This document shows, in pieces, positions 1 through 32,107 of a stretch of DNA of 32,107 nt. The translations under genes were made by a program, and so were the position numbers. This DNA comes from Chloroflexota bacterium (GTDB taxonomy: Bacteria > Chloroflexota > Dehalococcoidia > JACPEP01). The stretch spans positions 1 through 32,107 of the forward strand of contig JACPEP010000043.1 of assembly GCA_016183425.1 (NCBI GenBank), given 5' to 3'. Within the stretch, counting starts at the first letter, position 1; each line of letters begins with the position of its first letter. The notes beneath the pieces are model-generated. The model had not been told where the DNA came from. It did no database searches and was given only the letters and a program-made list of their open reading frames with translations.

Positions 1-123
1 AGGCTCGTCACCCACAACCGTTATTTCCCGTCGGTCGAGGAACTCAAAATGGCTCTGATTTCTCATTTTACGAAATGGGCGCAACCAAACAACCCTCTCA
101 AAATATTATGCGCAAACATTTAA
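1..123 (+). CDS. IS630-type transposase, C-terminal end (partial)
   Basis: An open frame enters from the left window edge and ends at TAA 121-123, giving about 40 residues. The stretch THNRYFPSVEEL followed by a short tail ending in LCANI resembles the extreme C-terminus of DDE transposases of the IS630 family, which cut and paste the element. Only this tail is visible, so the catalytic DDE residues lie outside the window and it cannot be said whether the gene is intact. The next gene begins 28 bases later. Family assignment is from recall of the conserved tail, not from a search. Confidence 0.6.
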   Translation, partial: RLVTHNRYFPSVEELKMALISHFTKWAQPNNPLKILCANI

Positions 124-151
124 GACGTTTCATATAGATGCAAAGACGATC

Positions 152-715
152 ATGACATATAAACCACATTGGAACAATTACGAGGAACAATTCGTCAAGC
201 ATCTGCTCACGGCAAGCGAGTGCCGAGCCATTGTCTTCGAGTTACTCGTAATAGACTTGCTGGAACAGAGGCTCAAAGGTCTCCAATGGCAGCGGCTTCT
301 GGCTGGCACGCCTGACATGAGAGTTCAAGCTCCCGAAATGATCATCGAGTGCAAGATGCTAGACGACTCTGGCGCAAAGCTTACCGTGAAGAAGGTGCTG
401 CGCGCTACAAAAACTGCGGAGAAGCAATACTCGCCAGACTTGCCCTACGTCATCGCAGTTGGTTGTCCCATCACAGAGAGCGAACAGAAGGTACGAACCT
501 TGATTAAGGACTTGGAAGTGACGGCTCCCAAGTGGTTTAAAACCCGCCCCAAGATCAGTGGCGCCCTGGTCGTCTGGCAGATAACGCCGCGGGTGGACCA
601 CTTTCAATTAATGGGCTGGAAGGCCCTCGAATTTCACAAAGGGTTGGTGATCGAGATAAAAAACTCCAATGCCACGTATCCCTTGCCCTTGGGTTTCAGT
701 TTCCTAGGGAACTAA
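152..715 (+). CDS. PD-(D/E)XK-like hypothetical protein
   Basis: A 187-residue soluble protein that I do not recognise as a named family. It carries a pattern typical of the PD-(D/E)XK nuclease fold: a glutamate in the first helix (E30, in FELLVIDLLEQ), then P54-D55, then ten residues and E66-C67-K68 at the end of a hydrophobic strand (MIIECK). That spacing is normal for restriction-type or repair nucleases, but no DNA-recognition domain is evident and no methylase is adjacent. The gene lies between a transposase tail and clpC and is visibly AT-richer than clpC, suggesting acquired DNA. No clear ribosome binding site precedes ATG 152. The coding call is sound; the nuclease call is an inference. 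Confidence 0.6.
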   Translation: MTYKPHWNNYEEQFVKHLLTASECRAIVFELLVIDLLEQRLKGLQWQRLLAGTPDMRVQAPEMIIECKMLDDSGAKLTVKKVLRATKTAEKQYSPDLPYVIAVGCPITESEQKVRTLIKDLEVTAPKWFKTRPKISGALVVWQITPRVDHFQLMGWKALEFHKGLVIEIKNSNATYPLPLGFSFLGN

Positions 716-720
716 CATAC

Positions 721-726
721 AGGAGG
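721..726 (+). promoter_or_regulatory. Strong ribosome binding site for clpC
   Basis: AGGAGG ends eight bases before ATG 735, a perfect Shine-Dalgarno match at good spacing, and fixes the clpC start. Confidence 0.8.
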
Positions 727-734
727 TATAGAAG

Positions 735-3167
735 ATGAGACTAGATAAATTTACGGAAAAGGCCCAGGAGGTCCTGGCCGCCTCCCAGGAGCTGGTGCGG
801 CAGTATCGCCACAGCCAGTGGGACGTGGAGCATATCCTCCTCGCCCTTCTTCAACAAGAGGAAGGGCTGACCTCAGACATCCTCCAAAAGCTGGGGGTGG
901 AGGCAGAGTACATCCGGCAGCGAGTGGACAGGGTGCTGAACGCCGCCCCTAAGGTAGCTTACCAGGGGGGGCAGATATTCGTCACCCCTCGGGTGCAGCG
1001 CTTGCTGGAGAACGCCGTCCAGGAGGCGGAGCGCCTGAAGGATGAGTTCGTGGGCACAGAGCACCTTCTCATCGCTATGGCCGGGGAGCGGGAGGGAGAG
1101 GCGGCCCGCATCCTAAGGGAGTTCGGCATCGACCAAGAGAAGGTCTACCGCGCCCTGCGAGACATCCGGGGCGGACAGCGGGCCACCGATCCCCATGCCG
1201 AGACCAAATATCGAGCCCTGGAGAAGTACAGCGTCGACTTGACGCAACTGGCCCGCCTGGGTAAGCTGGACCCCGTTATCGGCCGGGATGATGAGATACA
1301 GCGGGTGACACAGATTCTGGTGCGGCGCACCAAGAACAACCCGGTCCTCATCGGGGAGACGGGGGTGGGCAAGACAGCCATCGTGGAGGGCCTCGCCCAG
1401 AAGATAGTCGCCAACGATGTCCCGACGTCTCTTAAAGGAAAACGCGTCCTTGCCCTGGACCTGGGAGCCATCGTGGCGGGGAGCAAGTTCCGGGGAGAGT
1501 TCGAGGAGCGCCTCAAGGCGGTCATGAATGAGATTCGCCACGCCCAGGGCGAGATCATCCTCTTCATCGACGAGCTTCACACCGTGGTGGGAGCCGGCGC
1601 CGCCGAAGGAGCCATCGACGCCTCCAATATGCTCAAGCCGGCTCTGGCCCATGGAGAGCTTCAGTGTGTGGGAGCCACTACCCTGGACGAGTACCGGGAA
1701 CGGATTGAGAAGGACCCTGCCCTGGAACGGCGCTTCCAGCCCGTATATGTAGAAGAACCCAGCGTGGACAACACCATAAAGATGCTGCGCGCCCTTCGTC
1801 CCAAGTACGAGGAACATCACCATATCCAGATAACCGATTCCGCCCTGGAGGCCGCCGCCCGGCTCAGCCATCGCTACATCACCGAGCGTCATCTGCCGGA
1901 CAAAGCGGTAGACCTCATCGATGAGGCAGCGAGCAAGCTGCGCATCGAGATGGAAAACCTGCCTCCCGACGTCAAAGACCTGGAGACCCGCCTCCAACAG
2001 GTGATGGAGGAGGAAGAGGCCGCCTCTCAGCGGCGGGACTACGAGCGGGCGGCACAACTGAAATCGGAGCACCTGAGGCTGAAGACAGACTACGACCAGG
2101 TGCGAGAGCGCTGGCAGAAGGGGCGCCATATCGACGGGGTGGTGGACGAAGATGACGTGGCCGCTCTAGTCTCCAAGTGGACGGGGATACCCGTCTCCCG
2201 CCTCATGGAGGGAGAGTCAGACAAGCTTCTCCAAATGGAAGAACGCCTCCACGAGCGGGTAATCGGCCAGGATGAGGCCATCGTCGCCGTCTCCGAGGCC
2301 CTACGCCGTGCCCGGGCCGGCCTCAAGGACCCCCGCCGACCCATCGGCAGCTTTATCTTCTTGGGGCCCACCGGAGTGGGCAAGACGGAGCTAGCCCGGG
2401 CCCTGGCTCAGTTCCTCTTCGATGATGAGGCGGCTATGGTTCGCCTGGACATGTCTGAATATATGGAGAAGCACACCGTCTCCCGCCTCATCGGCGCTCC
2501 CCCCGGATACATCGGTTTCGAGGAGGGGGGACAGCTCACCGAAGCGGTGCGCCGCCGCCCCTTCAAGGTTATTCTCCTGGACGAAATCGAAAAGGCCCAC
2601 CCCGACGTGTTCAATATCCTTCTCCAGGTACTGGAGGATGGTCGCCTCACCGATGGTCACGGTCGAACGGTGGACTTTCGCAACACCGTGGTCATCATGA
2701 CCTCCAATCTGGGCACAGGGGAGACGGGGCGGCCCACGGTGGGTTTCCTCCACAGCGATGGCAGACCCGATCAGCAGCGACTGAAGAGCGCCGTGGAGAT
2801 GGCTTTGAAGCAGACCTTCCGCCCCGAGTTTCTGAACCGAGTGGATGAGATCATCATCTTCCAGCCCCTCACCCAAGAGCAGATACTGCAAATCGTAGAT
2901 CTGATGATAAAAGACATGCAGAAGCGTCTGGATGAGCAGGGAATCAGCATCAGCCTGACATCGGCGGCGCGGGAGTGGCTGGCAAGAGAGGGCTTCGATC
3001 CCAACTTTGGGGCCCGCCCGCTGCGGCGCACCATTCAGCGTCGGGTGGAGAACCCCCTCTCCTCCATGATCCTGCGCGGCGAGTTCAAGAGGGGCGATAG
3101 AGTGGCAGTGGATGTGGGGCCGGAAGGGCTGCTGTTCACCCGGGCTCCCGTTGAGGCCACGGCTTAG
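735..3167 (+). CDS. clpC: ATP-dependent Clp protease ATP-binding subunit ClpC
   Basis: An 810-residue AAA+ unfoldase that feeds proteins to ClpP in the cytoplasm. Order seen: double Clp N-domain (about 1-145), first AAA module with Walker A GETGVGKT at 207-214 and Walker B ILFIDE at 275-280, a short middle region with a UVR-type helix around 430-450 ([18 protein letters not shown]), second AAA module with GPTGVGKT at 544-551, and a VGF tripeptide at 669-671 in the position of the ClpP-docking loop. The UVR motif, the short middle domain, the VGF loop and the length fit ClpC rather than the disaggregase ClpB. AGGAGG fixes the start. No mcsA/mcsB/ctsR genes are adjacent. The next gene starts two bases after the stop. 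Confidence 0.93.
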
Positions 3168-3169
3168 CC

Positions 3170-5101
3170 GTGGCCTCAAGACAGACGCTTTCTCTCTTTG
3201 CGAGAGCGGTACGTCTCCCTGATAGGTTTAGCCTCTTTGCTAATTGGGGACGCTGGCTAGCCCTGGGTCTCCTGTGGCTGCCCGTCGTCGCCCTTCCTGG
3301 CGTCCCCAGCGCCTCCCCCCTCCCCCAATACTACCTCTGGGCCCAACTGGACTATCTGAAGGGCCAGCTCGTCGTGTGGGAGAAGGTCACCTACAACAAT
3401 CAAACCCTGGACTCCTTGAGCGAGATAGTATTTAACGTTACTCCTGCCGTTGACGGCAACTTCCGTCTCGTCAGTGCTCAGGTGGAGGGCCAGGAGGTAG
3501 CCGCCACCCTTAAAGGTGCCGACCTGGAGGTGCCCCTCCCCCAGCCCCTGGCACGAAAAGCCAGCGTCACCGTGAACCTAGCTTTTGAGCTGACGGTGCC
3601 CTGGGGAGGCGGCCGCTTTGGCCGAGGGCAGGACATCATGGCCCTGGGGAACTGGGTTCCTTTAGCAGCGCCGTACCGCTCGCCCCGGTTTGCCACCAAC
3701 GGCCAACCCCTGGGTTGGGCACGTCACCCATTGACTACCCTGGGCGACCCCTTCTTCAGCCAGGTGGCTGACTTCGACGTAACCCTCGTTACCGCCCTTC
3801 CCCTCGTCGTCGCCTCCAGCGGCCAACTGGTGCGCCAGGAAGGAAATACCTGGGTCTTCTCTGCCCCCAGAGCGCGGGACTTCACCCTGGCCTTGTCCCC
3901 CCGCTACCGCACCCAATCTGTGGTAGTGGATGGGGTGACGATCACTGCCTACTATCTGCCGGAAGAAGCTCAGGCGGGCAGGCAGTATGTGGAGGCGGCG
4001 GGGCCAATGCTCTCCTGGCTCTCCAAGAAGCTGAGGCCATACCCATATCCCAGCTTGGCCATAGCCCAGGTGGAGCCAGGCTATACCAGCCTGGTGGGTC
4101 AGGAGTATCCCGCCCTGATCTTTATCAGTGGCGTTACTCACTCTCAAGGCGGAGGCATGGGCAGCTACCTTAGCTATCTTCTCTTCCACGAAGTGGCCCA
4201 TCAATGGCTCTACGGCGTCGTGGGCAACGACCAGGTCTACGAGCCGTGGCTGGACGAGGCCATGGCCACCTGGCTCGCCCTGCATTATGTGCGAGAGAAG
4301 GAACCTTCCCTTTTCCCATACCTTTGGCAGGGGCGCGTGGCTGGCTCTTTGGGCAGCTATCCCATGAAGCCAGTGAATCGGCCCCTCACAGACTTCACCG
4401 ATGAAGGGTACTACACAGCCATGGTCTATCGCCGGGGAGCCCAGTTCGTTGAAGAGCTATATCAAACCCTGGGGCAGGAGACCTTCTTCGCCTTCCTACG
4501 AGACTACGTGGTCACCTTCAGGGATCGTTTGGCCACGGGGAACGCTTTTCTAGACATGGCCCAGGCGAGGACGGCGATCAACCTCAATCCCATTTTCGCT
4601 CGTTATTTCACCTACCAGCAATACCAAGAGGAGACTCTGATACCCAGCCTTACGGTAACCGGAGGTGAGCCCGTCGGCCTTGCCCTAAGCGCCACCGCCT
4701 CCCGGCCCCTGGATATGGTCCGATTTTATATCGATGACGGTTGGCTGGCATCGAGCGCCTCCGGCGAGTTAACATTGTTGCCTGAGATAGTGGGAGTCGG
4801 AGAGCACCTGTTGACCGTGGTGGTTCAGGATGCATCAGGAGCCAACGCCCAAGTGGTTCGTCTCGTTACGGTGCCCCCCTCTCCAAGGCCGCCAGAGACA
4901 CTGACATCAGGGCTTATTTCGGGGGCTGAGGCATCACCAGCCTTGACGCAGGGAACCAAGGCATCAATAATTCCAGAGACGACAGTAGAAGACGGCAAGA
5001 GCATTAGCCTCTCTCCCTTGTCCGCCCTGGGCATAGCACTCCTCCTGGGCGGACTAGGTGCCGCAGCCTGGAGCTTGGCCTCACAAGGGCGCCGGCACTA
5101 A
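3170..5101 (+). CDS. Secreted/membrane-anchored M1 family zinc metallopeptidase
   Basis: A 643-residue protein read from GTG 3170, two bases after the clpC stop, so the two are probably co-transcribed. An N-terminal hydrophobic segment (about 28-50, ending in an Ala/Ser/Pro-rich stretch) looks like a signal peptide or anchor. The catalytic centre is gluzincin-type: H340-E341-x-x-H344-Q-W, with the third zinc ligand E363 in WLDEAMATW exactly 19 residues after H344, as in M1 aminopeptidases. The upstream GQEYPALIF stretch corresponds to the M1 substrate-binding strand. The C-terminus has a Pro/Ser/Thr-rich linker, a transmembrane helix and a basic tail (GRRH), suggesting surface anchoring. Substrate is unknown. 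Start choice is moderately certain because the ribosome binding site is weak. Confidence 0.85.
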   Translation: MASRQTLSLFARAVRLPDRFSLFANWGRWLALGLLWLPVVALPGVPSASPLPQYYLWAQLDYLKGQLVVWEKVTYNNQTLDSLSEIVFNVTPAVDGNFRLVSAQVEGQEVAATLKGADLEVPLPQPLARKASVTVNLAFELTVPWGGGRFGRGQDIMALGNWVPLAAPYRSPRFATNGQPLGWARHPLTTLGDPFFSQVADFDVTLVTALPLVVASSGQLVRQEGNTWVFSAPRARDFTLALSPRYRTQSVVVDGVTITAYYLPEEAQAGRQYVEAAGPMLSWLSKKLRPYPYPSLAIAQVEPGYTSLVGQEYPALIFISGVTHSQGGGMGSYLSYLLFHEVAHQWLYGVVGNDQVYEPWLDEAMATWLALHYVREKEPSLFPYLWQGRVAGSLGSYPMKPVNRPLTDFTDEGYYTAMVYRRGAQFVEELYQTLGQETFFAFLRDYVVTFRDRLATGNAFLDMAQARTAINLNPIFARYFTYQQYQEETLIPSLTVTGGEPVGLALSATASRPLDMVRFYIDDGWLASSASGELTLLPEIVGVGEHLLTVVVQDASGANAQVVRLVTVPPSPRPPETLTSGLISGAEASPALTQGTKASIIPETTVEDGKSISLSPLSALGIALLLGGLGAAAWSLASQGRRH

Positions 5102-5140
5102 TCAACTCTTCGGGAGTCCCCAAAATAGCGATTGATATAC

Positions 5141-5200
5141 GTAGGGCAGGTTTCCCAACCTGCCCTGGCGCTACAGTCGGGTTGGGAAAACCCGACCTAC
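5141..5200. repeat. 60-bp dyad-symmetric palindromic repeat
   Basis: The two ends, GTAGGGCAGGTTTCCC and the reverse complement of the right end, GTAGGTCGGGTTTTCCC, are imperfect inverted copies. Each half is itself a hairpin: GGCAGGTT/AACCTGCC on the left and GTCGGGTT/AACCCGAC on the right. This double-hairpin form is typical of dispersed intergenic elements (REP or MITE-like). It lies between the M1 peptidase gene and the lysS promoter and may also act as a weak terminator. Confidence 0.65.
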
Positions 5201-5215
5201 CAATGCACGGGATTC

Positions 5216-5244
5216 TTTACAGCCCCCCAACAACGGCTTATAAT
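5216..5244 (+). promoter_or_regulatory. Sigma70-type promoter upstream of lysS
   Basis: TTTACA (5216-5221), a 17-base spacer and TATAAT (5239-5244) form a near-consensus promoter. Transcription would begin near 5251 and give a leader of about 80 bases before lysS. Confidence 0.65.
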
Positions 5245-5333
5245 GCCCTTGGGATACCCCATGACTGGGAGTTGCGCGCTCTCAGTCTTTTTAGTACCTC
5301 TTGAATTAGGCGGGGATTGGGGAGACGACACGA

Positions 5334-6818
5334 ATGCCCGATAGAGGGGAAAGCATCTATGAGCAGCGCCTGGCCAAGCTGACAAAGCTTCGCCAGCGAG
5401 GGGTAGAGCCATATCCCCACCGCTACCACCGCAGCCACACCACCCAGGACGTAGTTTTCCTTTTCCAGGATTTGGAAAAGGAAGGGAAGACCAACCCTGA
5501 GACAGTATTTCAGGTGGCGGGGCGTATCGCCGCCCTGCGAGGCATGGGCAAGGCCACCTTCATGGACATCCGGGATGGTTGGGGGAAGATACAGGCCTAT
5601 TGCCGTGCCGACGCTTTGGGCAAGGAGGAATACGCCGCTATTAAGGACCTGGACCTGGGAGACATCGTAGGGATTGAGGGAAGGGCCTTCCGCACCCATA
5701 CCGGCGAGATAACCCTGGAGGTGTCCCAGGCCACCCTTCTGAGCAAATCTCTCCTCCCCCCACCGGAGAAGTGGCACGGCCTCCGAGATGTGGAGATCCG
5801 ATACCGCCAGAGATACCTGGACCTCATGGCCAACCAGGAGGCGAGACAAGCCTTTGTCACCCGCAGCCGCATCCTGGCCGCCATGCGCCGCTTCCTGGAC
5901 GGGCGGGGCTTCCTGGAGGTTGAAACCCCCATTCTCCTCCCCCAGGCCGGGGGCGCTATGGCCCGGCCTTTCCAGACCTACCACAACGCCTTGGATTGCC
6001 AGCTCTACCTGCGCATCGCCACCGAGCTCCACCTGAAGCGCCTCATCGTGGGCGGCTTCGAAAGGGTGTACGAGATAGGCCGCATCTTCCGCAACGAGGG
6101 CATCTCCACCCGGCACAACCCGGAGTTCACCAGCCTGGAAAGCTACCAGGCCTACGCCGATTACAACGATGTCATGGCCATAGTGGAGGAGATGGTCTGC
6201 CACCTGGCCAAAGAGGTTCTGGGCACCGCTACCATCACATTTAAGGAGCATCAAATAGACCTTACCCCTCCCTGGCGGCGCATTACTTTGCGCCAGGCCA
6301 TCCTGGAGCATTGTGGCATCGACTTCCCGGCCTTTCCCGATGCCCAGTCCCTTCGGGAAGAGATGCTGAGACGAGGGATCTCAGTGGAGGAATGGAAAGG
6401 CCGGGGCAAGCTGGTTGATGAGCTGATCTCCACCTTCGTCGAGCCCAATATGATACAGCCCACCTTCGTCCTGGACTACCCGGTGGAGCTCTCCCCCCTG
6501 GCCAAGCGGAAGCCTGAAGAGCCTCACCTGGTGGAGCGTTTCGAGGGTTTCATGGGAGGGATGGAGATAGCCAACGCCTTCACCGAGCTCAACGACCCCC
6601 TGGAGCAGCGGGAGCGCTTCCGAGAGCAGCTTCGCCAGCGAGAGATGGGAGACGAGGAAACGGAGACCCTGGATGAGGACTTCCTCACCGCCCTGGAGCA
6701 CGGTATGCCGCCCACGGGCGGCCTGGGCATGGGCATCGACCGCCTGGCGATGCTCTTTACCGGCCAGCCCTCCATAAGGGATGTCATCCTCTTCCCCATG
6801 CTGCGCCAAAAGGAGTAA
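5334..6818 (+). CDS. lysS: Lysyl-tRNA synthetase (class II)
   Basis: A 494-residue cytoplasmic enzyme that charges tRNA-Lys with lysine. It has the expected N-terminal OB-fold anticodon-binding domain (about 55-165) followed by the class II catalytic core: motif 2 FRNEGISTRHNPEF from residue 252 and motif 3 GGLGMGIDRL from about 462. Length is usual for bacterial LysRS. ATG 5334 is preceded by GGGGAG nine bases upstream, and a good promoter lies at 5216-5244. It is followed by a small antitoxin-like gene and then serS. Confidence 0.95.
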   Translation: MPDRGESIYEQRLAKLTKLRQRGVEPYPHRYHRSHTTQDVVFLFQDLEKEGKTNPETVFQVAGRIAALRGMGKATFMDIRDGWGKIQAYCRADALGKEEYAAIKDLDLGDIVGIEGRAFRTHTGEITLEVSQATLLSKSLLPPPEKWHGLRDVEIRYRQRYLDLMANQEARQAFVTRSRILAAMRRFLDGRGFLEVETPILLPQAGGAMARPFQTYHNALDCQLYLRIATELHLKRLIVGGFERVYEIGRIFRNEGISTRHNPEFTSLESYQAYADYNDVMAIVEEMVCHLAKEVLGTATITFKEHQIDLTPPWRRITLRQAILEHCGIDFPAFPDAQSLREEMLRRGISVEEWKGRGKLVDELISTFVEPNMIQPTFVLDYPVELSPLAKRKPEEPHLVERFEGFMGGMEIANAFTELNDPLEQRERFREQLRQREMGDEETETLDEDFLTALEHGMPPTGGLGMGIDRLAMLFTGQPSIRDVILFPMLRQKE

Positions 6819-6893
6819 ACTCTTTAGTGAAAGGTGAGTCCGCAAAAAGTAAGTTTAGCGGATAAATGGGAAGGGCATGGAGGAACGATCAGT

Positions 6894-7091
6894 ATGACTC
6901 AAGTTAAACCCCAGTATCTTGTTGACGAAAAGGGACGAAAAAGGGCGGTGGTGCTCTCTATAAGGGAATATCAGGCTTTGCTGGATGACCTTAGGGACAT
7001 GGCTTTAATGGCGCAGCGTCGCAATGAGCCTTCTGAGCCCTGGGAAGAGGTCAAGCAGCGGTTGGAAGCCCGGTGGCTGAATATAGAATAG
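6894..7091 (+). CDS. Solitary Phd/RelB-type antitoxin-like protein
   Basis: A 65-residue protein starting at ATG 6894, preceded by GGAGGAA (6879-6885). The beginning, QYLVDEKGRKRAVVLSIREY followed by QALLDD, resembles the N-terminal DNA-binding part of Phd/YefM- or RelB-type antitoxins, in which an 'x-V-x-x-P/D...V-L/I-S-x-x-E/D-Y-x-x-L-L' pattern recurs. The C-terminal half (EPWEEVKQRLEARWL) is a charged helix of the kind that wraps a toxin. No toxin gene is adjacent: serS starts 64 bases downstream. It is either an orphan antitoxin or a remnant of a module. A longer GTG start at 6834 is possible but less well supported. Confidence 0.65.
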   Translation: MTQVKPQYLVDEKGRKRAVVLSIREYQALLDDLRDMALMAQRRNEPSEPWEEVKQRLEARWLNIE

Positions 7092-7155
7092 AGAACTTCG
7101 CCCCGCATCCAGGGAGATGGAGCTGAAGTTTGAATAGTCCGTTGGTGTGAAGTCT

Positions 7156-8424
7156 ATGCTCTCCCTTCAGTTCATCCGCGACAACCCCTCCCTACTCCGG
7201 GAGGCCCTGGCCCGTCGCCACGACACAGCCCCGGTGGATGAGATCCTGGCCCTAGACGAGGAGCGGCGCCGCCTCCTACAGGAAGGCGATGAGCTTAAGG
7301 CACAGCGAAATCGGGTCAGCCGAGAGATGGCGTCGGTGAAGGAAAAACCGCCGGAGCTGCTGGCTCAGATGCGCCAGGTGGGAGAGCGCATCAAGGAGCT
7401 GGACGGGCAAGGGCGCCAGGTGGAGGAGAAGCTGAACGCCCTCCTCCTCCAGGTGCCCAACATCCCCCACCCCTCCGTTCCCCTGGGACGCGGCGCGGAG
7501 GACAACCAGGTGGTGAGAAGCTGGGGAGATCCCCGACAGTTTGATTTCCCGCCCCGACCCCACTGGGAGCTGGGAGAAGCCCTGGGCATCATCGACTTCC
7601 AGCGGGGGGTAAAGATGTCCGGCACCCGCTTCTACATCCTCCGGGGGCTGGGGGCCAGGCTGCAGCGGGCCCTCATCGCCTGGATGCTGGACCTCCACGT
7701 CCAGGAGCACGGCTACCAGGAGATATATCCTCCCTTCATGGTCAAGGGGGAGTGCATGGTGGGGGCGGGGCAGCTTCCCAAGTTCGCCGACAACCTCTAT
7801 CACGATGCCGAGGAGGATTTCTGGTGGGTGCCCACCGCCGAGGTGCCCCTGACCAACCTCCACCGGGACGAGATACTGGAGGCCGACACCCTGCCCCTCT
7901 ACTACGTGGCCTACACCCCCTGCTTCCGCCGCGAGAAGATGTCAGCAGGCAAAGACGTGCGGGGCCTGAAGCGGGGCCACCAGTTCGACAAGGTGGAGAT
8001 GTACAAGCTGGTGACTCCGGAGACCTCCGACGATGAGATGGAGAAAATGGTGGCCGACGCCCAGGAGGTTTGTCAACGGCTGGGCATCCCCCACCGGGTG
8101 GTGGAGCTATGCACGGGAGACCTGGGGTTTGCCTCCAGGAAGACCTACGATGTGGAGATGTGGGCGCCGGGGTGCCGGGAGTGGCTGGAGGTCAGCTCTT
8201 GCTCCAACTGCGGCGACTTTCAGGCGCGGCGGGCCAACATCCGCTACCGTCCGGAGCCGGGGGCGCGGCCCCGCTACCTGCACACCCTCAACGGCTCCGG
8301 CCTGGCCCTGCCCCGGGTGGTCATCGCCATCCTGGAGAACTACCAGCAGGCCGACGGCTCCGTGGCCGTGCCGGAGGCGCTGCGGGGGTATATGGGTGGG
8401 GTAGAAATGATAAAACAGGCGTAG
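7156..8424 (+). CDS. serS: Seryl-tRNA synthetase
   Basis: A 422-residue class II synthetase that charges tRNA-Ser (and tRNA-Sec where present). The N-terminal 100 residues form the antiparallel coiled-coil arm that grips the long variable arm of tRNA. The core shows [13 protein letters not shown], motif 2 beginning [11 protein letters not shown] near residue 257, and motif 3 [17 protein letters not shown] from 379. ATG 7156 gives the typical [11 protein letters not shown] start; a GTG nine bases earlier is also in frame. No strong Shine-Dalgarno is seen for either. The TPR gene follows 10 bases after the stop. Confidence 0.95.
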
Positions 8425-8434
8425 GCCAAAACAT

Positions 8435-9841
8435 ATGCCTGAATGGGAAACAACAGCCAAATGGATGGGCGACCTTATTGCCAGCATAGGGGCTGCCCCG
8501 TTGTGGGCTTTCGCCATAGGGGTTGCCACCTTGATTGCTTTAGTTTTGGCAGTTGTGGCCCTGCGAAAGCCAGCCTTTCCCCCAGAAGAGCGCCAGCGGA
8601 TAGCCGACCAGGTGACGGAGCAGGTGGTGGCGGGGGTCAAGGAGGTTTTCAACCACTACCGGGCAGTCCCTTCCGACGAGAGGCTGCGCCGCCTGGCGGC
8701 GGAGGAGGGGCGGCGGGAGAACCTGGCCCAGGCGGTGGCCCTGGCCAGGGAGGACAAACACGAGGAAGCCATCCGGCACCTGGAGGCGTGCCTGGGGCCG
8801 GGGGTGGGCGCGGCCGACAGAGCCTCTATCTACCTCCTCATCGGGAATGCTTACCTAAACATCAGTCAACTCGTCCAGGCCGAGGCCGCCTATCGGAGCT
8901 CTCTAGCCGCCGCCGGGGGCATGGCCGAAGGGCAAGATAAGAAGCAGGCGACGGCCGCCGCCCTGGGCAACCTGGGGCTAGTCTATGCCGATAAGGGGGA
9001 GCTGGACAAAGCGGCGGACTACCATGAGCAGGCCCTGGAGATAGCCCGGGAGATAGGCTACCGCCTGGGGGAAGCCGCTGACCTGGGCAACCTGGGGATT
9101 GTCTACACCCAGAAGGGGGAGCTGGACAAAGCGGCGGACTACCACGACCAGGCCCTGAGAATTGACCGGGAGATAGGTAACCGCCAGGGAGAAGCTATCC
9201 GGCTGGGAAATCTAGGGGTCATCTACTCTCAGAAGGGAGAGTTTGAGCGGGCTGCCGAGCACCACCAGGAGGCCCTGAAAATCTACCGGGCGATAGGCAA
9301 CCGCCTGGGGGAAGCTAGCCAAATGGGAAATCTAGGGAGTGTCTACTTCAAGAAGGAGGAGCTGGACAAGGCGGCAGAGCACCATCAGGAGGCACTAGAA
9401 ATCCACCAGGAAATAGGCCACCGCCTAGGGGAAGCCCTGGACCTGGGTAACCTGGGGCTGGTCTACCTGAATAAGGGTGAGCTGAACAGGGCGGCGGAGC
9501 ACCATGAGCAGGCCCTGAAGATCCACCGAGAGATCGGCCACCGCCTGGGGGAAGCCCAGAACCTGGGCAACCTGGGGCTGGTCTACCAGAATAAGGGGGA
9601 GCTGGACAGGGCGGCGGAGCACCATGAGCAGGCCCTGAAGATCCACCGAGAGATCGGCCACCGCCTGGGGGAAGCCAACCAACTGGGCAACCTGGGGCTG
9701 GTCTACCGCCAGCAGGGGGAGCTGGACAAAGCTTTGAAGCATCTGCAACAGGCGCTATCCCTCTTCCAGGCCATCGGGGCGCCGCGGGAAATAGCCCAGA
9801 TGGAACGGGCCATCGCTGAGGTGAGTAAGGTTAAGGGTTAA
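8435..9841 (+). CDS. Membrane-anchored tetratricopeptide-repeat protein
   Basis: A 468-residue protein with one N-terminal transmembrane helix (about 17-43), a charged helical linker, two diverged TPR-like helices pairs, then seven consecutive 40-residue TPRs (8960-9799), each opening with LGNLG or similar and containing GELDKAADYHEQAL-type and REIGHRLGEA-type helices. These long 40-residue repeats resemble those of kinesin light chain and of signalling ATPases, and normally serve as protein-binding scaffolds. The last 13 residues close the array. The repeats are exactly 120 bases long and some are almost identical at the DNA level. Partner proteins are unknown. The gene abuts serS by 10 bases, and its stop is one base before a truncated copy of the DUF1786 start. 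Confidence 0.85.
   Translation: MPEWETTAKWMGDLIASIGAAPLWAFAIGVATLIALVLAVVALRKPAFPPEERQRIADQVTEQVVAGVKEVFNHYRAVPSDERLRRLAAEEGRRENLAQAVALAREDKHEEAIRHLEACLGPGVGAADRASIYLLIGNAYLNISQLVQAEAAYRSSLAAAGGMAEGQDKKQATAAALGNLGLVYADKGELDKAADYHEQALEIAREIGYRLGEAADLGNLGIVYTQKGELDKAADYHDQALRIDREIGNRQGEAIRLGNLGVIYSQKGEFERAAEHHQEALKIYRAIGNRLGEASQMGNLGSVYFKKEELDKAAEHHQEALEIHQEIGHRLGEALDLGNLGLVYLNKGELNRAAEHHEQALKIHREIGHRLGEAQNLGNLGLVYQNKGELDRAAEHHEQALKIHREIGHRLGEANQLGNLGLVYRQQGELDKALKHLQQALSLFQAIGAPREIAQMERAIAEVSKVKG
8960..9799 (+). repeat. Seven in-frame 120-bp tandem repeats (TPR units)
   Basis: Seven units of exactly 120 bases encode the 40-residue TPRs. Units five and six share an identical stretch of more than 60 bases (9490-9555 versus 9610-9675), which indicates recent internal duplication or gene conversion. 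The number of units is likely to vary between strains. Confidence 0.85.
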
Positions 9842-9842
9842 G

Positions 9843-9893
9843 ATGCGCCTCCTCGCCCTGGACATGGGCACCGGCACCCAGGACACCACGTAG
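9843..9893 (+). pseudogene. Truncated 5' copy of the DUF1786 gene
   Basis: One base after the TPR stop, ATG 9843 opens a 16-codon frame reading MRLLALDMGTGTQDTT and then TAG. This matches the start of the intact gene at 10768 (MKILALDIGTGTQDIL). The DNA of 9843-9885 and 10768-10810 agrees at 38 of 43 positions, with one mismatch in the last 34. The copy ends where a palindromic repeat begins at 9890. It looks like the original gene start, left behind when the repeat and the toxin-antitoxin module arrived, or a remnant of a lost paralogue. Confidence 0.75.
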
Positions 9894-9940
9894 TCGGGGT
9901 CGTCCCGGACCCCGACCGTCGGAATCAGTGGCTGCCAAAC
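9890..9940. repeat. Palindromic dispersed repeat, short copy
   Basis: It starts GTAGTCGGGGTCGTCCC and contains the hairpin GTCGGGGTC/GACCCCGAC, followed by CCCGACCGTCGG. The start (15 of 16 bases) and the 12-base CCCGACCGTCGG are shared with the longer element at 24430-24511, so this looks like an internally deleted member of the same family. Confidence 0.65.
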
Positions 9941-9958
9941 GTCCCTCCTCCTCACCCC

Positions 9959-9987
9959 TTGACCGGGCAAGGCTATGCGCTTATAAT
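9959..9987 (+). promoter_or_regulatory. Sigma70-type promoter of the HTH-PIN module
   Basis: TTGACC (9959-9964), a 17-base spacer and TATAAT (9982-9987). The match to consensus is 11 of 12 bases and the spacing is ideal. It drives the antitoxin-toxin pair starting at 10020. Confidence 0.75.
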
Positions 9988-9988
9988 A

Positions 9989-10004
9989 GTGTAGATTACT
10001 ACAC
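9989..10004. promoter_or_regulatory. Palindromic operator candidate GTGTAG-N4-CTACAC
   Basis: A perfect 6+6 base inverted repeat with a four-base centre begins two bases after the -10 box, over the expected transcription start. Its position suits autorepression by the HTH antitoxin encoded just downstream. Confidence 0.6.
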
Positions 10005-10019
10005 CGTAAGAGACCTATC

Positions 10020-10322
10020 ATGGTAGACATCAACAATCTGGTCAGCGTCCGAGAGGCGGCCCGCCTCTGCAACTGCACCGCCGAGACGGTGCGGCGCTGG
10101 ATCTGGGCCGGAAAGCTGCCCGCCACCAAGCTGGGCAACCAGCTTTTCGTAAAGGGGAGCGATCTGGCCCGTTTGGTCGGCGGCGGCAAAAGAGGCGACG
10201 GTGTCGCCCGCCTAGCGGCGCTGGATGAGGCCAGGGCGGTGCGGGAGGGCATCCGCTATCGCATCGGGGGCAACCTGGACGTCCTGGAAGCCATAGAGCG
10301 CTCCCGAGAGTCCCACCCCTAA
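10020..10322 (+). CDS. Helix-turn-helix (excisionase/MerR-like) antitoxin
   Basis: A 100-residue protein. Residues 8-48 (VSVREAARLCNCTAETVRRW, then IWAGKLPATKLGNQLFV) form the winged HTH typical of excisionase-family and MerR-like DNA-binding domains. The remaining half is helical and charged, and would contact the toxin. Its TAA overlaps the ATG of the PIN gene (TAATG), which implies translational coupling as in toxin-antitoxin operons. The promoter and a palindrome at 9959-10004 suggest autoregulation. The role as an antitoxin is inferred from the partner gene. Confidence 0.8.
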   Translation: MVDINNLVSVREAARLCNCTAETVRRWIWAGKLPATKLGNQLFVKGSDLARLVGGGKRGDGVARLAALDEARAVREGIRYRIGGNLDVLEAIERSRESHP

Positions 10323-10771
10323 TGGCAGGCCAGGTTTGTGTGGATGCCAGTCTGGCTCTAATGCTCCTTCTGCCCCACGACCTCACGCCCCAGGCCGATG
10401 CCCTGTGGCAATCCTGGGCAGCGGATGATACCAACACCGTAAGCCCTCCTCTCTTCTTCGCCGAGGTAACCTCGGTGCTGCGGGAGTGCGTTTACATCGG
10501 GCGCCTGGGTGCGGAGGAGGGTAAGAGCGCCTTCTCCGCCTTCATGAACTTGGGCATCAGAGGTATTCATCCTGCCCACTTGCAGGCCCGAGCCTGGCGT
10601 CTGGCAAAAGAGCATAATCGGCCCCGGGCATACGATGCCCAATATCTAGCCCTGGCCGACCTCCTGGGCTGTGAGCTGTGGACAGGGGATCGTCGCCTGG
10701 TCAATGCCCTTCACCTTCCTTGGGTAAAGTGGGTCGGCGACTTTTCCCCACGAAGGAATGATGCCCCATGA
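10322..10771 (+). CDS. PIN-domain (VapC-like) toxin ribonuclease
   Basis: A 149-residue PIN domain protein. The acidic residues that hold Mg/Mn are all present: D8 (CVDASLAL), E48 (FFAEVTSVLRE), D105 (RAYDAQYLALAD, with D113) and D123 (LWTGDRRL). Such toxins cut RNA, often tRNA or rRNA, when freed from the antitoxin. It overlaps the HTH gene by one base and the following DUF1786 gene by four (ATGA), so it sits inside a translationally coupled string. The cellular target cannot be read from sequence. Confidence 0.85.
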   Translation: MAGQVCVDASLALMLLLPHDLTPQADALWQSWAADDTNTVSPPLFFAEVTSVLRECVYIGRLGAEEGKSAFSAFMNLGIRGIHPAHLQARAWRLAKEHNRPRAYDAQYLALADLLGCELWTGDRRLVNALHLPWVKWVGDFSPRRNDAP

Positions 10772-11853
10772 AAATCCTCGCCCTGGACATCGGCACCGGC
10801 ACCCAGGACATTCTCCTTCTGGACACAACCCGAACGGTGGAGAACGCCTTCAAGATGGTGATGCCCGCCCCCACCGCCATGGCCGCCCAGAAAATAGAGG
10901 CGGCTACCCGGCGCCGTCAGAGCCTCCTCCTCACCGGGGTGACCATGGGCGGCGGCCCCTGCGGCTGGGCATTGCGAAAGCACCTGGAGGCCGGCCTCCA
11001 GGCCTACGCCACCCCCGACGCCGCCCGTACCTTCGATGACGACCTGGAGCGGGTTCAAAACTGGGGGATGGTCATCGTCTCCTCTGACGAGGCAGCCGGG
11101 ATGAAGCGGGTGGCCCGGGTAAAGCTGGCCGATTTGGATTGGGATGCCTTGAGCCACGCCTTCCAGGCCTTCGGCCTGGAGCTCCAGGTGGAGGGGGCGG
11201 CGGTGGCGGTGCTGGATCACGGCGCGGCGACCCCCGGCGTCAGCGACCGCCTTTTCCGCTTCCAGCACCTGCGCCGGGTGGTGGAGGCGAAAAACCAGCT
11301 CACCGCCTTCGCCTATTTTTCTCCCGAAGTTCCCGAATACCTGACCCGCTTGAGAGCGGTGGCCGAGAGTGCGACAATAGATGCCCCCCTCCTCCTCATG
11401 GACACCGGCCCCGCCGCTGCCCTGGGAGCCCTGGAGGATAAAAGGGTGGCCTCGCAAGGGGAAGTAATCGTCCTCAACCTGGGCAACATGCACACCCTGG
11501 CCTTCCACCTCCAGGGACATGCCATCCAGGGCCTCTTCGAGCACCACACCGGCCTGATGAGCACGGAGAAGCTGGACACCTTACTTCAGAAACTGGTGGC
11601 GGGCACGCTAACCCAGGACCAGGTCTTCAACGACGGTGGCCATGGCTGCTTCATCGTTAGTGGAAACAGCTCTATGCCCCTTATCGGCGTAACCGGGCCT
11701 CGCCGTGGCATTATGTCCCCATCGAGCCTGAAGCCGTACTTCGCCGTTCCCCACGGGGACATGATGCTCTCGGGGTGCTTCGGCCTGGTGCGCGCCTTCG
11801 CCGAAAAAATGCCCCAGTGGCGGGAGGAGATCGAGGCCGCCCTGGGTAGTTGA
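10768..11853 (+). CDS. DUF1786 family protein (ASKHA-like fold suspected)
   Basis: A 361-residue protein of the DUF1786 family, whose members are sometimes labelled as related to pyruvate-formate-lyase activation, without experimental support known to me. Residues 4-13 (LALDIGTGTQD) look like the phosphate-1 loop of actin/sugar-kinase (ASKHA) ATPases. A second glycine-rich strand (VIVLNLGNMHTLAF) and MDTGPAAALGAL are in keeping with that fold. A short motif MGGGPCGWAL is conserved in appearance. No CxxxCxxC radical-SAM motif is present, so it is not itself an activase. It overlaps the PIN stop by four bases. A truncated copy of its start lies at 9843, so its original position was probably directly behind the TPR gene. 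Confidence 0.75.
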   Translation: MKILALDIGTGTQDILLLDTTRTVENAFKMVMPAPTAMAAQKIEAATRRRQSLLLTGVTMGGGPCGWALRKHLEAGLQAYATPDAARTFDDDLERVQNWGMVIVSSDEAAGMKRVARVKLADLDWDALSHAFQAFGLELQVEGAAVAVLDHGAATPGVSDRLFRFQHLRRVVEAKNQLTAFAYFSPEVPEYLTRLRAVAESATIDAPLLLMDTGPAAALGALEDKRVASQGEVIVLNLGNMHTLAFHLQGHAIQGLFEHHTGLMSTEKLDTLLQKLVAGTLTQDQVFNDGGHGCFIVSGNSSMPLIGVTGPRRGIMSPSSLKPYFAVPHGDMMLSGCFGLVRAFAEKMPQWREEIEAALGS

Positions 11854-11902
11854 CGAGGAAGGGTTATTTGTGGTAAAGCCAGAAGGCAGAGGTGATGCCA
11901 CC

Positions 11903-13138
11903 ATGAGTCAGAGCGCCCTTTCCGACCTGAAGGTAGTGGAGTACGGACAGTTCATCTCCGCCCCCTACTGCGCCAAGCGGCTGGCGAGCCTGGGGGCGGA
12001 GGTGGTCAAGGTGGAGCCGCCGGGGGTGGGGGATATGGCCCGCCGGATGGGGCCTTTCCGGGATGATATTCCCCATCCTGAGAGGAGCGGCCTCTTTCTC
12101 TACCTCAACATGAACAAGCTAGGCACTACCCTGGACGTGGCCAACCCCCGGGGCAAGAAGATATTCCTTGCCCTGATCAAAGATGCCGACATCCTGGTGG
12201 AGAACAACCCCCCTCAGAGGATGGAGGAGCTGGGCTTGGACTATCCCCACTTACGGGAGGCCAATCCACGAATCATCATGACCTCCATCACCCCCTTCGG
12301 GCAGACGGGGCCTTATCGGGACTACAAAGGCAACGACCTCATCGCCTTCCACACCAGCGGCATGGCCTACGATACCCGAGGGCCGGTGGCCGACCCCAAT
12401 GCCATACCCCCCATCAAAGCCGGGGGACGTCAGGCAGACTATACAGGAGGGGTGCTGGGGGCAGCCGCCACCATGTCCGCCCTCTTCTACCGCCACCTGA
12501 CAGACGAAGGGCAGCACGTGGACGTATCCCAGCAGGAAGCCCTGGCCATCTTCCTTCGAGCGGGGATATTATCCTATACCGGCTACGACCCATCGCACAT
12601 CCGCCGCCCCCTGCCCAAAGGGCCCCAGCCCATCGGCGGCTTCCTCCCCTATACCCCCTTACCCTGCAAAGACGGCATGATCTGCTTCCAATCCATCGAA
12701 GAGTACCAGTGGTGGAACTTTGTCGAAATCATGGGCAATCCCGAGTGGGCCGCCGACGAGCGCTTTGTGGATAATACCACCCGCCGCGATAACATGGACG
12801 CCCTTTACCCCCTCCTGGCCCAGTGGACAATGCAGCACACCAGAGAGGAAATCTACCATGCCGCCCAGGCCAACCACTGCACCGTCTTTCCGGTGAATAC
12901 GGTGGAGGACTTGTTCAAGGCCCGCCAGCTTCAGGAGCGGGAGTTCTTTGTGGAGCTAGAGCACCCAGAGGCAGGCCCACTCCGCTACCCGGGAGCGCCC
13001 TACAAGCTCTCTGAAACCCCAGCCCAGATAAACAGTGCCGCCCCCCTCCTGGGCCAGCACAACGAAGAGATTCTGTGCCAACGTCTGGGTTACTCCCCAG
13101 AGGAGTTGGCGATTATGCACCAGATGAGGATAATCTAG
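11903..13138 (+). CDS. Class III (CaiB/BaiF) CoA-transferase
   Basis: A 411-residue family III CoA-transferase, which moves CoA between carboxylic acids through an enzyme-bound anhydride on an aspartate. The opening LKVVEYGQFISAPYCAKRLA and the phrase GAEVVKVEPPG are family hallmarks. The likely catalytic Asp is D179 (QADYTGG), close to the Asp169 position of formyl-CoA transferase, followed by GQHVDVSQQEA. ATG 11903 has GAGGTGA upstream; an in-frame GTG at 11870 would add 11 residues. It is 20 bases ahead of a second member of the family. The substrate cannot be deduced. Confidence 0.88.
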   Translation: MSQSALSDLKVVEYGQFISAPYCAKRLASLGAEVVKVEPPGVGDMARRMGPFRDDIPHPERSGLFLYLNMNKLGTTLDVANPRGKKIFLALIKDADILVENNPPQRMEELGLDYPHLREANPRIIMTSITPFGQTGPYRDYKGNDLIAFHTSGMAYDTRGPVADPNAIPPIKAGGRQADYTGGVLGAAATMSALFYRHLTDEGQHVDVSQQEALAIFLRAGILSYTGYDPSHIRRPLPKGPQPIGGFLPYTPLPCKDGMICFQSIEEYQWWNFVEIMGNPEWAADERFVDNTTRRDNMDALYPLLAQWTMQHTREEIYHAAQANHCTVFPVNTVEDLFKARQLQEREFFVELEHPEAGPLRYPGAPYKLSETPAQINSAAPLLGQHNEEILCQRLGYSPEELAIMHQMRII

Positions 13139-13158
13139 ACCGACATCCAGGAGATGCC

Positions 13159-14373
13159 ATGAAACCCCTTCCCTTCAGCAATATAAGAGTGGCCGACTTT
13201 AGCTGGGTCTATGCCGGGCCCCTATGCACCCAGTGGCTGGCGGAGCTCGGAGCGGAGGTCATCAAAGTCGAGAGCAACCACCACACCGACGCCTCCCGCC
13301 GTCTGGCCCCCCATCACGGCGGCGTCTTCGGCCTGAACCGCAGCGCTCAGTTCAACAGCCTCAATTGCAGCAAGAAGTCCATTACCATCAACATGAGCAA
13401 GCCCCGGGGCCGGGAGCTGGCCAAGGAGCTTATCAAAAACAGCGATGTGGTGGTGGAAAACTTCGCCGCCGGAGTCATGGAACGCCTGGGTCTAGGGTAT
13501 GAAACCCTGAAAGAGCTGAAACCAGATATCGTGATGCTGTCCCTCTCCGGCCTGGGCAAAACGGGGCCGGAGCGCTCCTATGTCGCCTGGGGCCCCGTTC
13601 TCACCGGATTCACCGGCCTTACCTCCCTTACCGGCTTTCCCGATGGGCGGTTGTGGGGAGTGGGGGGCACCTGGGTTGACCATCTGTGCGCCATGACCGC
13701 CGCCTTCTGTCTCTCGGCAGCCCTTCACCATCGACGACGCACCGGGCAGGGGCAGTACATTGACGTCTCCATGCTGGAGAATACCGTAGCCCAATTAGGA
13801 GAGGCTACCATGGACTTCTCCCTGAATGGTCGGGTGAGGGGGCCGCTGGGCAACTGGGACGACATCCAAGCGCCCCACAACTGTTATCCCTGTCGGGAAG
13901 ATGACACCTGGGTGGTGTTGGCTGTGGCCGACGACCGGGAGTGGCGCGCCCTGTGCCAGGTAATGGGCGATCCGCCCTGGACAAAGGAAGAGCGTTTCGC
14001 CGATAGCTACCGAAGGTGGCAGAATCGGGAGGCTCTGGACCAACTTATGGCAACCTGGACCAGACAGCACACGCCTCAGGAGGTAACGGAGCTCCTTCAA
14101 AAGGCCGGGGTCGCCGCGGGTCCGTCTCACAACGTTCCCGGTCTGGTAGAAGACCCCCATCTCAACCAGCGGGGTTTTTTCGTAGAAGTGGTTCACCCCG
14201 AGGTAGGGCCACAGCGCATGGCGGGCCTGCCCTGGAAGCTGAGCGCCTGCCCGGAGCCCAACTATCAACCACCGCCTTTGCTGGGCCAGGACAACTACCA
14301 GGTCTTTTGCCAGCTTCTGGGACTCCCCGAGACGGAATTTGCCCAGTTGGTGGCCGACGAGGTGATTTTTTGA
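13159..14373 (+). CDS. Class III (CaiB/BaiF) CoA-transferase, second copy
   Basis: A 404-residue paralogue of the preceding gene but clearly diverged, so not a recent duplicate. It shows IRVADFSWVYAGPLCTQWLA, GAEVIKVES, catalytic Asp candidate D174 (TWVDHL) and RTGQGQYIDVSMLE. AGGAGAT precedes ATG 13159, which is preferred over an upstream start that would overlap the first gene. Two dissimilar class III subunits side by side occur in heteromeric enzymes such as benzylsuccinate CoA-transferase (BbsEF) and Chloroflexus succinyl-CoA:malate CoA-transferase (SmtAB). A heteromer is therefore plausible here, though unproven. Confidence 0.88.
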   Translation: MKPLPFSNIRVADFSWVYAGPLCTQWLAELGAEVIKVESNHHTDASRRLAPHHGGVFGLNRSAQFNSLNCSKKSITINMSKPRGRELAKELIKNSDVVVENFAAGVMERLGLGYETLKELKPDIVMLSLSGLGKTGPERSYVAWGPVLTGFTGLTSLTGFPDGRLWGVGGTWVDHLCAMTAAFCLSAALHHRRRTGQGQYIDVSMLENTVAQLGEATMDFSLNGRVRGPLGNWDDIQAPHNCYPCREDDTWVVLAVADDREWRALCQVMGDPPWTKEERFADSYRRWQNREALDQLMATWTRQHTPQEVTELLQKAGVAAGPSHNVPGLVEDPHLNQRGFFVEVVHPEVGPQRMAGLPWKLSACPEPNYQPPPLLGQDNYQVFCQLLGLPETEFAQLVADEVIF

Positions 14374-14453
14374 CCATCCACCAAGCTGGGAGCCTCGGCT
14401 TATTGGCATACCAGAGCCTGTATGAATAATTTCACTATCCCTCCCAAATCCCC

Positions 14454-14482
14454 TTGTCCATGCCACTGTCAGGTGATATACT
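14454..14482 (+). promoter_or_regulatory. Putative promoter of the LysM lipoprotein gene
   Basis: TTGTCC (14454-14459), 17 bases, TATACT (14477-14482). The -10 and spacing are good and the -35 moderate. AGGAGG is then found eight bases before ATG 14524. Confidence 0.5.
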
Positions 14483-14523
14483 AGGCCAAGTTTTACTACC
14501 AAAAAGCTGAAACAGGAGGGCAT

Positions 14524-16131
14524 ATGAAAACCAGAGGCATGGGGCTATGGGCGCTCATCTTAAGCATCGGGCTCACCATGGGCTGCGGCCTTCTGGGTGG
14601 GCAATCGCCCTCCCCCACCGCTACCCCCCTCGCCAAAACGACGCCCACCGTCGCCGTCACTCCCACGCCTCCACCACCCCTCCCCACCACCACCGTTGCC
14701 AGGCCCACGGCCACCACCCCACCAGCCCCTACTGTTACACCAACCAGAGTTGCCACACCCACCCCTACCAACACTCCCCAGGGGCAAATATACATCGTTA
14801 AGCCAGGAGACACCCTCTACAGCATCTCCGTAAGGTTCGGGGTGACCGTGAACCAGATAGCGACAGCCAATGGCATCACCGATCCCAGCAAAATCTCCGT
14901 GGGCCAACAGTTGTTCATTCCCACCCTTAACACGCCAATACCGGAGGCGCCCACCCCTACCCCCAGCCCGATGCCGCCGGCCACCGCCACCACCACACCG
15001 GGAACCACCCCCACGGCGGCAATCCCCACCCCCACCCCAGGAACATCGCCGACACCGGAACCCACCTCCACCCCCATCCCCACCCCAACCCATCCCCCCT
15101 ACATCGGAGCTGTGGGCTATGGTATGCAAATAGAGCCGGGCAATAACATGCCTCTCGCTCTTAACATGTTGACTGCCGCTGGCTTCGGCTGGACAAAAGT
15201 ACAGCTCCGCTGGGAAGAGCTAGAGCCCTCCAAAGGAAATATACAGTGGGGCCTCATTGACTCTGTGGTCAATGCCGCCCAGGCGCGCGGGGTTAATCTC
15301 CTCCTCAGCATCGTCACCGCCCCCCGCTGGTCGCGACCCGGCAACACCGATTTCTCGGTTCCCGGCCCACCGGCCAACCCCCAGGATTACGCCGACTTCG
15401 TCAGAGCCATCGCCACTCGCCATAAGGGAAAAGTGATGGCCTACGAAATCTGGAACGAGCAAAACCTGTGGTATGAGTGGGGGGGGCGGGGAGGCAGGCT
15501 CAACGCTACCGAATACGTGGCCTTGCTCAGGGCTGCCTATCAGGCCATAAAGTCCGTTGACCCCGGCGCCACCGTTCTTTCCGGGGCCCTTACCCCCACT
15601 GGCATAAACGACGGCGACATCGCCTACGACGACGTCGAGTACCTGAAGATGATGTACAACGCCGGCATGAAAGACTACAACGATGCCGTGGCTGCCCACC
15701 CCAGCGGTTACAACAACCCCCCCGACGACGATCCCTTCAATAAAACTACCAGCACGACGACCTTCAAGGGCCACTGGAGTTTCTACTTCCGCCGCTTTGA
15801 GCAGCTCCACCAGGTGATGGAGAGCTACGGCGATGGAGACAAGAAGCTATGGTTTACTGAGTTCGGATGGGCCTCCTCCTACCCGGACCCTGCCCCTAGT
15901 GGCTATGAGTACGCGGGCGATAACACACCGGCGATGCAGGCGGCCAACCTGGTACGAGCTTTCGAAATTGCCCGGGCCAAGGGTTACGTAGGGGTGATGT
16001 TCGTGTGGAATCTGAACTTCGCCCCTATAGCCGAGGCCACCGACACCTACGCCAAGAAAGCCTTCAGCATCATCAATCGGGATTGGACGGCCCGGCCAGC
16101 CTACAACGCCCTGGCCGCCATGCCCAAATAG
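14524..16131 (+). CDS. LysM-containing, glycoside-hydrolase-like surface lipoprotein
   Basis: A 535-residue exported protein. The signal sequence ends in LTMGC, an imperfect lipobox that would make C21 the lipidated residue. A Pro/Thr-rich linker leads to one LysM domain (about 89-135, IYIVKPGDTLYSISVRFG), which binds peptidoglycan-type glycans. A second Pro/Thr linker is followed by a TIM-barrel domain of the clan A type (GH5/GH39-like): acid-base candidate E312 in IWNEQN and nucleophile candidate E446 in WFTEFGW. The domain layout suggests a wall-bound glycosidase. The substrate is unknown and the exact GH family is uncertain. It has its own promoter-like sequence and strong ribosome binding site. 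Confidence 0.8.
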   Translation: MKTRGMGLWALILSIGLTMGCGLLGGQSPSPTATPLAKTTPTVAVTPTPPPPLPTTTVARPTATTPPAPTVTPTRVATPTPTNTPQGQIYIVKPGDTLYSISVRFGVTVNQIATANGITDPSKISVGQQLFIPTLNTPIPEAPTPTPSPMPPATATTTPGTTPTAAIPTPTPGTSPTPEPTSTPIPTPTHPPYIGAVGYGMQIEPGNNMPLALNMLTAAGFGWTKVQLRWEELEPSKGNIQWGLIDSVVNAAQARGVNLLLSIVTAPRWSRPGNTDFSVPGPPANPQDYADFVRAIATRHKGKVMAYEIWNEQNLWYEWGGRGGRLNATEYVALLRAAYQAIKSVDPGATVLSGALTPTGINDGDIAYDDVEYLKMMYNAGMKDYNDAVAAHPSGYNNPPDDDPFNKTTSTTTFKGHWSFYFRRFEQLHQVMESYGDGDKKLWFTEFGWASSYPDPAPSGYEYAGDNTPAMQAANLVRAFEIARAKGYVGVMFVWNLNFAPIAEATDTYAKKAFSIINRDWTARPAYNALAAMPK

Positions 16132-16140
16132 AGCAAAATA

Positions 16141-16176
16141 AAGCCTTTCTCCCTTGACGCCAGGAGAGAAAGGCTT
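16141..16176. terminator. Hairpin AAGCCTTTCTC/GAGAAAGGCTT after the LysM gene
   Basis: A perfect 11-bp stem with a 14-base loop starts nine bases after the upstream stop. There is no clear U-tract, so it is an imperfect intrinsic terminator or an RNA-stabilising 3' hairpin. Its loop contains the -35 box of the next promoter. Confidence 0.55.
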
Positions 16177-16181
16177 ATAAT
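16154..16181 (+). promoter_or_regulatory. Sigma70-type promoter of rsmD-coaD
   Basis: TTGACG (16154-16159), 16 bases, TATAAT (16176-16181), giving a leader of about 115 bases. The leader holds an inverted pair CCTTCTC (16206-16212)/GAGAAGG (16227-16233), enclosed by GAGAGTATT (16184-16192)/AATACTCTC (16250-16258). Confidence 0.65.
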
Positions 16182-16303
16182 CAGAGAGTATTTATTGATG
16201 TCCCCCCTTCTCCGCTTCTGGTGGGTGAGAAGGACAGACTTCAGAATTCAATACTCTCGAAGCGTGGCTTTGATTAAAAGGAGAAAGCTAAGGACAGTGG
16301 TCT

Positions 16304-16837
16304 ATGCGAGTCATCGCGGGCGAGGCCAAAGGTTGCCCCCTGAAAGCGAGCAAGACTGCCTTTCTCCGTCCCACCTCGGACTTGATCAGAGGCGCTATTT
16401 TTTCCCTTTTGGAGTCCATGGATGTCTCCTGGGAGCGAGTTCTGGACCTGTACGCGGGCACCGGCGCTCTGGGTATCGAGGCGTTGAGCCGCGGCGCGGC
16501 GTGGGCCGACTTCGTGGAAAAGGATTACCATTGCTGCGAGACAATCAAAGTCAATCTGGAGCGAACAAAATTGGCCGACAGGGCCCACGTCTACCACTTG
16601 AGCCTTCGGCAGGCGTTGACCGTCCTCCAGGAAAGGTACGACATGATCTTTATGGATCCACCTTATAACGAGCCCCAAATAGAGCAGACGGTGGCGGCGG
16701 TGGTTGACTGGATGGGCCCGTCCTCCCTGCTGGCGGTGGAGCACAGCAGTCGCACCCCTCTGGCACTATCCTACGGCTCCCGACAACTGGTTAAAAACCG
16801 CACCCACGGAGATACCACCATTTCCATATATCGCTAA
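16304..16837 (+). CDS. rsmD: 16S rRNA (guanine(966)-N2)-methyltransferase RsmD
   Basis: A 177-residue Rossmann-fold methyltransferase that uses S-adenosylmethionine to methylate G966 of 16S rRNA in the 30S subunit. The N-terminus MRVIAGEAKG with LRPTSD is characteristic. AGTGALGIE (from residue 51) is the SAM-binding loop, and DPPY (118-121) is the N6/N2-methyltransferase catalytic motif. Length is normal. It is followed 11 bases later by coaD, a gene order conserved in many bacteria. Confidence 0.93.
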   Translation: MRVIAGEAKGCPLKASKTAFLRPTSDLIRGAIFSLLESMDVSWERVLDLYAGTGALGIEALSRGAAWADFVEKDYHCCETIKVNLERTKLADRAHVYHLSLRQALTVLQERYDMIFMDPPYNEPQIEQTVAAVVDWMGPSSLLAVEHSSRTPLALSYGSRQLVKNRTHGDTTISIYR

Positions 16838-16848
16838 AGGAGACGAAC

Positions 16849-17334
16849 TTGACATTAGCGCTCTATCCCGGCACCTTCGACCCCGTAACCAACGGCCACC
16901 TGGATATCGCCAACAGGTCGGCCTCGCTCTTTGACCAACTGATCATCGGCATATACCAGTCTCCTCCCAAACGCCTTCTCTTCACCATCGAGGAACGGGT
17001 AGATTTGATGACCCGGGCAGTGGCCTCCTTGCCCAACGTCCAGGTCCGGCCCTATACCGGCTTGACGGTAACCTTCGCCCGTAGCCTGGGCGCCCAAGCC
17101 ATCGTCCGCGGGCTGAGAATGAGCTCCGACTTCGAGCGGGAGTTCGAGATGGCCCTTATGAACAAAAAACTAGCGCCCGATCTGGAGTTGGTCTGTCTTA
17201 TGGCCAGCCTGGAGTTTCAGTTTCTTAGCTCCACCCTCCTCAAAGAGGTCGCTGAGCTGGATACGGAGCTAAAAGAGTTCGTCCCTCCCCATGTGGCGGC
17301 GGCCTTACGACGCAAGTTCCATACCGGTGGCTAA
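16849..17334 (+). CDS. coaD: Phosphopantetheine adenylyltransferase CoaD
   Basis: A 161-residue nucleotidyltransferase that makes dephospho-CoA from 4'-phosphopantetheine and ATP, the penultimate step of CoA synthesis. LALYPGTFDPVTNGH carries the T-x-G-H ATP-binding signature (H17), and SSTLLKE (127-133) is the second nucleotide-binding motif. The start is TTG 16849, placed by AAAGGAG eight bases upstream; no in-frame ATG fits the conserved N-terminus. Several CoA-dependent enzymes are encoded nearby. Confidence 0.93.
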   Translation: MTLALYPGTFDPVTNGHLDIANRSASLFDQLIIGIYQSPPKRLLFTIEERVDLMTRAVASLPNVQVRPYTGLTVTFARSLGAQAIVRGLRMSSDFEREFEMALMNKKLAPDLELVCLMASLEFQFLSSTLLKEVAELDTELKEFVPPHVAAALRRKFHTGG

Positions 17335-17369
17335 GATGCCCCATCGACCACTATAACAATGTCAGGGAG

Positions 17370-17864
17370 GTGAGTCCCATTCAAGTCCTTAACCTTATTG
17401 ACAGGCTAGAAAACATCATCGTTACCAGCCGACATTTGCCCCTGCTAAGGCGGGTGCTGGTGGAAGAAGAGCGCTTGGCCGCTTTCATCGACGAGATGCG
17501 GGTGGCCGTGCCGGAGGATGTTAAAAAAGCCCAGGAACTGCTCAAAGGGGCCGATGCTTTCATAGATCGGGCTCAGGAGGAGGCCAATAACATTGTTATC
17601 GAAGCGCGGCGCCATTTTGAAGCCTTGGTTCAGGAAAACCAGGTCACCAAAGCAGCTCAAGAGAAGGCCGCCGAAATAATTCAAGAGGCGGAAAGCCGAG
17701 CTGCCTCTATCACTACCAAGGCACAAGACGAGGCACGGAGTCGAAGGCAGGAGGCCGACCAGTATGCTCTGGACGTCCTGCGCCGTGTCGAGGAACAACT
17801 AAACTCCATTGCCGTCAATATTCAAAAGGGCATTGAAGCCTTAGAACAACAGAACCAGCCTTGA
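17370..17864 (+). CDS. Coiled-coil protein following coaD
   Basis: A 164-residue, highly charged, almost wholly helical protein, with a long predicted coiled coil from about residue 45 to the end (AQEEANNIVIEARRHFEALV and similar heptads). It has the look of peripheral-stalk proteins (ATP synthase b or E/H-type subunits) and DivIVA-like scaffolds, but there is no membrane segment and no ATPase genes are near. I do not recognise a specific family. GTG 17370 is the only in-frame start codon that suits the reading frame, and it overlaps the GGAGG that precedes it, so the start is uncertain. Confidence 0.7.
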   Translation: MSPIQVLNLIDRLENIIVTSRHLPLLRRVLVEEERLAAFIDEMRVAVPEDVKKAQELLKGADAFIDRAQEEANNIVIEARRHFEALVQENQVTKAAQEKAAEIIQEAESRAASITTKAQDEARSRRQEADQYALDVLRRVEEQLNSIAVNIQKGIEALEQQNQP

Positions 17865-17973
17865 GGGGAGATAAAAGGAGGAGGTGGCAGAAGAGACCTG
17901 GGCGATGAAAACAGACAAAAACAAAGAATAATGAGTGAGAGCAAGTTCCGAGTGTGTAGAAAAGGAGTGAATG

Positions 17974-18738
17974 ATGGCTTACCGGTACATCTTCTACGAG
18001 AAAAAGGGACAGATCGCCTATGTAACCCTAAACCGCCCCGAGGTGGGCAACTCCCATATAGCTGCCATGGGTGAGGAGCTAACGGAGGCCTGGAACGACG
18101 CCAACAGAGACGAGAATATTCGGGTGGCCATCCTGACCGGCGCCGGGGACAGATTCTTCTGCACCGGGGCCGATGCCAAGGCGGCATCTCAGGGCATCCC
18201 CGTTACTCCGTGGGGCGACATCCCCGAGAACTTCTGGAAACCAGCTATCCTGGCCATCAACGGGGTGTGTGCCGGGGGAGGATGGCACTTCGTGTGGCAG
18301 AGCGACTTCGCCATCTGCGCCGATCACGCCACCTTCCTTGAGCCTCATGTCAGCATCGGCTGGGTGCCCCTACGGGAGATGATGGGCCTGGCCAACCGAG
18401 CTCCCCTGAGCGTGGTATTGCGCATGGCCTTCATGGGCACCAAAGAGCGCATAGACGCCAAGCGGGCCTACGAGTTGGGCATCATCACCGAGGTTGTCCC
18501 CTACCCTCAGCTCATGTCCCGGGCCACGGAGATAGCCGAGGCCATCTGTGAGCAGGGACCCCTGGCTGTGGCCGCTACTAAGGAAGCCTTGCACCGTGCC
18601 TACGAGCTACGCTTCGCCCAGAGGGAGGCCTTCGTCTACGGCGACCTCCTGCGGGAGAGGACTCACCTCAGCGAGGACTTCATCGAGGGGCCACGTGCCT
18701 TTGCCCAAAAGCGAAAGCCAGTGTGGAAAGGAAGATAG
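17974..18738 (+). CDS. Crotonase (enoyl-CoA hydratase/isomerase) paralogue 1, His/His active site
   Basis: A 254-residue crotonase-fold protein. Oxyanion-hole elements are seen: ILTGAGDRFFCTGADAKA and NGVCAGGGWHFVWQSDF. In classic enoyl-CoA hydratase the two catalytic glutamates (144 and 164) occupy GGGCE and QPE. Here the aligned residues are H105 (GGGWH) and H125 (EPHVS), the same 20 residues apart. The reaction is therefore not predictable and may not be standard hydration. The start at ATG 17974 matches the MAY opening of the two following paralogues; another ATG lies three bases upstream. AAAGGAG precedes it. First of a tandem trio. Confidence 0.88.
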   Translation: MAYRYIFYEKKGQIAYVTLNRPEVGNSHIAAMGEELTEAWNDANRDENIRVAILTGAGDRFFCTGADAKAASQGIPVTPWGDIPENFWKPAILAINGVCAGGGWHFVWQSDFAICADHATFLEPHVSIGWVPLREMMGLANRAPLSVVLRMAFMGTKERIDAKRAYELGIITEVVPYPQLMSRATEIAEAICEQGPLAVAATKEALHRAYELRFAQREAFVYGDLLRERTHLSEDFIEGPRAFAQKRKPVWKGR

Positions 18739-18767
18739 ATTCCTCAGTATCAATAAGGAGGCAGTCC

Positions 18768-19538
18768 ATGGCTTACAAAGCTATTACCTACGAAAAGAAG
18801 GGCCGCATCGCTTACGTCACTCTTAACCGGCCAGAGGTAGCCAACGCTCACAACGGCGTCATGGGCCGGGAACTGCGGGAGGCATGGGAGGACGCCAATA
18901 AGGATGAGAACATATGGGTGGCCATCCTAACCGGTGCCGGCGATAAACACTTCTGCACGGGAGCGGACATGCGGGCCGCCACGGAGGGAGAATCGGGCGG
19001 CGGCGGGTGGGGAGATATCCCGGAGGATTTCTGGAAGCCCGTCATTCTGGCCATCAACGGGGTGTGCGCCGGTGGGGGGTGGCACTTCGTGTGGCAGAGC
19101 GACTTCGCCATCGCCTCGGAGCACGCCACCTTCTTGGAGCCCCACGTCAGCGTGGGCTGGGTGCCCCTGAGGGAGATGCTGGGGGCCGCCAACCGGATGC
19201 CTCTGAGCGCGGCGCTGCGCATGGCCATGCTGGGCACTAAGGAGCGCATGACCGCCCAGCGGGCCTTCGACCTGGGGGTCATCACCGAGGTGGTGCCCCA
19301 AACTCAACTCATGCCTCGGGCAACAGAGATTGCCGGATGGATCTGCGAGCAAGCACCCCTGGCGGTTCAGTCTATCAAGGAGGTGCTCCACCGCGCCTAT
19401 GAGCTGCGCTATGCCCAGCGGGAGGTCTTCGAATACGGGAATATGCTGAGGGAATTCAAGACCCACCACAGCGAAGACTACCTGGAGGGGCCGCGAGCCT
19501 TCGTGCAGAAGCGCAAGCCGGTATGGAAGGGAAAGTAA
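18768..19538 (+). CDS. Crotonase paralogue 2, His/His active site
   Basis: A 256-residue close relative of the preceding gene: both contain GGGWHFVWQSDFAI and a near-identical GWVPLREM segment, so it arose by tandem duplication. Histidines H106 and H126 replace the two catalytic glutamates of canonical hydratases. The most variable part is a short glycine-rich loop after GADMRAA. AAGGAGG lies eight bases before ATG 18768, and the gap to the previous gene is 29 bases. CoA-thioester binding is expected in the cytoplasm; the substrate is unknown. Confidence 0.88.
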   Translation: MAYKAITYEKKGRIAYVTLNRPEVANAHNGVMGRELREAWEDANKDENIWVAILTGAGDKHFCTGADMRAATEGESGGGGWGDIPEDFWKPVILAINGVCAGGGWHFVWQSDFAIASEHATFLEPHVSVGWVPLREMLGAANRMPLSAALRMAMLGTKERMTAQRAFDLGVITEVVPQTQLMPRATEIAGWICEQAPLAVQSIKEVLHRAYELRYAQREVFEYGNMLREFKTHHSEDYLEGPRAFVQKRKPVWKGK

Positions 19539-19540
19539 CT

Positions 19541-20326
19541 ATGGCCTACGAGACCATCATCTACGAGAAAAAAAATCGCATCGCCTACGTCACCCTCAAC
19601 CGCCCCCAGCGGGGCAACAGCTTCAACAGCGTCCTGTGCCAGGAGCAGGCAGAGGTCTTCGAGGATATCAAAAATGACGACAATATCTGGGGCATAATCC
19701 TCACCGGAGCTGGCGACCGCTTTTTCTCCACCGGCATCGACCAGCGGGAGGCGGCGGATTCCCCCGAGTTTCGGGCGCGGGGCGTAAACCCGGCAAACTT
19801 TGCCGACCGCCCCGATGGGCTGTGGAAACCCTACATCGTGGCCATCAACGGCATGTGCTGCGGCGGCGGCGTCCACTATATCTGGCAGAGCGACATCGCC
19901 ATCGCCGCCGAGCACGCCACCTTCTTCGACCCCCACGTTACCCGGGGCTGGGTGCCAGTGCGGGAGATGCTGGGCATGGCCACTCGGATGCCCTTCGGCG
20001 TGGCCATGCGAATGGCCATCATGGGCACCTCGGAGCGTATCGATGCCAAACGGGCCCTGGAGTTGGGTCTGGTGACGGAGTTGGTGCCATACGAGCGGCT
20101 CATCCCTCGCGCCACGGAGATAATGGAGCAGATACTGGAGCAATCTCCCTTGGCGGTGCGGGCTATCATCGAGACCATGCATCGGGGCATGGGGCTGGAG
20201 TATCACTACCGCATGGAGAAGGAGATGGGAGAGCTCATACGACAGCCGACACAGAACACCGAGGACCGTAAAGAGGGGAGCCGCGCCTTCGCCGAGAAGC
20301 GAAAGCCGGTGTGGAAGGCACGCTAA
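19541..20326 (+). CDS. Crotonase paralogue 3, His/His active site
   Basis: A 261-residue member of the same trio, more diverged. It has ILTGAGDRFFSTGIDQREA, NGMCCGGGVHYIWQSDIAIA and DPHVTRGWVPVREM. H112 and H132 again stand where E144 and E164 of rat enoyl-CoA hydratase would be. The ATG is two bases after the previous stop, and GGAAGGGAAAG at the end of that gene serves as ribosome binding site, so the three genes form one operon that ends at the strong hairpin at 20343-20373. Confidence 0.88.
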   Translation: MAYETIIYEKKNRIAYVTLNRPQRGNSFNSVLCQEQAEVFEDIKNDDNIWGIILTGAGDRFFSTGIDQREAADSPEFRARGVNPANFADRPDGLWKPYIVAINGMCCGGGVHYIWQSDIAIAAEHATFFDPHVTRGWVPVREMLGMATRMPFGVAMRMAIMGTSERIDAKRALELGLVTELVPYERLIPRATEIMEQILEQSPLAVRAIIETMHRGMGLEYHYRMEKEMGELIRQPTQNTEDRKEGSRAFAEKRKPVWKAR

Positions 20327-20342
20327 ATCAGAAAAGGACTCT

Positions 20343-20373
20343 AGGGGCGCTCCCCCCAAGGGGGAGCGCCCCT
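20343..20373. terminator. Bidirectional intrinsic terminator
   Basis: A perfect 14-bp stem, AGGGGCGCTCCCCC and its complement, with a three-base loop (CAA), lies between two convergent genes. It is 16 bases after the crotonase operon stop and 2 bases before the end of the minus-strand gene. The run of T after the stem is short. Confidence 0.8.
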
Positions 20374-20375
20374 TT

Positions 20376-21089
20376 CTACCTCCGCCGACTGGCAAGCATA
20401 TTGGCCAGCAGGTTGATGCCGTACTCGGAGGCGTGAGCCAAGCCCATATCCTCGATATTGTTCCAGAACCCCTTGCAGGTGCGGAGGGCGGTGGCGTCCT
20501 GGGCCAAAAAGGTGGAGACCACATTTGACACCGCTTCCTCCAACTGGTTTTGGGGCACCACCTGATTCACCAACCCCAGCCTCTCCGCCTCCAGGGCGTC
20601 CATCTCTCGTCCGGTGGTCACCAGCTCAAAGGCCTTCTTTCGCGGCATCCATCGGGAGAGGTAAGACATGACCACCGTGGGAGCGAGGCCAGACTTTATC
20701 TCCGGGAAGCCAAAACGGGCCTCCTGGGCGGCGATGGTGATATCGCAGCGGATGGCCAGGCCACACCCAAAACCCAGGGCCCGCCCCTGCACCACGGCCA
20801 GGGTAATGGCAGAAAGCTGCGTCAGAAGGTCATTGACCATCGTAATCTTCCGAAGTCCCTCCCTTATCTCATGGGCCGACGGCGGCGGTGGCCCCGCCTC
20901 CCGGCCAACACAGAAATCGGCGCCCGCCCCCCTCAGGACGACGATGCGGCAGTTATCGTCTCCCTTAATGCCCTTCAAGGCGGCGGTCAGTTGCGCCATG
21001 GTCTCTCCATCCACAGCGTTGCCCGCCTCAGGGCGACTCAAAGTGACGGTGGCCAATGGCCCCAGGGCTTCTACCAGAACCTCGGTCAA
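20376..21089 (-). CDS. Enoyl-CoA hydratase/isomerase family protein
   Basis: A 237-residue crotonase read from TTG 21089, which has AAGGAGGG seven bases upstream; the longer frame would run through a perfect hairpin at 21117-21142 and is unlikely. Oxyanion-hole stretches VLRGAGADFCVG and GRALGFGCGLAIRCDI are present. E130 (GFPEIKSG) matches the second catalytic Glu of hydratases, while the first is replaced by G110. Such one-Glu members include isomerases and methylglutaconyl-CoA-hydratase-like enzymes. It is not close to the + strand crotonase trio. It is the last gene of a minus-strand group with the MGMT-like and molybdenum enzyme genes. Confidence 0.87.
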   Translation of the reverse strand: MTEVLVEALGPLATVTLSRPEAGNAVDGETMAQLTAALKGIKGDDNCRIVVLRGAGADFCVGREAGPPPPSAHEIREGLRKITMVNDLLTQLSAITLAVVQGRALGFGCGLAIRCDITIAAQEARFGFPEIKSGLAPTVVMSYLSRWMPRKKAFELVTTGREMDALEAERLGLVNQVVPQNQLEEAVSNVVSTFLAQDATALRTCKGFWNNIEDMGLAHASEYGINLLANMLASRRR

Positions 21090-21116
21090 TCCCCTTCCCT
21101 CCTTCTCAACAAGACG

Positions 21117-21142
21117 ATACCCCACAACTAATTGTGGGGTAT
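21117..21142. repeat. Perfect 11-bp hairpin upstream of the minus-strand crotonase
   Basis: ATACCCCACAA, loop CTAA, TTGTGGGGTAT. It lies between the MGMT-like gene and the TTG start of the crotonase. It could be an mRNA-processing or attenuating hairpin or a remnant of a dispersed palindrome. Confidence 0.6.
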
Positions 21143-21166
21143 CCCAACATCCAACTATCATTCCCT

Positions 21167-21655
21167 CTAAAGCTCGATCAGATGCCTTGCAAAGTCTACC
21201 ACTCTGGGCGGTTTTTTCCCTTTTCCGGGCTCAATTTCATGTCCCTCGCCTTGTAAACGCGCCCATTGTGCCTCCAGGCCTCCAGGGTATTTTGCATTGA
21301 GCTCGCCCTCACCCTTCAGTGTCCGCCAGTAGGGAGTAACCCCTGTCTCCCCCACCGCTGCCGCCTCCGCGGCGGCATGGGCGGCAATCCAGGCGAATAT
21401 ACCGGTAGTCATGGGACAGCAAATAGTAGCGCCATGTTTTCTGGCCAGGACAGCTCGAATCTGATTTATGGTGATGAGCTTGCCCACCGGCACTTCCCTC
21501 ATGATTTCATCCACTTCCTTCGGCGCTGGAATAACGACGGTGCCCGTTCCCCATCTTGTGCTCATCTTGCCGGCAATCTCTTCCACCTTGGGCAGGTCTT
21601 TGCTATCGGCCAATTTTTCTCGCCAAGACGAGCGCCGTCTAGCTTTCTGACTCAT
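21167..21655 (-). CDS. MGMT-like (O6-alkylguanine alkyltransferase family) protein
   Basis: A 162-residue protein with the winged-helix part of the O6-methylguanine-DNA methyltransferase family: VPVGKLITINQIRAVLARKH is the DNA-binding segment. The canonical PCHRV active-site loop is replaced by CCPMTTGIF (C79-C80), a pattern I recall from a distinct 'MGMT family' group. Cysteine is present, so alkyl transfer is possible, but the proton-relay histidine is absent. It may instead be an alkyltransferase-like lesion sensor. GGAGG lies eight bases before ATG 21655. It is 75 bases behind the molybdenum enzyme gene. Confidence 0.75.
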   Translation of the reverse strand: MSQKARRRSSWREKLADSKDLPKVEEIAGKMSTRWGTGTVVIPAPKEVDEIMREVPVGKLITINQIRAVLARKHGATICCPMTTGIFAWIAAHAAAEAAAVGETGVTPYWRTLKGEGELNAKYPGGLEAQWARLQGEGHEIEPGKGKKPPRVVDFARHLIEL

Positions 21656-21729
21656 ATCCTCTACCTCCGTATCCCGTCATTCCCGGCCGAAGCCGGAGCC
21701 TGATTCTGCTCTCCAGCAAGCTTCTGTCC

Positions 21730-24165
21730 CTAGCCAACCGGAGAGCTCTTAAGCCGCGCCCTGCGGATCTCCTGCCATATATAATCGGGGCGCAGAGGCA
21801 CCTGGCGAAGCTCTACCCCCAGGGGCCTCAGGGCATCGTCCACGGCGTTGGCCAGGGTGGGAGGTGGCCCCACCGTGCCCGTCTCCCCCGCCCCCTTGAA
21901 TCCTCCCGGGTTGAAGGGGTTGGGAGTGACTATCTCGCTCAAGGTGAGGGGCGGCACCTCCTGGGCAGTGGGCACCAGATAATCCTTGAAGTTGGCGTTC
22001 AAGGGCTGGCCATTCTCATCGTATATTATTTCTTCATACAGCGCGCCCCCGATGCCGTGAAGAAGAGCGCCCACGTGCTGTCCCTCCACCACTACGGGGT
22101 TAATGACATTGCCGCAGTCGTGCACAGATACGTACTTGAGCACCTTGACCTTCCCCGTATCCACGTCCACCTCCACCACCGCCACGTCGGCATCGTAAGG
22201 AAAGCTGGAGAACATACCCACCCGGCCGTGCTCATCGGCCTGGTAGGTCACGTTGGGATCCCGGTGGTGGTAGGTGACCTCCAGCCCCGGTTCCATACCC
22301 GGAGGTAGACGGTAGAGGGACATGTAGGCGACACGGGCGATGTCTCTGAAGGTCAACCCCTCATCAGGTCGCGGTAAGGAGTAGACGCGCCCCTGATACA
22401 CCTCCAGGTTGTCCTGGGGTTCTCCCAGGAGATGGGAGGCGAGACGGAGCACCTTCTCCTTCAACTGTCGGGCAGCCATGATCACCGCCGAGCTCCCCAC
22501 CACGGCAAAGCGGCTGGAGTAAGAGCCGGAGCCGTAGGGGGTGAGGAGGCTGTCACCTTCCAGCACAGTAATGTCATCGAAAGCGGCCCCCAGCTCGTCG
22601 GCGGTGAGCTGCGAAATCGTCGTACGGTGGCCTTGGCCCTCGTCGTTGCCTCCGGTGAGGACATAAACCTTGCCCGAGGGGTCGATTCGCATGGTGACGG
22701 AGTAGTAGCCGGCATTGTAGGAGCCCATGCGGGTGGAGCTAGAAGGCTCCACCACCAGGGCAACCCCGATGCCCAGATAGCGCCCCTCTTTTCTCAGACG
22801 CTCCTGCTCCCGCCGCCAGTAGGAGTAATCCGCCAAGTCCATGGCCTTCTGTAAAGCCGCTGGATAGTTGCCGCTATCGTAGCGGGAGCCGGTAGCACAC
22901 AGATAGGGAAACTCTTCGGGCTGGATAAAGTTTCGGAAGCGAATCTCCGCCGGGCCGATGCCCAGGCGGTGGGCGATGATGTCCATCATGCGCTCGATGG
23001 TGTAGCAGGCCTCGGCCTTGCCGAAGCCCCGATGGGGGCCAAAGGGGGTCTTGTTGGTCACTACCCCGTAGAGCTGGGCGGCGTAGTTCTGGATCTTGTA
23101 GGCGCCAGGGACGAACATGGCGGTGGTGACGATGGCGGCCAGCCCGCCCACAGGGTAAGCGATGCCGATGTCGGCGATAATTCGATCCCGCAGCCCCAGG
23201 ATGGTGCCGTCCTTCTTCACCGCCATCTCCACGTAGTGAACCTGGTCTCGGGCGTGGATGGTGGCCACCATGTGCTCGCTGCGGGTCTCCACCCACTTCA
23301 CCGGGCGCTGAGTAAGGAGGGAGAGAAGGGGAATGAGGCCCTCCTCCGGATAGTAGCCCCACTTCTGGCCATAGCCGCCGCCGACGCGGGGGGCGATGAC
23401 CCGAATTTTCAGCTCCGGCCGGTTCAGGGTCTCGTGGAGGAGCTGGTTGATGAGGTGGGGAATCTGGGTGGCATCCCAAACCGTAAGCTGCTTCGTCCCC
23501 ACCTCGTAGCTGGCCACCACCGCCCGGGTCTCCATGGGTGTGCCGGTAAAGCGGGTGCTTTTTATCCTTTCCTTCACCACCAGGTCTGCCTCCTGGAAGG
23601 CCTTGTCCAGGTCGCCCCCCTCCACATGGAAGCGCAACATGACGTTATCCCGCCACGGCTCGTAAACCCGCTCGGACGACTCTCCCATGGCCGCCTCGGG
23701 GTCGGTGATGGGCGGCAGGGGGTCGAACTCGGCTTCTATCAGCTCCAGGGCGTCCTCGGCGATGTAGCGATGGGTGGCCACGATGACGGCCACCGCCTCC
23801 CCCACGAAGCGCGCCTTATCGGTGGCCAAAAAATAGTGGTCGAAGAACTGGATGGTGGGGTTGCCCACCCGAAAGGGGTCTCGGCTCTGAAAGGGGAAGG
23901 GGGCCATGGGCTTAACCATGTCCACAATGTCCTTGCCCGTGAGCCCCATGACCACCCCCGGCAACTCCAGGGCCCGGCTCAGGTCCACCTGCACGATACG
24001 GGCGTGGGCATGGGGGCTGCGGTAGATGGCGGCATAGAGCATATTGGGCAGCTTCATATCGGCGGTATAGCGAGCGGCGGCGGTGAGCGCCTCCAAATCT
24101 TCCTTGAGCTTGACGCCAGTGCCCACCAAGCGGCGCTTTTCTGTCTTAACGGCACCCTCAACCAT
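21730..24165 (-). CDS. Xanthine-dehydrogenase-family molybdenum-binding subunit (orphan)
   Basis: An 811-residue large subunit of a molybdenum hydroxylase. The a/b hammerhead domain comes first (GVKLKEDLEALTAAARYTAD onward), then two MoCo-binding domains with RVGGGYGQKWG, GPHRGFGKAE around H378, and the catalytic Glu E761 in KGAGETG. The Cys-containing loop of aerobic CO dehydrogenase (AYxCSFR) is absent, so it is an aldehyde/xanthine/hydroxybenzoyl-CoA-like hydroxylase rather than CoxL. The FAD and 2Fe-2S subunits, normally adjacent and needed for electron exit, are not in this window. ATG 24165 is chosen because GGGAG lies six bases upstream. The substrate is unknown. Confidence 0.85.
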   Translation of the reverse strand: MVEGAVKTEKRRLVGTGVKLKEDLEALTAAARYTADMKLPNMLYAAIYRSPHAHARIVQVDLSRALELPGVVMGLTGKDIVDMVKPMAPFPFQSRDPFRVGNPTIQFFDHYFLATDKARFVGEAVAVIVATHRYIAEDALELIEAEFDPLPPITDPEAAMGESSERVYEPWRDNVMLRFHVEGGDLDKAFQEADLVVKERIKSTRFTGTPMETRAVVASYEVGTKQLTVWDATQIPHLINQLLHETLNRPELKIRVIAPRVGGGYGQKWGYYPEEGLIPLLSLLTQRPVKWVETRSEHMVATIHARDQVHYVEMAVKKDGTILGLRDRIIADIGIAYPVGGLAAIVTTAMFVPGAYKIQNYAAQLYGVVTNKTPFGPHRGFGKAEACYTIERMMDIIAHRLGIGPAEIRFRNFIQPEEFPYLCATGSRYDSGNYPAALQKAMDLADYSYWRREQERLRKEGRYLGIGVALVVEPSSSTRMGSYNAGYYSVTMRIDPSGKVYVLTGGNDEGQGHRTTISQLTADELGAAFDDITVLEGDSLLTPYGSGSYSSRFAVVGSSAVIMAARQLKEKVLRLASHLLGEPQDNLEVYQGRVYSLPRPDEGLTFRDIARVAYMSLYRLPPGMEPGLEVTYHHRDPNVTYQADEHGRVGMFSSFPYDADVAVVEVDVDTGKVKVLKYVSVHDCGNVINPVVVEGQHVGALLHGIGGALYEEIIYDENGQPLNANFKDYLVPTAQEVPPLTLSEIVTPNPFNPGGFKGAGETGTVGPPPTLANAVDDALRPLGVELRQVPLRPDYIWQEIRRARLKSSPVG

Positions 24166-24237
24166 GCTTTGCTCCCTCAATACAAAAACTTCACTTAGCT
24201 TCCGCTCTGAACCTCAAGTACCCATACAACGTGAGAT

Positions 24238-24267
24238 ATTGTACCACCGTCGGCGGCCCTTTGCCAA
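24238..24267 (-). promoter_or_regulatory. Putative promoter of the Mo-enzyme operon
   Basis: On the minus strand, TTGGCA (24267-24262), 18 bases, TACAAT (24243-24238), about 70 bases before ATG 24165. The -35 element lies within a short hairpin GCCCTTT/AAAGGGC (24256-24272). Confidence 0.5.
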
Positions 24268-24429
24268 AGGGCTGCTCACAAGGCGTTTGTTAACACCTCC
24301 GGCTGATGGTCATCAACAAAATAAAGTGACATTTTGTCATTCTCAAGAAGTGCAACGACCGAGGAATATCTTCGCAATCCCTTTGAGATTCTTCTCCGCC
24401 TCAGGCGGGCGATGAAGCACCTATGTATA

Positions 24430-24511
24430 GTAGTCGGAGTCGTCCCCGACCTCGCCTCGGCGAGTCGCCTACGGAGACCCGACCGTCGGCGTCAGAGACG
24501 ACGCCGACTAC
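24430..24511. repeat. Palindromic dispersed repeat, long copy (82 bp)
   Basis: It is bounded by GTAGTCGGAGTCGTC and its inverted copy GACGACGCCGACTAC (14 of 15 pairs). Inside are the hairpins CTCGCC/GGCGAG (24451-24464) and GTCGGCGTC/GACGCCGAC (24485-24508). It shares its start and a CCCGACCGTCGG block with 9890-9940, so the two belong to one repeat family. Confidence 0.75.
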
Positions 24512-24673
24512 CTAGGAATCACAGCCTGTCCCTCTACCGGCTGAGGAAAGCCCCAGTGCCATCGGATAGACACAATAATTTGCTGATGACTATCATCGTG
24601 AGGCATTCCCTAAACATGCTCTCCCTAGTAACCGGAGCATCATTTTATGTAAAGAAATACCCGAAGGGGCTTA

Positions 24674-25627
24674 CTATCCTGAGGCCCCCTTGAGGTGCCC
24701 ATCTAAATGGGCCAGGGCGCGGGCCCAGGCATCCCGGGCCGCCTCCGGGTGATAGTTGGGGCCAGTATCGTTGTGGAAGGCATGGGCTGCCCCCGGATAG
24801 ACGATCTTCTCGTAACGAATGCCCGCCGCTATCAACGCCACCTCCAGGGCCGGAATACCGGCGTTTATGCGCTGATCCAGCTCGCCGTAAATGGCCAGTA
24901 CAACGGCCTTTATGTTGGGTACGTCCTCGGCAGGAGGTGCCGCCCCATAGAAGGGCACCGTCGCTTTAAGGTCCTGACGTTTTGTGCTCAATCGCCAAAC
25001 CAGGCCGCCCCCGAAACAGAAGCCGGTGGCCCCCAACCGATCCGGAGCCACGAAGGGCTGTCCCTTCAGATGATCCAGGCTGGCGCCTAAATCAGCCATA
25101 AAAGCCTCCGGGGGGATTCGCATAAGAGTGCTTTGAAGCTCGGTCAGCTCGGTGAAGTGGTCCGTGCCCCCCTCCCGGGAGAGCAGGTCTGGGGCCAGGG
25201 CCACGTAGCCTGCCTTGGCCAGGCGGCGCGCCACGTCCTTGATGTGCTCCACCAGGCCTTTGTTTTCGTGAATGACAACGACACCCGGATAGCGCCTCTC
25301 CTCCCGGGGTCGCGCCAGATAGGCCATAAGGGTTCCCGCCTCCCCGGTATACGACACGTGCCGCACGGTGATAGAAGGGTCGTCGGGCCTTATGGTGACG
25401 CCCTCCAGATTTGAACCACCCTGCGCCCGAAGCTGGGGGGGTACGGGAGCCTCGTCCCGGGTCCATAGCTCGGCGGCGCTGAATCCCGCCTCCGCCAAAG
25501 CCACGTCCGCCAGCTCCTCATCTCCAACAAAAAGCCGTGCCCGCCGCACCAGCTCCCGGCCACTGATCTGCCCGTGGCGATACTCGTCCATGGCGGAAAC
25601 AAAGAGACATTCCTGTAACGCATTCAT
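24674..25627 (-). CDS. Dienelactone hydrolase family protein with N-terminal extension
   Basis: A 317-residue alpha/beta hydrolase. From residue 90 it follows dienelactone hydrolase: E121 (HENKGL), nucleophile C204 in GFCFGGG, D251 (YGELDQR) and H282 (GAAHAFHND), giving the Cys-Asp-His triad that opens lactone or ester bonds. The first 85 residues are an extra helical segment (EYRHGQISGRELVRRA and so on) of unknown role that also occurs in some relatives. GGAGAGGAGG precedes ATG 25627. It lies 54 bases behind the polysaccharide deacetylase gene and could share its promoter. The physiological substrate is unknown. Confidence 0.87.
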   Translation of the reverse strand: MNALQECLFVSAMDEYRHGQISGRELVRRARLFVGDEELADVALAEAGFSAAELWTRDEAPVPPQLRAQGGSNLEGVTIRPDDPSITVRHVSYTGEAGTLMAYLARPREERRYPGVVVIHENKGLVEHIKDVARRLAKAGYVALAPDLLSREGGTDHFTELTELQSTLMRIPPEAFMADLGASLDHLKGQPFVAPDRLGATGFCFGGGLVWRLSTKRQDLKATVPFYGAAPPAEDVPNIKAVVLAIYGELDQRINAGIPALEVALIAAGIRYEKIVYPGAAHAFHNDTGPNYHPEAARDAWARALAHLDGHLKGASG

Positions 25628-25681
25628 CTGGGCCTCCTCTCCTTTCTATCTACTCAACTGATGGGCTAGTATACCATAAAA

Positions 25682-26587
25682 CTACGCCTGCAAAGGACCG
25701 TAGAAGTTGGGCCAGTCCTCCACCCAGGCCTCAGAGAAGTTGCTTCGCCACCACTGGGCAATATCCAGGCAGCGGGCGAACCAGACCCTGGGGAAGCCTT
25801 TGGCATAGCGGATGAACTCCTCCAAAATGATGGCCCGGTACGGTCGCCCACTGAGGCAGGGATGAACGCCCCAAATCATCATAGCGGGATGCGTCTCCCC
25901 TTCCCGATAGAGATAGTCGAAGGTATCCTTCCAGATTTGTAGCAAGTCCCGCGGGCTTTTCTCGTGGCCACTAAAGGTGGTGTAGTCGTTAAGGTACTGA
26001 AAATAGGTGAGAGCCACCAGATCTTTGCCCTTCACCCTCAAAGTATAAGGAAGCTCGTCGTGCTGAAGGTCAGCCCAGTATAGGTAACCAGCCTCGGCCA
26101 GCAAACCCGGGGTGGCCTCGGTAGGTCGCACTCCTGAGGAAAGAAATCCCCGGGGTGGCTGACCCAGGGCTTGCACCACCGCGGCCACCGTCTTGTCCAG
26201 GTCTTCCCGTTCCTGGTCGGGCGTCTTCATGAAGCTGTAGTTATGAATGAGGCTCTCCGTCCCCACCTCATGGCCCTGACGATGAATCTCCCGAATCAGG
26301 TCGGGGGTTCGCAGGGCATTCATGCCGTTGACGAAAAAGGTGGTGTTGATACCCTCCCGCTGGAAAAGCTCCAGCAGCCGATAGACGCCAACCCGCTCTC
26401 CGTACTGGCGGTCGGTGACAGAATTCAGGTCCCGGGGGTAGGGAGCAGTACGGGGAATGGGGCGGCGGGCCTCGTTTTGAAGCGAATCTGCGGTGCCCAG
26501 GTCGGGGGGCCAGGTCTCCAAAGCTACCGACGGAACAACGGCGATGCGTGCCCCCTCCGGCCACTGAATGTGAGGTCTCCTGCCCAT
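25682..26587 (-). CDS. Polysaccharide deacetylase family protein with altered metal site
   Basis: A 301-residue NodB/PuuE-like carbohydrate esterase or amidohydrolase. The YGERVGVYRLLELFQREGI and TTFFVNGMNA stretches match the PuuE/PgdA-like branch. The usual metal motif after GHE (HxxxH) reads GHEVGTESLIHNYSF, so the first His is replaced by Glu while the second His is kept. The early catalytic Asp pair is likewise not obvious (PSVALETW). It has no signal peptide, so it acts in the cytoplasm and may hydrolyse a small amide rather than a polysaccharide. AAGGAGG lies seven bases before ATG 26587. Confidence 0.78.
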   Translation of the reverse strand: MGRRPHIQWPEGARIAVVPSVALETWPPDLGTADSLQNEARRPIPRTAPYPRDLNSVTDRQYGERVGVYRLLELFQREGINTTFFVNGMNALRTPDLIREIHRQGHEVGTESLIHNYSFMKTPDQEREDLDKTVAAVVQALGQPPRGFLSSGVRPTEATPGLLAEAGYLYWADLQHDELPYTLRVKGKDLVALTYFQYLNDYTTFSGHEKSPRDLLQIWKDTFDYLYREGETHPAMMIWGVHPCLSGRPYRAIILEEFIRYAKGFPRVWFARCLDIAQWWRSNFSEAWVEDWPNFYGPLQA

Positions 26588-26623
26588 GTTAGCCTCCTTC
26601 TCTCGATTTTTTTGCTGCGGACA

Positions 26624-26652
26624 ATTATATTCCCATGGCCTTCCTTTGTTAA
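26624..26652 (-). promoter_or_regulatory. Promoter of the deacetylase gene
   Basis: On the minus strand, TTAACA (26652-26647), 17 bases, TATAAT (26629-26624), about 37 bases before the start codon. It matches 11 of 12 consensus bases. Confidence 0.65.
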
Positions 26653-26689
26653 GTTCCTATTAACTGTGGCCCGGCCCGGCACGGTAGCC

Positions 26690-26718
26690 TTGTGACACGC
26701 TTCGATTTCTGGTAAACT
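26690..26718 (+). promoter_or_regulatory. Putative promoter of the Hdr/glutamate synthase operon
   Basis: TTGTGA (26690-26695), 17 bases, TAAACT (26713-26718), divergent from the deacetylase promoter. The match is moderate. The leader would be about 95 bases. Confidence 0.45.
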
Positions 26719-26818
26719 AGAATTACTTTTTGCGCCTTGGTCGGTAAACAGAGGGACACGTGCTTCCTCCTCGGCTAGCCGCCTCCGGCCCGGGTTCTGA
26801 ATCAAAACGAGGGAAAAG

Positions 26819-28186
26819 ATGGTTGCTTACGCCCTTTTTTGGGGATGCCAGATTCCGGCTCGCCTTCCCTTCGCCGAAAAAGCGACCCGCGTCCTTCTTC
26901 ACCGACTGAAGATTCCCGCCCAGGATCTGACCGGCTTTACCTGTTGCCCGGAGAAGGAGCTCATCCGCACCACCGATGAGGAGCTCTGGTATACTGCCGG
27001 AGCCAGAAATTTGGCCTTAGCTGAGACATCGGGCCTGGACGTCCTGACGCCGTGCAACGGTTGCTACTCCACCCAGAAAGAGATCCTCTACCAGCTCAAG
27101 CTCAATCCCCGCCTCAAAGAGAAGGTAAACCAGGCCCTCCACGCCCTGAACCTCAACTACCAGGGCCGAGTTAAGACAAAGCACTTGGTGGAGTTTCTCT
27201 ACGACGACTACGGCACCGTCGCCCTTCAGGGACAGGTCACGGCACCCCTGGCCGGAGTCAAGGTGGCGGTGCACTATGGATGCCACCTTCTTCGCCCCAA
27301 TCCAGCCATCAACTTCGACGACCCCGTGGAGCCGACGAAGTTTGACGCCCTGGTTCAGGCCCTGGGAGCCAAAAGCGTCTCTTACTCTACCAAGATGCTG
27401 TGCTGCGGCCAGGGCTTCAACGCCGTAGAGGAGGCGGAAAAATCGGCCGCCTTGCCAGCTCTTAAGCTTCGGGAGCTTAAAGAGCTGGGGGTTAAGGCCC
27501 TGGTCACCAGTTGCCCCACCTGTTTCATGCAGTACGACTACAAGCAGGCTATCATGCGGCGGCAGGGAGAGGATATCCACATTCCCGTGTTCTACGTCTC
27601 TGAGCTGATAGCCCTGGCTTTGGGCGCGGCACCCCAGGAGCTGGGGCTGGAACTCCATCGCACCAGCACCGAACCCTTTGTCGAAGAATGGCAGCGGCAA
27701 AAGGAGCGCCTCATCTTCGCCCGCAAACACTTTGACCTTACCCTGGTGGAGAAGTGCTACCGCTGCGGGGGCTGTGTCCCCGACTGCCCCTCGGCCAAGG
27801 TAGACCCTTCTTGGAATCCCAATCATATTATGGGACGTATCTTGGACGGTGAAGTGGAGGAGTTGATCGCCTCGCCAGAGGCGTGGCAGTGCATCGATTG
27901 TTACGTCTGCGACGAGATGTGTCCCCAGCGCTGGAGCATGCGTCGTGCCTTCGAGACCTTGCGCCAACTGGCCCTCAAGGGGGGTCATGCACCACGAGGG
28001 GCCCGAAACGCTTTTGACGCCTTCGCAAAAACGGGCCGACTCATCGAGGCCACCGAGAGCGCCCAGGCCCAGCGGGCTCGGCTGGGGCTACCGCCGGCAC
28101 CCAAGTTAGCTCCTGAAGTAATCCAGGGCGTGCTGGATGCAGCCAAGAATCACGATAAGCCAGTACGTCAAAAGCCTCTTCAGTAG
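26819..28186 (+). CDS. HdrB-HdrC fusion, heterodisulfide-reductase-like iron-sulfur protein
   Basis: A 455-residue redox protein. The first 265 residues are HdrB-like, with two CCG motifs: C10, C42-C43, C79/C82 and C155, C195-C196, C232/C235, which in methanogen HdrB bind two non-cubane [4Fe-4S] clusters that cleave disulfides. Residues 313-368 are HdrC-like with two CxxCxxCxxxCP ferredoxin motifs (C313/316/319/323 and C358/361/364/368). The usual order in fusions is C then B; here it is B then C. No HdrA, Mvh or Flx genes are adjacent. Stop and next start are nine bases apart, so it is co-transcribed with the glutamate-synthase-like genes. The partner disulfide and electron donor are unknown. 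Confidence 0.87.
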   Translation: MVAYALFWGCQIPARLPFAEKATRVLLHRLKIPAQDLTGFTCCPEKELIRTTDEELWYTAGARNLALAETSGLDVLTPCNGCYSTQKEILYQLKLNPRLKEKVNQALHALNLNYQGRVKTKHLVEFLYDDYGTVALQGQVTAPLAGVKVAVHYGCHLLRPNPAINFDDPVEPTKFDALVQALGAKSVSYSTKMLCCGQGFNAVEEAEKSAALPALKLRELKELGVKALVTSCPTCFMQYDYKQAIMRRQGEDIHIPVFYVSELIALALGAAPQELGLELHRTSTEPFVEEWQRQKERLIFARKHFDLTLVEKCYRCGGCVPDCPSAKVDPSWNPNHIMGRILDGEVEELIASPEAWQCIDCYVCDEMCPQRWSMRRAFETLRQLALKGGHAPRGARNAFDAFAKTGRLIEATESAQAQRARLGLPPAPKLAPEVIQGVLDAAKNHDKPVRQKPLQ

Positions 28187-28195
28187 GAGGGTGTC

Positions 28196-29284
28196 GTGAA
28201 AAAAGTCTTTCCCAGAATTTTATCGGGCTGTGGCCTCATCGGTATTATGAGGGCCTCCGGGGAACGGGTCAGCGGGGCGGAGGTCATTCGCGCCATCACC
28301 AACATGCACGAGCGCTCCAACGGGCTAGGGGGAGGCTTCGCCGCCTACGGCATCTACCCCGAGCACAAAGAGGACTACGCCCTGCACCTCATGTACTCTA
28401 CCCCACGGAGCAAAGACATCACCGATAAGCTGTTGGAGGAAAGCTTCCAAATCAAAGGAGACGGCCCCATCCCCACCCGACCCGCCGACGGCATCGTCAA
28501 CGCGCCTATTCTATGGCGCTACTTTGTGCGAGCCAAGCCCGAAAAACTGGCTGAGACAGAGGTTCCGGAAGACGAGGCCGTTCTTCGGGTGGTAATGGAC
28601 ATCAACTTTGAAATCGAGGACGCTTTCGTCATCTCCAGCGGCAAGAATATGGGCGCCTTCAAGGCTGTCGGTCTGGCCGGAGACGTGGGGCACTTCTACC
28701 GCCTGGAGGATTACTATGGCTACACATGGATCGCCCACGCCCGCTTCCCCACCAACACCCCCGGGTGGTGGGGAGGTGCCCACCCCTTCACCCTCCTGGA
28801 CTGGGCGGTTGTCCACAACGGAGAGATCTCCTCCTATGGCATAAACCGACGCTACCTGGAGATGTTCGGCTACAAGTGCACCCTCCAAACCGACACCGAG
28901 GTTATGGCTTATCTCTTGGACCTTCTTATCCGAAAGCATGGGCTATCCGTAGAGAATGCGGCCATGGCCATGGCCTCCCCCTTCTGGAAGGATATCGACG
29001 CCCTGCCCCCAGAAGAAAGGCATAAGATGATGGCTATCCGCGCCGTGTATGGCAGCGCCATGGTGAACGGCCCCTTCGCCATCATCTTCGGCCATCACCG
29101 GGGCATGGTGGGGCTGAACGACCGGATAAAGCTGCGCCCCATGGTGGCCGCCCAGAAGGACGATGCCCTGTACATCGCCAGCGAGGAGGCGGGAATCCGA
29201 GAGGTCTGCTCCCACCCAGACCGGGTCTGGTCCCCCCGGGCCGGAGAGCCGGTGGTGGGGTGGCTAAACGAAGGTGTGGCATGA
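28196..29284 (+). CDS. Class II glutamine amidotransferase domain protein (GltB N-terminal-like)
   Basis: A 362-residue protein equivalent to the ammonia-releasing domain of glutamate synthase, which here is a separate gene as in archaea. GTG 28196 follows GGAGGG. The Ntn nucleophile is C12 (SGCGLIGIM), so 11 residues must be removed to free it. Other landmarks are IAHARFPTNTPGWWGGAHPF, VVHNGEISSYG and QTDTEVMAYLLD. It overlaps the next gene by ATGA. Related stand-alone subunits are found in archaeal-type GOGAT and as MgsA of N-methylglutamate synthase. Which acceptor receives the ammonia is not settled here. Confidence 0.87.
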   Translation: MKKVFPRILSGCGLIGIMRASGERVSGAEVIRAITNMHERSNGLGGGFAAYGIYPEHKEDYALHLMYSTPRSKDITDKLLEESFQIKGDGPIPTRPADGIVNAPILWRYFVRAKPEKLAETEVPEDEAVLRVVMDINFEIEDAFVISSGKNMGAFKAVGLAGDVGHFYRLEDYYGYTWIAHARFPTNTPGWWGGAHPFTLLDWAVVHNGEISSYGINRRYLEMFGYKCTLQTDTEVMAYLLDLLIRKHGLSVENAAMAMASPFWKDIDALPPEERHKMMAIRAVYGSAMVNGPFAIIFGHHRGMVGLNDRIKLRPMVAAQKDDALYIASEEAGIREVCSHPDRVWSPRAGEPVVGWLNEGVA

Positions 29285-30780
29285 AAGACAGACTCCTTAC
29301 CCCTGAGTTTCGCGTCGTGGTGGATCACCAGCGGTGCACCCAGTGCCACCGCTGCATTACCGGCTGCGGCTGGGGCACCCTTTCCTGCAACAATGGCCGC
29401 ATCGTGGCCGATGACTTCAAGTGCGTCGCCTGCCACTACTGCGTCACTCACTGCCCCACCGGGGCCATCGTGGTGGAGGAGTTTCCCTTGGCCTTCAAAC
29501 CCCACGCCAACTGGACGGTGGGGCTACGCAAGAACGCCTGGCGCCAGGCCCAGTCCCCGGGTATGCTTCTCACCGGCATGGGCAACGACCAGGCCTACCC
29601 CATCGTCTTCGACCATCTGGTGCTGGACGCCTGCCAGGTGACCAACCCCTCCATTGACCCCCTGCGGGAGCCCATGGAGCTGCGCACCTACCTGGGACGT
29701 AAGCCTAACTCCTTGGCCTTCGATAGCCTGGGGAGGCTCATCACCCCCTTGGAGCCCCAGGTCAAACTGGAGACCCCCATCGTCTTCGCCGCCATGTCTT
29801 ATGGCTCCATCAGCCTCAACGCCCAGAAGGCACTGGCCATGGCCGCTGAGGAGTGTGGCATCCTATGGAACACCGGTGAGGGGGGCCTGCACAAAGACCT
29901 CTACCCTTATGGCCACTGCGCTACAGTCCAGTGCGCCTCAGGGCGCTTCGGGGTTCACAGCGGCTACCTCAACGCGGCCGCCGTAGTAGAGATTAAGATA
30001 GGCCAGGGAGCCAAGCCAGGCATCGGCGGCCATCTGCCAGGGGAGAAGGTGTCCGTAGAGGTGTCGGAGACCAGGATGATCCCGCCGGGCACCGACGCCC
30101 TCTCCCCCGCCCCCCACCACGACATCTACTCCATCGAGGACCTCCGTCAGCTCATCTACGCCCTCAAGGAGGCCACCGACTACAGCAAGCCGGTCAGCGT
30201 CAAGATAGCCGCTGTACATAACGTGGCCGCTATCACCGCCGGCATGGTCTACGCCGGAGCGGACATCGTTTACATCGACGGCTTTCGAGGGGGCACCGGG
30301 GCCGCTCCCACCATCATTCGGGACCACATCGGCATCCCCATCGAGCTGGCCATCGCCGCCGTAGACGACCGTCTTCGTCAGGAGGGAATAAGAAGCCAGG
30401 CCTCGATCATCGCCGCCGGCAGCATTCGTTCCAGCGCCGACGTGGCCAAGGCTATCGCCTTGGGGGCAGACGCCGTGGCCATCGGCACCGGCGCCCTTCT
30501 GCCTCTGGGCTGCCGGGTATGCCAGAAGTGCTACACTGGCAACTGCTCCTGGGGCATCGCCACTCAACGCCCCGAGCTCACTCGCCGACTGGACCCGGTT
30601 CTGGGCGCGGAGCGAGTGAGCAACCTGATAGAGTCCTGGAGCCTGGAGCTGAAGGAGATCTTGGGTGCCTTGGGCCTTAACGCCATCGAGAGTCTCCGAG
30701 GCAGCCGGGAGCGGCTGCGGGGGGTGGGCCTGGATAACACCACCCTGGAGATACTGGGAGTCAAGCCCGCGGGGCGGTAG
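29281..30780 (+). CDS. Glutamate synthase FMN subunit with N-terminal ferredoxin domain
   Basis: A 499-residue protein from ATG 29281, overlapping the preceding stop. Residues 19-58 hold two [4Fe-4S] motifs (C19/22/25/29 and C48/51/54/58). The rest is the FMN-binding TIM barrel of glutamate synthase: AAMSYGSIS, NTGEGGLHKDL, GQGAKPGIGGHLPG, and FRGGTGAAPT. The Fe-S loop has C411, C417 and C422 in the CxxxxxCxxxxC spacing of GOGAT, plus an extra C414. It would reduce 2-oxoglutarate plus ammonia to glutamate using reduced ferredoxin. The GXGXG structural subunit (GltB3/MgsB) and the NADPH subunit GltD are not in the operon as far as the window shows. No recognisable terminator follows. Confidence 0.9.
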   Translation: MKDRLLTPEFRVVVDHQRCTQCHRCITGCGWGTLSCNNGRIVADDFKCVACHYCVTHCPTGAIVVEEFPLAFKPHANWTVGLRKNAWRQAQSPGMLLTGMGNDQAYPIVFDHLVLDACQVTNPSIDPLREPMELRTYLGRKPNSLAFDSLGRLITPLEPQVKLETPIVFAAMSYGSISLNAQKALAMAAEECGILWNTGEGGLHKDLYPYGHCATVQCASGRFGVHSGYLNAAAVVEIKIGQGAKPGIGGHLPGEKVSVEVSETRMIPPGTDALSPAPHHDIYSIEDLRQLIYALKEATDYSKPVSVKIAAVHNVAAITAGMVYAGADIVYIDGFRGGTGAAPTIIRDHIGIPIELAIAAVDDRLRQEGIRSQASIIAAGSIRSSADVAKAIALGADAVAIGTGALLPLGCRVCQKCYTGNCSWGIATQRPELTRRLDPVLGAERVSNLIESWSLELKEILGALGLNAIESLRGSRERLRGVGLDNTTLEILGVKPAGR

Positions 30781-30881
30781 CTCCTTAGAGAGCCCGGAAA
30801 TTTGAACGGCTGGCAAAAGCACTTGTATCAAAATCGAAGGGCAAGACTCAGAAACACGCAGACGAGACGGAGACATCTTCA

Positions 30882-31925
30882 TCACGAGATCAACTCATCT
30901 AGGGTTTGTAGAAAGAGTGTGGTATCGAGGTAGTAGCTTGGATATGCTGCTCTTAGTGTGGTAGCATCCGATACCGACACCAGCACAGTATCGCGCCCCC
31001 TCGTCGAAAATCGTTCTGAGGTTTCTGTCTGCTTGGACGCCGCTTCGATCTCTCCGGCACTGAAACCGAATAGCTTCAATTCTTCGACCCCTTCACTTGC
31101 ATTCAGTTCAAGCAGAATATACCTAATACCAGCGCGTCTTGTTGCTGCCTCTCCGATTACATTCAGCGTTTTCGAAAAGGCGGTCAATCGGCCCTTGACA
31201 TCCAGTCTGAGAGCATAAACGCGCAACTCATCAATAAGTTCCTTAGTGTTTTTCGGAGTTCTAGGAATGCGACGACATTCCTCACGGAGTGCTATCGCTG
31301 ATCCCATGAGGGCAAAGAACCGGCGCCAATCAGGAGAACCCCTATGAAACTTCAAACCCTCTCGGTAGAATATGTCAGCAGTCTCTACGGCGGTGGCCCA
31401 GTAATGTTGAAGCACTGAGCGGAATTGCATCTCGATCTTCAGGTTCTTATACTCGGGTCGCTTGTCGTTTGAGTAACGGTAAATCAAGTGGTAGCTTCGA
31501 TATCCATCACTCTTTGGATTGCGAATGTAATCCTTCTCATCGACAAGTTCGTGGTCTCCATATTTGCGCTTGTAAAGGCGCACCAGGTCATAGACTTGTG
31601 ATACTGATGATACAATGGCTCTGCATCCCGCAATATCCTGCATCTCAGACAGTTTGAGCCAATCGTAGCGCTTTAGTTTGTCCTCGATAGAAGAGAGCCG
31701 CTTTGTTCGCTGCGCCACAATACCACTTGTATCAACTTGTCGAGTTCTGTTCTTAAGGGTATTCTTGAAGATGCTTTCAGGATATTGATGCGCATTCTTC
31801 CAACTGTAGATAACGTCATACTTATCCAAGCCCATTTGGTTGAGGGCCTCCAAAGCCTCATCACGACCAATGAGGGCATCTCCAGCCAAATCAACGATGT
31901 CCCTCTGAGGTACAATGAACGGCAT
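30882..31925 (-). CDS. Stand-alone RelA/SpoT-type nucleotide synthetase domain protein
   Basis: A 347-residue protein with a RelA/SpoT (p)ppGpp-synthetase domain and no HD hydrolase or TGS/ACT domains. Seen: RTKRLSSIEDKLKR (72-86), MQDIAGCRAIV (near 95-105), the G-loop DYIRNPKSDGYRSYH (132-146) and the catalytic strand EMQFRSVLQHYWATAVE (165-181). The C-terminal 140 residues are helical and unrecognised. Small synthetases either make (p)ppGpp or, as toxSAS/CapRel-type toxins, pyrophosphorylate tRNA or make ppApp. ATG 31925 is preferred to one at 31952 because the MPFIVPQ opening fits the family. The gene is AT-richer than neighbours and sits beside a transposase gene, so it is likely accessory. 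Confidence 0.83.
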   Translation of the reverse strand: MPFIVPQRDIVDLAGDALIGRDEALEALNQMGLDKYDVIYSWKNAHQYPESIFKNTLKNRTRQVDTSGIVAQRTKRLSSIEDKLKRYDWLKLSEMQDIAGCRAIVSSVSQVYDLVRLYKRKYGDHELVDEKDYIRNPKSDGYRSYHLIYRYSNDKRPEYKNLKIEMQFRSVLQHYWATAVETADIFYREGLKFHRGSPDWRRFFALMGSAIALREECRRIPRTPKNTKELIDELRVYALRLDVKGRLTAFSKTLNVIGEAATRRAGIRYILLELNASEGVEELKLFGFSAGEIEAASKQTETSERFSTRGRDTVLVSVSDATTLRAAYPSYYLDTTLFLQTLDELIS

Positions 31926-31932
31926 GGCGCTC

Positions 31933-31962
31933 AACATAGCACAATGCACCATACTGAGTCAA
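31933..31962 (-). promoter_or_regulatory. Putative promoter of the RelA/SpoT-like gene
   Basis: On the minus strand, TTGACT (31962-31957), 18 bases, TATGTT (31938-31933). Transcription would start within a few bases of ATG 31925, giving a leaderless or near-leaderless mRNA and supporting that start over 31952. Confidence 0.4.
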
Positions 31963-31979
31963 GTATGCGTATTCACTCA

Positions 31980-32039
31980 TGTAAAATGTTACCGGATGGG
32001 GTATGGTTCACTCAACTAGAAATGTTACTGAGGGGGATC
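31980..32039 (+). repeat. Probable left end of an insertion sequence
   Basis: TGTAAAATGTTACC at 31980 begins the segment and AAATGTTAC is present twice (31984-31992 and 32020-32028) just before the transposase gene. Repeated short motifs behind a 5'-TG end are usual at the ends of IS21-like and related elements. The other end lies outside the window. Confidence 0.5.
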
Positions 32040-32107
32040 ATGCCGAGCGATGACAGGATGACCGTAGATGAACGAAGGAAGTACCTCAAACTAGTGGCAC
32101 CGCGGTA
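32040..32107 (+). CDS. Transposase/integrase, N-terminal start (partial)
   Basis: ATG 32040, preceded by GAGGGGG, opens a frame that runs off the window after 22 codons. The visible residues (MTVDERRKYLKLVAPR) resemble the start of rve-type (IS21/IS481-like) integrases common in Chloroflexota. Only the start can be seen, so the family is a tentative call based on the motif and the repeated AAATGTTAC end. Confidence 0.5.
   Translation, partial: MPSDDRMTVDERRKYLKLVAPR

Follow-up and report, generated by a model that had tools for sequence, protein, structure and literature searches.

A tandem trio of crotonase-fold proteins in a Chloroflexota bacterium belongs to a multi-phylum clade marked by histidine and glutamate at rat positions 164 and 174

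The classical enoyl-CoA hydratase (EC 4.2.1.17) relies on glutamates at positions 144 and 164, and the numbering of the rat mitochondrial enzyme, whose sequence was checked and found identical to PDB 1mj3/1dub, is used as the reference throughout. Other crotonase-fold CoA enzymes, BadI and EchA20, carry out a reverse-Dieckmann ring opening, the reaction type that is proposed below for the proteins described here, and MenB works in the opposite direction (PMC5380842). Closer to the active site of interest are 6-oxocamphor hydrolase (OCH, 1O8U) and the Anabaena beta-diketone hydrolase ABDH (2J5S), crotonase-fold proteins in which, as in the present case, a histidine stands at the position of rat Glu164 with an acidic residue close by. 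The catalytic residues of ABDH are H43, H144, D153 and E243, and in the Mycobacterium avium protein 3q1t the residue H146 was placed on rat Glu164 and ABDH H144, with D155 nine residues further on; on these grounds a beta-diketone hydrolase function was predicted for 3q1t (PMC3584854). A work cited in that article calls ABDH CoA-independent in its title (PMC3584854).

The window, that is, the whole stretch of 32,107 nucleotides that was analysed, comes from a 2.7 Mb Chloroflexota genome and holds three crotonase genes in tandem (the trio). The features discussed here are the following.

17971..18738, + strand, crotonase 1, 255 aa, alternative start at 17974; H106/H126/E136 at rat positions 144/164/174
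18286..18288, + strand, codon CAC, His106 of crotonase 1 (rat Glu144 position; varies within the clade)
18346..18348, + strand, codon CAT, His126 of crotonase 1 (rat Glu164 position; hallmark of the clade)
18376..18378, + strand, codon GAG, Glu136 of crotonase 1 (rat Gly174 position; co-conserved with His164)
18768..19538, + strand, crotonase 2, 256 aa; H106/H126/E136
19083..19085, + strand, codon CAC, His106 of crotonase 2
19143..19145, + strand, codon CAC, His126 of crotonase 2
19173..19175, + strand, codon GAG, Glu136 of crotonase 2
19541..20326, + strand, crotonase 3, 261 aa; H112/H132/E142
19874..19876, + strand, codon CAC, His112 of crotonase 3
19934..19936, + strand, codon CAC, His132 of crotonase 3
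19964..19966, + strand, codon GAG, Glu142 of crotonase 3
20343..20373, unstranded, GC-rich perfect hairpin between convergent genes

All three reading frames are intact and match the Pfam ECH_1 domain (PF00378) over its full length with 148-156 bits against a cut-off of 27, and this domain together with the crotonase fold places the proteins in the crotonase superfamily. The fold is shared with the rat hydratase (1DUB/1MJ3), as is the GGG and GxD context of the oxyanion hole, both segments of which (GxD and NGxxxGGG) are found in every protein of the trio. The genes are separated by gaps of 29 and 2 bases and have Shine-Dalgarno-like (AGGAG-like) sequences, and the hairpin at 20343-20373 is likely a shared terminator that closes the trio. 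The housekeeping genes rsmD and coaD lie upstream, and the genes on the convergent side are unrelated; no pathway genes were found among the neighbours flanking the trio, which thus give no indication of a substrate. The genome as a whole yields 17 matches to PF00378, 12 to CaiB-type transferases and 9 to acyl-CoA dehydrogenases, counts that show a CoA-rich metabolism without pointing to what the trio acts upon.

Alignment with the rat sequence puts histidine on both the E144 and the E164 column in three of three proteins, so that neither glutamate of the classical hydratase is present, while the 20-residue spacing, the GGG context and a common WQSD segment are kept. The preliminary description of this DNA had reported these features, along with a divergence of the three proteins mainly in the loop after the first oxyanion segment (GxD), which is indeed the main variable stretch of the alignment; its residue numbers (H105/H125, H106/H126 and H112/H132) are correct when counted from the MAY... 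starts. What it had described as the loss of both acid/base residues is, to judge from the sequences, a replacement: a glutamate ten residues past the second histidine (E136, E136 and E142) is invariant across the trio, giving H/H/E where the rat enzyme has E144/E164/G174, and with His164 and the new Glu174 constant the pair appears to have been rebuilt. It had also counted the same replacement in all three proteins as an argument. The proteins are 74, 56 and 55% identical in pairwise comparison, however, and their shared histidines are therefore a single inherited state and not three independent events; common descent is how the recurrence of these residues across neighbouring genes is to be read. 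For crotonases 1 and 2, the pair with 74% identity, dN is 0.176 and dS 1.40, and a dN/dS of about 0.13, a rough ratio as dS is near saturation, indicates purifying selection.

To collect relatives, about 100 in all, Chloroflexota genomes were searched with profiles, GTDB genome contigs were scanned once, and plasmids were searched by tblastn. The 80 loci from GTDB contigs were found in part by a peptide pattern with HV at position 164, which biases the frequency of His164 among them; Glu174 formed no part of that pattern, and the class-wide profile search is free of the bias. In the final set Glu174 accompanies His164 in 71 of 73 proteins and occurs in only one of 50 others. The motif of the clade reads F[FL][DE]PHVxxGxVxxxE, in which the glutamate, ten residues past His164, occupies the place of rat Gly174, and the GG that follows E164 in the loop of ordinary crotonases has become [R/L/W]-E. 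Position 144, on the other hand, is mostly Tyr, His or Asp, with a few cases of Phe, Ile, Leu, Glu, Met and Gln. The double histidine, which had been put forward as the defining feature, was accordingly rejected as a hallmark, as relatives with Tyr, Asp, Phe or Ile at 144 keep His164; the hallmark is His164 together with Glu174, and both are present in all three proteins of the trio.

In a tree built without the three trait columns, the trio and the mycobacterial protein 3TLF fall in one clade apart from the Glu164 crotonases (SH-aLRT 100). Within this clade His164 and Glu174 have been lost jointly in three proteins, with Arg/Ser (L027), Ala/Ser (L036) and Arg/Gly (L145) in their place, and seven other Chloroflexota proteins (L039, L152, L154, L156, L157, L159 and L137) have Gly at 164 and Ala or Gly at 174, lineages that possibly perform another chemistry. 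Just two pairs were informative in a sign test of independence on the starred branches; both agree, and the p value is not significant. The pattern is suggestive of coupled evolution of the two residues as a functional pair.

Members of the clade occur in Mycobacterium and other Actinomycetota, Acidimicrobiia, Sphingomonadales (Pseudomonadota), Binatia, Myxococcales and Chloroflexota, and in the class to which the window belongs about 15 of 343 genomes have one, as read from a gap in the scores near 285 bits. Crotonases 1 and 2 form a duplicate pair whose nearest relative, after each other, is a Chloroflexota protein at 57% identity (L010). Crotonase 3 is closest, at 71%, to a protein of RIFCSPLOWO2_12_FULL_60_19 (L040; Binatia/Deltaproteobacteria), closer than to its own neighbours. 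Tandem arrangements recur elsewhere: mycobacterial loci and one acidimicrobial locus (L041-L048 and L058, at about 7.9-9.6 kb) pair an Asp-type with a Tyr-type member of the clade, and such recurring, diverged pairs are compatible with either a substrate series or a heterotrimer. Genes near clade members encode acyl-CoA dehydrogenases, SDRs, thiolases, CoA ligases, CaiB-type transferases and other hydratases of the crotonase or MaoC type, and one locus, from Mycobacterium sp. M26 (L045), is surrounded by acyl-CoA synthetases, a thiolase, an amidohydrolase and further crotonases; these neighbourhoods would fit the breakdown of unusual acids in CoA-bound form.

The AlphaFold model of crotonase 2 has a mean pLDDT of 93 and matches hundreds of PDB crotonases with Z up to 32, the top Foldseek match being 3TLF, a structural-genomics entry from Mycobacterium avium subsp. 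paratuberculosis labelled 'enoyl-CoA hydratase/isomerase'. This protein scores 366 bits against the clade profile, compared with 200 for the next solved PDB protein, and belongs to the same clade as the trio. It has Asp, His and Glu at 144, 164 and 174, the Asp differing from the His of the trio, and mycobacterial genes of its Asp type are paired with a Tyr-type second crotonase, again unlike the trio. No paper on 3TLF came out of PMC searches for this entry and for crotonases that have histidine where glutamate is usual.

How far, then, does the resemblance to known C-C hydrolases extend? In the alignment His164 of the trio is matched by H145 of OCH (sequence verified against 1o8u), but the acid D154 lies one column ahead of Glu174, so that it follows the histidine at +9 in OCH and ABDH and at +10 in the trio, where +9 is Arg. 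The other catalytic columns differ as well: the trio shares none of H45, H122, D154 and E244 of OCH, and has Gly or Cys at 45 and Arg at 244. Membership in the OCH/ABDH family was therefore rejected, and the likeness at the His164 site would be analogous at most, though the trio may function in a similar way there. Membership in the BadI, MenB or EchA19 families was likewise rejected on scores far below the cut-offs; crotonase 3 reaches 101.9 bits with the BadI model (TIGR03210), against a cut-off of 467.6, and for crotonases 1 and 2 BadI is absent from the 25 best models. MenB and BadI are not known to have His164.

A second line of evidence comes from estrogen degradation. The A/B-ring pathway has been proposed to require hydrolysis of ring B (PMC12507874), and EGO55_13545, annotated as a BadI-like 2-ketocyclohexanecarboxyl-CoA hydrolase, a label that is an annotation, is the proposed agent of ring B opening (PMC7793797). 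Plasmid p3 of Novosphingobium sp. ES2-1 encodes a clade crotonase with His/His/Glu (NZ_CP063448, 145141-145947), flanked by a P450/OB-fold/lipid-transfer/crotonase block and a thiolase/OB-fold/SDR/acyl-CoA dehydrogenase block, with divergent genes for a VOC protein, an indolepyruvate:ferredoxin oxidoreductase, an acyl-CoA dehydrogenase and a MaoC protein. The gene order matches that of the edc cluster of N. tardaugens from edcA to EGO55_13565, and the ES2-1 crotonase occupies the place of EGO55_13545, an equivalence drawn from gene order alone. This crotonase is 36% identical to crotonase 2 and about 23% identical to OCH; its subclade differs from that of the trio, of which it is not the closest relative. 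The trio proteins may share the reaction of this estrogen-cluster member.

Taken together, these two independent lines, the histidine site of ABDH and OCH and the estrogen-cluster member, are the reason for reading the chemistry as hydrolytic C-C cleavage. The reading tentatively preferred here, though it falls somewhat short of probable, is that the three proteins are active enzymes that use CoA substrates, belong to an uncharacterised clade and employ a His164-Glu174 pair to cleave a beta-keto or beta-dicarbonyl acyl-CoA; a search of the literature found no assay of any clade member. The reaction would be of the retro-Claisen or reverse Dieckmann class, often with opening of a ring. Two backbone amides of the oxyanion hole, whose role is general to the superfamily and whose conserved segments are seen in the trio, would hold the thioester enolate, while Glu174 would polarise His164 and His164 would activate a water molecule to attack the keto carbon. 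The function of His164 and Glu174 as a water-activating base, and the geometry of such a dyad, are inferred from their co-conservation and by analogy with ABDH and OCH. Residue 144 (His, Tyr or Asp) would donate a proton to the leaving carbanion or stabilise it, as a second acid or an orienting residue, and the variation at this site suggests that it is the third and tunable member of the set. The product would be a ring-opened or chain-shortened acyl-CoA.

The main rival to a C-C hydrolase, and a somewhat unlikely one, is an atypical enoyl-CoA hydratase or 2,3/3,4-isomerase whose acid/base set has changed. Histidine would then take over from Glu as the general base, and the enzyme would add or remove water, or shift a double bond, on acyl-CoAs of an unusual kind (bulky, branched or aromatic). 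Crotonase isomerases tolerate the loss of one glutamate, the fold and the nearest curated models (EchA19, DpgD and CaiD) are those of hydratases, and the neighbours of clade members are beta-oxidation-like. Yet among the 25 best NCBIfam models no hydratase model exceeds its cut-off for the trio, the best score being about 179 bits against 400; the GG after E164 is gone, replaced by [R/L/W]-E; and other hydratases are often encoded close by.

Distinctly unlikely is an enzyme resembling methylmalonyl-CoA decarboxylase (MMCD) or otherwise protonating an enolate (a decarboxylase, epimerase or dehalogenase), in which residue 144 and His164 would hold a carboxylate in place or supply the enolate with a proton. 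The preponderance of Tyr, His and Asp at 144 in the clade would suit such a role, as MMCD relies on Tyr140 and His66, and an Asp of this loop (+8) serves 4-chlorobenzoyl-CoA dehalogenase. The constant feature of the clade is nevertheless His164/Glu174, which to our knowledge is absent from MMCD, 4-chlorobenzoyl-CoA dehalogenase and similar enzymes; the MMCD model gives 99 bits against 257, and no carboxylase, mutase or dehalogenase was found among the neighbours.

One might also regard the three proteins as catalytically silent paralogues that serve active crotonases as structural or regulatory partners in a hetero-oligomer and whose histidines have no catalytic role. Three tandem genes in a genome with 17 PF00378 matches, and the tandem clade members of mycobacteria, could be seen in this light, but the proposal is very unlikely, given that His164/Glu174 is almost invariant over several phyla, that many members are single genes, and that dN/dS between crotonases 1 and 2 is so low. 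Chance or decay, by which both Glu codons of ordinary hydratases drifted to His, was rejected as having next to no credibility in view of purifying selection and a co-conserved Glu174 across a single supported clade; in this the preliminary description, which argued for a distinct chemistry under selection and not decay, is upheld, for the signature is held over a large clade of several phyla and no curated NCBIfam family among those compared reaches its cut-off.

To return to the preferred C-C hydrolase, a wider proposal is possible but doubtful, namely that the clade is a large, unrecognised family of CoA-dependent C-C (ring-opening) hydrolases built on a His164-Glu174 dyad, with residue 144 tuning the substrate and the trio as a small substrate series. 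Clade proteins are labelled enoyl-CoA hydratase in the databases, including the mycobacterial structure and the enzyme of the estrogen-degradation pathway. A three-residue signature (a variable 144, His164 and Glu174) would let annotators separate the clade from hydratases and would predict steps of ring opening or C-C hydrolysis in pathways that degrade steroids and other cyclic acids. The clade would, moreover, add another independent route to rebuilt acid/base machinery on the crotonase scaffold.

Several minor observations concern other crotonases and other genes of the window. Among the Chloroflexota proteins with Gly at 164, position 144 is Ala in L157 and Met in the remaining six (L039, L152, L154, L156, L159 and L137). 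A separate Chloroflexota group (L138-L140, L142 and L163) has Ile or Leu at 144, retains His164 and Glu174, and has His in place of the Asp that ends the 144 helix (ESH for CD). L141, L143 and L144 are divergent crotonases with Val/Glu and Glu/Gly/Ser at 174, and after L143 and L144 come more crotonases in tandem, one of which has Met/His/Gly. The window itself has a fourth crotonase (20376-21161, - strand), convergent with the trio and with Gly/Glu/Val at 144/164/174; it is very divergent, forms the longest branch of the first tree and falls outside the clade of the trio. Elsewhere in the window are two CaiB/BaiF-type CoA-transferases in tandem (11870-14373, + strand), the molybdopterin-binding subunit of a xanthine-dehydrogenase-type enzyme (21730-24180, - strand), with no small or FAD subunit noted in the adjoining reading frames, and, at the window end, a RelA/SpoT-domain protein (30882-31952, - strand).
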